Of a stretch of DNA of 47,019 nt, positions 1 through 47,019 are shown piece by piece. This DNA comes from Phycisphaerales bacterium. Its GTDB lineage: Bacteria; Planctomycetota; Phycisphaerae; Sedimentisphaerales; Anaerobacaceae. The stretch covers positions 11,408-58,426 of the forward strand of contig PLLM01000026.1 in assembly GCA_003141275.1 (NCBI GenBank). The letters are read 5' to 3'. Numbering within the stretch: position 1 is the first letter of the stretch; each line of letters starts with the position of its first letter. Below the pieces are notes generated by a model that saw nothing but the letters and a program-made list of their open reading frames with translations, did no database searches and was not told the DNA's origin. Position numbers and translations under genes: made by a program.

Positions 1-351
1 AAGACCTTCCACCACGACAAATACTGGTCGGCACATCCAAAGGATAAACGCGAACCGTTCACCGTTGACAACAAACAATCCGACGACCACAATGAAATCC
101 ACGACAATATGTTCTGCCTTGAGCCGGAAGAGACAATCGACTTTTTCAAGACCGAGGAGAAGCCCTGGATTGCCTTCAAGACGCTTGCTGCCGGCGCGAT
201 ATCGCCCAAAAGCGGTTTCAAGTATGCCTTTGAAAATGGCGCGGATTTCATTGCCGTGGGTATGTTCGATTTCCAAATTGCCGAAGATACGGGTGCTGTC
301 CGGGAAGTCCTCGAAAAAACAACGCAAAGACAGCGCCAGTGGCGTAGTTAA
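1..351 (+). CDS. C-terminal part of a TIM-barrel-like protein
   Basis: The frame is open from the first base, so the gene starts upstream; 116 residues remain before TAA at 349-351. The segment KPWIAFKTLAAGAISP followed by an alternating hydrophobic stretch (ADFIAVGMFDFQIAED) reads like the last two strand-helix units of an aldolase or aldo/keto-reductase-type barrel. I remember similar C-termini in conserved planctomycete proteins but cannot name the family or the substrate. An internal ATG at 109 is not a credible start because the protein is colinear upstream of it. It converges on the small membrane-protein gene that follows, with 5 bases between the stops. Confidence 0.6.
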   Translation, partial: KTFHHDKYWSAHPKDKREPFTVDNKQSDDHNEIHDNMFCLEPEETIDFFKTEEKPWIAFKTLAAGAISPKSGFKYAFENGADFIAVGMFDFQIAEDTGAVREVLEKTTQRQRQWRS

Positions 352-356
352 ACTCT

Positions 357-620
357 TTAATGCGATTGTTTTTCGTCGGGCTTGTCGTCGGTTTTCTTTT
401 TGAACCTGGATTTGAGCTTTTCCATAAATTTCTCAGCGGCAGCCCTTTGTTTGTCATTGAGAAACTTTCTGAAAACAAATTGCCTAATCCCCAGAAGCTC
501 AAGCCCTATTAACGCCAGCCATGAGCCGGGCGTGAACGGCGTCAATAACGCGAAAATCCCGTAGATAATCAGAATTACGCCAATTACTTTTTTAATTATT
601 GTCTTCGCTATTGTCTTCAT
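357..620 (-). CDS. Small PGPGW-type membrane protein
   Basis: This is an 87-residue protein. A basic N-terminus (KTIAKTIIKK) is followed by a hydrophobic stretch from about residue 10 to 45 that can form two membrane segments around the turn LTPFTPGSW. The C-terminal 35 residues are highly charged (Lys, Glu, Asp) and probably cytoplasmic. The proline-glycine-tryptophan turn, the size and the charged tail fit the PGPGW family of small inner-membrane proteins, whose function is not known. It is transcribed away from the ASCH gene, and the 81 bases between them must hold any promoters for both. Confidence 0.6.
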   Translation of the reverse strand: MKTIAKTIIKKVIGVILIIYGIFALLTPFTPGSWLALIGLELLGIRQFVFRKFLNDKQRAAAEKFMEKLKSRFKKKTDDKPDEKQSH

Positions 621-701
621 TTTCCCCGGGGATTATAAACCAGCCGTCGTGAACGGTCAAAGTTATTGCCAAACGACGCTGTTGTCACTATAAAAGGCGA
701 A

Positions 702-1121
702 ATGAACCATCATTTAGCCATTTTGAAAAAGCCGTATTTAGATGCGATACTGGCGGGACACAAGACAATCGAATCGCGTCTATATCAGACAAAACAAAAA
801 TGGCTTTCGCAGATAAGCAAGGGCGACAAAATCTTCCTCAAGGTAAGCTCAGGTCCTGTTATAGCAACGGTAATCGTTGACAAGGTGAAATACTACGAAA
901 ACCTGACCGCAGGGCAGATTTTAGAAATGCAAAAACAATACAATCAGCAAATCCTCGGCGACGAGCAATACTGGCGGGAAAAAATCAATTCAAAATGCGG
1001 TGTTCTTGTATGGTTAAAAGATGTGCAGCCGATTCCCCATCGATTCATAAAAAAATTCGATTGGCGCGCCTGGGTAGTCCTGACGCCAAAAGAAAATTTC
1101 GGTCTGCTTGTCTCTAAGTAA
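702..1121 (+). CDS. ASCH-domain protein
   Basis: The 139-residue product begins HLAILKKPYLDAILAGHKTIESRL, the usual opening of ASCH domains: a small beta-barrel related to PUA that binds RNA or nucleotides. Conserved features include the KxxxxxIlaGxKtiEsR helix, the central GDKIFLKV strand and the aromatic C-terminal strand. I start at the ATG at 702, because an AAGGCGA purine stretch sits just before it. An in-frame TTG at 666 would add 12 residues that do not look conserved. It stands alone and converges on rdgB. The substrate or RNA partner cannot be read from the sequence. Confidence 0.7.
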   Translation: MNHHLAILKKPYLDAILAGHKTIESRLYQTKQKWLSQISKGDKIFLKVSSGPVIATVIVDKVKYYENLTAGQILEMQKQYNQQILGDEQYWREKINSKCGVLVWLKDVQPIPHRFIKKFDWRAWVVLTPKENFGLLVSK

Positions 1122-1126
1122 CCCAA

Positions 1127-1741
1127 TTAAATAATCTTCTCAAGATAAGTCCTTAACGAACGAATCGCGTTGCCTCGATGGGAAATCGCGTTTTTTTCTT
1201 CGGAAGTCATCTGGGCAACCGTCTTGTTCGATTTCGGCACGAAGAAAATCGGGTCATAGCCAAAACCGTTCTCGCCCATCGGCTTATCTATAATCAATCC
1301 CTCTAATTTCCCCGACGTCTCAATCAAAACCTTTCCCGGGCTTGCCAGGCACAGGCAGCACATAAATCTGGCAGTTCTTTTTTCCTTTGGAACGTCTTTG
1401 AGAAGTTTTAAGACCTTGGCCATATTCTTATGGTCGATGAGTCCGCGATTTGCCTCTTTTACGCCGGAGAATCTTGCGCTTTTCACCCCCGGCTGTCCAT
1501 TCAGCGCATCGACCACTAATCCCGAATCATCCGCAAGAGTCCAAAGGCCGGTTGCCTTGGCGTAGCCGATTGCTTTTTTGCGTGCGTTCTCGGCAAATGT
1601 TTTGCCATTTTCCTCAATCTCGCCCACGTCGGGAAAATCCGATAAGCCGACCAATTCAATATCACCTCCGAGCATTTCTCGCAGTTCTTTAAGCTTCCCC
1701 GGATTCGTGCTGGCTACAAGTATCCTGCGTTTCATTGGCAC
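1127..1741 (-). CDS. rdgB: XTP/dITP diphosphatase (RdgB/HAM1 family)
   Basis: This house-cleaning pyrophosphatase hydrolyses dITP, XTP and ITP to monophosphates, keeping deaminated purines out of nucleic acids. Family motifs are present: ASTNPGKLKE at the N-terminus (substrate lysine), DDSGLVVDALNGQPGVKSAR around residue 70, GENGFGYDPIF and the closing SHRGNA. Length (about 204) is normal. The frame opens at GTG 1741; the ATG at 1735 (MKRRILVAS) is the alternative, only two codons in, and may be the true start. It is the last gene of the arg operon, 10 bases after argF, so probably co-transcribed. Confidence 0.93.
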   Translation of the reverse strand: MPMKRRILVASTNPGKLKELREMLGGDIELVGLSDFPDVGEIEENGKTFAENARKKAIGYAKATGLWTLADDSGLVVDALNGQPGVKSARFSGVKEANRGLIDHKNMAKVLKLLKDVPKEKRTARFMCCLCLASPGKVLIETSGKLEGLIIDKPMGENGFGYDPIFFVPKSNKTVAQMTSEEKNAISHRGNAIRSLRTYLEKII

Positions 1742-1751
1742 GCTGTCCCGT

Positions 1752-2663
1752 TCAGCTCATCAGCTTCTTGACCAGCGCACGCTGGAAGTGCAGGCGATTC
1801 TCGGACTGGTCGAAGATAATCGAATTCGGTGATTCGACAACTTCATCGGTAATTTCGTAATCACGATAGGCAGGCAGACAGTGCATAATTTTTACGCCGG
1901 CGGGTGCGGATTTGAGAAGCTCGTCGTTGACCTGGAAACCCTTGAAGGCCTTGATGCGTTTTTGCTTTTCGGCTTCCTGGCCCATACTGACCCATGTATC
2001 GGTATAGACAACATCCGCACCGGCAACCGCCTCGGCAGGGTTATTGGTTATCGAGACGCTGTCGGCCTTGATGCCATTTGTTTTTTCTATGACGCCCCAG
2101 TCAAGTTCGTAGCCCTTGGGCGAGGCGACGACCAATTTCATATCGAGTTTCGCGGCCGTAAAAGCCAGCGATTGCGCAACGTTATTGCCGTCGCCGATAA
2201 ACGCTATTTTAACGCCCGACAGTCGGCCAAGATGTTCTTTTATCGTAAGCACGTCCGCCATCGCCTGGCAGGGATGCGACAAATCAGTCAGCGCATTTAT
2301 CACGGGCACGGTCGAATATTTGGCAAGTTCGACAACGGTGTTATGCGCGAACGTCCGCGCCATTATGCCGTCAACATATCGGCTCAGGACCCGCGCCATA
2401 TCTTTAATCGGCTCGCGTGCGCCGATGCCGCCGACGTCTTCGGGGCGAATGAATATCGCGGAGCCGCCCAAATCGGACATCGCGACCTGAAAGCTGATTC
2501 GCGTCCGCAGCGAGGGCTTTTCAAAAACCATCGCCAGCACCTTACACACGAGGCACAAATCACGACCGCCGCTTTTATAAAGCTTTTTCAACGAGATGCT
2601 TAAATCGAGCAGTTCATTTAATTCTTCCGTAGAACAATCGCTTATGCACAAAAAGTGTCTCAT
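1752..2663 (-). CDS. argF: Ornithine carbamoyltransferase
   Basis: Joins carbamoyl phosphate to ornithine to give citrulline in arginine synthesis; a cytosolic trimer in the family. Visible motifs are the carbamoyl-phosphate loop SLRTR (after EKP), HPCQAMADV, the ornithine loop DTWVSMGQE, and HCLPAYRDYEI, carrying the ornithine-binding Cys and Arg. The last motif is usually HCLPAHRG, so the Tyr is a mild variant. 303 residues is typical. The ATG overlaps the argD stop by four bases (ATGA), indicating translational coupling. The intact SMG loop favours ornithine rather than N-acetyl- or N-succinylornithine as substrate. Confidence 0.95.
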   Translation of the reverse strand: MRHFLCISDCSTEELNELLDLSISLKKLYKSGGRDLCLVCKVLAMVFEKPSLRTRISFQVAMSDLGGSAIFIRPEDVGGIGAREPIKDMARVLSRYVDGIMARTFAHNTVVELAKYSTVPVINALTDLSHPCQAMADVLTIKEHLGRLSGVKIAFIGDGNNVAQSLAFTAAKLDMKLVVASPKGYELDWGVIEKTNGIKADSVSITNNPAEAVAGADVVYTDTWVSMGQEAEKQKRIKAFKGFQVNDELLKSAPAGVKIMHCLPAYRDYEITDEVVESPNSIIFDQSENRLHFQRALVKKLMS

Positions 2664-3862
2664 TTTGTTTCGCCCATCACACTATCCAAGATACTTATCG
2701 CCTCATCGATTTGCTCTTTTGTAACAATCATCGCGGGCATAAAACGCAGCACGGTATTATTCGTGCAGTTAATTCGCAGGCCCCGCGCGAGGCACTTATC
2801 GACTATTTCAGCACCCGGCGATGACAGTTGCACGCCAATCATCAGCCCCTTGCCGCGTACTTCCTTGATGATGTCGTATTTTTCGCCGAGTTGTTCGAGT
2901 TTATGTTTAGCGTATTCGCCCATCTTCACTGCGTTTTCGATGAGGTTATCTTCCTCAATCGCCTCGACGACCGCTATGCCTGCCGCGCAGGCGATGCAGT
3001 TTCCGCCGAAAGTTGAGGCGTGCTTGCCGGGGACTAATTTGACCGCGAGTTCCTCTTTTGCCATCATCGCGCCTATTGCGACACCGCCGCCGAGCGCCTT
3101 TGCCAGCGTAATAATATCCGGCTCAACATCATAATGCTGATACGCGAACCACTTGCCCGTCCGCCCCATGCCAGTCTGCACCTCGTCGAATATCATTACT
3201 GCGCCTTTTTCGTCGCACAACTGGCGAATTGCCTCGACGTATTCCTTCGTCGCGACGTTAATGCCGCCCTCGCCCTGAATCGGCTCAATCATCACCGCGC
3301 AAACCTCATCGGTGAACGCCTTTTCGAGAGCGTTTATATCGTTATAGGGAACGTAAACAAAGCCGGGCAATAACGGCAAAAAACCCTCGTGATACTTGGG
3401 CTGAGCCGTCGCGGTAACCGTGGCGAAAGTCCGGCCGTGGAAACTGCCCTCGGCGGTAATAAATTTGTATTTGCCTTCGGCTGTCGCTAAACGCGCCAGC
3501 TTCAAAGCGCCCTCGTTGGCCTCTGCGCCGCTGTTGCAGAAAAAGCACTTGCCGCCGAAGCCGCGTTCACTAATCAGTTTCGCCAACTGGCCCTGCTGCT
3601 CCGAATAAAACGTGTTATCGATATGCAGAAGCTCACCCGCCTGCTTGCGAATCGCATCGACCACTTTCGGATGGCAATGGCCTATGCCGCTTACCGCCCA
3701 GCCGGGGAACATATCCAGAATTTTGTTGCCCTCGGCGTCGTAAAGATAACATCCTTCACCCTTAACAATCACCCGCGGCAGCCGTTTGTAATTGGCGATT
3801 ACGTATTTACTGTAAAGCTCTATTGTTTCCTGCGTCGTCATCTTTGTTTCTTGATTCTCCAT
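2660..3862 (-). CDS. argD: Acetylornithine aminotransferase
   Basis: Class-III PLP aminotransferase that converts N-acetylglutamate semialdehyde to N-acetylornithine. Motifs: CFFCNSGAEANEGALKLAR (PLP phosphate region), ITAEGSFHGRTFAT, IFDEVQTGMGRTGKWF, and LAKALGGGVAIGAM with the Schiff-base lysine. 400 residues, normal length. The start is uncertain. The ATG at 3862 adds MENQETK, coded by an AT-rich spacer resembling filler repeats found elsewhere here, and the ATG at 3841 (MTTQETIELYSKY) may be the ancestral start. Genes upstream and downstream are argB and argF, so the assignment to arginine rather than to GABA or succinylornithine use is well supported. Confidence 0.94.
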   Translation of the reverse strand: MENQETKMTTQETIELYSKYVIANYKRLPRVIVKGEGCYLYDAEGNKILDMFPGWAVSGIGHCHPKVVDAIRKQAGELLHIDNTFYSEQQGQLAKLISERGFGGKCFFCNSGAEANEGALKLARLATAEGKYKFITAEGSFHGRTFATVTATAQPKYHEGFLPLLPGFVYVPYNDINALEKAFTDEVCAVMIEPIQGEGGINVATKEYVEAIRQLCDEKGAVMIFDEVQTGMGRTGKWFAYQHYDVEPDIITLAKALGGGVAIGAMMAKEELAVKLVPGKHASTFGGNCIACAAGIAVVEAIEEDNLIENAVKMGEYAKHKLEQLGEKYDIIKEVRGKGLMIGVQLSSPGAEIVDKCLARGLRINCTNNTVLRFMPAMIVTKEQIDEAISILDSVMGETK

Positions 3863-3871
3863 TCTTAATTC

Positions 3872-4747
3872 TTACTTCACAATTTCAGTTCCAACGCCTT
3901 TGTCGGTGTAAATCTCAAGCAAAAGCGAATGTTCAATCTGTCCGTCGATAATATGCGCCTTTTTGACGCCCGCCTCAAGAGCGATTAAACACGCCTCGAC
4001 CTTGGGGAACATCGCGTCGGTAATAATTTTCGCGTCAATCATTTCCTTAATCTGCTGCTCGTTCAAGCTCGACACCCAGCTATTGGGGTCTTTTATATCC
4101 CTGCGAATCCCGTGCGTATCGCTTACCATTACTAATTTTTCGGCTTCGACCGCCGCAGCGACTTTGCCCGCCGCTGTATCGGCGTTGACGTTCAGGGTTC
4201 CGCCGAACTGGTCCATCGCGACCGAAGCGATTACAGGTATCGTCCCATCCGCGCAAAGCGTCTTCAAAAGCTGGCCGTTGACTTCGGTAACCTTGCCCAC
4301 AAAACCCAAATCGATTTTGCGCCCGTCAGGCCCGTCTAATCGCAACTGCTCGGCGAACAGCACGCAACTGCTCAGCGTATGAAGCGGCATTGTCCGGCAG
4401 CCCAGTTCGCCCAGCACCTTGCAGACCGGGTCATTTACGCTGTGAACCAGTGTGTGTTCGACTATCCGCAGCGTCCGCTCATCGGTATAGCGTCTGCCCT
4501 GGACCCAGACCGGCTCAAGGCCCGCCTCGTTCATCGCACGGGTTATCGCCTTGCCGCCGCCGTGGACAATAATCGTCCTTATGCCGACGGTTGACATAAA
4601 CGCCACGTCGGTCAGCAGTTTTCTTTGCAGACACTCGTCGTCCAGAACGCTGCCGCCCAATTTCACCACCACAATTTTACCCCGGAACTTGCGAATGTAC
4701 TCCATCGCCTCAATAAGCCCCTGGGCCTTGGTAATAGCTTCTTCCAC
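3872..4747 (-). CDS. argB: Acetylglutamate kinase
   Basis: Phosphorylates N-acetylglutamate, the second committed step of arginine synthesis and, in many bacteria, the feedback-controlled one. The amino acid kinase fold shows KLGGSVLDD (ATP loop), VHGGGKAITRAM (substrate loop), NVNADTAAGKVA and the C-terminal LLLEIYTDKGVGTEI. The N-terminal 20 residues before the kinase core match the extended, arginine-sensitive type, so feedback inhibition by arginine is a reasonable inference. GTG start at 4747 with GGAG eight bases upstream on the minus strand. First gene of argB-argD-argF-rdgB; a promoter candidate lies 40-70 bases upstream. Confidence 0.95.
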   Translation of the reverse strand: MEEAITKAQGLIEAMEYIRKFRGKIVVVKLGGSVLDDECLQRKLLTDVAFMSTVGIRTIIVHGGGKAITRAMNEAGLEPVWVQGRRYTDERTLRIVEHTLVHSVNDPVCKVLGELGCRTMPLHTLSSCVLFAEQLRLDGPDGRKIDLGFVGKVTEVNGQLLKTLCADGTIPVIASVAMDQFGGTLNVNADTAAGKVAAAVEAEKLVMVSDTHGIRRDIKDPNSWVSSLNEQQIKEMIDAKIITDAMFPKVEACLIALEAGVKKAHIIDGQIEHSLLLEIYTDKGVGTEIVK

Positions 4748-4786
4748 GCCTGCATCTCCAAAAAAGTTAGTGTGCGTAAAATCGTA

Positions 4787-4815
4787 AGTTTATGATTGCT
4801 ATAGGCACACGTCAA
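4787..4815 (-). promoter_or_regulatory. Candidate sigma-70-type promoter of the arg operon
   Basis: On the minus strand TTGACG (4815-4810), a 17-base spacer and TAAACT (4792-4787) lie upstream of argB, about 40 bases before its GTG. The match is 5/6 and 4/6 to consensus. The rest of 4816-4966 shows nothing recognisable. Confidence 0.4.
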
Positions 4816-4966
4816 TCAACAATTTCCGCCAATCGCAGTTTTTGACTTGCGAGGCATACAATTCAGGAGCTTTACGATTTGAACCGGCAGGAGATACTAA
4901 CATTAAATCTCGAAGTTTTTCGATTCATTCACAATCGACGGCGCAAAACAACAAAAACCTTACGCT

Positions 4967-5584
4967 TCAATCGCTGGCTCGAAACCAGTGCTCATTTACT
5001 TTTGTCGTGTTATACCATCGTTTGGCCGTTTTAGAACCTTTTTCAATAACGCCGTTTGAGCGGTAAAGATATGCAATGTGCTTAGGTGGCGGCCCCGCTG
5101 CTCCCACAAAAAATTCGATTGTGAGCGTACCATCATCTTCACGATAAGTAATCGGCGGTATGTATGAAAGTCGAATCCAACCGCTCGGAAATTCTTTGAG
5201 GTGTCCGTCAGGGGTAACGTTTCTCTCTATATTAGACGCAACTTGCTCATATTGAAAAAGGTGTCTTTGAAATCTTGTCTTACACAAATAGTCCGCCGGT
5301 CGAGTCAGCAATAAGGCCGCCAGAGGCCCGAGGATTATTAGCGTCAGCGGTAAAAGAGAACGTATCTTGTGTTGTTTCCACTGGCGGATAACTGCAATAA
5401 TATTTACAGGTAACATTATGAGCAAAGACAGGGCAAGCAACAAAAGTGTGAGTGCACAAACGATAAAACCTAAATTTGTAACGATTGCGATTACACAGCC
5501 GCCAAATGCGAAAAGATTCAAACCGAACCATGCAAGCGGAAGTAATATTGCCAGAACAAGACTTATCCCAAAAAGCGCCTTCAC
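4967..5584 (-). CDS. Hypothetical membrane protein
   Basis: This 205-residue protein has three likely membrane helices in its first half, at about residues 4-28, 32-62 and 78-95, with short linkers between them. A soluble C-terminal domain of about 110 residues follows. That domain is rich in beta-type alternation (GHLKEFPSGWIRLSYIPPITY, TLTIEFFVGAAG) and probably faces outside. I recognise no family. The domain ends in WYNTTKVNEHWFRASD. It reads in the same direction as the arg operon but 219 bases upstream, with a promoter candidate in between, so it is probably a separate unit. Confidence 0.65.
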   Translation of the reverse strand: MKALFGISLVLAILLPLAWFGLNLFAFGGCVIAIVTNLGFIVCALTLLLLALSLLIMLPVNIIAVIRQWKQHKIRSLLPLTLIILGPLAALLLTRPADYLCKTRFQRHLFQYEQVASNIERNVTPDGHLKEFPSGWIRLSYIPPITYREDDGTLTIEFFVGAAGPPPKHIAYLYRSNGVIEKGSKTAKRWYNTTKVNEHWFRASD

Positions 5585-5714
5585 TCAGTATCTCCTGTAA
5601 AAACAAAGGCCATTTGAATATTTATTATACCTACCACTGCATTGAATGTGAAGGTACTTTGTAATGGCAGAATTCGCTTGTAAAAGCATGGACTCTGGGA
5701 TGTTAATGTTTTGG

Positions 5715-5790
5715 GATTGCTTCGCTTCGCTCGCAATGACACAGCAACGCACTTTTTGTCATTGCGAGGAGTGAAGCGACGAAGCAATCT
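5715..5790. repeat. REP-like inverted repeat
   Basis: The arms GATTGCTTCGCTTCGCTCGC (from 5715) and GCGAGGAGTGAAGCGACGAA (to 5784) extend to matching ends GATTGC...AATGAC / GTCATT...GCAATC, with 18 bases between them. This is a type of extragenic palindrome widespread in environmental bacterial genomes. It lies in the 303-base gap between the membrane protein and the AI-2E transporter. Nothing else in that gap is recognisable. Confidence 0.75.
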
Positions 5791-5887
5791 CGACTTTTTC
5801 AACGGACACACAGACAGCGGTTTTAGCGGTTGCTATGCGGCAGACAGATTTGTATACTCACGCGGGTCGTTGAACAGGGGAATTAAA

Positions 5888-7012
5888 ATGATTAAGGACC
5901 AGCAAAGAATCGAACAGATAGCGGGACTAATCGTCATCGGCGCGATAATCGTCGGCTGCGCGCTTGTGCTGCGGCCCTTCGCCCTGGCTATTCTCTGGGC
6001 GTCTATCCTGTGTTTTGTCACATGGCCGCTGCGTGAGCTATTATTGAAATGGTTTCGCGGCCGGCACAATCTTACCGCGGCGGTGATGACTATCGTTCTT
6101 TTGCTCGTGCTTTTCGTGCCGTTTTTTGTGATTGGTCTGACTTTCACCGAAAACCTCAGTTCAGGACTAAAATGGCTTGAAACCCATAAGGACGCGGCAT
6201 TGCTGCCTCTCCCCGCATGGGTCGAACGTATTCCATTCGCAGGTGCAAAGATTAGCGAATATTGGTCTCACCTGGCCGAAGATGCTGAACCTGTCTTAAG
6301 CCGGCTTCAGCCCTGGTTTGAGCAAGCGGGTTTGTGGCTGCTGAAATACAGTTTCAATTTTGCCCAGGGCGTTTTCACCCTCGCGATGAGCGTGCTGATT
6401 GCGTTTTTTCTATACCGTGACGGCGAAGGAATCATCGCCAATCTTCGTGAGGCCTTCCAGCGGATAAGCGGCGACTATGCTCAGCGCCTGATGAATGTCA
6501 TACAAACAACCGTGCAAAGCGTCGTGTACGGCACGATAGGCACAGCTTTGGCCCAGGGTGGTTTGGCGGGAATAGGATTCGCAATCGCGGGAGTGCCCTC
6601 CCCGATGCTGCTCGCTACGTTTACTTTTATCCTGGGTTTCATTCCATTTGGCCCGCCGATTATCTGGATATGCGCATCTGCATGGCTCTTTGCAGAGAGA
6701 TACATCGGCTGGGGCGTTTTTATGCTTATCTATGGCACATTCTGTATCAGCGGAATCGATAACGTCATAAGGCCCTACATCATCAGCCGAGGCGCCAAGT
6801 TGTCATTCATCGTAACTTTTATCGGCGTGCTCGGCGGTATAGTGGCATTCGGCTTCATCGGCGTTTTTCTCGGGCCTACCCTGTTGGCTGTAGGATACAG
6901 TTTGGCCCACGAGATTCTCACTAATCGCAGTTCCGCTCTTGCGCCAGAACCGGCTTGCGAGTCCCAAAAGCCATCGGACGAGAAGACCGTCGGGGCTGAT
7001 GGAAAAAATTAA
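5888..7012 (+). CDS. AI-2E family transporter (PerM/YdiK-like)
   Basis: The 374-residue polytopic protein has about eight hydrophobic segments: two at the N-terminus (LIVIGAIIVGCALVLRPFALAILWA), a long soluble segment at about residues 95-155, and a C-terminal helix cluster with FILGFIPFGPPIIWI and GFIGVFLGPTLLAVGY. This architecture and those Gly-Pro motifs are typical of the AI-2E transporter superfamily. Members include exporters of autoinducer-2 and Na+/H+ antiporters, so the substrate stays open. The start at 5888 is fixed by AGGGG at 5876-5880. A longer frame from 5711 would translate the REP-like hairpin and is rejected. Monocistronic, with a hairpin terminator at 7071. Confidence 0.85.
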   Translation: MIKDQQRIEQIAGLIVIGAIIVGCALVLRPFALAILWASILCFVTWPLRELLLKWFRGRHNLTAAVMTIVLLLVLFVPFFVIGLTFTENLSSGLKWLETHKDAALLPLPAWVERIPFAGAKISEYWSHLAEDAEPVLSRLQPWFEQAGLWLLKYSFNFAQGVFTLAMSVLIAFFLYRDGEGIIANLREAFQRISGDYAQRLMNVIQTTVQSVVYGTIGTALAQGGLAGIGFAIAGVPSPMLLATFTFILGFIPFGPPIIWICASAWLFAERYIGWGVFMLIYGTFCISGIDNVIRPYIISRGAKLSFIVTFIGVLGGIVAFGFIGVFLGPTLLAVGYSLAHEILTNRSSALAPEPACESQKPSDEKTVGADGKN

Positions 7013-7070
7013 CAATTGATTTCTGAACCTATTCGAACAGGCCTGCGTATAGGTTACGAACGATGACCAC

Positions 7071-7123
7071 GGGCTGCGGTAATTCTCTCCTCTCCTCCCT
7101 CCTGACCGCAGCCCAATCTTTTT
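7071..7123 (+). terminator. Hairpin with pyrimidine-rich loop, terminator-like
   Basis: A perfect 10-bp stem GGGCTGCGGT/ACCGCAGCCC (7071-7080 and 7105-7114) closes a 24-base loop made almost only of C and T, including repeated CCTCC. AATCTTTTT follows. It can end the AI-2E transcript on the plus strand. Its loop type is matched by a second hairpin at 7376. Confidence 0.6.
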
Positions 7124-7255
7124 GCCCGCAAATACCGCGGTTATACGCAGAACCCATAGGTTTTACGCAAACACAAGGATAACTTGTAATGGTAGATTTC
7201 GGGGGTTGTTTTTCGCCAGGAACGCGAAAAAACGTGTTTTTCCCGAAGATTTCCC

Positions 7256-7284
7256 TTGTCGAACCCGGCTGGCTATGGTAAAAT
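7256..7284 (+). promoter_or_regulatory. Candidate promoter of a small RNA
   Basis: TTGTCG (7256-7261), a 17-base spacer and TAAAAT (7279-7284): 4/6 and 5/6 to the sigma-70 consensus. It points at a stretch with no ORF that ends in the terminator hairpin at 7376-7433. Confidence 0.35.
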
Positions 7285-7290
7285 AATCTT

Positions 7291-7433
7291 GTTAATACTG
7301 TAGAGGCGAGAGTGTTGCCGAAATACCCCACACCCGTAGGCAATATACGCCAATTTTTGTGATTTTTTGTACCAACAACAGGGCTGGGATATCTCGCTTT
7401 CTCCCCTCCCTCCGACCCAGTCCTGTTTTTTTA
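7291..7433 (+). ncRNA. Candidate small RNA of about 140 nt with C/U-rich loop
   Basis: Between the promoter candidate at 7256-7284 and an intrinsic terminator lies a non-coding stretch. A small internal hairpin (GTTGCC with GGCAA, about 7314-7343) is followed by the terminator stem AACAGGGCTGGG/CCCAGTCCTGTT at 7377-7388 and 7416-7427. The stem has one G-U pair, a 27-base loop containing CCCCTCCCTCC, and a run of T. The loop is complementary to Shine-Dalgarno sequences, as in known trans-acting sRNAs with C-rich loops. This reading rests on pattern only. The alternative is a plain terminator opposing the terminase gene that ends at 7469 on the other strand. Confidence 0.35.
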
Positions 7434-7468
7434 TTTTATGCGCAGAATCAGCCCATCCCCGGCTCTGC

Positions 7469-8953
7469 TCAATAAACCCTGTGTCCTGTTCTCGCGGTAT
7501 GTTCGAAGTTTATGAAGAAATAACGCAGGGCGTCGATGGGGTGGTCGTAAACGCCGTCTTTAAGGGGGAGTTCATCGCCTGTTGGCGTATCGGGATAGTG
7601 ATAGCAGGTCAGGGCCTCTATCAGGCGGGCACATTTGGGCGAGACGACAAATCGGCTTTTGCCTGCACCATCGCGTATCGCCCGGCGAATTGACTCGATA
7701 CCCTCCGCGATACCGCTTCTGCGATAACGCACGTTTATCCCAAGCGAACGCAATTCACGAACCGCGCTTGTGCCTGTAACGTCATTTGCTCCCGCACCAG
7801 CAGGGTCGCAAAATGTGGCGATGATTCGCGACTCACCGCTTGGGATTCTGGTCTTCAACTCAGCCGCGTGAACATCGATTGTCGCGCGAGTCCGTACATA
7901 TTCATCAATCACCCGAACGACGCCTTCACTATCGACCTGAATCCACAGGCACACAAACGGATTCGTGAAACCAAAGTCCAGCGAGCGATACAAAGGTAAA
8001 TTCGCGTCATATTCGACGAATCTAACGTGAATACCCGGGTCAAACTGGTCAAAGACAACGTTTTCGAGATTAGGTTTCAGGCATAGCATCTCGGCTTCCC
8101 AGCCCGCCCTGCTGCTTCGTCGCATCTGCGTAATGCAGTCATCAATTTTCAGATAGCCCTCTGCCTGTTTTGCCCTGCCCGCGCAATCGCCCCACAACAA
8201 ACACTGCGAACAATTCCTGTCAGTGCATTTCTCAATTGTTTCCCAGACGCACCATTTGAAGACAGGTGTATTTGTTTTAGCCGCTGACGAAACGATTTTC
8301 TGCATAAGGCCGTAGGGCTTGTGCATTGTGCTGATTGTCTCCATACCGGCGATAATACTGTCCGTACTTTGTGTCGTGAACTTCGCCGCGTTGAATACAT
8401 CGTTATCAAAAAGCTCAACCTCGTCGCAGCGGAGTTTCCGGATGTGCTGACCTCTAACGCTCGCCTGCGATTGCGTGAGAACATCAACAGTCGAACCATT
8501 AGTAAATCGACACCCTGTCTTCCTGATTGGCTCCGAAAGCAACTGCTCGTAGCCATTACGCAAAAAGCCGGTGAGGTATTGATACATTCTGCCCGCCTGT
8601 TCTTCTGAGCCGGCTAATATCCGCACCTGGCAATCCGGCTTGAATACGCAGTCCAATAGCGTCGCCACAGCCGCAAGGTCGGTCTTGCCCCCGCCCCGAT
8701 TCGCCCAGACAATGCAATCAGCATTGGCTGGTTTAGGATTTACAAAATCACAATTAAAACTGTGCCAAAGATAATCGAGGGGGCTGTTGTGCTCTGTGCA
8801 AATCCGCTTATCCGGCACATCGATTCCCAAAAAGACCTTGATGTAGTTTCTCAGGTCATTTTTTGTCGTCGGCCTTGCATGCCGCAGCGACTCGTATATA
8901 TTTTTTGCAGATTTAGAGTTCGGTTTTGCAGAAACAACGGTTTTAGCAGACAT
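7469..8953 (-). CDS. Phage-type terminase large subunit
   Basis: A 494-residue DNA-packaging motor protein with both domains intact. The ATPase half has ANRGGGKTD (Walker A, residues 84-92) and LRCDEVELFD (Walker B and catalytic Glu, 174-183). The nuclease half has RSLDFGFTNPF (Asp 326), ATFCDPAGAG (Asp 383) and YDHPIDALRYFF (Asp 470, Asp 474). Between them is a four-cysteine cluster (C243, C248, C251, C257), a likely metal site. The SD CAGGAGG six bases before the ATG is strong. In phages TerL cuts and translocates DNA into a prohead. Here no prohead gene is near, and the likely partner TerS lies 2.2 kb upstream. Looks functional, not decayed. Confidence 0.92.
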   Translation of the reverse strand: MSAKTVVSAKPNSKSAKNIYESLRHARPTTKNDLRNYIKVFLGIDVPDKRICTEHNSPLDYLWHSFNCDFVNPKPANADCIVWANRGGGKTDLAAVATLLDCVFKPDCQVRILAGSEEQAGRMYQYLTGFLRNGYEQLLSEPIRKTGCRFTNGSTVDVLTQSQASVRGQHIRKLRCDEVELFDNDVFNAAKFTTQSTDSIIAGMETISTMHKPYGLMQKIVSSAAKTNTPVFKWCVWETIEKCTDRNCSQCLLWGDCAGRAKQAEGYLKIDDCITQMRRSSRAGWEAEMLCLKPNLENVVFDQFDPGIHVRFVEYDANLPLYRSLDFGFTNPFVCLWIQVDSEGVVRVIDEYVRTRATIDVHAAELKTRIPSGESRIIATFCDPAGAGANDVTGTSAVRELRSLGINVRYRRSGIAEGIESIRRAIRDGAGKSRFVVSPKCARLIEALTCYHYPDTPTGDELPLKDGVYDHPIDALRYFFINFEHTARTGHRVY

Positions 8954-9018
8954 AGATTCCTCCTGAAAAATTTGGAATTAAGAATTTAGAATTGAGAATT
9001 ATATTTTAATAACGGATT

Positions 9019-10158
9019 TTATTCTTTAACCAGCCAGGCCATTTGATTTGCTTTAAATGTATAATATTTAATAAATATATATTCACGCTTCTTCAAATCT
9101 AAAAGAAGTGTACCCTTAAAAGGATTAATACTATAAGCAAGTAATGTTCTATCTCGGCTGACCTTTGGCGGAGTCAACGGAAATTTATTTGTTTTCCAGA
9201 AAAATCCTGAAGTAATTATTTTTTGATTATTACCATCTGCTGAGCATCGACATAACCGCCTTCTTGCATCAAAGTAATAAATATCACCGTTGTACCCCCA
9301 AGCTGCGTTATAACCTTCTCCTACAACGATCACTTTTCCTGTGGAAATATCTATTTTAATGATTTTACCTGGAAATTGCTGCATTGTTTGAGAAATAAGT
9401 AATCCATGATTTGGATCGAAATCACGAAAATCTTGCCAGAAATATTTCTGTTGAGTTTTCTCAAGAGTCATTGTCTTTAAATCGTATATTAAACTTTTAT
9501 CCCCGTAAGCAAAAATCTTCCCGCCTGCTTCATCTAAAGTAATCCCTTCCATTGCCTGAGCTTCTACTTTAATACGAGTAGAAGGATTTTTATCAAATTC
9601 CCATTTAACCAAAGAGGTTTCTAATTCTCTTGTATGCTCTCCTGTGGGTTTTATACGATTAATTCCAAACCAAAGAGTATTATTAGTAGCTGCACCAAAA
9701 TCAGTGAACTCCCAAATACTATTGTTTGGCTCAAAATTAAAATCTTTAATTGGTATTTCTCTTATGATATTTAAATTCGAATCTATTTCCGCAATCTTGT
9801 CAGGTACACTTACAAAAAAAGACTCATTATCCGGCCGAACACCTATTATTCCAATTTCTCTGAAGAGGCCCCTTTGCCCTTCATCTATTTGATTTAAAAC
9901 TAATTTATAACCACGTTTTTTGCCAATAAACCCGACATATCCTCCCTCTGGTTTTTTTGAATAATGAGAGTTGTAAAAAATATTAAAGTTTAAAAATATT
10001 ACAGGGCGGGAGAAGGAATTAACTTGCTTAAATGAAGGGTCATATATTTTAAAGGGATTCCTAAATGCGACGATCAAAAACCCAAAAAGGGAAATAATAA
10101 CTATAACTATCGAGACCAAACCTAAAATATACAAACGTTTTTTAATTTTTTTCTTCAT
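9019..10158 (-). CDS. AT-rich membrane-anchored protein, propeller-like
   Basis: The start at 10158 (MKKKIKKRLYILG) overlaps the rpiB stop by four bases (ATGA), so translation is probably coupled; an upstream extension to 10221 would read through rpiB. The 379-residue product has a basic N-terminus and one membrane helix (residues 9-32). An extracytoplasmic domain follows with repeated strand-turn patterns such as YDLKTMTLEKTQ and GKIIKIDISTGKVI, suggesting a beta-propeller of the WD40/YVTN kind. I recognise no family. The base composition is clearly more AT-rich than rpiB and the terminase on either side, as expected for recent acquisition. Confidence 0.65.
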   Translation of the reverse strand: MKKKIKKRLYILGLVSIVIVIISLFGFLIVAFRNPFKIYDPSFKQVNSFSRPVIFLNFNIFYNSHYSKKPEGGYVGFIGKKRGYKLVLNQIDEGQRGLFREIGIIGVRPDNESFFVSVPDKIAEIDSNLNIIREIPIKDFNFEPNNSIWEFTDFGAATNNTLWFGINRIKPTGEHTRELETSLVKWEFDKNPSTRIKVEAQAMEGITLDEAGGKIFAYGDKSLIYDLKTMTLEKTQQKYFWQDFRDFDPNHGLLISQTMQQFPGKIIKIDISTGKVIVVGEGYNAAWGYNGDIYYFDARRRLCRCSADGNNQKIITSGFFWKTNKFPLTPPKVSRDRTLLAYSINPFKGTLLLDLKKREYIFIKYYTFKANQMAWLVKE

Positions 10159-10589
10159 TGAGCGTCTATCTTCTGTATGCGGGCAAGATGTCGTCCGCCG
10201 TCGAATGGGGTATTGAGCCAAAGTTCGACAATTTCAAGGGCTTCCTCGATGGCAATCATCCGCTCGCCCATAGCAAGCACATTGGCGTCGTTGTGCGCCC
10301 TGCTCAAGCGGGCGGAACGCAAATCCCAGCACAAGGCACATCGCACGCCTTTGACCCTGTTTGCGACCATCGCCTCGCCGTTGCCTGAGCCGCCAACTAT
10401 GATACCCCGGTCGTATTTGCCCGCGGCGACGGCCTTTGCCACAGGCCTCATAATATCGGGGTAATCGCACGGCTTTTCCGAATCCGTGCCGAAATCGTCA
10501 ACGCTATGCCCCTTCTCGATAAGAAACTTCTTTATGATTTCCTTGTATTTGAAACCTGCCTGGTCTGCGCCAATCGCTATCTTCATCAA
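10155..10589 (-). CDS. rpiB: Ribose-5-phosphate isomerase B
   Basis: Interconverts ribulose 5-phosphate and ribose 5-phosphate in the pentose phosphate pathway. Motifs: IGADQAGFKYKE, GSGNGEAMVANRVKGVRCAL and the HNDANVLAMGER stretch. At the position of the catalytic cysteine in the E. coli enzyme this protein has Gly-Gly-Ser-Gly-Asn-Gly-Glu. That pattern marks the mycobacterial-type subgroup, where a glutamate is thought to act as base. 144 residues, normal. Of the two N-terminal Met codons either could be used. It sits between the two terminase genes on the same strand and is followed, with ATGA overlap, by the AT-rich membrane gene. Confidence 0.92.
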   Translation of the reverse strand: MMKIAIGADQAGFKYKEIIKKFLIEKGHSVDDFGTDSEKPCDYPDIMRPVAKAVAAGKYDRGIIVGGSGNGEAMVANRVKGVRCALCWDLRSARLSRAHNDANVLAMGERMIAIEEALEIVELWLNTPFDGGRHLARIQKIDAQ

Positions 10590-10824
10590 TCGTATCCTTT
10601 CCGGTCCCGTAAGGGATGGCCAAGTCCATCAATTTATCAGGCGTCTGATTATAACGGGAATCGCCCGCCAGCTCAAAAAATTTCTGCCGCATTCATTTGG
10701 GGGGCCTGAAAATCAAACGTATATTGTAAGTGGAACAATGCCTCGCGCCTGTTTTGGGATGTCGGATTTGCCGTACCGATGGGTGTGGAAACCTGTGGTG
10801 ATTCCAAAATAGGTGCGGGGTTAA

Positions 10825-10859
10825 CCCCGTGAGATAGGCGAAGCCGCCATCTAACGGGG
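10825..10859. repeat. Palindromic repeat unit
   Basis: CCCCGTGAGATAGGC at 10825 pairs imperfectly with GCCGCCATCTAACGGGG ending at 10859 around a GAA turn. It lies in the 599-base gap between rpiB and the terminase small subunit. The preceding GGGGTTAACCCC (10817-10828) is itself palindromic. No gene is visible in 10590-10880, apart from a leader copy of the motif CCCGTAAGGGATGGCCAAG at 10606-10624 that recurs at 40877-40895. Confidence 0.55.
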
Positions 10860-10881
10860 TTAATGCTAAAAAGCTTTTCGT

Positions 10882-10951
10882 AAAGAGAGACGGTGCCTTT
10901 TGGAAGAAAGCGGGGGCGAGACATTTTGGGCCTACGTCTCTCTTTCTTTTT
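10882..10951 (+). terminator. Terminator-like hairpin with long purine-rich loop
   Basis: AAAGAGAGACG (10882-10892) pairs perfectly with CGTCTCTCTTT (10935-10945), followed by CTTTTT. The 42-base loop is purine-rich, with AAGAAAGCGGGGGCGAG. It can end plus-strand transcription here. No convincing plus-strand gene precedes it, so it may be part of a small RNA. Confidence 0.45.
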
Positions 10952-11065
10952 GCGCTTCCTATTGTCCCCATCTCGCAATCCTCAATTCAAATTTTATGCA
11001 AATCGCACGCGATATTTTTTGCTTTTGCCGAATCCTGCCATATACTTTCTATGGAGGATGGTGAT

Positions 11066-11161
11066 GGGGACCCGCGGGTCGAGGCACGATGCCTCAAAAA
11101 GCAAAAACAAGAAGGCGATGATGATACAAGGGAGACCGCTCGGCAAATTATGCTTACCCTA
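11066..11161 (+). CDS. Possible 31-residue small protein
   Basis: A GGAGG at about 11053-11057 stands six bases before an ATG. That opens a short frame coding a basic peptide (MGTRGSRHDASKSKNKKAMM and 11 more residues, ending GKLCLP). Its stop lies inside the terminator hairpin at 11128-11190. A TATACT box at about 11039-11044 could be a -10 element. Together they would make a unit of about 140 nt. I recognise no homologue, and the frame may be accidental; a structured RNA is the alternative. Confidence 0.25.
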
Positions 11162-11190
11162 AATGAGCGAGTGTCTCCCTTCGTTTTTTT
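11128..11190 (+). terminator. Intrinsic terminator hairpin
   Basis: AAGGGAGAC (11128-11136) pairs with GTCTCCCTT (11173-11181). An inner stem CGCTC/GAGCG (11137-11141, 11165-11169) and CGTTTTTTT follow the expected design. It acts on the plus strand and overlaps the 3' end of the terminase small-subunit gene on the minus strand. Confidence 0.65.
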
Positions 11191-11602
11191 ATTCGCTCGC
11201 AGCCAGGGCGGTTAATAGCCGACTTGCGAGTTCGGGCGACAAATCCGGCAATTTCTCGGCTTCGGGTTGGTCTTCGGGCACAGGTTCTGTTTTTTGCCGA
11301 AGGTAATTGATAACGTCCAAGCAGGCCTTGCGGGACGTTTCCTGATTCTCTGAGGTGGTCAACTCCACTAATTTAGTCGCAGCCACGTTGGCGAATCTCG
11401 CGATTATCAGCTCGCCCTGCCTATGAGCGGATTTGATTCGCCGGTCAAACTCGCCCGCGAAATTCTCTTCCGTCAGCCATTTGTCGTAAACGCGTTTGTT
11501 AATCTTGTGCTTTTCGAAAACCTGCTGCTCTTCAAACTCGCCTGCGAATAAATCCTCAATCACTGCAAGCTGCTTTCTTGTGATTCCCTTAGTGTTTGAC
11601 AT
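11189..11602 (-). CDS. Terminase small subunit-like DNA-binding protein
   Basis: This 137-residue protein opens with a helix-turn-helix (KQLAVIEDLFAGEFEEQQVF then INKRVYDKWLTEENFAGEF). A helical oligomerisation segment (RQGELIIARFANVAATKLVEL) and an acidic, proline-containing tail follow. The layout matches phBC6A51-type terminase small subunits, which recognise packaging sites and regulate TerL. Its ATG lies inside the 3' end of the ParB-domain gene (14-base overlap), so the two are coupled. The expected partner TerL is on the same strand but separated by rpiB and another gene. Confidence in the HTH is high, in the terminase role fair. Confidence 0.75.
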   Translation of the reverse strand: MSNTKGITRKQLAVIEDLFAGEFEEQQVFEKHKINKRVYDKWLTEENFAGEFDRRIKSAHRQGELIIARFANVAATKLVELTTSENQETSRKACLDVINYLRQKTEPVPEDQPEAEKLPDLSPELASRLLTALAASE

Positions 11603-12239
11603 TTTCAGTCCCTAAAAATTTAGAAGCTATTTCCGTAATCGCCCCGGCACGACGCTGTGCCTTTGTCGTTTGTGTCCTGTCCGCTGTACGCTGACCGCTG
11701 AACGCTATCTCAATTGCGTTTTCGATAACCCCCTGCTGCTGCTTTGTTACAAAAAACACAATCGGTATCGCAAACTGCTCATACTGAACGCTGCACGCTG
11801 TCCGCTGAACGCTGTCTTTCAGCGCAGCCAGCCGTTCAATCTGCTTAGCTGTTTGAGGCAGCAATTTGGCAAGCTGGGCTGTCCCCATTCGCTCCGTAAG
11901 TTTTTTCAGCAATTCGACCTTCTTCGCAAGCGTATCCGAACCTGCCAATCGATTCAGCGTCGTCAGCAAAATCGCCGTCTGCTCATCGTCCACGTCCCAG
12001 ATGACGCAATCCGCCTCTTTATGGCCCAGTCGTTCCAGGGCCTTTACCCGATGATGGCCGTTAATAATCTGGAAATCGTCTTTCTCTTTCGGATGAGGCC
12101 TGACGACAATCGGCTCATAAAGCCCCGTCCGCTCGATATTGCGAACCAGCTTGCGAAACATCGCATCACCCATCACATTCGGATTATCCGGATGCGCAGT
12201 AAGCTTCGACAACGCTATCGATTTAATCATTTCAGACAT
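11589..12239 (-). CDS. ParB/Srx-fold domain protein
   Basis: 216 residues. The N-terminal 70 residues are a ParB-type domain: LSKLTAHPDNPNVM, then YEPIVVRPH and FQIINGHHRVKALERLGH, whose GHHRVKA corresponds to the nucleotide-binding GERRxRA motif of ParB CTPases. The rest is helical and lacks a clear parS-type HTH, so chromosome partition is unlikely. Phages use such domains beside terminases and DNA-modifying enzymes. A GGAGG ten bases before the ATG supports the start. Two stretches in the 3' half (11677-11708 and 11784-11814) are copies of a short repeat built on CGCTG. They code for QRTADRTQTT and DSVQRTACSVQ, probable in-frame insertions. Confidence 0.85.
   Translation of the reverse strand: MSEMIKSIALSKLTAHPDNPNVMGDAMFRKLVRNIERTGLYEPIVVRPHPKEKDDFQIINGHHRVKALERLGHKEADCVIWDVDDEQTAILLTTLNRLAGSDTLAKKVELLKKLTERMGTAQLAKLLPQTAKQIERLAALKDSVQRTACSVQYEQFAIPIVFFVTKQQQGVIENAIEIAFSGQRTADRTQTTKAQRRAGAITEIASKFLGTENVKH
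11677..11814. repeat. Two copies of a CGCTG-based short repeat inside the ParB gene
   Basis: Both 11677-11708 and 11784-11814 are made of tandem variants of TGAACGCTG, TGTCCGCTG and TGTACGCTG. Both keep the reading frame of the ParB-domain gene. This looks like insertion and spread of a short interspersed element rather than coding constraint. Confidence 0.7.
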
Positions 12240-12311
12240 TAGTTTTATTCCTCCGCTGCGTCTTTGACTGATTTGAGATTAAATTTATCTATTGTAAATA
12301 ATTGCTAACTA

Positions 12312-13481
12312 TTAGAGAACACAGTTACAACGACCGATAGAGTCCTCCATCTCCAAAGCATTGAAGACGTCGGCCTCTTCCAAACACAGGCCGATTTGCA
12401 GTTTGGGCCGAAGTTTTTTTATTTTGTCAATGAGGTATCGATATACTTCGATTCTTAGTTTTACAGGGAAGCGTATTCTGCCGTCTTTCGATTTGCCCTT
12501 TTCGAGCATTTTTGAAATAGCGTTATTCTTCCCTAATTTTCTCTCGGTAAGCTGCAACGCCCCGAAGTAGCTGCAAATCTGCCCCAGCGTTATGCGCTCA
12601 AGCGGGACCGATACTAAAAATTTTTCCAAAAAGCGTGTGTATATATTTTGCCACCCTTCTACGGGAATAATGGGCATTATAACGGCGCGTAACGGATAGC
12701 CCGCATTTGCACACTTTCGCATCGCAGCAATTCTTTCGTCGGGCAAAGGCACATTCGATTCGAACAAGCTGGAAATTTCACCGGGATTTAAGCTCCACGA
12801 AAGAATGGTGTGACCGTTGTGGTCCAGGTCAAGCAAATTGTCCACGTTGGCGCTTTTTGTCAATAGAGTCAGTTTGGCGTTTTTCTGGTGAGCAAAAAAG
12901 GGAATAATTAAGCGTGAATAGCCGGTAAGCGGGTCAAACGCCAAACCATCCTGGAGTTTACCCAAATAAAAGGCCGCGGGTACGGTCAGTTTTGAAGCAA
13001 CGCAGGCGATTCGGTCGAGTATTTCACCGATATTTACAAATATCTTTACTGTCGGTGAGAATTTTACGCCCGGCGTCCCTGCCAGATAACAATACCGGCA
13101 ATCATAAGGACAAAAGCTGTATGGCGAAAAATGCCAGTAATTGGGGCAGTCATTACCATCCTCGTCGCTGAACCTTAGTGCGCTCTTATGCACGCCTAAT
13201 ACAAGGGTCTTTTTGCCTTTATAGTGCGTTTCCAGGATATCCGATCCGCCAATATCGAGGCGATTATGAGAGGTGCCGAATCTTTCGAACACCCGGGCCT
13301 GAGGATATACCTTACAAATCGCCTGAACAAAATCACGCTGTGGGGCGGTCTGACAACTGCCTTTAGTCAATACAATTGCCTCAGGGGTAAAATAAGGAGC
13401 CCGCTTTGGCTGATAATCCCAACACGAATTCTTTGCTGAAAAAAGGTCAATCATAATTGAATTTTCGCGCTCTAAACTCAT
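12312..13481 (-). CDS. Radical SAM protein, spore photoproduct lyase-like
   Basis: 389 residues with the radical SAM cluster motif C124-PYD-C128-RY-C131 (CPYDCRYCYL), placed mid-protein after a 120-residue N-terminal domain as in SPL. The barrel shows TLLTKSANVDNLLDL and SWSLNPGEI. SPL repairs spore thymine dimers, but homologues occur in non-sporing bacteria with other or unknown DNA-directed roles. The cysteine that completes the SPL reaction follows the cluster by about 44 residues in Bacillus; the nearest here is C160, 29 residues on, so equivalence is doubtful. The start may be ATG 13481 or ATG 13454; a TTGACA lies just upstream. Sits 21 bases after the GNAT gene. Confidence 0.88.
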   Translation of the reverse strand: MSLERENSIMIDLFSAKNSCWDYQPKRAPYFTPEAIVLTKGSCQTAPQRDFVQAICKVYPQARVFERFGTSHNRLDIGGSDILETHYKGKKTLVLGVHKSALRFSDEDGNDCPNYWHFSPYSFCPYDCRYCYLAGTPGVKFSPTVKIFVNIGEILDRIACVASKLTVPAAFYLGKLQDGLAFDPLTGYSRLIIPFFAHQKNAKLTLLTKSANVDNLLDLDHNGHTILSWSLNPGEISSLFESNVPLPDERIAAMRKCANAGYPLRAVIMPIIPVEGWQNIYTRFLEKFLVSVPLERITLGQICSYFGALQLTERKLGKNNAISKMLEKGKSKDGRIRFPVKLRIEVYRYLIDKIKKLRPKLQIGLCLEEADVFNALEMEDSIGRCNCVL

Positions 13482-13502
13482 ATTGTCAAGACAAAGACAT
13501 AC

Positions 13503-14261
13503 TCAGTCTGCATCCCAAATCCTCAATTCAACATTAGGGTTTCGCCACATGTAATACACGGGCCTGTCGGTGAGTTTGCTGAGGATGAATCTTGTGCGTT
13601 CGATACCGGGCTGCATAAGCCGTCTTTGGCCATAACTCTGAAGAAATCGCGTCATTTCCTCTTCGACGAAATCCGCCTTCTGTCCTCTGTTTTCCGTCCT
13701 CAGCTTATCCAGCTTCTGCTGGACAATCGTCGGGTCAATCAAATCCTGCTCATCTACGCCGACAGCGCTGAATGCCTCGATAAGCCGAACACTATTGGCG
13801 GACGGTGGTGCGTCGTATCGGGTCATACCCGCCTTTTCAAAAAACGGGTTCGCCCTGCCCATCACCGCCAGCGCCTCGATGAAAGGGACATTGAGCAAAG
13901 GCATCGTTTCTTTAACCAATCGCACGGCAAGTCCCAGCGAGCGAAACCTCGGCTCGATAATCACCCTGCTGATTGTGCGGATGTTCTTATTGATAAGCTT
14001 AAGACCCGTGCTTCTATCCAATCCCGCGAAAACTCCGCCCGTTGCGATATTTCGCATCTGTGCCCCAGCCGTCGGCATTGAATAAACAATCACGCCCACG
14101 GTTTCGAGTTTCGTCGCTGTTTTGAATTTGCCCTTCAGCGCGAAAATCGCCACGGCGGCCCCGGGATGGCCCTCGCGGTAATGATAATGCGAAAGCGATT
14201 CGTAATCCGCCCTCGTCCCCCGCACAATCTCAAGATTTCTCGTCACCGTACACATTTCCAT
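13503..14261 (-). CDS. GNAT-fold acyltransferase, Mom-like context
   Basis: 252 residues. The N-terminal 150 form a GNAT fold: the hydrophobic strand SRVIIEPRFRSLGLAVRLV contains the acyl-CoA pyrophosphate loop (RFRSLGLA, residues 105-112), and IEALAVMGRANPFFEKAGM is the typical strand plus F-x-x-A-G-M/F ending. The C-terminal 100 residues are helical and charged and unlike ordinary acetyltransferases. Substrate unknown. Phage Mom, which modifies adenine in DNA, also has a GNAT-like fold. With the ABC ATPase, ParB domain and terminase as neighbours, a nucleic-acid substrate is my inference, not something the sequence proves. SD AAGGGA precedes the ATG. Confidence 0.82.
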   Translation of the reverse strand: MEMCTVTRNLEIVRGTRADYESLSHYHYREGHPGAAVAIFALKGKFKTATKLETVGVIVYSMPTAGAQMRNIATGGVFAGLDRSTGLKLINKNIRTISRVIIEPRFRSLGLAVRLVKETMPLLNVPFIEALAVMGRANPFFEKAGMTRYDAPPSANSVRLIEAFSAVGVDEQDLIDPTIVQQKLDKLRTENRGQKADFVEEEMTRFLQSYGQRRLMQPGIERTRFILSKLTDRPVYYMWRNPNVELRIWDAD

Positions 14262-14277
14262 TTTTACTTTTTCCCTT

Positions 14278-14931
14278 TTACTTTTTACTTTTGCCCTTAT
14301 ATGTGACTTCCGCTTCGCCCGCGAAGTTTTTTACGACGAGCACATCCGGCTGCAAATCCGCCAATATGTCCTCGTGGGCCGACGCGAGGAAAAACGTAAC
14401 GCCGTTGTGTTTCGCGAACCTGCGGACGTTGTATGCGATTACGCCCGCTGTTATGCGGTCCAGATTGCTGCAGAACTCGTCTGCGAATATGAACTTTTTG
14501 CCCGATGCCAGCGCACATGCCAGGCGAAAGCGGTATTTCTGTCCCTCGCTCAGATTCGCCGGCGCATTCAGCATGCAAAACACGTCACTCAATCCTGCGT
14601 AGCTCAAAAGCGATAATCCGTCAATCGTCCCCGTCCCGCCGACGCAGTCAATCGCTGGTCTGTCCGCCGGCAAAGCTATCTGTTCGATGATGATTTTTTC
14701 GTCGTCGGGTATCACCGTTTGCATTTCCCGCAGCAGCACGCTTTTGCCCGCGCCGGAAGGCCCGGTTATGTAAACGATGTCCCCATCGTTGACCTCGACT
14801 GTGCAGGCGTGCGTCGTTTGCTGGTCTTTGAGCCGGTCGATACCGACGCCGAACATCCGCATCACTGTCGTTACTCGCTCACTTTTTTGCGGGTTCACAT
14901 CGAATTGTTTAGCCACTGAAAATTTACGCAT
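14278..14931 (-). CDS. Soluble ABC-type ATPase
   Basis: 217 residues with Walker A GPSGAGKS (57-64), ABC signature LSEGQKYR (127-134), Walker B KFIFADE (146-152) with catalytic Glu, and an H-loop-like SAHED. There are no membrane segments, and no permease gene is nearby, so it is unlikely to be a transporter. Stand-alone ABC ATPases act on DNA, RNA or ribosomes. It sits 16 bases upstream of the GNAT gene and overlaps the HTH gene by 8 bases, so it is translated with both. ATPase-GNAT pairs of this type are known to me from phage genomes, but I cannot name a characterised one. Confidence 0.88.
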   Translation of the reverse strand: MRKFSVAKQFDVNPQKSERVTTVMRMFGVGIDRLKDQQTTHACTVEVNDGDIVYITGPSGAGKSVLLREMQTVIPDDEKIIIEQIALPADRPAIDCVGGTGTIDGLSLLSYAGLSDVFCMLNAPANLSEGQKYRFRLACALASGKKFIFADEFCSNLDRITAGVIAYNVRRFAKHNGVTFFLASAHEDILADLQPDVLVVKNFAGEAEVTYKGKSKK

Positions 14932-15403
14932 CGTTCAATCCTCCTTTACCTCGTCCCCGCGAAGCAAAACTGCGGGGGGCCGCCCTGTTCGACACGTATG
15001 TCAGCCGCTGAATTTTTTTCATCGTTTGCCTGACTGTGTAATATGTCGTTTCATGCCTGTTGGCGATTTCGCCCATAGGCAACCCGTCCACAAAATAGTC
15101 CCTCGCCATCTCGATTTGCTCTTGTGTAAATATGTCGCGGTTGCGCAGACAGGTGATGTATTGCCCATCAAGAAGCCGGCGAACCAATTTGTGAATCCGC
15201 CTTGCTACGTTCGCCTCGTTTACGCTCGCTATTTTCGCCATTTGGCTAAACGTGCCGGAGTTGTCCAGGTATATTTGCATCAGCGCACGGTCCCTGCCGG
15301 CCAGCAGACCCACTCTGCTTCGCAGAAGGTCTATCCTGTCCTTGAAGTCCGCTTCCGCTTTGTTCCCCCCGTTAATCTTTTGAAATGTCCTGCTTCTGGC
15401 CAT
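14924..15403 (-). CDS. Sigma-70-region-4-like HTH protein
   Basis: 159 basic residues with two helix-turn-helix units. The first, at about residues 40-75, is DRALMQIYLDNSGTFSQMAKI then NEANVARRIHKLVRRL, as in sigma region 4. The second, at about 92-130, is MARDYFVDGLPMGEIANRHETT then YYTVRQTMKKI. No sigma region 2 is present, so it is a DNA-binding regulator rather than a full sigma factor. First gene of the terminase-ParB-radical SAM cassette, and probably its regulator. SD GGAAGA before the ATG. The C-terminus is coded by a palindromic repeat (14955-14978) that also occurs in its leader at 15476-15511. Confidence 0.82.
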   Translation of the reverse strand: MARSRTFQKINGGNKAEADFKDRIDLLRSRVGLLAGRDRALMQIYLDNSGTFSQMAKIASVNEANVARRIHKLVRRLLDGQYITCLRNRDIFTQEQIEMARDYFVDGLPMGEIANRHETTYYTVRQTMKKIQRLTYVSNRAAPRSFASRGRGKGGLNDA

Positions 15404-15475
15404 AGCGTTCTTCCTTATTTATTTTTACTTTTTGCTTTTCTTCACACACTCCGTCCCCTTCGGCTGTGCCTTGCA

Positions 15476-15511
15476 CCCCGCGCTTAGTTTTGTGAGCAAA
15501 ACTGCGGGGGC
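15476..15511. repeat. Palindromic repeat, second copy inside the HTH gene
   Basis: CCCCGC, AGTTTTG and their complements CAAAACT, GCGGGG form a hairpin in the leader of the HTH gene. A shorter copy, CCCCGCGAAGCAAAACTGCG, starts at 14955 within the 3' end of the same gene. Two copies flanking one gene could be spread of a REP-like unit or a control element. Confidence 0.6.
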
Positions 15512-15559
15512 TAACTTCAACATATTTGTTGTTATTTATTAACCTAACAACAGCATCGT

Positions 15560-15587
15560 ATTTTATATTCATCTTAACTAATGTCAA
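15560..15587 (-). promoter_or_regulatory. Strong candidate promoter of the HTH-to-TerS operon
   Basis: On the minus strand a perfect TTGACA (15587-15582), a 16-base spacer and TAAAAT (15565-15560) lie 157 bases upstream of the HTH start. The leader that follows contains the palindromic repeat at 15476-15511. AT-rich flanks support promoter use. Confidence 0.6.
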
Positions 15588-15842
15588 GTGTTATTTAGTA
15601 AATAAATGAAATTATTTTTATGTTTGCTGTTTACAAAACAAGCGAACTGCTAAAATCCCCGTTTTCAGCCCAATAACGAGGTTTTTCAGGGATTTGCTTC
15701 AAAAGAGGTGCCAAGCCACTTTTTTTTGTTTTCGGAATTATGTACTTGACAAACCAAACCAAGAAATTATCTGCATGACAAAGAAAGTGAGGTGTCGTAA
15801 AATGAATCCGCAAATATTCCTTAAAAATGAAAGGATGTGGAT

Positions 15843-16532
15843 ATGTGGGAATGGCTTAAAAGAGAATGGGATAAGGAGTGGCCTATTATGAAATCTACTC
15901 CTTATTCATTTTTTGTTTGTTTGGTTGGCGGTCTCATTTTAGGTGGCGGATTAATTTTCGGTCTCGACCATATTTGGATTATACATTCAAAAGAATCTGA
16001 GATAAGTCGATTAAAAACCGATGTTGATTCTTATAAATACCAAAGGGACGATGCTTTAAAAGAAAAAGAGAAATTAACAGAAGAAAATGAAAAATATAAA
16101 TCACAAATTATTGTTCTTAGTGCAGACCTTAATGATACACAGCTAAAAGCAATCAAATATAGAGAAGAACAAAATAATAGGGTGCATATCAAAGATGTAA
16201 CAGAATTCAGAAAAACAGTTTATGAGTTTTTTGATGCGATCAACCCTGAAATATTGCATAGAGCAAGATTGGGAGAATTTGTAATTCCGATTCGAGTAAA
16301 TTTATGGGCAGCAACAAAGTTAAAAATATTGTCAAGTAATCCCGATTTCAATGATATTGCAGTTTGTATGGAAGCTGATGTAATGGCTGATGAAGCGAAA
16401 AAGCAAGGGATGGTATTTGATATAAATCAGCTTAATCGTACTGCGACAAAGCAATTAACAAAAGAGCCGACGCCGTTTGGATTTGTTCTTATTCCAGTAG
16501 CAGAACTTGGAAAATTGGGAGTTTCAAAATGA
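15843..16532 (+). CDS. AT-rich bitopic coiled-coil protein
   Basis: 229 residues from the ATG at 15843, which has AAGGA seven bases upstream; a GTG at 15837 is less well placed. After a short Trp-rich N-terminus there is one membrane helix (about residues 23-46, rich in Gly and Leu). A coiled coil follows at about 50-105 (SEISRLKTDVDSYKYQRDDA). The C-terminal domain includes VTEFRKTVYEFFDAINPEI and FGFVLIPVAELGKLG. I recognise no family. The composition is far more AT-rich than its neighbours, suggesting transfer. A weak promoter candidate (TTGACA at 15746-15751) lies 90 bases upstream. It borders the terminase cassette and is transcribed divergently. Confidence 0.7.
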   Translation: MWEWLKREWDKEWPIMKSTPYSFFVCLVGGLILGGGLIFGLDHIWIIHSKESEISRLKTDVDSYKYQRDDALKEKEKLTEENEKYKSQIIVLSADLNDTQLKAIKYREEQNNRVHIKDVTEFRKTVYEFFDAINPEILHRARLGEFVIPIRVNLWAATKLKILSSNPDFNDIAVCMEADVMADEAKKQGMVFDINQLNRTATKQLTKEPTPFGFVLIPVAELGKLGVSK

Positions 16533-16714
16533 AATTCATTCCCCCAAAGTTCAGTAAGTTAGGCGAAAAAATGGGCTTGGTTTGTCAAAGGTATAATTCC
16601 CTTTGTTTTTTACCTTTTTGCCTAATGAGTTTTCTGACTGGACTCGCCGAAGCTGGATTTCCCAAACCAATACCCGCCCTTTCTGCTTTGACTCACACCG
16701 GCGAAAAGGTATAA
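16529..16714 (+). CDS. Possible small ORF coupled to the coiled-coil gene
   Basis: The ATG overlaps the previous stop as ATGA. The frame gives 61 residues with a Cys/Leu/Phe-rich middle (NSLCFLPFCLMSFLTGLAEA). The tail is read through a promoter-like region, and no family is recognised. It may be a decayed or chance frame; the overlap is the only support. Otherwise 16533-16785 holds a promoter candidate and a short repeat at about 16731-16755 (GGTGAGCTGAGTCGAACC). Confidence 0.2.
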   Translation: MKFIPPKFSKLGEKMGLVCQRYNSLCFLPFCLMSFLTGLAEAGFPKPIPALSALTHTGEKV

Positions 16715-16715
16715 T
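16688..16715 (+). promoter_or_regulatory. Candidate promoter of the RCC1-repeat gene
   Basis: TTGACT (16688-16693), a 16-base spacer and a perfect TATAAT (16710-16715), 70 bases before the GTG start of the RCC1-repeat gene. Confidence 0.55.
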
Positions 16716-16785
16716 GAAAATCACCTTTGGGCTCCGGTGAGCTGAGTCGAACCGCTGGGGGCAAAAGGCAAAGAAGGAGAAGAGT

Positions 16786-17874
16786 GTGAGAATTGAAATT
16801 TATCAGGAGGCCAACGCGATACGAACCAACGCAAAAGGCAACAGGTATTCTTTCATCTTATTTACGATTTGTTTTTTACTTTATGCGTTTGTTTTCACCA
16901 TACCGGTATATGCTGCCGGAGAAATTTGGGCTTGGGGAGCGGGACAACCGGGACAGTCGGGTGATCATGACTATGGCCAATGTATTGTGCCAGAGCCCAA
17001 TACGGGTTTTACGGCAATCGCGGCCGGCGGGATTTCCTCGCTTGGCCTTAAACAAGACGGCTCGATTGTGGCCTGGGGAAACAACTGTAATGTGCCGTCG
17101 CCCAATACAGGTTTTAGGGCTATCGCGGCCAGCGAGAGTCACTCGCTTGGTCTTAAACAAGATGGCTCGATTGTGGCATGGGGGGACAACTATTACGGTG
17201 AATGCAACGTGCCATCACCTAATGCTGGTTTTACAGCCATCGCAGCAGGCGGGGGGCACTCGCTTGGCCTGAAGACCGACGGCTCGATTGTGGCTTGGGG
17301 ATATAACGGGAATGGCGAATGCAATGTCCCATCGCCCAATACGGATTTTAAGGCAATCGCATGCATGGGTGCCTCATTTGGCCTGAAACAAGATGGCTCG
17401 ATTGTCGCCTGGGGACCTAACGGGGATGGTGAATGCAATGTCCCGTCACCTAATACGGGTTTTACTGCCATCGCGGCTGGCTGGTATCACTCACTTGGCC
17501 TCAAAGCCGATGGCTCGATTGTGGCCTGGGGAGACAACTACGAGGGGGATTGCAATGTGCCGTCGCCCAATACGGGTTTTGTGGCCATCGCAGCCGGCTT
17601 TCGTCACTCGCTTGGCGTTAAACAAGATGGTTCGGTTGTGGCCTGGGGATTGAACGGGTCCGGTCAATGCAATGTGCCGTCTCCCAATACGGGCTTTGTG
17701 GCTGTCGCGGCAGGCGAACATCACTCGCTTGGCCTGAAAGGTTGTCTGTATAATCTGGCAGGCGATTTGAACAATGACTGCAAAGTGGATATGCTGGATT
17801 TCGCGATCACGGCAAGCAACTGGCTTATCGATTGTTTTGAAGATTCATCTAATCCGGCCTGCGTACACAAATAA
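16786..17874 (+). CDS. Secreted RCC1-like propeller with dockerin-like tail
   Basis: 362 residues. GTG start with AGGAG at 16775-16779. A signal peptide (residues about 20-44, ending VYAAG) follows a basic N-terminus. Then come six complete repeats of about 39 residues with the core HSLGLKxDGSIVAWG and NVPSPNT, plus split half-repeats at both ends (IWAWG at the start, HSLGLKG at the end). That equals a closed seven-bladed RCC1/BLIP-II-type propeller. The tail LAGDLNNDCKVDMLDFAITA resembles one half of a dockerin type I calcium-binding module. RCC1 propellers bind proteins or carbohydrates; this one is probably exported or surface-held. The repeats are nearly identical in DNA, so copy number could vary by slippage. 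Confidence 0.85.
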   Translation: MRIEIYQEANAIRTNAKGNRYSFILFTICFLLYAFVFTIPVYAAGEIWAWGAGQPGQSGDHDYGQCIVPEPNTGFTAIAAGGISSLGLKQDGSIVAWGNNCNVPSPNTGFRAIAASESHSLGLKQDGSIVAWGDNYYGECNVPSPNAGFTAIAAGGGHSLGLKTDGSIVAWGYNGNGECNVPSPNTDFKAIACMGASFGLKQDGSIVAWGPNGDGECNVPSPNTGFTAIAAGWYHSLGLKADGSIVAWGDNYEGDCNVPSPNTGFVAIAAGFRHSLGVKQDGSVVAWGLNGSGQCNVPSPNTGFVAVAAGEHHSLGLKGCLYNLAGDLNNDCKVDMLDFAITASNWLIDCFEDSSNPACVHK

Positions 17875-18010
17875 AAATTCTCTGCCTGCCCTGAGCTTGC
17901 CTAAGGGTGTAATCTGCTTGCCTCGGCGTAGTTGCATAACGAAGCCGAGTGGCTTAAAATCTCGGTGGCTAAACTTCTTTTCCAGTTTGTAGAAATGGCT
18001 GGGGCAAAAT

Positions 18011-18511
18011 ATGGAAGGCAAAAAACCATCCGATAGTGCCGTTGAGAGCAGGTATCTGCTGATGCCTAATCAGGCGAACCCCTACGGAACCGCTTTTGGC
18101 GGGGCGATTGTGGCGTGGATTGATACGGTCGCCTCAATGGCCGCCCAGAGGCATAGCGGCAAAGAGGTCGTAACGGCAAGCATCGATTCGCTCTCGTTCA
18201 GAGAGCCGATTCGCATTGGCGACCAAGTTGTGCTCAAGGCCTGTGTCAATTATGTCGGCCATACTTCAATGGAAGTCGGCGTGCAGGTCATTCGCGAAGA
18301 TCCTTACCGCCGTAAGGCGTCCCTTTCGGGAGACGCTAAACAGGTTATCGCTACGACGGCTCATCTGACTTTTGTGGCGCTTGATAAAGATAAACACCCA
18401 TGTCCTGTGCCCCCGATATTGCCCCAGACAGCGGATGAAAAAAGACGCTACGAGAACGCCAAGCTCCGAGTCCAGGCCAGGAAAGATTTGTTGAGTAAAA
18501 TCAGCCGTTAA
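18011..18511 (+). CDS. Acyl-CoA thioesterase, hotdog fold (YciA/BFIT-like)
   Basis: 166 residues with the hotdog signature of acyl-CoA hydrolases: RYLLMPNQANPYGTAFGGAI, IDTVASMAAQRHSG with the catalytic Asp, TASIDSLSFREPIRIGDQV, and VNYVGHTSMEVGVQVIRED. These match the family that cleaves short and medium acyl-CoA in the cytosol. A charged C-terminal helix (ADEKRRYENAKLRVQARKDL) is usual. No SD is obvious. It stands alone; the 136-base gap before it contains a short GC-rich repeat (GCCTCGGCGTA at about 17918) whose motif recurs at about 18543. Confidence 0.88.
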   Translation: MEGKKPSDSAVESRYLLMPNQANPYGTAFGGAIVAWIDTVASMAAQRHSGKEVVTASIDSLSFREPIRIGDQVVLKACVNYVGHTSMEVGVQVIREDPYRRKASLSGDAKQVIATTAHLTFVALDKDKHPCPVPPILPQTADEKRRYENAKLRVQARKDLLSKISR

Positions 18512-18768
18512 TATCACTCTTGCGCCACAACGTACGATTGACCCGCCTCGGCGTAATATAAAAATATTCACCCGATACTAAGTTTTGGGACAGCTGATTA
18601 TAAGCAGCTTATTTTATTGAAATTGGTCGCCTTCCCTTTGATTCCGCGATATAATTCCTGTGTCAGGAACGTCGCGGAGAGCTTTTGAAGTCATACAGGA
18701 AGGCGGCCTGATGGATGGGATGAGTATTTTTACAGTACGGGCGGAAGAATAAAAAAGGAGAAAATCAA

Positions 18769-20574
18769 ATGACGAATAATCAAGAGTCGAATCATGGCGA
18801 GGCGCCGAATCCTGATTTGAGCTCCCAGGCCGGAAATTCACCGAAGGAATTGCCGCCGGGTTCGCATGCAGGTGTAGGGATAGCTGTGGCAAGTTTTGTT
18901 TTAGGGCTGGTGTCGCTGCTTTTCTCTCTCTTTGTGATTGGTGTTATATTCGGCATCGTAGGCCTGGTGTTTGGTATTGTTCATCTTAGTAAAAGGCTAC
19001 CTTTTTTTAAAGCCATGGCCATCTGGGGTGTTTTGCTTTCAGTGTTAGGAAGTCTGGCATGCATCGGCTTTGGTGTATTTTATGGAATAAAGATTCATCA
19101 AGCATTTTCAGCAATGAGCGAAATGCAATCAGAAGGAGGAATACAATCACAGGCTCAAGAATATATTGGTATGGCTGTGCCTGATATTAGCCTGACCGAT
19201 ATGGACGGCAATGAGATTGCATTATCTCAACTAAAGGGCAAGCGCGTTGTTTTGGACTTCTGGGCGACATGGTGCCCGCCCTGTAAGAAGGAAATTCCAC
19301 ACTTCATAAAGCTGGCCAATGAGGTAAAAACCGACAATCTTGCTATTATTGGAATAAGTCATGAGGATAAGAAAACCCTTCAGAAATATATCAAAAAAAT
19401 AGGTATAAACTATCCGATTGCGTCTGCGGACAATCTGCCCTCACCGTTTGCCTCGATTTCTTCTATTCCCACAACATTCTTTATTGACCGCAACGGAATA
19501 ATCCAGAATGTACTGGTTGGATATCATGATTACGATACCTTAAAAGCGAACGCAGTGGCGGAAAACTATCAAGGCGAATTAAAAACTGCACCGATTCAGC
19601 CGAAGTCAGGGCTTAAGGACAGTGAAATAAAGTACACGCTGAAACCCCAGTGGATTTTGAATATTCCAGGTGCAGTTTCAATTTGTGCCGGTAATTGGGG
19701 TAATGATGGAAAAGAGAAAATCCTGGTCGCGGATAATAATAAAACCCTCCACATTATTGGCGTAGAAGGTCAAATTCAAGGCAATATCACAATACCTGAG
19801 GCATTCGGACAAATTGAAATAGGCAAGTACAAACAGAATGGTTACAGGCTTTTAGGTTATTCAAATTGGGGACATCAAGTAACAGTGGTTGATACGAATG
19901 GAATGAAATTGTGGGAATATCCATCGAAGGATGGAGTTAACGGTGCGCATTGGGGAGATTTGGACGGCGATAACAACGATGAAATGATTATCGGTATGAA
20001 TGGCTTTGGTGGTATTCACGCCGTTTCCTGTGATGGAAAGCAAAGGTGGAAGGTCTCTGCAATAGGCAATGTTTGGAACCAGTCGATTGTTGCAGGGCAT
20101 GACCCTAAAAATACTCTCGTATTCGCAACCGAAGCAGGTGGAACAATACGAGTTTACGATAGTAATGGACAAACAGTAAGGACTTTGCAACCGCTCGGGA
20201 AATACTATGCTCAAATGACGGCATCACTGATTGATGCTAATGACGATATTCAAGTGGTTGCAATAGGAGCCGACGGAGCTGTTGTCGCATTCAATCCTGC
20301 AGGGCAAATAAAATGGACGACCGGCGGCTCTAAACAGCGTTCATGGAGGACAAGCAGCTTCGCCTGTGGGGACATGGATGGGGACGGCCGGAAGGACTGG
20401 GCGTTTCTTGAAGCAAATGGCGACCTGGTCATAGCAGCGCCGGATGGAACCAAACTTGCATCCCTGCCGGCGCAAAAAGGCATTGAGAGATTCTTGATTT
20501 GTTCGGGTTTAAATGGTGGTGCGTTAGTAACTATGAGTAAAGGAGATATCAGTTCATATTCACTTAGTAAGTAG
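18769..20574 (+). CDS. DUF4190-TlpA thioredoxin-propeller fusion
   Basis: 601 residues in three parts. Residues about 33-115 form a DUF4190-like pair of glycine-rich membrane helices. Residues 130-270 form a TlpA/ResA-type thioredoxin fold with active site WATWCPPCKKE and the cis-Pro region SIPTTFFIDRNG. Residues 290-600 form a repeat domain with FG-GAP or PQQ-like elements (GDLDGDNNDEMIIG, GDMDGDGRKDWAF), probably an extracellular beta-propeller with calcium loops. Start fixed by AGGAG at about 18759. The thioredoxin part should reduce or isomerise disulfides outside the membrane. The partner of the propeller is unknown. Compositionally somewhat AT-rich, monocistronic. Confidence 0.85.
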   Translation: MTNNQESNHGEAPNPDLSSQAGNSPKELPPGSHAGVGIAVASFVLGLVSLLFSLFVIGVIFGIVGLVFGIVHLSKRLPFFKAMAIWGVLLSVLGSLACIGFGVFYGIKIHQAFSAMSEMQSEGGIQSQAQEYIGMAVPDISLTDMDGNEIALSQLKGKRVVLDFWATWCPPCKKEIPHFIKLANEVKTDNLAIIGISHEDKKTLQKYIKKIGINYPIASADNLPSPFASISSIPTTFFIDRNGIIQNVLVGYHDYDTLKANAVAENYQGELKTAPIQPKSGLKDSEIKYTLKPQWILNIPGAVSICAGNWGNDGKEKILVADNNKTLHIIGVEGQIQGNITIPEAFGQIEIGKYKQNGYRLLGYSNWGHQVTVVDTNGMKLWEYPSKDGVNGAHWGDLDGDNNDEMIIGMNGFGGIHAVSCDGKQRWKVSAIGNVWNQSIVAGHDPKNTLVFATEAGGTIRVYDSNGQTVRTLQPLGKYYAQMTASLIDANDDIQVVAIGADGAVVAFNPAGQIKWTTGGSKQRSWRTSSFACGDMDGDGRKDWAFLEANGDLVIAAPDGTKLASLPAQKGIERFLICSGLNGGALVTMSKGDISSYSLSK

Positions 20575-20667
20575 AAGATGCCGTACTATAGATAACGTAA
20601 GCTATTTTTCGCACATTGTTACTGCCCGGCACAGATTTCTTTTTCGCCCGCCTGTGCCGAGTTCAAT

Positions 20668-20730
20668 AACCCGACTGTTTGCCTGTCATGCTTTCTATTT
20701 CAACTTTTATGATTGTCGGGTTTTCGTTTC
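20668..20730 (+). terminator. Possible terminator after the thioredoxin fusion gene
   Basis: AACCCGAC (20668-20675) pairs with GTCGGGTT (20715-20722), followed by TTCGTTTC. The loop is long (39 bases), so it is weak. A second hairpin, CGGCACAG/CTGTGCCG, lies just upstream (about 20624-20659). No gene is visible in 20575-20929. Confidence 0.3.
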
Positions 20731-20929
20731 TACCCCCAAGGCGACTGTCAAAACCCGATTTTTAGCTTAAAAAAGAGGGTTCGCCCGCCCTGATACTGGC
20801 TGTCAGAAGAAAAATATTAAAAATTTCCGGATTTTTATTGCTACCGCCTGAAAAAAGTATATAATTCCCGGACGTGTCTTAGCCAATTCCGGCTGAACTT
20901 TACTCAAGATTTTTAAGGATGACAAGGGA

Positions 20930-21256
20930 ATGAATACAAGAACACTATTAACAGTGCTGGCAGTTGTTGCCGTCGCATTCGTTGCGACTAACTGCCTCGC
21001 GGCAACAGTTGACGCCAATAAGCCCGGCGATGCGAACAAACCGGCTGAACCGAACAAGGCCACCATCATCAGTGCAAGCGATTTCGGCACCTATGCAAAA
21101 GATGCCAATAAGCCCGCCGACGCGAATAAGCCCACCGAGCCGAACAAGAGCAAGCTTTGCGCAGTTTCCGAAAAGAATACAGACACAGAGAAAGGCAAAA
21201 GCTGCGACAAAGATAAAGACGCAAACAAACCAGCGGACCCAAACACCAAGAAATAA
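20930..21256 (+). CDS. Small exported protein with DANKP repeats
   Basis: 108 residues. A signal peptide (RTLLTVLAVVAVAFVATNCLA) is followed by low-complexity sequence built on ANKPxDANKPxEPNK, with lysine-rich charge and two cysteines (LCAVS, KSCDK). The cysteine near the end of the signal could be a lipidation site, but the context (TNCLA) is not a clean lipobox. Similar Asp-Ala-Asn-Lys-Pro repeats are common in exported proteins of Phycisphaerae. The function is unknown; a disordered linker or wall-associated role is possible. Ends in a strong terminator. Confidence 0.7.
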   Translation: MNTRTLLTVLAVVAVAFVATNCLAATVDANKPGDANKPAEPNKATIISASDFGTYAKDANKPADANKPTEPNKSKLCAVSEKNTDTEKGKSCDKDKDANKPADPNTKK

Positions 21257-21325
21257 TTTCGCGATACCCCGCCATCATTAGGTAATGAGACGGTCTTAGT
21301 GAAAAACAGCAGTTTTGATGAATTT

Positions 21326-21362
21326 CAGGCCTGGAGCATAACCTCCGGGCCTGTTTTTTTTT
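21326..21362 (+). terminator. Intrinsic terminator
   Basis: CAGGCCTGGAG (21326-21336) pairs imperfectly with CTCCGGGCCTG (21343-21353), followed by nine T. It ends the DANKP-protein transcript before tsaB. Confidence 0.8.
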
Positions 21363-21430
21363 GATTTGACCCCGGCTGTCGTGTATTATCCCATCTTATT
21401 GTTCTTCTGAATTAAAGGCGTAAAACCATA

Positions 21431-22273
21431 GTGACGACAAATACAGGCAATTTCGATGACTCTCTAATACTGGCTGTCGAGACCAGCGGCCGGCTGGGTT
21501 CGGTTGCGCTCGCCCAGGGCAACAAGCTCCTGTCTGAAAGCTGCTTCTCCGGCCCGATGAGACACAGCGCAGAGATTTTCCCCGCTATTACTGATTTATT
21601 GAGCAGATCCAACAAAAAGCCGGACCAAATCGAGCACGTCTATATCTCCGCAGGCCCCGGCAGCTTTACTGGCCTCCGTATCGCCGTAACCATCGCAAAA
21701 ACTATGGCTCTGGCAAATGGCGCAAAAATCGTCGCCGTTGATACCCTCGATTGCATCGCCGCAAATGTGATAAACCTCTCCACTACCGAATCATCTTCTG
21801 AACTTAAAACTCAAAACTCAAAACTCAAAACTAATGAACGCCTCGCCGTAATCCTCGATGCCAAACGAGGCCAGTTTTTCATCGCCGTATATGATTCAAT
21901 GAACTATGAACAACTAACAATGAACATTGGCTTCTGGAAAAAGATTCTCCCGGACTGCCTAATGACCCCCGAGGAATTCCTCGCCCGGTTTTCTGACAAA
22001 CCGACCTGTGGTGAGCGAAGTCGAACCACCGCCCTGATTGGCGAAGGCCTGGTTTTCTACAAAGACAAATTTGCTCGCAAAAATATTCGCGTGCTTGATG
22101 AAAAGTTCTGGAACCCCTCCGCCGCGAATATTCACAAACTTGGCTGGCAACTTGCCCTGCAATGCCAATCCGCCGAAGGCGAGACCTCGCCAACTGGCGG
22201 GTTCGCCGACCCCCTTACCCTTACGCCCAATTACATCCGCGGACCAGATGTAACAATCAAGAATCCGTTGTAG
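21431..22273 (+). CDS. tsaB: tRNA threonylcarbamoyladenosine protein TsaB
   Basis: Partner of TsaD and TsaE in adding threonylcarbamoyl to A37 of ANN-decoding tRNAs. Motifs: ILAVETSGRLGSVAL, MRHSAEIFPAI and YISAGPGSFTGLRIAVTIAK, typical of the ASKHA fold. GTG start at 21431. At 280 residues it is longer than usual (about 230). The excess comes from stretches that are short repeats in the DNA: 21801-21832 (tandem AAAACTC units), 21897-21926, and 22010-22030 (GGTGAGCGAAGTCGAACCAC), coding for LKTQNSKLKT, a Met/Asn/Tyr-rich segment and CGERSRTT. They keep the frame, so TsaB is probably functional with padded loops. Confidence 0.9.
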   Translation: MTTNTGNFDDSLILAVETSGRLGSVALAQGNKLLSESCFSGPMRHSAEIFPAITDLLSRSNKKPDQIEHVYISAGPGSFTGLRIAVTIAKTMALANGAKIVAVDTLDCIAANVINLSTTESSSELKTQNSKLKTNERLAVILDAKRGQFFIAVYDSMNYEQLTMNIGFWKKILPDCLMTPEEFLARFSDKPTCGERSRTTALIGEGLVFYKDKFARKNIRVLDEKFWNPSAANIHKLGWQLALQCQSAEGETSPTGGFADPLTLTPNYIRGPDVTIKNPL

Positions 22274-22502
22274 GATGTGCTCAGCACGCCAGTTAAATGC
22301 CTTTGCGGAAAAATTGAAAACGGCCGCGAGAATCGTCCCGCAGTTCGTCTTGGGTCTTGTGTCTGTCTTCCGTTACTTTGTCGGTACATATCTAATTTTA
22401 TTTTGTATGATTGCCGACACAAGTGTATAATCTGGGCAATATGGAAACAACGCTGCCTTAGCAATACGGGGTAGCAGGTATTATTTTTTGGAGGATACGA
22501 CG

Positions 22503-22886
22503 ATGGCATTTGGAATCGGGGAAAGAAAATTCGAAGTCCGTAAAAGCACAGGAACAAAGATTGTTGAACTGGGCCAAACAGAAGAAATTTCAGGAGAGGC
22601 GACGATGGAAAAAAAGACCAGAACCGGGCGAAACCTGGCGGGCGGCATGGAAATGCTCGAAATGGATTTCCTGCTGGGCGTAATCGAAAACACCGACGGC
22701 GAAGACAAAAACGACGTTGCGATGCGCCGGCTCAGCTTCAATGAGGTGCTTCGCCGAAATCAGCAAAGCGAAATAGACAGCTCCTCGCTGAGTGTTTACT
22801 CCGTGGACGAAAAAAACCTGTATGGCAAGGACATCCAGTGCGCAGCGATGAAGGAGCTTACCCGTCGGACTGATCAAAAGGGTTAA
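22503..22886 (+). CDS. Unknown protein, first of two tandem paralogues
   Basis: 127 residues from the ATG at 22503, fixed by GGAGG at 22491-22495. After a 50-residue variable N-terminus it shares with the next gene the core pattern NLxGGMElLxxxFLlxVxExTD, DxxMRRLxFxExxRR, then SSxLxxYxxDxxxYGKxIxxxAMxELxxRT. The product is soluble and acidic. I do not recognise the family. The two genes are 24 bases apart and evidently arose by duplication; this one lacks the membrane anchor of its neighbour. Region 22274-22502 upstream shows no gene. Confidence 0.7.
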   Translation: MAFGIGERKFEVRKSTGTKIVELGQTEEISGEATMEKKTRTGRNLAGGMEMLEMDFLLGVIENTDGEDKNDVAMRRLSFNEVLRRNQQSEIDSSSLSVYSVDEKNLYGKDIQCAAMKELTRRTDQKG

Positions 22887-22910
22887 TCGGCGTATGCCAA
22901 GCGAGGGCCT

Positions 22911-23546
22911 GTGAGCCGGTGTCTTGCGGTTATTGTTTTGGGAGCGGTTGAGGACGAAGGGACATTCTGGATTCAACTGCTGATGGTGGTCATCCTGGCC
23001 GCCGGCGTCGGCATTTATGGCCTGGTCAAATCCCGCGCCAAACGCGTCGAACAGAAAACCAACGATGAAATAATCGAGACCATCGTCGAGCCCCCTAAAC
23101 CACTCGTTAAAAAACGCAACCTCTCCGGCGGTATGGAGCTTTTAGCCAGGAACTTTTTGGTAAGCGTCGTCGAGCAAACTGACTCGCCTGACCAGAGGGA
23201 TATCGAAATGCGCCGGCTGTGTTTCGCCGAGCTTGTTCGCAGGGGCGAGCTTTGGGCGGTTGCCAGCAGTGTCCTGAAGATTTACACGCTGGACAAAGAC
23301 GGATTTTACGGCAAGGTTATCCGCTTCGAAGCAATGGCGGAATTGGCCGGGCGGACTCGTCCCGGAGAAGGCGCCGCTGAGGACTCAGAAACAACGAATG
23401 AGTCAGGCCGCAGCCGGACGGGTAAATCGCCACAGTCCCGCGAGGGACACCAAACGGTGGATGCCGCCGACTCCGCACCTGCTTTCCAAAACCCCCAGGG
23501 ACTGGAAACATCTGTCCCCAAAAGGCAAAAAGAACACACAATTTAA
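22911..23546 (+). CDS. Unknown membrane-anchored paralogue of the preceding gene
   Basis: 211 residues from a GTG at 22911. A single membrane helix (about residues 20-42, FWIQLLMVVILAAGVGIYGL) is followed by a charged linker. Residues about 70-150 are the domain shared with the gene just upstream (NLSGGMELLARNFLVSVVEQ, RDIEMRRLCFAELVRRGE, FYGKVIRFEAMAELAGRT). The last 55 residues are low-complexity and polar. The soluble and membrane forms could interact. The function is unknown. The 299 bases to the next gene hold two small hairpins (GTGGGAATT/AATCCCAC at about 23606-23641; TGCCGA/TCGGCA at about 23742-23763) and no gene. Confidence 0.7.
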   Translation: MSRCLAVIVLGAVEDEGTFWIQLLMVVILAAGVGIYGLVKSRAKRVEQKTNDEIIETIVEPPKPLVKKRNLSGGMELLARNFLVSVVEQTDSPDQRDIEMRRLCFAELVRRGELWAVASSVLKIYTLDKDGFYGKVIRFEAMAELAGRTRPGEGAAEDSETTNESGRSRTGKSPQSREGHQTVDAADSAPAFQNPQGLETSVPKRQKEHTI

Positions 23547-23845
23547 ATTCACCAGCCGCATCACCCATTTTCCGGATTATTTCCCAAAAGCAGTTAGGGG
23601 CTTGGCGTGGGAATTGTATATTATATTTAGAGGAATCCCACCGAATTTATGTCCGTTCAGACAGGATTTTCTCGGACGTTGAGGATTTGAGTGCAAATAA
23701 CAGTAATGGTAAGAACGAATTTTAAGAAAGAGTGTGATAATGCCGATGGGTTAGTGTCGGCACGTCTGGGCACAGTGCTTTGACAGAAGAGGCACGGACC
23801 TGGCGAAAATGCGCCTCTTGAACGACTTATGGTCCACTTGAATCT

Positions 23846-24205
23846 ATGGATAAAAGCACAGTAAAATGGCTGGTGTTAGCGGCAATCGCCATCTGCGGAA
23901 TGCTCGGCTGGAAGGTTGCCACACAGGCGTCAAAAGACGGGAAAAAAGAGGTGGCGATTGAACGCCCCGAACCAAGGTTCGGAGTGATAACCGCTATCCT
24001 GTATTGCGACGACACTCCGACTGTTCTCATCGAAGACCAGATGCTCCACAAGGGCGACATAATCCACGATGTCAAGGTGCTTGATATAAAAGCGGACAGG
24101 GTCCAGTTCGACAAGCAGGGAGAACAGTGGGAGCAGAAGGTGCAGGAACCGGCCAAGCCGGAATGGTGGAAGAGAAAAGGCAAAGACAAAGGATCCTCCG
24201 CCTAA
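23846..24205 (+). CDS. Small bitopic protein, GspC/PilP-like
   Basis: 119 residues: an N-terminal membrane helix (VKWLVLAAIAICGMLGWKVA), a linker, then a short beta domain (FGVITAILYCDDTPTVLIED, GDIIHDVKVLDIKADRVQFD) and a Lys/Trp-rich tail. The pattern of a strand reporting a stored value, then GD-I-h-D-V-K-V-h-x-I-x-x-D-x-V-x-F, resembles the HR domain of GspC and the periplasmic domain of PilP in type II secretion and type IV pilus systems. No other secretion gene is nearby, so this is only a resemblance. The SD is weak. Ends in a clear terminator. Confidence 0.6.
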   Translation: MDKSTVKWLVLAAIAICGMLGWKVATQASKDGKKEVAIERPEPRFGVITAILYCDDTPTVLIEDQMLHKGDIIHDVKVLDIKADRVQFDKQGEQWEQKVQEPAKPEWWKRKGKDKGSSA

Positions 24206-24248
24206 TCTCGCAACGTTATTATTCGACTCGGCCATAGCCGAGCAAAGC

Positions 24249-24296
24249 GACAATTGGCGTTCCACAAAAATCGGGACTTCCAATTGTCATTTTTTT
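24249..24296 (+). terminator. Intrinsic terminator
   Basis: GACAATTGG (24249-24257) pairs perfectly with CCAATTGTC (24280-24288), followed by ATTTTTTT. It separates the small bitopic protein gene from mnmA. Confidence 0.75.
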
Positions 24297-24443
24297 GCGC
24301 ATACCCATATCTGTTCCCTGCCGGATATACCAAAAAGTCCTCGAAAACAAACCCAGGTAAGCTAAAATCATTGTAAAATAGGCGAAACATTAGCGGTTCA
24401 TCTCCGCCCGGCCTGTTGGCTCGACGGGATACAAAATACGAAT

Positions 24444-25598
24444 ATGCGAAAAAAAGTACTGGTGGCTGTTAGCGGCGGCGTTGACTCGGCGGTGGCCGCG
24501 GCGTTGCTCCTCAAAGAAGGATTCGACGTTACAGCCGTTTTCCTCTGTTTACAGCAATTCGGCCCTAAGCTCACTGCCGAAGGGATGGAACACGCTATTG
24601 AGAGCAACTCACGTTCCTGCTGCACTCCGCAGGATGCCGCCGACGCCCGGCGAATCGCCGCAAAGCTCGGCGTGAAGTTCATTTCCCTGTCGGCGACAAA
24701 AGATTTTGAAACCATAATCAAAAGCTTTATCGATGATTACGAAAAAGGCCGAACGCCCAACCCCTGCGTCCGGTGCAACGAGAAAATCAAATTCGGCAAA
24801 CTCTTCGAGTTGGCGGATTCCTTAGGCGTGCAATATGTGGCTACAGGGCATTACGCCAGAATTATCGACTACAAAGGACAACACGCCATTGCACCCGCTC
24901 TTGCGCCGGGCAAGGACCAGTCATACGTTTTATTCAGCATACCACGCGAAAAATTAGACAGGATTATCTTCCCCGTCGGCCGGTTGAAAAACAAGCAGGC
25001 CGTCAGAGATATCGCCAAAGAGCTGGGACTGGAGGTCCACGATAAGCCCGACAGCCAGGATATTTGTTTTGTCCCGGATGGCGACTACGCAAAATTGCTT
25101 GAGGCACACAATAGCTCGGCGCTTCGGGCGGGAAACTTCATAGATACATCCGGCAAAATTGTCGGCAAACACGACGGTTACGGCAGATTTACTATCGGTC
25201 AGCGTCGCGGCACGGGCATCGCGGCGGGGCATCCGGTTTATGTTACCGATATAAACCCGAAAACAGCCGACGTAACCATAGGCGAAAAAAATGACCTGCT
25301 TGCAGACGGTTTGACCGCCGACGGCGCAAACTGGCAGGTGGATGTGCCTGTCTCGCCCGACTCGCGGGCGAGTCGAGGCGGGCCGACTGAATTTGAGGCA
25401 ATGGTAAAAATCCGCTATAATCATCGAGGCGCCGCGGCAAAGGTTATTATTACCGGGGAAAACACCTTCGAGGTGCGTTTCGATAAGCCATTAGAGGCGG
25501 TTACTCCCGGCCAGGCGGTCGTCGTTTACTCCGAGGATTGTCTTCTCGGAGGCGGGTGGATAAAAGAAAAATGCAATAGTTCGACAAGCTCACTATAA
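24444..25598 (+). CDS. mnmA: tRNA-specific 2-thiouridylase MnmA
   Basis: Makes 2-thiouridine at the wobble position of Lys, Glu and Gln tRNAs. The PP-loop SGGVDS (residues 10-15), the catalytic Cys in NPCVRCN, the tRNA-binding ATGHYARI and SYVLFSI region, the second catalytic Cys in SQDICFVPDGDY and the C-terminal barrel (FTIGQRRGTGI) are all present. 384 residues, normal. DNA at 25362-25378 (GACTCGCGGGCGAGTC) and 25576-25596 (AGTTCGACAAGCTCACTA) are palindromic short repeats inside the frame; the second forms the C-terminus NSSTSSL. One base separates it from the E1-like gene, and the cysteine desulfurase downstream could supply its sulfur. Confidence 0.95.
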   Translation: MRKKVLVAVSGGVDSAVAAALLLKEGFDVTAVFLCLQQFGPKLTAEGMEHAIESNSRSCCTPQDAADARRIAAKLGVKFISLSATKDFETIIKSFIDDYEKGRTPNPCVRCNEKIKFGKLFELADSLGVQYVATGHYARIIDYKGQHAIAPALAPGKDQSYVLFSIPREKLDRIIFPVGRLKNKQAVRDIAKELGLEVHDKPDSQDICFVPDGDYAKLLEAHNSSALRAGNFIDTSGKIVGKHDGYGRFTIGQRRGTGIAAGHPVYVTDINPKTADVTIGEKNDLLADGLTADGANWQVDVPVSPDSRASRGGPTEFEAMVKIRYNHRGAAAKVIITGENTFEVRFDKPLEAVTPGQAVVVYSEDCLLGGGWIKEKCNSSTSSL

Positions 25599-25599
25599 G

Positions 25600-26376
25600 A
25601 TGAACCGGGACCTTTCACGCTACGCAAGACAAATTACCTTCAAGCCCTTCGGCGAAGAAGGCCAGCGACGGCTCGCCGACAGCAGCGCCATAATTGTCGG
25701 CGTCGGCGGATTGGGTTCGTGGGTTGCGGAATTGCTCGTCCGCGCGGGCGTCGGGCGTCTCCGGCTGGTGGACGATGACTACGTTGAGCTGACCAATATA
25801 CACAGACAGTCGCTTTTCACCGAAAAAGACGCGAACCAACGCACTCTCAAAATAAACGCAGCGGCAAATCACCTGCGGGAAATCAACAGCAATTGCGAAA
25901 TTGAAACCGTCTTCGCAAGAATAGACCGACTGACTGCGGACCGGCTGACCGAAGGCGTCGATGTGATTATCGACGGGACAGATAATTTCCCCGCAAGGTT
26001 CATCCTCAACGACTGCGCAATAAAAAAATCCAAACCCTGGATATTCGCCGGCGTCCTCGGCACTGAGGCACAGGTGATGGCCATAATCCCCGACAAAACC
26101 CCTTGCTTACGATGCCTGCTCGATTCGCCTCCTGCGTGCAATGGGCAAACCTGCCGACAGGCCGGCGTGCTTGGCCCGGCGGTGGCGATGGTGGCTGCGG
26201 TTGAAGCATCGGAGGCGTTAAAAATCCTCTCCGGCAATTCGGACAAAGCGGGACAATGCCTGCTTGTTTTGGACGTATGGAATAATGTTGCAAAGCAAAT
26301 CGACGTCTCGAAACTGACCAAGAACGCCGATTGTCCCTGCTGTGTTCACAAAAATTTCGAGTTCCTTGAGCCATAG
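25600..26376 (+). CDS. E1-like adenylating enzyme (MoeB/ThiF family)
   Basis: 258 residues. The ATP-binding Rossmann motif IVGVGGLGSWVAELLVRAGV is followed by LRLVDDDYVELTNIHRQ, the adenylation residues (Arg in IHRQ, Lys in RTLKI) and IIDGTDNFPARFILND. Two CxxC pairs (CLRC and CPCC) bind structural zinc, and GQTCRQAGVLGPAVAM has the crossover-loop cysteine. Such enzymes adenylate the C-terminus of a ubiquitin-like sulfur carrier (MoaD, ThiS) for molybdopterin, thiamine or thio-tRNA. Which carrier is used here is not clear: no moaD or thiS is adjacent. Between mnmA and a cysteine desulfurase, a sulfur-relay role is likely. Confidence 0.9.
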   Translation: MNRDLSRYARQITFKPFGEEGQRRLADSSAIIVGVGGLGSWVAELLVRAGVGRLRLVDDDYVELTNIHRQSLFTEKDANQRTLKINAAANHLREINSNCEIETVFARIDRLTADRLTEGVDVIIDGTDNFPARFILNDCAIKKSKPWIFAGVLGTEAQVMAIIPDKTPCLRCLLDSPPACNGQTCRQAGVLGPAVAMVAAVEASEALKILSGNSDKAGQCLLVLDVWNNVAKQIDVSKLTKNADCPCCVHKNFEFLEP

Positions 26377-26384
26377 GACTCTTG

Positions 26385-27557
26385 ATGGAAACTAAAATAA
26401 ATAAGCCCGTATATCTCGATTACAACGCGACGACTCCTTTGGATAAGCGCGTGCTGGAAAGTATGATGCCCGCCCTGACTTCGGCGTTCGGGAATCCTTC
26501 CAGCGAAAGTCATTCGCTGGGACGCCAGGCACGGGATATGGTCGAGGCCGCCCGCAATCAGACGGCCAAACTCATCGGCGCCTCCGCCAGGGAAATTATT
26601 TTCACGTCCGGCGCAACGGAGGGCTGCAATCTTGCGATTAAAGGCGCAGCCGAGGCATATCGCGAAAGAGGTAATCATATTATCGTCTCCGCCATCGAGC
26701 ACAAAGCCGTTCTCGAACCCTGCAAACGACTCCAACAGCAGGGTTTCTCGCTGACTGTGCTTCGTCCTGATTCCTTTGGCCGTATTTCCACGCAGCAAGT
26801 GGCCGAAGCGATTACAAAACAAACTATACTTGTCTGCGTTATGCTCGCCAACAACGTCGTCGGAACAATTAACCCCGCGGACGAAATCGGCGCAATCTGC
26901 AAAAAACACGGCATATTGTTCTTTTGCGACGCCACCCAGGCGGTCGGAAAAATCGTGGTTAATGTGAATAAACTGAACGCCGATTTGCTGGCGTTTTCGT
27001 CGCACAAAATATATGGTCCCAAGGGAGTTGGCGCTCTTTATGTGCGGGGCAAAAGCCCTGCTGTCCGATTGACCGCCCAAATCGACGGCGGTGGACAAGA
27101 ACACTTCCTTCGCAGCGGAACGCTCAACGTCCCCGGAATAGTCGGGCTTGGAAAGGCCTGTGAATTGTGCGAATCGGAATTGGGCAGCAAACCATCAGTA
27201 TCATCCGCACTGCGGGATAAACTGGAAGACGGCTTGATAGAAGCTATCCCTGGTATACAAATAAACGGTCACCCCTCCGAACGCCTGCCCAACACCGTGA
27301 ATGTTTCATTTGGGGATATTGAAGCCGTTTCCCTGCTCGGTAAAACTCCTGAAGTTGCCGCCTCCGCCAGTTCGGCCTGCGAATCCGGGACCTCCGGCTC
27401 AAACTATGTCCTCAGAACAATGGGTGTCAGTGAAGATTCAGCGGCCAGCGCCATCCGGTTCAGCCTGGGGCGTTTTACTGTGAAACAGGAAATCGATTTC
27501 GCCGTTGAGCGAATATGTAACTCAGCTTCATCATTGCGCGGAAAAATTAGCGAGTAG
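26385..27557 (+). CDS. Cysteine desulfurase (NifS/IscS family)
   Basis: PLP enzyme that takes sulfur from cysteine as a persulfide. Motifs: VYLDYNATTPLD, FTSGATEGCNLAIKG, SAIEHKAV, CDATQAVGK, the Schiff-base Lys in FSSHKIYGPKGVG, and the persulfide Cys in SSACESGTSGSNYVL near residue 330. About 390 residues, typical of the group I (IscS/NifS) type. The ATG at 26385 is preferred to a TTG one codon earlier. It follows the E1-like gene by 8 bases and probably supplies sulfur to MnmA. No iscU follows, which argues against a dedicated Fe-S assembly operon. Confidence 0.93.
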   Translation: METKINKPVYLDYNATTPLDKRVLESMMPALTSAFGNPSSESHSLGRQARDMVEAARNQTAKLIGASAREIIFTSGATEGCNLAIKGAAEAYRERGNHIIVSAIEHKAVLEPCKRLQQQGFSLTVLRPDSFGRISTQQVAEAITKQTILVCVMLANNVVGTINPADEIGAICKKHGILFFCDATQAVGKIVVNVNKLNADLLAFSSHKIYGPKGVGALYVRGKSPAVRLTAQIDGGGQEHFLRSGTLNVPGIVGLGKACELCESELGSKPSVSSALRDKLEDGLIEAIPGIQINGHPSERLPNTVNVSFGDIEAVSLLGKTPEVAASASSACESGTSGSNYVLRTMGVSEDSAASAIRFSLGRFTVKQEIDFAVERICNSASSLRGKISE

Positions 27558-27612
27558 GCGGGCAGCGTTATTGTGCAGGGGCAATTTTACGCGGGATGCT
27601 TTTGTCCACTGA

Positions 27613-27948
27613 CTATCTGACTAATTGAAGACCTGCAAGAGCGACAAATTTGTCGTCAACGACCTTGAATATGCCTTCAAGGCCCGTCACGGCGAAGATG
27701 CCCTTCGTGGCCGGCGCGACACTGCAAAAGATGAGCTGATGGTCACAATCCATCAACATTTTTCGCAGCTTGAGAAGCTTCGATAAGCTCGATGATGTTA
27801 TAATGTCAATGGCGGAGAAATCAACCACCACGTCACAGTCGCCTCTGTCTTTTATAATGTCCGCGATGGTCTTCAACTCATCGCCCATCAGCGGTTCGGT
27901 GGGCAGGTCAACAAGAACTATATTTTCCGACCAGTTCTGAATTCCCAT
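27613..27948 (-). CDS. STAS-domain protein (anti-anti-sigma-like)
   Basis: 111 residues forming one STAS domain: NIVLVDLPTEPLMGDELKTI, DCDVVVDFSAIDIITSSSLS with the serine cluster where SpoIIAA-type antagonists are phosphorylated, then LIFCSVAPATKGIFAVTGLE. Such proteins bind and release anti-sigma kinases in partner-switching systems. No kinase or phosphatase gene is close, so the partner is elsewhere. I prefer the ATG at 27948 (GAGGG eight bases upstream) over a TTG at 27963. It converges on the sulfur operon, and the 55 bases between show no clear terminator. Confidence 0.85.
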   Translation of the reverse strand: MGIQNWSENIVLVDLPTEPLMGDELKTIADIIKDRGDCDVVVDFSAIDIITSSSLSKLLKLRKMLMDCDHQLIFCSVAPATKGIFAVTGLEGIFKVVDDKFVALAGLQLVR

Positions 27949-28143
27949 TTTTTTAACCCTCAAAAATCGGTTCTTAATACAACCAACTATCTATCGACAC
28001 CTGTACAGGGCAGGTTAAGCAAAAAACACAAAAACGTAACCACTTGTTGTAGCAGGACTTAGGCAGATATATTAAATACGGGATTGGAAGAAAAACAGAC
28101 GCTTTTAGGACCCAAAACAAGCGAAAGGAAATTGGACAACAGT

Positions 28144-29673
28144 TTAGAGTTTTCTGTCCAATTTTCGATAGCCAACGGCCTCGGCGACGTGTTCGGGCCT
28201 TATGTCCTCGCAGCCGGCCAGGTCCGCTATGGTGCGGGCGACCTTGCAGATTTTGTCGTGCGCGCGGGCCGACAAGCCGAACTCCATCATCGCCTCTTTG
28301 AGAAGCATCTCGCCCGACGAATCCAGCTTGCAGAATTTCTCAACCTGCTTGTGCGTCATTCTTGCGTTGGTTATTAATTTGCCGTCGTCGAAACGTTTCG
28401 CCTGAATCGCCCGCCCCCTCATTACGTCCCCCCTTATCGTCGCCGAGTCAAGCTGGTTTGCTCTTGAACGTAATTTGTTGAAACTTACCGCCGGCACGTC
28501 TATATGAATATCGATTCGGTCAATCAGCGGGCCTGAAATTTTTGACAAATATCTCTCGACCTGCCCAGGCGTGCATTTGCACCGTCGAGCATCCGACCCG
28601 AAATATCCGCAGGGACACGGATTGCACGACGCCACCAAAAGAAACGCCGCGAAATACTTGATGGATTTCTTCGCGCGGGAAACCGTAACCGTGCCATCCT
28701 CAAGCGGCTGGCGTATCATTTCAAGAACGTGACGCGGAAACTCCGCGAACTCATCGAGAAACAAAATCCCGTGATGCGCAAACGACAATTCGCCGGGCCG
28801 CGCGTTTACACCGCCGCCCACAAGGGCAGGCCCGCTCGCCGTGTGATGAGGCATACGAATAGGACGCGTCGCCAAAAGCGCCTTGCCTTTTCCTAAAAGG
28901 CCGACGGAAGAGTATATGCGGGTCGTCTCAAGTGATTCCGCTAATGTCAATGCCGGCAGAATCGTCGCTAACCGCTGCGCGAGCATCGTCTTTCCCGCTC
29001 CCGGCGGGCCAATCATAAGTATATTATGCCCGCCTGTCGCCGCCACCGTCAACGCCCGCTTGACGCTTTCCTGTCCCTTAACATCCGAAAAATCAAAGTC
29101 GTATTTGCTTTCGGCGCCGAAAATTTTGTCGATGTCAACCACGGTGGTCTGCAAAGGCAATTTCCCGCCCAGGAAATCAACCGCCTGCGTCAACGACCCC
29201 ACGCCATAAACCTCCAGCTCCTCGACGACCGCCGCCTCCGCCGCGTTATCCAATGGAACGATTATCCCGCGAAAGCCCGCCGCCTTGGCCGTCATCGCCA
29301 TACTCAAAACGCCGTTGACCGGCCTCACCCTGCCGTCGAGCGCAAGCTCGCCAACGATTGTATAATCTTTCAAAACCACGCTGCTGAAAACGCTTTCGCC
29401 CAGAAGAATCCCCAGCGCTATTGGCAAATCGAACGCAGGCCCTTCCTTTTTAGTATCCGCCGGGGCGAGATTTACCAGTGATTGCGTCTTGGGATATTTA
29501 TACCCGCAGTTGACAATTGCGCTTCGCACTCTTTCGGCGCTTTCCTTTACCGCCGCGTCAGGCAGCCCGACGATGAGCGTCTTATCGAACCCGCCTCGTG
29601 CGACATCGACCTCGACTTCGCAGATAATTCCTTCGATGCCCTCAAGCGCGACGCTATACAGTTTGGCCAGCAT
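28144..29673 (-). CDS. comM: Mg-chelatase-like ATPase ComM/YifB
   Basis: 509 residues: an N-terminal Lon-protease-like S5 fold (VALEGIEGIICEVEVDVARG, VKESAERVRSAI, VNLAPADTKKEGPAFDLPIA), an AAA+ core with Walker A MIGPPGAGKTMLA, Walker B GILFLDEFAEF, and the zinc-type CNPCPCGYFG and RCKCTPGQ cysteine motifs, then the C-terminal Mg-chelatase domain ending FGLSARAHDKICKVARTIAD. ComM is a hexameric helicase that drives branch migration in natural transformation; in non-competent bacteria its role is less clear. The start at 29673 has GAGGG upstream; the in-frame extension to 29736 is rejected. Stands alone, divergent from the Cys-rich gene. Confidence 0.93.
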   Translation of the reverse strand: MLAKLYSVALEGIEGIICEVEVDVARGGFDKTLIVGLPDAAVKESAERVRSAIVNCGYKYPKTQSLVNLAPADTKKEGPAFDLPIALGILLGESVFSSVVLKDYTIVGELALDGRVRPVNGVLSMAMTAKAAGFRGIIVPLDNAAEAAVVEELEVYGVGSLTQAVDFLGGKLPLQTTVVDIDKIFGAESKYDFDFSDVKGQESVKRALTVAATGGHNILMIGPPGAGKTMLAQRLATILPALTLAESLETTRIYSSVGLLGKGKALLATRPIRMPHHTASGPALVGGGVNARPGELSFAHHGILFLDEFAEFPRHVLEMIRQPLEDGTVTVSRAKKSIKYFAAFLLVASCNPCPCGYFGSDARRCKCTPGQVERYLSKISGPLIDRIDIHIDVPAVSFNKLRSRANQLDSATIRGDVMRGRAIQAKRFDDGKLITNARMTHKQVEKFCKLDSSGEMLLKEAMMEFGLSARAHDKICKVARTIADLAGCEDIRPEHVAEAVGYRKLDRKL

Positions 29674-29842
29674 ATATATCCCTCGTGTTTGTCCAAAAGA
29701 AAAGGATATTCTAAGAAGCCGTCGCCCCCGCCGCAAGCGTTTTCAGAACACGTCTCCTCAAAATAACCGTGCAATAAAACCGCACCCGCAGGCGTCTATA
29801 TTTGCAAACTATAAACTCATAAAAATCTGAAAGGGGCGAAAT

Positions 29843-30580
29843 ATGACAAAAAAAATCATTACAGGCGTAATAGCGGCCGTTTTAGTGGTAACAATAGCCG
29901 TATTCGCCGCGGAAAAAGTAAAGGAAAAGGCATTTGCTGAAAAATCCTGCCCAAAGGCAAGAACTGGCGAACTACAGGAGCAGCACGAAGGCCTGCTCGA
30001 CCAGTTAGCCGAGGCCTATAAGGCCAACGACAGGCAAAAAATGGGCGAAATCATCAACAAAATGCAGGAACGCAGGGAAGAAATGCAGGAACACGCAAAG
30101 TTTAACAGGTGGCATAAAGAGGCACATCGCCGAATGATGGGGCAGGCAGGTCCCGGCTGCGGTCAGGGTCAGCAAATGGCAGGACCGGGCTTCAACCAGG
30201 GCTGCGCAATGAATGGCCCATGTGGAAATTGCGGCTGCCCAATGCAAGGCCAAGGTTGGAACCAGGGCTGCCCAATGGCTGGCCCTCGCTGGGGGCAGTT
30301 TCAGGCGATGAACGGTTGCGGTCAACGCCCGTGCGGCGGTATGGGCAATTGCGGCCCAATGGCAGGCGGATGCGGACAGATGCCCTGTCAGCAACCCGGT
30401 ATGGGTATGGGCAACTGTATGCCGCAGCAAAACGGCCCCGGACAAACGCCCGGCTGGGAACGCGGCGGTTCCCGCGAAAATTGTGGGCCGGAACAGAACG
30501 GCGGCGATATGGAACAACGCGGATGGAATATGCCCCGCCATGAAAGACAAAACGTCCCGCCCACGGAATGGGGCTGGTAA
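29843..30580 (+). CDS. Exported Met/Cys/Gly/Gln-rich protein
   Basis: 245 residues. A signal peptide (residues 1-24, ending FAAEK) is followed by a helical segment with EQHEGLLDQLAEAYKANDRQ and INKMQERREEMQEHAKF. From residue 100 to the end the composition is extreme: Gly, Met, Cys, Gln, Asn and Pro in loose repeats such as MNGPCGNCGCPMQGQGWNQG, with many Cys and Met. Such sequence could bind soft metals (copper, silver) or be a cross-linked wall component. The helical part recalls CpxP/Spy-like metal-stress proteins, weakly. SD AAGGGGCG. Followed by a strong terminator. The family is not recognised. Confidence 0.7.
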   Translation: MTKKIITGVIAAVLVVTIAVFAAEKVKEKAFAEKSCPKARTGELQEQHEGLLDQLAEAYKANDRQKMGEIINKMQERREEMQEHAKFNRWHKEAHRRMMGQAGPGCGQGQQMAGPGFNQGCAMNGPCGNCGCPMQGQGWNQGCPMAGPRWGQFQAMNGCGQRPCGGMGNCGPMAGGCGQMPCQQPGMGMGNCMPQQNGPGQTPGWERGGSRENCGPEQNGGDMEQRGWNMPRHERQNVPPTEWGW

Positions 30581-30619
30581 GAAAAAACACTCAACCTCCT
30601 AATCACAAGTTTGGAGTTT

Positions 30620-30658
30620 TGGCTGTGTGCTCGGAAAAAGCACACAGCCAGTTTTTTT
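30620..30658 (+). terminator. Intrinsic terminator
   Basis: A perfect 11-bp stem TGGCTGTGTGC/GCACACAGCCA (30620-30630 and 30640-30650), a nine-base loop and seven T end the Cys/Met-rich gene transcript. Confidence 0.9.
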
Positions 30659-30779
30659 AGCAAATTCCGCAACATCTTCTTTTACTTGCCGGACAGAACC
30701 GGTTTTGATATTGTCATACAGAATACGCTGCTTAAAAGTCATTAAGTAAATTGACAGGAGATTTGACATTCGGACAAAA

Positions 30780-32051
30780 TTGGCGATTGCTGGTTTGATA
30801 CTCGTTGCCGTTTTTTGCACAAGCTGCCGGCAGCAACAGCAATGCCGCAAAGGTGATTTCAAAATCAGCAAATCAGCACTCGAAGATAAAATAAAAGGCG
30901 GCTGGCTTGGCAAGACCGCGGGCGTCTGCATCGGCGGGCCGACCGAATTCAAAGCCAAGGGCAAAATGTTCACCGGCGCGGTCAACTTGCATCCAAACCT
31001 ATCCGGCGGCTTTTCGCAGGACGATATCTACGTGCAGATAACCTTCATCGCCGCTATGGACGCCAAACTCGCCGACCCCGATGGAATCTTCGCGGCGACT
31101 ATGGATGATTATGGCGAGGCGTTCAAAAAAAGCGGCTACGAACTTTGGCACGCAAATAAAGCAGGCAGAGACAATCTTCGCAAAGGTATTTCGCCGCCCC
31201 AGTCGGGCATGTGGGCGGGGCCGGACAAAAGATTCAACAAATGCGCCAACGATATCGACTGGCAGATTGAGTGCGACTGGATTGGCCTGATGTGCCCCGC
31301 GATGCCGATGACCGCGGGAGAGCTCAGCGACCGCGTAGGCCACGTTATGAATTACGGCGACGGCGTTTACGGAGGCCGCTACGTCAGCACGATGATTGCG
31401 CTCGCCTTCGAATGTAACGACGTTCACAAAATCGTCAGCCGGGCAATCGAATCAATGCCGCGAAAATCGCAATACTACCAAACCATCAAAGATGTTATCG
31501 ACTTCCACGATAAAAATCCCGATGACTTCAAGGCCTGTTGGAAGTTTATCAACGACAAATACCTCGAAACCACTGTTGATTGTAATACAGAAGGCGATAA
31601 CTTTAAAATCGCCGCGTCATTTAACGGCGCATTTATCACAATAGGTCTGCTTTACGGCGACGGGGACATCTTAAAGACAATCGAATACGCCACTCGCTGC
31701 GGCCAGGATTCCGACTGCAACCCCGCCAACGCTGGCGCAATCGTGGGGACAATGCTCGGCTACGACAAACTGCCTAAACAGTGGAAAGACAGTATCGAAA
31801 AATATCCCAATAACAAATACAGCCACACTAATTACACTTATACCGACCTTATCAACAGCTCACTCAAACGCGCCGAAAAAGCGATTCTGCAATCAGAGGG
31901 CCGGCTCAAAGGCCCGCCATTTGGCGAGGTCTCGCCAAACGCGGACAATTCCTATGTCATCAAAACCCAGCCCATCCGCCAGCCCGAAATCCTCGAACAA
32001 TACGGCCATGACCCCATCCCCAACCCAGATTTCGAGTGCAAATTAAAGTAA
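30780..32051 (+). CDS. ADP-ribosylglycohydrolase-like lipoprotein
   Basis: About 423 residues. A lipobox (VFCTSC then RQQQQC) marks lipidation and export. The domain has ADP-ribosylglycohydrolase/DraG features: KIKGGWLGKTAGVCIGGPTE, FSQDDIYVQITFI with paired Asp, and the C-terminal GQDSDCNPANAGAIVGTMLG, where acidic residues bind two metal ions. The substrate outside the cytoplasm is unlikely to be ADP-ribosylated protein; similar planctomycete exported proteins have no known reaction. Start: TTG at 30780 is the formal option, but ATT at 30768 is seven bases after AGGAG and would add MRTK, giving a normal basic lipoprotein signal. Confidence 0.8.
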   Translation: MAIAGLILVAVFCTSCRQQQQCRKGDFKISKSALEDKIKGGWLGKTAGVCIGGPTEFKAKGKMFTGAVNLHPNLSGGFSQDDIYVQITFIAAMDAKLADPDGIFAATMDDYGEAFKKSGYELWHANKAGRDNLRKGISPPQSGMWAGPDKRFNKCANDIDWQIECDWIGLMCPAMPMTAGELSDRVGHVMNYGDGVYGGRYVSTMIALAFECNDVHKIVSRAIESMPRKSQYYQTIKDVIDFHDKNPDDFKACWKFINDKYLETTVDCNTEGDNFKIAASFNGAFITIGLLYGDGDILKTIEYATRCGQDSDCNPANAGAIVGTMLGYDKLPKQWKDSIEKYPNNKYSHTNYTYTDLINSSLKRAEKAILQSEGRLKGPPFGEVSPNADNSYVIKTQPIRQPEILEQYGHDPIPNPDFECKLK

Positions 32052-32150
32052 TCGATGACCCCGTTTCGGGGTTGTTTAGCCGTCGCCGGCACGGCGGTGC
32101 AGTATCCTGCCCCACAGAATTGATTTGTTTTCACCTGCCGGTAAATACGG

Positions 32151-32156
32151 TATAAT
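32151..32156 (+). promoter_or_regulatory. Candidate -10 element of the GH16 gene
   Basis: TATAAT stands 65 bases before the likely ATG at 32221; TTTTCA 17 bases upstream is a poor -35. The preceding gap from 32052 shows a small GC-rich palindrome and no gene. Confidence 0.35.
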
Positions 32157-32220
32157 ATTGTCTCTTTTAGTTGCGCAGCCATGCGTTGAAGATGGGAAAT
32201 GTCATGGTGAGAGTGCCAAG

Positions 32221-33228
32221 ATGAAAATGTGTAAAATGTTGCCGGTTTTGTTGCCATGTGCGTGTTTGCCGTTCATCTTTTCGACGGCTATCGCTGCTAA
32301 TGTCATCTTCGACGACGACTTTACGGGGTCGTCGGTAAGTGCTGCTCATTGGCACATCCCAACTTGGGTAAGCCCAACCGATGGGACCTATGTCGGGCGG
32401 ACCCAGTTTAGGTGTACGCAGAATTCAGGGTTGCCAAGTTGTATCAACTCAAACGCAATTATCGTCGTCGAGACGTATAATCCCACAGGGTTCTCATTCT
32501 ATGGGACAGACCTTATCTCCAACGTCGCCTTCGCTCCACCCACGACCGACGAATTAGTGGTAACTGCACGCTTGAAGACTAATCAAATACAGGCCGGAAC
32601 GGTATTCGCTTTCTTCCTTTATGCTGCACCAACTACGGGCACCAACCATGACGAAATAGATTTTGAGCTTGTTGGCAACTTGCCCAATCAATTTAACACT
32701 AATATATATGGCAACGAACCTTTAGGCATAGGACATCCGCAAAGCATTCCATATACCTTCGGGACTATTGCTGACTACCATGTTTACGAGATTCATTGGA
32801 ATGCAAACCGGGTTACTTGGGTAGTGGACGGGACACAAGTTCGGCAGGTAACGACACAATCCCCCATACCGGTCGGACCGATGTATATGCATCTGAACGC
32901 ATGGGTACCGGACGAGACGTGGTCCGAAGCGTACAGCGCAACTATCACTCCGGCTTCTTCGGCTGCCGCAGACCAGGTCTGGTCAATGAGCGTCGATTCG
33001 GTAATTGTCTATCTCGACGGAGCCCAGGGATGCGGATACACACTTGCCGGAGACCTGAACGGCGACTGCATGGTGGACTTTGTCGATTATGCTATGATGG
33101 GCAAGTATTGGCTCAACACAAACTGCGCTGCCAGTAATAACTGTAACGGCACAGATTTTGATTCCTCAGGGACGGTGAATTTGGCTGACCTTAAAGCTTT
33201 CTGTAATTACTGGCTGCAAGGTCTTTAA
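32221..33228 (+). CDS. Secreted GH16 glycosidase with dockerin-like tail
   Basis: 335 residues. A signal peptide (MKMCKMLPVLLPCACLPFIF, cleavage near TAIAAN) is followed by a GH16 jelly roll: LVVTARLKTNQIQAGTVFAF, the catalytic HDEIDFELVG (E-x-D-x-E nucleophile and acid), and FGTIADYHVYEIHWNANRVTW with WVVDGTQV. It should cut beta-1,3 or beta-1,4 glucans or algal galactans; the linkage cannot be read off. The C-terminus has two dockerin-like Ca-binding segments (LAGDLNGDCMVDFVDYAMMG and DFDSSGTVNLADLKAFCNYW). I start at 32221 because the N-terminal 32 residues of a longer frame from 32125 would precede the signal peptide. Confidence 0.88.
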   Translation: MKMCKMLPVLLPCACLPFIFSTAIAANVIFDDDFTGSSVSAAHWHIPTWVSPTDGTYVGRTQFRCTQNSGLPSCINSNAIIVVETYNPTGFSFYGTDLISNVAFAPPTTDELVVTARLKTNQIQAGTVFAFFLYAAPTTGTNHDEIDFELVGNLPNQFNTNIYGNEPLGIGHPQSIPYTFGTIADYHVYEIHWNANRVTWVVDGTQVRQVTTQSPIPVGPMYMHLNAWVPDETWSEAYSATITPASSAAADQVWSMSVDSVIVYLDGAQGCGYTLAGDLNGDCMVDFVDYAMMGKYWLNTNCAASNNCNGTDFDSSGTVNLADLKAFCNYWLQGL

Positions 33229-33281
33229 ATTTCCGAGAGACGAGTCACGAGATGCGAGCGACAGCGTGACGGAAATCACGC

Positions 33282-33830
33282 TTACCGCCAGTTGGTGGGA
33301 TAGAAGATTTTGGTCGCGGGGACGTTGAACTTCATCGACAGCGCCTCAACCAGCGCCTCGGCCCTTTGAATCTGCGAGCCGCTCAGCCGGATGCCCCTGC
33401 CGTCGGCCACAAGGCACACCCTAATCGTCCTGCCTGAACCATACCAGGTATGGTCCGGTATTACCGACCACTGCTTTTGCCATTTTTCGGTGGTTTGTAT
33501 CTGGCCGTCGCTGCCGCCCAAACCGTTGCACACGACGAAGTGACAATTGATGTCATCGGAGTTGGCTAAGCCGCTCAGGGACGCTATCTGCTCAATATTG
33601 CCCGCCTTTGTGCCGCTGTAGTAAACCTCGATTGACTCCCATCGGCCCGGTGCCTGTGTAACGCGAGAGCAAACTGCCTGCTGAATCGGGTCAAGCCGAT
33701 AATAAGTCGAAAGACAGAACGGCCCCGCTGACGGCGGATGATTGCCCAATGCCATCAACACAACCGCGCCTGTCGTCATCGAAACGAGCAACACCACCAG
33801 AACTTTCGTTACTCGCGACTGATTCGGCAT
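33282..33830 (-). CDS. PGRP/amidase-like protein, probably inactive
   Basis: 182 residues from the ATG at 33830: one N-terminal membrane or signal segment (VTKVLVVLLVSMTTGAVVLM), then a domain resembling peptidoglycan-recognition/N-acetylmuramoyl amidases: WESIEVYYSGTKAGNIEQIA, INCHFVVCNGLGGSDGQIQT, TIRVCLVADGRG. In active enzymes the first motif is HHSA(T), with a zinc-ligand His. Here it is YYSG, so the site is probably lost and binding rather than cleavage is expected. A longer frame to 33923 adds an unlikely N-terminus. The 312-base gap to the next gene (33831-34142) shows no gene and should hold divergent promoters. Confidence 0.65.
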   Translation of the reverse strand: MPNQSRVTKVLVVLLVSMTTGAVVLMALGNHPPSAGPFCLSTYYRLDPIQQAVCSRVTQAPGRWESIEVYYSGTKAGNIEQIASLSGLANSDDINCHFVVCNGLGGSDGQIQTTEKWQKQWSVIPDHTWYGSGRTIRVCLVADGRGIRLSGSQIQRAEALVEALSMKFNVPATKIFYPTNWR

Positions 33831-34142
33831 AATTTTTCTCTGACCGTCAAAAATATCTCGGATTACCCGACCGGCACAAATGTGATCGGTTACACAGTGA
33901 TTCATCGGCACCTCCAAGCCCATAGCTATAAATTTTTATGCGCTAATTTACTAAATTATTGAAACTAAAATTGACCTTTCCAACTTCTATCTCGCTACAG
34001 ACGGAAATTACTTGACCTGACCCTCGCCTGCTGTTAAACAATCAGCTTTGTTGCGGTTGTGCTGCGCGGCCAATTGCCTGGCTTTTCGTCCGGCGATGAC
34101 GCGGCTACCACCGGCATAGTCCAATAATAAAAAGAGGCAAAA

Positions 34143-36134
34143 ATGGCTTCCAAATGGCGACCCTTATCACCCGCTGAAATCTCCAAACTGACCTCTCAGG
34201 GCTGCACCTGCCCCGACTGGTCAAAAGTGCTGGTGGCCGACGGTTTCAACCCCGAACGGGTTAAAACAACCGCCTTTTCAGGCGATGTCCGACTCGGACT
34301 GTTCCAGAAGGACGTCCCTTTTGAAGGCGGCCTTATCAGACCATCGGGAATCTCCAACGCCACCATTCACAACTGCCAAATTGGTAATAACGTCTATATA
34401 AACCAGGTCAAAAGCTACATCGCTAACTACACAATCGAAGATGATGTAATTATCGAAAACGTGGATCTCTTAGCGGTAGATACTAAAACCTCTTTCGGTA
34501 ACGGTACCGATGTCGCCGTAATAAACGAAGCGGGCGGCAGGGAAATCTCTATATATGACAACCTTTCGGCTCAACTGGGATATGTGATTGCCCTGTATCG
34601 CCATAGGCCAAAGCTAATCGAAAAGCTCCGGGCGATGATTGCCGGCTATGCCGCTTCCGTCGCCTCCTCGATGGGTCTTGTGGGAACAGGTGCGAAAATC
34701 TTCAACAGCAGAATTATCAAGAATGTCAGGATAGGCCCCGCCGCGACAATCGAAGCCGCCAGCCGGCTCGAAAATGGCTCAATTAATAGTTGTCCCCAGG
34801 ACCCCGTCTATATCGGACCCGGCGTCTTCGCGCACAACTTCATTGCCTGCTCTGGTTCAAAAATCAGCGACGGTGCAATCCTGTCGAATTGTTTCGTGGG
34901 CCAGGCAACCGAACTCGCCAAACAATACTCCGCCGAAAACTCCGTCTTCTTCGCCAACTGCGGCGGCTTTCACGGCGAGGCCTGCGCAATCTTCGCCGGC
35001 CCCTATACAGTTACTCACCACAAATCAACCCTGCTCATCGCCGGCCTTTTCAGCTTCCTAAACGCCGGCTCCGGGACCAACCAGAGCAACCACATGTACA
35101 AACTCGGTCCAGTCCATCAGGGTATCGTCGAACGCGGCTCAAAAACCGCAAGCGATTCCTATATGCTCTGGCCCGCCAAGGTCGGCGCATTCACCGTCGT
35201 TATGGGCAGGCACTATCGCAACAGCGACACCTCCGATTTACCCTTCTCATACCTCATCGAACACGAAGACAAAAGCGTTCTCGTCCCGGCCGTAAACCTA
35301 AAAAGCGTCGGGACCGTCCGCGACGCCAAAAAATGGCCAAAACGCGACCATCGTAAAGACCCCAAAAAGCTCGACCTCATCAATTTCAAGCTGCTCAGCC
35401 CATACACCATTCAAAAAATGCTCAATAGCTGCAAGCTTTTGCGAAACCTCAAAGCCACCGGAATCGAAACCGCCGGCTATTTCGAGTATCACGGCGTCAA
35501 AATAAAACACGACTCCCTCGAAAAAGGCATCCGCCTTTACGAAATCGGCATCGATAAATTCTTAGGCAACTGCCTCATCCACCGACTCAACGGCAAACAA
35601 TTCACAAATGTCCAGCAATTGCGGGCCGAGCTTAAACCACAAACTGATATCGGACCCGGCAAATGGGCCGACCTGGCGGGCTTGTTCGCACCGGAAGAAG
35701 CCATCGCCAAAATCCTCGACGACATCGAATCCGGCGCACTGGGTACCCTTGACCAGATAACCGCGGCTTTTACCTCGGCACATGAAAATTATCCGGCCTA
35801 CGAATGGGCCTGGGCGACAAACGTCCTCCAGCAGCAGCTCGGCAAAACCATCGACGCGATTAGCTCCAAAAACATTATTGAGATGATTAACAAATGGAAA
35901 TCCGCAGTAATCGAGCTTGATAATATGCTCCTGGCCGATACTCAAAAGGAATTTTCCGAAACTGTCCAGACCGGCTACGGCATCGACGGTAATTTCTCCG
36001 AAAGGACCTCGGACTTCGCTAACGTCCGCGGCGCATTCGAGACAAATACGGTCGCCGGGGAAATCAAACAACACATCGATGAAAAATCCCGGCTGGCGGA
36101 TGAGCTAATACACCGACTGCAAAAAATTATTTAA
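34143..36134 (+). CDS. DUF4954 family protein (left-handed beta-helix)
   Basis: 663 residues. The N-terminal 300 have hexapeptide-like turns (VYINQVKSYIANYTIEDDVI, RIIKNVRIGPAATIEAASRL), as in acyl- and nucleotidyl-transferases with left-handed beta-helices. The central blocks GACAIFAGPYTVTHHKSTLL-like, FLNAGSGTNQSNHMYKLGP and FSYLIEHEDKSVLVPAVNL are strongly conserved in the DUF4954 family known from Bacteroidetes. The C-terminal 150 residues are helical. The reaction is unknown. SD GAGGC before the ATG. nagB follows 43 bases later, which suggests a role with hexosamine phosphates or their nucleotide derivatives. Confidence 0.88.
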   Translation: MASKWRPLSPAEISKLTSQGCTCPDWSKVLVADGFNPERVKTTAFSGDVRLGLFQKDVPFEGGLIRPSGISNATIHNCQIGNNVYINQVKSYIANYTIEDDVIIENVDLLAVDTKTSFGNGTDVAVINEAGGREISIYDNLSAQLGYVIALYRHRPKLIEKLRAMIAGYAASVASSMGLVGTGAKIFNSRIIKNVRIGPAATIEAASRLENGSINSCPQDPVYIGPGVFAHNFIACSGSKISDGAILSNCFVGQATELAKQYSAENSVFFANCGGFHGEACAIFAGPYTVTHHKSTLLIAGLFSFLNAGSGTNQSNHMYKLGPVHQGIVERGSKTASDSYMLWPAKVGAFTVVMGRHYRNSDTSDLPFSYLIEHEDKSVLVPAVNLKSVGTVRDAKKWPKRDHRKDPKKLDLINFKLLSPYTIQKMLNSCKLLRNLKATGIETAGYFEYHGVKIKHDSLEKGIRLYEIGIDKFLGNCLIHRLNGKQFTNVQQLRAELKPQTDIGPGKWADLAGLFAPEEAIAKILDDIESGALGTLDQITAAFTSAHENYPAYEWAWATNVLQQQLGKTIDAISSKNIIEMINKWKSAVIELDNMLLADTQKEFSETVQTGYGIDGNFSERTSDFANVRGAFETNTVAGEIKQHIDEKSRLADELIHRLQKII

Positions 36135-36177
36135 ACCAAACCACCAAGCCATTGGTGCCTTTGTGGTGGAGTGATTT

Positions 36178-36990
36178 ATGCGAGTGATAATTCAACCTGA
36201 TTACGAGCTCGCCTCAAAATGGGCGGCACATTACATCGCGAAAAAAATAAATGATTTTGGGCCGACTAAAACAAAACCATTCCTCCTCGGCCTGCCCACC
36301 GGCGCATCGCCGCTTGGTATGTATAAAGAGCTGATTAAGCTCAACTCGTCAAAGAAGGTGACGTTCAAAAACGTTATCACTTTTAATATGGATGAGTACG
36401 TCGGCCTGCCCGAAAACCACCCCGCAAGCTACCATTATTATATGCGGAACAATTTTTTCAACCATATCGACATCCCCGCCAAGAATATCAACATCCTCGA
36501 CGGCAACGCCAAAAATCTCGAAGCCGAATGCGAACGCTATGAGAAAAAAATGAAGCGTCTCGGCGGCATCGAACTTTTCGTCGGCGGCGTCGGCCCCGAC
36601 GGCCACATCGCCTTCAACGAACCCGGCTCGTCGCTCGCAAGCAGAACTCGCGTCAAAACCCTCACACAGGACACCATCATCGCCAACTCACGCTTCTTTG
36701 ACGATGACGTAAACAAAGTCCCCAAAACCGCACTTACCGTCGGCGTCGCTACCGTGATGGATTCAAAAGAAGTTTTAATAATCGCTTCAGGCCACAGCAA
36801 GGCACGCGCTTTGCATCACGCAATCGACCAGGGCGTAAATCATTTGTGGACGGTCAGCGTTCTTCAGTTGCATCCAAAAGCAATCATCGTCTGCGACGAA
36901 GACGCCGCCGTCGAATTGAAATACGGCACAGTCAAATACTTCAAGGATATCGAATCCGCCAATCTCAACCCCGCTTCACTGCTGAAATAG
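36178..36990 (+). CDS. nagB: Glucosamine-6-phosphate deaminase
   Basis: Converts glucosamine 6-phosphate to fructose 6-phosphate and ammonia. Motifs: [18 protein letters not shown] (phosphate loop), [19 protein letters not shown] with the catalytic Asp, and [19 protein letters not shown] with the lid His and Glu. 270 residues, typical. C-terminal residues match the hexameric group, though allosteric site residues were not checked. It follows the DUF4954 gene and probably shares its transcript; the spacer contains the short repeat CCACCAAGCCATTGGTG. Ends in a strong terminator shared with the convergent PPIase gene. Confidence 0.95.
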
Positions 36991-37009
36991 AAACGAAGCG
37001 CCAATAAAA

Positions 37010-37051
37010 AAGCCGGGTTCCCATTCGCTGCGGGAACCCGGCTTATATTTT
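37010..37051. terminator. Bidirectional intrinsic terminator
   Basis: AAGCCGGGTTCCC (37010-37022) pairs with GGGAACCCGGCTT (37032-37044) across a nine-base loop. An A run stands on one side and a T-rich stretch on the other, between convergent nagB and the PPIase gene. It suits termination in both directions. Confidence 0.88.
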
Positions 37052-37069
37052 ATGCTTACATCTGCCGGT

Positions 37070-38629
37070 TTACTTCGGTGCTGGTGCCGATTGCGGCTGA
37101 GGTGCCGGCGCGCCTGCGCCAGGTCTTCCTCCTCGCGGCATCATCGGCATCCTCGGCTTCGGCTCTTTGCCTGGGGGATATTCAATCTTGGCTCCTGCCT
37201 TTACCTTCTCGATTAGCTGCCTGAACAACTCATTTTTCTTTTTGTCCTGAAGCGATTTGACGATATCCGCCTTTGCATTCGCGAATGACGTCATGCCGCC
37301 CTCTTTGCGGTCGGTAACTTTTATTATGTGGTAGCCGAATTGTGTCTCGACCACGTTGCTTATCTGTCCGACCTTCATCGCGAACGCGGCATCGGCAAAC
37401 TCTTTGACCATCGTGCCTCTATCGAAAAATCCCAGGTCGCCGCCTTTGATTTTTGACCCCGGGTCATCTGAATTTTCCTTCGCCAGCGCAGCAAAATCTC
37501 CGCCCGCCTTTGCCTGTTTGAGCAAACCATCTATCTTCGCCTTGGCCGCCGCTTTTTCCTCAGGCGTCGCCGCCGGAGCAACCTTTACCAGTATATGACT
37601 GGCCTTGACCTGCTCTGGCGTATTGAAATCTTCTTTGTTTTCATCATAAAATGTCTTCGCCTCAGCATCATTAACCTCGATTGTGCCGAGAAGCTTCTCA
37701 TAACCAAGCGTCTTTTTAATCTGCCCCCTTACCGCGTCGAGCGACTGCCCCTGTGCGGCCAGCATATTCTTGAACATCTCCATTGTCATACCAGCCGGCT
37801 GGGCAGCCATGATTTCGTCCAGCTTTTTGTTGACGTCTTCCTCCGTGATATCAATGCCTTTTTTCTTTATCTCCTCACCCATAAGTTGTTCCATAACCAT
37901 ACTTTCAACTACCTGATCCCTGATTCGTGTTTTATACTGCTCGACCATATTCGGCGGAATTTGGGCCGCCGCTCTCTGCATAAAAGCATCTACCTTCACG
38001 TCAACATCGGCATCCTTAATAACAACTCCATTGACTGTAGCCGCTATGCCGGTATCCTCCACGGCAACCTTACCCGCGTTCGGCTCCGCAACTACAACTT
38101 TCGCCTCCGGTGCTGCCGGCTTGGTCTCCGGGCCCTGAGCAATAATAGTGATTGTTTTCGCCACACATACGTCCTTCGCAGATTTGGGAACGCTGTTTAC
38201 TATAGCTATTACTCCTTGGCATTCGCTTTCAGCTTTTATTTGTTGACCTACACTCAATTCTGATAATGTCACAACATTACCATTTAAAATTACCTTTGTT
38301 TCAGGGTTACAACTTATTTCAACATTCTTTCCTGCAACGGTTACAGTCAGAACACTATACACAATCCGTTTATCGTCACGTTTTTCTATGACTATGGATC
38401 CAATAACTCCCTCCGTAGATTCCATAGTAGGAGGTTTTAGTTTTACGACATGGCCTGACTCATTGGAATCAGTTTTTGAAGGTTCCACCCCTTTTTTGCT
38501 CTTTTCCGTTGCTTTAGGTTCAGTTTTCACGCCTGTGGCCGGTGCGTTGGATTCCTGGCAGCCCACATATAAGACCATTACAGCCAGCAAACAAACTCCC
38601 GATAAAACCATTTTCATGCTAATTCTCAT
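37070..38629 (-). CDS. SurA/PrsA-like peptidyl-prolyl isomerase lipoprotein
   Basis: 519 residues. AAGGA seven bases upstream fixes the ATG at 38629. The signal peptide ends with a lipobox (VMVLYVGCQ). Residues about 70-170 form an extra all-beta domain ([33 protein letters not shown]). Residues about 200-310 form the SurA-like chaperone domain ([20 protein letters not shown]). Residues about 350-450 form a parvulin domain: [42 protein letters not shown]. The C-terminus is a Pro/Ala/Gly-rich tail. It should fold exported proteins at the outer face of the membrane. The extra beta domain is unusual. Confidence 0.9.
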
Positions 38630-38809
38630 TTGGATATCCTTTCGTGGCGTATAAATTCGGAACATTTCCGTTAAAACACAAGGCGGCGATTTTCTCACAA
38701 CAACACCCATAAGTCAATTGAATATTTTGACAAACCCGCCCTGATTTTGGTATCCTCTGTGTCCGTCAGATGTTACAAAATACGATATACGAATACGCGG
38801 GACGATAAA

Positions 38810-39226
38810 ATGACTTTTCCAGACCATACAAAGATTAAAACCTGCACGATAATCATCCAGCCGCGATACTGCGAGACCGACCAGGGCGGCGTCGTCCATC
38901 ACAGCGTTTATCCCGTCTATTTCGAGATGGGCCGAACCGAGTTGCTTCGCGCCAATGGCCTGGCCTACAAGGACCTTGAAGCCGCGGGCGTCTTTTTCGT
39001 AATAGCCGAGCTTCGCATCAAGTATCGCAGGCCCGCTTTTTACGACGAAAAGCTTAATCTTGAAACAACCTGCACCAATGTTACCGCCAGCAAGGTCGAG
39101 CATTCATATAAGCTCATAAGACCCGATACCGGCATGCTTTTAGCCGAGGCCGAAAGCGTCCTTGCCTGCATCGATGATAAAGGCAAAATCCGCCGAATGC
39201 CCGAATTTATGTATCCCGAAGCGTAA
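38810..39226 (+). CDS. 4HBT thioesterase (YbgC/FadM-like)
   Basis: 138 residues from the ATG at 38810 (GGGA upstream); a longer frame from 38747 adds a non-conserved N-terminus. The hotdog motif RYCETDQGGVVHHSVYPVYF, with the catalytic Asp, is followed by FEMGRTELLRANGLAYKDLE, VIAELRIKYRRPAFYDEKLN and a C-terminal sheet. YbgC-type enzymes cleave short acyl-CoA or acyl-ACP esters. The spacer to the PPIase gene (38630-38809) must contain divergent promoters. No operon partner. Confidence 0.88.
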   Translation: MTFPDHTKIKTCTIIIQPRYCETDQGGVVHHSVYPVYFEMGRTELLRANGLAYKDLEAAGVFFVIAELRIKYRRPAFYDEKLNLETTCTNVTASKVEHSYKLIRPDTGMLLAEAESVLACIDDKGKIRRMPEFMYPEA

Positions 39227-39558
39227 TGACAGTTCTGCCGCATAAATTTTTTAGACGCTGATTGCGCAAATTACGCTGGTGGTACGATAGTATATAAGTA
39301 TATGTGTATATACTTATGGAGTGCTTTAAGAATCAAAGTTTCAGACACTGATTCCTTCGACTACTGCTCAGGACAGGTTACACAGATTAACACTGCTTTT
39401 ACTCGGCTTGCGTTCTGCGGCAAGGCCTTTTTCCCGAAGTACACTTCTTCAAAAGGCCATTGCCTTGCCCGCCGAATTCCTGCGGACTTCTATTTTGAAG
39501 CCGAGGAAAAGACACGGATTTAATGTCGTGGCATATACAGCGTTCTCCTATGGAGTCC
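39227..39558. repeat. Intergenic stretch with several short repeats
   Basis: No gene is supported here. 39251-39277 (GACGCTGATTGCGCAAATTA and flanks) recurs in variant form at 40649-40676. 39294-39303 and 39308-39317 form a perfect 10-bp hairpin (ATAAGTATAT, four-base loop). At about 39346-39400 a segment with CACTGATTCCTTCGAC and ACACAGATTAACACTG resembles the dispersed ACAGATT-type repeat seen again at 40556-40588. Confidence 0.6.
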
Positions 39559-40161
39559 TTACGGACAGCGTGCAGCGGATAGTGAATTTTCCTCCGGAAA
39601 ATTCAATCGCGCAAACTCCCCATGATGTTTAACAGCGGCCTGGTCATGAGCACGGGCGGCTTCGATTTCAGAGTAGAAGCTACCGAGCCATATTTTTTTC
39701 CCCGCCACAATGTAAGCAATCCACATCCCGCGATTTTTACGAAAATAGACCCCTTTGAACCGTGACGAGGTATTTTTCGCTTTTCGTTTGTTGTACTGGT
39801 TTTGTGAGCGAGTGGCCAATCGCAGATTGCATTTTCTATTATCGAGAGAATCGCCATTTACGTGGTCAACAAGAACGCCGTCGGGGGCATTCATAATCAA
39901 TCTGTGTAATCGCACAATTCTTATATCTTCAGGACCGATTATTTGGCTTCTGACGGCATAGTATTTATTTTTGTATCCGCCGATGCACCATTTGAAGCGG
40001 GCGAAAAGGTAGTAATCGTCGGGGTCCAGGATTGTCCACTTGCCTTCGTCGAGGTAAATTCTGCGATAGGCGCAGCCGACGCGGAGCAGGCGATAAGCGA
40101 GCAGTGGACAGGCGAAAATAAGGTCTAACCAGTTTGGAATTCTGATTTGAATAGTTGACAT
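39559..40161 (-). CDS. HNH endonuclease with AP2 domain
   Basis: 200 residues. The HNH core is RLHRLIMNAPDGVLVDHVNG, then DSLDNRKCNLRLATRSQNQY. The C-terminal AP2-type DNA-binding domain is SSRFKGVYFRKNRGMWIAYI, then KKIWLGSFYSEIEAARAHDQ. Such free-standing HNH-AP2 proteins are homing-endonuclease-like selfish genes, common in planctomycetes and phages. The N-terminal 60 residues (IPNWLDLIFACPLLAYRLLR, LDEGKWTILDPDDYYLFARF) form the planctomycete-type leader domain. ATG at 40161 with GGGAG upstream. It is embedded in a repeat-rich, gene-poor stretch, typical of a mobile gene. No intron is evident. Confidence 0.88.
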   Translation of the reverse strand: MSTIQIRIPNWLDLIFACPLLAYRLLRVGCAYRRIYLDEGKWTILDPDDYYLFARFKWCIGGYKNKYYAVRSQIIGPEDIRIVRLHRLIMNAPDGVLVDHVNGDSLDNRKCNLRLATRSQNQYNKRKAKNTSSRFKGVYFRKNRGMWIAYIVAGKKIWLGSFYSEIEAARAHDQAAVKHHGEFARLNFPEENSLSAARCP

Positions 40162-40201
40162 TTCTTTCTCCCTCATTTTTTTAGCTGGACCCGTTCGACG
40201 C

Positions 40202-40276
40202 GGCCGACAACGAGTCGGCCTTGCTCAGGGTTCGGCCCAATTCGAGGAACATCGTTCCTCTATAATTGGGCCGAAC
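40202..40276. repeat. Nested palindromes upstream of the HNH gene
   Basis: GGCCGAC/GTCGGCC (40202-40208, 40214-40220) forms a small hairpin. It is followed by a long one: GTTCGGCCCAATT (40230-40242) pairs with AATTGGGCCGAAC (40264-40276), with an inner stem GAGGAAC/GTTCCTC (40244-40250, 40254-40260). No T run follows, so this is not a terminator. It could be a mobile palindromic unit with a second palindrome inserted in its loop, or a leader structure of the HNH transcript. Confidence 0.65.
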
Positions 40277-41001
40277 TTGCGCGATATTGACGAAAATTCC
40301 GGTTTTGGAGATAGGCCGAAATGCACTTAACTCTTTGTGGTATAAGGAATAAAAAAAAATTCAAAAATTCCGGGATTTGCCAAAAAACACCTGCGCGCTT
40401 TTGGTGAACAAATGTATTATACAAACGTTTCATACAAGCGTTTTATACGACTTTTTTAGTCCTGTTTTATGTCCTTATTCTGCAAGATGTTACAGCAAAA
40501 GACCTGCGTGAAAAACATGCGAAAAACCATGCGAAAAATGGGCAAAAAAAGGGGCTTAGCCACAGATTTCACAGATGAACACGGATTTGTAACTATTTAT
40601 ATAAACTGAAGTTATGGCTGTTTTCTAATGTACCCATAGCCGTTGTTTTTAGACGCAGATTGCGCAAAGAACGCTGTTTTTTAGACACTGTTTTCGGCCA
40701 ATAGTGTGTTCTCGACGAAGCCCGCTTGGAAAGCAGGCTTTGCCGCGGGTTTCGTTTTCGCCCACAGCGTCAATTATATTGCCGCCCGGCAATCCGCCGC
40801 AGGCGGATAAAAATGCCAAAATGGCCGAAACACACGGATTGACACTGCTTTTTGATAACAAAAAAACTTAGTGCCTCCCGTAAGGGATGGCCAAGCCATT
40901 AGTGACTTTGTGGTGATAAAAAATGGTTGTATTCGGGCAGGTTTTGTCGGTAGAATTGGAGGAAAAAGGTATTTACTAAAAAATTGTAGGACAGACAAAT
41001 C
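40277..41001. repeat. Gene-free stretch with tandem and dispersed repeats
   Basis: 40419-40457 holds three consecutive 13-base units (ATACAAACGTTTC, ATACAAGCGTTTT, ATACGACTTTTTT). 40510-40545 repeats CATGCGAAAAA. 40556-40588 is a dispersed CCACAGATTTCACAGATG element. 40649-40676 is a second copy of the 39251 repeat. 40877-40895 is the CCCGTAAGGGATGGCCAAG motif also found at 10606. No ORF with plausible coding character is present. The tandem units recall iterons, but nothing else suggests an origin. Confidence 0.55.
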
Positions 41002-41802
41002 ATGGATATAACTAATTGGAACGCAATGGATTGGGTGGCAGTGATAGGTGCGTTTGCTTGGGCTCCACAGATAATTTCATGGATTTATCAATTCTTTACA
41101 AAACCTAAAATTACACTTTATCTTCATAATGTTGCGGAAATAGGATACAGCAGTTTTGGTCCAATATTTAATGTTAATCTTGCACTTGTGAGCGAAAAAA
41201 GAGGGGCTACTCTCAATAATTTTTCTGTTAACATTAGGCACGAAAACGGGGCAGAATATACTTTTGATTGGGATGGTCTTTCTGAAGATTTAAGTGAAAT
41301 ACGAGACCAGTCAGGTCTCCCTACGTCAATCAAGAAGGTATATCTTCCTCTGGTTGTTAGAGTAATTCAATCAGGCGTAGCTCAAGTTTTTGTAAGGTTT
41401 CAACACCAATCATTCAAATCGAAGTTTAGGGAAGCGATTAAAGAAGCAGTAGAAAAATATCAAACCTTAAAAAATGCTGGGAAACTTAGTACGGAACAAA
41501 ATATCGAAGCATTAACTTCGGAACAAGAATTTTCCACAATCGTAAAACTGATTAATTCCGAGTTTATTTGGGTGGCAGGAAAATATACAATAGCATTTGA
41601 TTTCCAATCACCAAATAAATTTGTCTATAGAAGGAGCAAATATACTTTTAATTTAACACAAGATGATATCGATGAGCTTAGGAAAAATATAGACAACATT
41701 AAACTTGATATAATTCAAAACGCCAAAGCGGATGCATTGAAGGATTACAAACCTAAAGGAATCGTTTGGATCTGGAGGAATCCCGAATTACAAAAAGTAT
41801 GA
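41002..41802 (+). CDS. AT-rich hypothetical membrane-associated protein
   Basis: 266 residues with a short N-terminal hydrophobic segment (WVAVIGAFAWAPQIISWIYQ), then a beta-rich domain (KITLYLHNVAEIGYSSFGPI, ATLNNFSVNIRHENGAEYTF) and a helical C-terminal part (SKFREAIKEAVEKYQTLKNA). It ends with a second sheet and a Lys/Asp-rich tail. AGGA lies upstream of the ATG. No family is recognised. AT-rich compared with the flanking genes, like 9019-10158 and 15843-16532, which share the plan of an N-terminal membrane segment plus soluble domain. Confidence 0.65.
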   Translation: MDITNWNAMDWVAVIGAFAWAPQIISWIYQFFTKPKITLYLHNVAEIGYSSFGPIFNVNLALVSEKRGATLNNFSVNIRHENGAEYTFDWDGLSEDLSEIRDQSGLPTSIKKVYLPLVVRVIQSGVAQVFVRFQHQSFKSKFREAIKEAVEKYQTLKNAGKLSTEQNIEALTSEQEFSTIVKLINSEFIWVAGKYTIAFDFQSPNKFVYRRSKYTFNLTQDDIDELRKNIDNIKLDIIQNAKADALKDYKPKGIVWIWRNPELQKV

Positions 41803-41996
41803 AGTTTCGCAATCCGAGGAATAACGGGGTAGCAACCGTTTTTTGGTATGAGAAAAGAATACGATTTTTCAAAACTGAAAGGCCGGCGGAATTCGCACCC
41901 CCGGAATCTGTGTTGTGTGCTCGGCTTGGGTGCGGTAACGCTAAGGAAACGAAGGGTTTATGGGATTTTTTGAAAAATTTGAAAAAATGCTATTGA
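41799..41996 (+). CDS. Possible 65-residue ORF, ATGA-coupled
   Basis: The ATG overlaps the stop of the AT-rich gene (ATGA). The basic product starts MKFRNPRNNGVATVFWYEKR and ends KKCY. No family is recognised, and the middle (RPAEFAPPESVLCARLGCGN) looks like read-through of GC-richer repeat DNA. It ends two bases after a promoter -35 element. It may be a remnant. Confidence 0.22.
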   Translation: MKFRNPRNNGVATVFWYEKRIRFFKTERPAEFAPPESVLCARLGCGNAKETKGLWDFLKNLKKCY

Positions 41997-42021
41997 ACAA
42001 AAGAGGTTTATATACGATAAT
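41993..42021 (+). promoter_or_regulatory. Candidate promoter of the NYN gene leader
   Basis: TTGAAC (41993-41998), a 17-base spacer and GATAAT (42016-42021) are 5/6 matches each. Initiation near 42028 would put the first hairpin of the leader within five bases of the 5' end. Confidence 0.55.
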
Positions 42022-42032
42022 ATATGTACATC

Positions 42033-42084
42033 CCTGATAGGAAACTATCAGGCCCCAGGCTTCTTCGGACGCTTGGGTTTTTTT
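42033..42084 (+). terminator. Two-hairpin leader ending in an intrinsic terminator
   Basis: The first hairpin is CCTGATAG-GAAA-CTATCAGG (42033-42052), with a GNRA tetraloop. The second is CCCAGGC/GCTTGGG (42054-42060, 42071-42077; one G-U pair), followed directly by seven T (42078-42084). The NYN gene starts 17 bases later. Promoter, hairpins and terminator fit in about 90 bases, so either transcription attenuates here or a tiny RNA is made. Confidence 0.7.
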
Positions 42085-42100
42085 ATTTAAGGATTCAAGG

Positions 42101-42709
42101 ATGAGCCGATACTGCTTCTACATAGACGGATTTAACGTCTATTACGCCCTGAAAACAAATCCCGCCTACCACAAGTATAAGTGGCTCAATTATCGTAAAC
42201 TCGCCGAATCCGTGATTTACGCAAATGACACGATTGCCGGCATCTTCTATTTTACCACCTTTGTAAAATGGCATCCTAAAAACGTTGAGCGGCACAAGAT
42301 GTATATAAGCGCTTTAAGAAACGTGGGGGTGGAGATAATCCACGGCCGTTTTTTAGAGAAACATATCCAGTGTCACAAGTGTCATCAGCATTTCAAAACG
42401 CACGTAGAAAAGCAAACCGATGTAAATATAGCATTGAAAATACTGGGTGATGCCGTCGATGACTTGTACGATAAAGCCCTTATTATTTCCGCTGACAGTG
42501 ATTTGCTGCCTGTAATCAAATCAGTTCAGCATCACGCACCTGATAAGGAAATAGGCGTAATGCTTCCAATAGGCAGTTCGAGTTTTGAACTGCGTCAAAA
42601 TGCCGGTTTCAGACGTAAGATGTCAGAAGAATTGCTTAGGGATTGCCAGTTTCCTGATGAAGTTAAAATCGGAAATACAATAATCAAGCGTCCCCAAAAC
42701 TGGCGATAG
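42101..42709 (+). CDS. NYN-domain (PIN-like) nuclease
   Basis: 202 residues. The NYN fold shows YCFYIDGFNVYYAL with the first catalytic Asp, FYFTTFVKWHPKNVERHKMY, the acidic KQTDVNIALKILGDAV and IISADSDLLPVIKSV. These are the four acidic positions of PIN/FEN-like metal-dependent ribonucleases. A short cysteine pair (IQCHKCHQHF, near residue 88) may hold zinc, as in other members of the group. The substrate is probably RNA. SD AAGGA nine bases before the ATG. Its leader carries a terminator, and an XRE regulator gene with its own palindrome follows, so regulated expression is likely. The toxin role is inference. Confidence 0.88.
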   Translation: MSRYCFYIDGFNVYYALKTNPAYHKYKWLNYRKLAESVIYANDTIAGIFYFTTFVKWHPKNVERHKMYISALRNVGVEIIHGRFLEKHIQCHKCHQHFKTHVEKQTDVNIALKILGDAVDDLYDKALIISADSDLLPVIKSVQHHAPDKEIGVMLPIGSSSFELRQNAGFRRKMSEELLRDCQFPDEVKIGNTIIKRPQNWR

Positions 42710-42814
42710 CGCAAAACGAAATTTCGACTCTTTGCCGATTTTGCCGGCCCGGCGCATTGTGGAGTTCAAGGTTGAGGGAAAATTTTGCCAATCGAACAAA
42801 TTTTTGCTTGAGCT

Positions 42815-42836
42815 AATATCGCAAATTTGCGATATT
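42815..42836. promoter_or_regulatory. Perfect 22-bp palindrome, candidate operator
   Basis: AATATCGCAAA followed directly by its reverse complement TTTGCGATATT, extended imperfectly by GAGC/GCTC on the flanks. It lies about 65 bases before the XRE gene. Such gene-proximal palindromes are commonly the binding sites of XRE-family antitoxins that regulate themselves. Confidence 0.6.
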
Positions 42837-42899
42837 GCTCGATAGGGCCAATTACATTAAAAATCCTGCTGCCCATACTTATGAAGAGGAATTGTGAAT

Positions 42900-43226
42900 A
42901 TGCGTAACAAAAGAAGAACAACCGACGCGGTGAAGATACTTCACAGCCGGTATATAAAAGGCAATGCAAAGCGGGCAGCATCCGTTCGCGGTGAACGTGA
43001 GAAGGCACATATCGCGATGCAGATTCATCGTCTGCGCACCAAGGCAGGGTTAAGCCAAAAACAGCTTGCGGGACTTGTAGGAACAACACAGTCGGTAATA
43101 AGCCGGCTTGAGAGTACCGAGTACAGCGGCCACTCGATGAATATGCTTGAAAAGATTGCATCCGCATTAAATTGTGCGGTGCGAGTGGACCTGGTGCCTG
43201 AAAAGAAACAATATGCCTACGCTTAA
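42900..43226 (+). CDS. XRE-family HTH regulator, HigA-like
   Basis: 108 residues. ATG at 42900 with AGAGGA nine bases upstream (a GTG at 42894 is too close to it). The N-terminal 40 residues are basic and helical. The Cro/C1-type HTH is QIHRLRTKAGLSQKQLAGLV then GTTQSVISRLESTEYSGHSM, followed by MLEKIASALNCAVRVDLV. This matches solitary antitoxin-type XRE proteins (HigA relatives). The RelE-type toxin usual beside them is missing: 190 bases upstream there is only the palindrome, then the NYN nuclease gene. The 258 bases downstream hold GC-rich repeats (CCCCTGC/GCAGGGG at about 43279-43304). Confidence 0.88.
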   Translation: MRNKRRTTDAVKILHSRYIKGNAKRAASVRGEREKAHIAMQIHRLRTKAGLSQKQLAGLVGTTQSVISRLESTEYSGHSMNMLEKIASALNCAVRVDLVPEKKQYAYA

Positions 43227-43484
43227 TCAAACCTTATGAATAAACCGCCCCTCCTACGGCGGGCAAGCTTCGGCTGACCCCTGCCTACGACTTGCAGGGG
43301 CAGGCAAGTCCGCGGTTCCAAACAAAAACCCCCTTTTCAGCGTATAGTAAGGGTTGCCTGATACTTTACAATTTCCCGGTCGGCATAACGCTTGACTTAA
43401 AGTCCGGTTGCGACTAAACTATTCTTTTACCGCCAACCCCTTGCCTGCCGGCGAAGTGTGGGCGGTATCCAGGGGTAAATCTTG

Positions 43485-44984
43485 ATGCATTACGAAAGCG
43501 AACACTGTCCGCATAGCGGTGAGGTTGTTGACCCTGCCGGTGCGGATTTTACATGTGAAAAGAAGGAAAACTGCGGCCTTTTCGGGATATTCGGCGACCT
43601 GGAAGCCGTGCAGAAAACATACTACGGGATTTTCGCCCTGCAGCACCGAGGGCAGGAATCCGCCGGCATCGCCTCGAGCAACGGCGAATCAATCAACTGC
43701 TATGCGGCAATGGGCAACGTCCAGCGGGTCTTCCGCACGGGCACAGGCATCCTCGAAAACCTCGCCAACCCCATCGCCATAGGCCACGTCCGCTACTCAA
43801 CAACCGGCTCATCGAAGGCGGCCAACAGCCAGCCGTTTTTCGTCGAATACTCACGAGGCCAGGTCGCCATCGCCCACAACGGCAACCTCATAAACGCCGG
43901 CTTACTGCGCGACGAGTACGAGGCATACGGCAGCATTTTCAAATCCACCACCGACACAGAAATAATCGCCCATCTTCTGGCCAAACCCACCCACGTTTCA
44001 AAACCCGACCCGCTGGGCCACGTCCTCAATCATTTACAGGGGGCATACTCGTTATTATTCCTTTTCCCGGACCGTATCGAGGCGGCGCGCGACCCTTACG
44101 GCATTCGGCCTCTGTGCATTGGCAAAACCGACGCCGGCGCGTATGTTGTCGCGAGCGAAACCTGCGCACTCGACGCCGTCGACGCCAAATTCATCCGCGA
44201 GGTTGAGCCGGGCGAAATCGTTACGCTAAGCAAAAAAGGCATGTCCAGCCGATTTTTCATACAACCGGGCACAATCAAACCCGCACACTGTCTTTTCGAA
44301 CATATTTACTTCGCAAAGCCGAACAGCAGCATATTCGGCGAGAACGTTTACGAATTCCGGAAAAAACTCGGCCGGCAATTAGCCGTCGAGCACCCCGTAA
44401 AAGCCGACGTCGTCGTCCCGATTCCCGACTCAGGAACATCGGCGGCCATCGGCTTCGCTGAAAAATCAGGAATCCCGTTCGATATGGGTATGGTGAGAAG
44501 CCATTACGTAGGCAGGACGTTTATCTCGCCCGATCAGAATACGCGAGAGTTGACCGTTAAAATCAAGCTGGCGCCCATCAGGGAAGTCGTAAAAGATAAA
44601 CGCATCGTCGTCGTCGATGATTCCGTCGTCCGGGGCACGACCACCAAGGGCAAAATCAAGGCGTTCCGCGACGCAGGCGCAAAGGAGATTCATATGCGGG
44701 TGAGCTGTCCGCCGATTCGTTTTCCCTGTTTCTACGGCATCGACTTTCCGACCAAAGAAGAGCTTATCGCCAACAACCGGACGCTCGAACAAATACGCGA
44801 GTTCCTCGAAGTCGAATCACTTGGTTATATGTCCCTTGAGGGCTTATTATCCTGTGCGACTTTACCCCCAGACCATTATTGCACGGCATGCTGGGTAGGA
44901 AAATACCGAATACCGGTGGACGTCGCTATGACGAAATTCGCGCTCGAACACTACCAGTTGAGGATGTTTGAAGACGCTCAATAG
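43485..44984 (+). CDS. purF: Amidophosphoribosyltransferase
   Basis: First step of purine synthesis: PRPP plus glutamine to phosphoribosylamine. From the ATG at 43485 (AGGGG upstream) the first 29 residues are a propeptide, and Cys30 (ENCGLFGIFG) becomes the N-terminal glutaminase nucleophile. Further motifs: ALQHRGQESAGI, GHVRYSTTGSS, HNGNL, and the PRPP loop IVVVDDSVVRGTTTKGKI. Four cysteines (CPPIRFPCFYGID, then SCATLPPDHYCTACW) mark the Fe4S4-containing Bacillus-type enzyme. 499 residues. purM follows after 18 bases, so the two form an operon. The leader shows no riboswitch that I recognise. Confidence 0.96.
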   Translation: MHYESEHCPHSGEVVDPAGADFTCEKKENCGLFGIFGDLEAVQKTYYGIFALQHRGQESAGIASSNGESINCYAAMGNVQRVFRTGTGILENLANPIAIGHVRYSTTGSSKAANSQPFFVEYSRGQVAIAHNGNLINAGLLRDEYEAYGSIFKSTTDTEIIAHLLAKPTHVSKPDPLGHVLNHLQGAYSLLFLFPDRIEAARDPYGIRPLCIGKTDAGAYVVASETCALDAVDAKFIREVEPGEIVTLSKKGMSSRFFIQPGTIKPAHCLFEHIYFAKPNSSIFGENVYEFRKKLGRQLAVEHPVKADVVVPIPDSGTSAAIGFAEKSGIPFDMGMVRSHYVGRTFISPDQNTRELTVKIKLAPIREVVKDKRIVVVDDSVVRGTTTKGKIKAFRDAGAKEIHMRVSCPPIRFPCFYGIDFPTKEELIANNRTLEQIREFLEVESLGYMSLEGLLSCATLPPDHYCTACWVGKYRIPVDVAMTKFALEHYQLRMFEDAQ

Positions 44985-45002
44985 TTCAATACGGAAGAAC
45001 GA

Positions 45003-46076
45003 ATGAGTAAGCCAATTACATACGCACAGTCAGGCGTGAACATCGACGCCAGCGACGAGATGGAAGACCTTATTTACCCGCACATCGCGAGCACGTTCAG
45101 CCCGCGTGTGATGGCGCTTAAGGGCGGGTTCGCGGGGCTGTTTCGTCTCGATTACGATGAACGATTGTTCAAGAGAAACTACAAAAGCCCGGTGCTGGTC
45201 GCCTGCACCGACGGCGTGGGCAGCAAGGTGCTTCTGGCCTCGACGATGAACCGCTTCGATACCGTGGGGATTGATTTGGTCGCGATGAGCGTCAACGATA
45301 TGCTGGTGCTGGGGGCGGAGCCGTTGTTCTTCTTAGATTATATCGCGCTGAATAAGCTCGACCCGCACGTTGTCGCGGAAATGGTCAAGGGTGTCGCGAA
45401 GGGCTGCCGAATCGCGGATTGTTCGTTGATTGGCGGCGAGACAGCCGAGATGCCCGATACATATAAAACGGACGATTTCGATATGGCGGGTTTCGCGGTG
45501 GGAGTAGTCGAGCGGAAAAAAATCATCTCAGGCACCAAACAGGTTGGTAAGGGCGACGTAATACTGGGCCTGGCCTCAAGCGGGTTGCACAGCAATGGCT
45601 ATGCGCTTGCCCGCAATATCTGCTTCAAGACCAACAATTTCCAGCCGACGGATAATATCCCGGAACTCGACGGGCGGATACTGGGCGACGTGCTGCTTGA
45701 GCCGACGAAAATTTACGTCAGGCCTATTATCAAATTGCTTTCGCAATACAAGGTCAAAAAAGTCATTCACGGTATGGCGCATATCACGGGCGCAGGACTG
45801 CCCGGCAATGTCCCTCGTGTTCTCCCACGCAATTGCGACGCGGTCCTGAAAAAAGACAGCTGGCCACTGCCCGCGATTTTCAAATTCTTAGCTGAAAAAG
45901 GCCCGGTTGAAGAAGAAGAGATGTTCCGCGTTTTCAATATGGGAATCGGCTACGTGTTAGTCGTCGCGGAGGACTTCGCCGACTCGATAGCCGAGAAGCT
46001 GACGAGCTACGGCGAGAAGGTATATAAGATTGGCAGAATCACATCGGGAACGGGTAACGTCGTTATTAAAGAATAA
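45003..46076 (+). CDS. purM: Phosphoribosylformylglycinamidine cyclo-ligase
   Basis: Closes the imidazole ring to form AIR, using ATP. Motifs: ITYAQSGVNIDASDEMEDLI, VACTDGVGSKVLLAS, GIDLVAMSVNDMLVLGAEPL, LIGGETAEMPDTY, ASSGLHSNGYALARN, and HGMAHITGAGLPGNVPRVLP. 357 residues, typical for the family. ATG at 45003 with GGAAGA upstream. It is co-transcribed with purF. The following GH5 gene has its own SD 30 bases downstream and may be a separate unit. Confidence 0.96.
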   Translation: MSKPITYAQSGVNIDASDEMEDLIYPHIASTFSPRVMALKGGFAGLFRLDYDERLFKRNYKSPVLVACTDGVGSKVLLASTMNRFDTVGIDLVAMSVNDMLVLGAEPLFFLDYIALNKLDPHVVAEMVKGVAKGCRIADCSLIGGETAEMPDTYKTDDFDMAGFAVGVVERKKIISGTKQVGKGDVILGLASSGLHSNGYALARNICFKTNNFQPTDNIPELDGRILGDVLLEPTKIYVRPIIKLLSQYKVKKVIHGMAHITGAGLPGNVPRVLPRNCDAVLKKDSWPLPAIFKFLAEKGPVEEEEMFRVFNMGIGYVLVVAEDFADSIAEKLTSYGEKVYKIGRITSGTGNVVIKE

Positions 46077-46116
46077 CCCGCCACATCTGTATAAGAACCG
46101 GCGAAAGGGGCAACGT

Positions 46117-47019
46117 ATGAACGTGAAGTCGGCTACATTAGTTTTGTGCGCAGCAATTGTTCTGGCGGGATGTTCGACGTCGTCGGAGAAATCAAAAGCT
46201 GCTGAAATACAGGTGAAGTCCCATGGGATGCCGCTGCCTCTGAAAGTAAACGGAAATCAAATCCTCAACAGCCGAAATGAGCCGGTTTTACTGCGCGGGG
46301 TCAACGCCGCGTGCCTCGAATGGAGCAGCGATGGAGAAGGACATATCCTTGAGACGATACGAGTCGCTATTGACGACTGGAACTGCAATATCATTCGCCT
46401 GCCATTGTCGCAGGACCGCTGGTTCGGAAAGGCCCCTGAACAAAACGATGGAGGCACAGCATATCGCGCCCTGGTAAAAAAGGCGGTTGACCTGTGCAGC
46501 TCGAAGGGCTGCTATATTATTCTGGATTTGCACTGGTCGGACGTTAACGAATGGGGACAGAACATCGGGCAGCATTCGATGCCTGACCGCAACAGCATTA
46601 TTTTCTGGAAGGATTGCGCCGCCATATACGCGAATCACCCGGCGGTTATTTTTGACCTTTACAATGAGCCGCACGATACAACCTGGGATGTCTGGCTAAA
46701 TGGCGGGAAAATCAATGACCGGCCAAATGGACCCGACTTGCCGGTGAAAGAATACGAAGCCGTAGGAATGCAGGAAATGCTCGATACGGTGCGCTCAACA
46801 GGAGCTAAAAACGTTATCATCGCGGGCGGCCTGGCGTTTTCATACGACCTCGACGGGATACTCGAAGGTAGACAGCTTAAGGACCAGACGGGCAACGGCG
46901 TCATTTACGCCAATCACGCTTATGATTACTTCGGCGAAAGTATCTTTACATGGATTGCCAATATGAAAGAGGCCACCGCTAAATTCCCGGTGATTGTTTC
47001 CGAATTTGGCTGGTCAGGC
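46117..47019 (+). CDS. GH5-family glycosidase lipoprotein, cut by window end
   Basis: The frame stays open from the ATG at 46117 (AAGGGG upstream) to the last base, 301 codons. The lipobox (LCAAIVLAGCSTSS) places it on the cell surface or in the periplasm. The GH5 barrel is recognisable: LLRGVNAACLEWSSDGEG, NCNIIRLPLSQDRWFG, YIILDLHWSDVNEWGQ, VIFDLYNEPHD with the acid/base Glu, and VIVSEFGWSG with the nucleophile Glu, close to the window end. Cellulase or another beta-glycanase activity is probable; the subfamily is not determined. The C-terminus, perhaps with a dockerin-like tail, lies outside the window. Confidence 0.88.
   Translation, partial: MNVKSATLVLCAAIVLAGCSTSSEKSKAAEIQVKSHGMPLPLKVNGNQILNSRNEPVLLRGVNAACLEWSSDGEGHILETIRVAIDDWNCNIIRLPLSQDRWFGKAPEQNDGGTAYRALVKKAVDLCSSKGCYIILDLHWSDVNEWGQNIGQHSMPDRNSIIFWKDCAAIYANHPAVIFDLYNEPHDTTWDVWLNGGKINDRPNGPDLPVKEYEAVGMQEMLDTVRSTGAKNVIIAGGLAFSYDLDGILEGRQLKDQTGNGVIYANHAYDYFGESIFTWIANMKEATAKFPVIVSEFGWSG

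Follow-up and report, generated by a model that had tools for sequence, protein, structure and literature searches.

A chromosomal ABC-GNAT-terminase cassette conserved in Phycisphaerae and its predicted role in DNA acylation

The gene cassette described here, encoded on the minus strand of a 47,019-nucleotide stretch of Phycisphaerales DNA (the whole stretch analysed, hereafter the window), is best read as a domesticated module combining DNA acylation with a terminase, and not as a pathway of three enzymes formed by its ABC ATPase, GNAT acyltransferase and spore photoproduct lyase (SPL)-like radical SAM enzyme. The unit conserved among relatives is HTH-ABC-GNAT-ParB-TerS-TerL, which probably adds acyl marks to DNA.

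Gene organization and conservation

The locus is situated in a source genome assembly of 3.05 Mb in 104 contigs (Table 1). The HTH gene is the first of the cassette and overlaps the start of the ABC gene by 8 bases; the TerS-like ORF overlaps the ParB ORF by 14 bases. ORFs and family matches bear out that the ABC ATPase, GNAT and SPL-like genes are real, adjacent and co-oriented, as an earlier note on this DNA had stated, and likewise the ParB-domain gene placed downstream of the trio. The gaps of 16 and 21 bases given there hold for the longest ORFs; the second widens to 48 bases if the SPL-like protein starts, as is probable from comparison with homologues beginning at an internal ATG (MIDLF), at position 13454. 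The motifs of the ABC ATPase are all present (Walker A GPSGAGKS, signature NLSEGQ, Walker B FADEF, and the H-loop), with G57..K63, S128/G130 and D151 E152 as invariant positions in the family alignment. No permease gene, the partner of an ABC transporter, was recognised among the recurring cassette genes, and PADLOC reported no known defence system, its matches to ABC (mads) and a ParB-type methyltransferase being weak.

Table 1. Genes of the cassette and its passengers (positions in the window)
Product	Position	Strand	Assignment
HTH protein, sigma-70 region-4-like / YlxM-like	14924..15403	-	PF04297 E 4e-5; TIGR02937 E 2e-6, under the TIGR02937 cut-off
Soluble ABC ATPase, 217 aa	14278..14931	-	PF00005 E 2e-11; phrog_293 E 6e-30
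GNAT acyltransferase, 252 aa	13503..14261	-	Weak Pfam match; phrog_886 E 1e-12; GNAT fold in model
SPL-like radical SAM enzyme, 389 aa	12312..13481	-	PF20903 E 1e-36
ParB N-terminal-domain protein, 216 aa	11589..12239	-	PF02195 E 1.5e-9; phage ParB-like families
TerS-like protein (terminase small-subunit-like), 137 aa	11189..11602	-	phrog_2538 E 3e-6
RpiB-like sugar isomerase, host-type, between TerS and TerL	10155..10589	-	Named from sequence
Protein between RpiB-like gene and TerL, probably a passenger	9019..10221	-	No Pfam or NCBIfam match
TerL, terminase large subunit, 494 aa	7469..8953	-	PF17289 E 2e-7; phrog_2 E 3e-21

Of 99 related genomes, 76 encode a relative of the GNAT (45 among the 51 good ones), nearly always as a single copy; according to their records these genomes belong to the Planctomycetota, class Phycisphaerae, and are mostly MAGs of Sedimentisphaerales or Phycisphaerales. 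Most genomes being MAGs, orthology was assigned from sequence similarity together with gene order. Sequence identity drops with kinship, from about 66–84 % within the genus to 43–62 % within the family and 27–51 % in other families, and the distances between cassette proteins correlate from gene to gene (r 0.69–0.89). All neighbours detected are co-oriented with the GNAT gene in 80/80 loci. When only loci with sufficient flanking sequence on the side concerned are counted, (i) the ABC gene accompanies the GNAT gene in 79 of 82, (ii) a co-oriented HTH gene lies upstream in 66 of 78, and (iii) a ParB gene of the same orientation is found near the GNAT gene in 63 of 77. A TerS-like gene is present in 48 of 80 loci. 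Where 9 kb or more of downstream sequence was available, the part retrieved includes TerL in 30 of 51 cases, and TerL was never found on the opposite strand. Between congeners, dN/dS ranges from 0.06 to 0.08 for ABC, from 0.05 to 0.12 for TerL and from 0.18 to 0.26 for GNAT.

In a phylum-wide sample, 10 of 11 genomes belonging to the same class (source genome counted) and 16 from other classes encode the GNAT. Family f8 (L312, L313, L315) has a unit of HTH-ABC-GNAT-TerL. In other Planctomycetota, outside the Phycisphaerae, three loci (L320, L321, L322) encode a fused ABC-GNAT protein followed directly by a different TerL of about 420 aa in non-phage surroundings. Some loci (L208, L212, L316, L323) have ABC-GNAT without TerL nearby. 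The part of the literature covered by our search, from which absence is unproven, yielded no paper on a conserved terminase in Phycisphaerae.

Several side observations concern the surroundings of the locus. In many genomes, co-oriented host-type genes (RpiB-like, sulfatase, FAD-dependent oxidoreductase) recur between TerS and TerL (e.g., L095, L103, L104); the RpiB-like gene of the window is itself co-oriented and recurs at the same position in 9 loci of relatives. GNAT loci also appear under the titles Candidatus Coatesbacteria, Vicinamibacteraceae and Blastopirellula marina (L200, L210, L195), pointing to mislabelled MAGs or to transfer. Elsewhere in the window, an ORF at 16786-17874 carries many WGxNxxGQCNVPSPNTGF-type repeats and appears RCC1-like by eye.

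The SPL-like radical SAM gene

The SPL-like gene is missing from the cassette at all 80 named loci and at about 30 further homologous loci; in two congeners with GNATs 83–84 % identical to that of the window, GNAT is followed directly by ParB with nothing in between. Close SPL relatives (62–77 %) occur in only 6 of the 99 related genomes, all elsewhere on the chromosome, and the other SPL matches in these genomes form a separate group of 26–38 %. The viral contigs scanned contained no SPL relatives. The gene has a GC content of 45.7 % compared to 50–53.5 % for the cassette genes, and its dN/dS is 0.08 with dS near saturation. Among the loci examined, only the source lineage carries this insertion between GNAT and ParB, and comparative genomics rules the gene out as a cassette member; the grouping with ABC-GNAT, from which the earlier note had derived a concerted pathway, is a peculiarity of the source genome.

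The SPL-like protein resembles spore photoproduct lyase (4FHC group, TIGR04070) in sequence, in the CxxxCxxC motif (C124, C128, C131) and in the tyrosines flanking its last cysteine (Y130, Y132), yet differs at the position of the H-donor cysteine (Cys140/141), which is K175 in the window protein and is replaced by Glu in the remaining Phycisphaerae homologues. This site was identified from a difference between two PDB chains (S or A), presumably the mutated Cys140 of spore photoproduct lyase. The equivalog cut-off of TIGR04070 was missed by the protein (141.8 vs 400 bits). A displaced catalytic cysteine, C160, had also been proposed; alignment of this region has G or R in all five homologues of 61–76 % identity, so that C160 is no conserved feature and drops out as a candidate. 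Five other cysteines (C112, C257, C366, C385, C387) are invariant in 24/24 aligned Phycisphaerae SPL-like proteins, a 31–36 % group included, with C385 and C387 lying within a C-terminal CNC motif.

In three genomes of a set of four (L112, L114, L116 SPL locus, L117), SPL relatives adjoin an Eco57I-type DNA methyltransferase with a TaqI-like specificity domain (TaqI_C); in the fourth, the neighbours of the SPL relative are DUF488 and another radical SAM protein. From this neighbourhood the SPL branch may well be part of separate DNA modification systems; by descent it does not belong to the ABC-GNAT cassette.

The ABC-GNAT pair and its substrate

As judged from homology, the ABC-GNAT pair belongs to the DNA-base acylation system predicted by Iyer and Aravind. 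PMC7824862, citing Iyer 2013, names phage pT24 and restates the prediction that a GNAT coupled to an ABC ATPase places an uncharacterised acyl modification on a DNA base. The family studied here matches pT24, and in both systems homologous ABC and GNAT proteins are encoded adjacently or as a fusion. In phage annotation, the pair is described as an "ABC-type ATPase fused to a predicted acyltransferase domain" (MK0520-type). The present cassette differs from the Iyer-type system in being chromosomal and vertically inherited, in its association with HTH, ParB, TerS and an intact TerL, and in having no detectable capsid or portal. A measurement of modified DNA for the ABC-GNAT family was not encountered in the literature searched.

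The same genes are found in mobile elements. Phage SSU5 possesses ParB-ABC-GNAT, and in nickie and the Rhizobium phage RHph_X66 these genes lie close before TerL, with the portal also near; in IMG/VR contigs a fused ABC-GNAT ORF adjoins TerL. SSU5/nickie-type elements are complete phages that possess portal and capsid genes, and their GNAT and TerL are only about 21–31 % identical to those of the cassette. Furthermore, 706 plasmid records encode the GNAT; most are enterobacterial and non-mobilizable, and those listed have sizes of about 72–119 kb, which we take to be typical of SSU5-type phage-plasmids.

The AlphaFold (AF2) model of the GNAT obtained from 65 sequences (pLDDT 93.5) has a complete GNAT fold; a model built without alignment (pLDDT 47) was discarded. 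Residues H27 Y28, R70, R99, E129 and Y236 are invariant in the 65-sequence alignment, and the CoA loop RxxGLA is located at 107-112. The C-terminal 100 residues, formerly regarded as pointing to a new reaction, are conserved in the family and consist of a helical insertion within the GNAT fold and a last strand (235-240, with an invariant Tyr) that aligns with the GNAT core, which rules out a separate new domain. The model matches many GNATs (Z 11.7–12.7). The highest Z values belong to N-terminal peptide acetyltransferases and their like (Ard1/NAA60/RimI type; top 12.7), and Mu Mom (8bv8; Z 12.2, rmsd 4.0), less than one Z unit below, gives the longest alignment among the matches listed (165 residues). 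With Z values thus tied, the fold alone cannot tell a DNA from a protein substrate.

Profile comparison of GNAT with Mom (hhalign) was weak (25.7 % and 5.3 %), the former alignment bringing the HY motif into register, as well as the VGV strand. Beyond this register and the GNAT-type fold, Mom shares with the cassette a ParB neighbour in some actinophages; a Mom-like gene follows a ParB-like gene directly or nearly directly in Dropshot and Zartrosa (L301, L302). In contrast to Mom, the cassette GNAT keeps the RxxGLA loop and has an ABC partner, and the Mom-invariant AD, YxAxN and H183 motifs were not seen in it. Neither the window GNAT nor the families listed for 28 family members matched Pfam Mom (PF25680), with Mu Mom itself scoring 253 bits as control. 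The earlier proposal of a DNA base modification stands in part: it is supported by the existing ABC-GNAT prediction, by an overall fold resemblance to Mom that other GNATs equal, and by the ParB/terminase gene order, and it needs no SPL; the role assigned to the SPL-like enzyme falls away.

Terminase, virion genes and possible function

TerL was matched in 19/19 genomes searched and is near full-length in 17. The exceptions, both single-contig MAG assemblies, have a C-terminal fragment only (G013) or two separate pieces (G038). Walker A, Walker B, the coupling motif and the acidic residues of the nuclease are invariant in ten aligned sequences. A C-x4-C-x2-C-x5-C cluster (residues 243-257 of the window TerL) between the ATPase and nuclease domains is likewise invariant (loci L214-L221 included); the cluster has a longer spacing in the nearest free-phage TerLs, is missing from the nickie-type TerL, and is possibly a zinc site.

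Portal profile A6, derived from the genes following the nearest free-phage TerLs, had matches in 0/15 genomes and recovered the diverged portals of nickie and RHph_X66 as controls (E 6e-17 and 1e-13); it replaced phrog_145, which was silent with its control. The phrog_247 capsid was likewise found in 0/15 genomes, its control being positive. HK97-type portal and capsid families were represented in 0/11 (PF04860) and, above cut-off, 1/11 genomes (PF05065), and lambda-type portals (PF05136) in 3/15 only. These negatives cover the nearest portal and capsid types, not every possible capsid. That no portal was detected in Phycisphaerae suggests either a gene transfer agent (GTA) of a kind not yet recognised or a novel function for the motor.

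Base acylation by the ABC-GNAT pair together with terminase coupling, in a phage-derived module that is now a domesticated, stable part of Phycisphaerae chromosomes, with no portal or capsid of the nearest types detected, is, taken jointly, a reading with about an even chance of being correct. The GNAT could instead acylate a protein (TerL, TerS, ParB or host RNA polymerase), the ABC ATPase regulating or targeting it and no base being modified. The best Z matches are of this kind, the ordinary acetyl-CoA loop fits equally well, and phiKMV Rac is a phage GNAT acting on host proteins (PMC7824862). The long alignment with Mom, the ABC partner and ParB, which suggest a DNA target, and the published genomic-context prediction favour a base without being decisive, and protein acylation appears somewhat unlikely. 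It is very improbable that the ABC, GNAT and SPL-like enzymes constitute one concerted DNA modification pathway: adjacency and co-orientation in the window, the methyltransferase neighbours of SPL relatives in three genomes and the low dN/dS of the gene agree with it, and the absence of SPL from the cassette in all relatives, the two congeners with GNATs 83–84 % identical included, its lower GC content and the unconserved C160 speak against it.

Compatible with either acylation reading, the cassette might also be the packaging part of a GTA whose structural genes are located elsewhere in the genome. PMC11841831 and PMC9632790 describe GTAs as domesticated prophages packaging host DNA. Vertical inheritance, a TerL with intact ATPase and nuclease, the presence of TerS and purifying selection fit such a role, and a domesticated, vertically inherited phage TerL is shared with RcGTA and CcGTA; the cassette differs from both in that no portal or capsid was detected and ABC-GNAT stands in their stead, and the results for A6, phrog_247, PF04860, PF05065 and PF05136 make a GTA rather doubtful. 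Phage-type TerS, TerL and ParB without structural genes alongside would also suit an ordinary prophage remnant in decay. Conservation across the class, strong purifying selection and intact catalytic motifs refute decay for the order as a whole, and this explanation is almost certainly wrong for the locus.

The preferred reading, a domesticated module acylating DNA, builds on what was observed: the composition and order of the genes, their vertical conservation with motifs intact, the purifying selection on them and the coupling to a terminase. ABC and GNAT would form a complex, as suggested by their fusion in other lineages. The ABC dimer with ATP would load on or open DNA, possibly chosen or positioned by the ParB-domain and HTH proteins, and the GNAT would transfer an acyl group from acyl-CoA onto the amino group of a base. 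TerS/TerL may act on the same DNA, in phages by packaging it, so that DNA would there be marked or prepared at packaging; in Phycisphaerae they would perhaps function as a translocase/nuclease with a new task. The earlier note had suggested that the terminase nuclease might recognise or spare the modification. Tentatively, one may speculate that the domesticated terminase has given up filling virions and, with the acyl-marking pair, is a machine for DNA processing or self/non-self distinction, the mark directing the moving or cutting by TerL.

Terminases are the packaging motors of viruses. A terminase kept intact across a class together with a predicted DNA acyltransferase, and with no detectable portal or capsid, would represent an unrecognised kind of GTA or a use of the motor other than packaging. 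For the uncharacterised ABC-GNAT system, its association with a terminase is a strong functional hint. Common SSU5-type phage-plasmids encode this pair as well.
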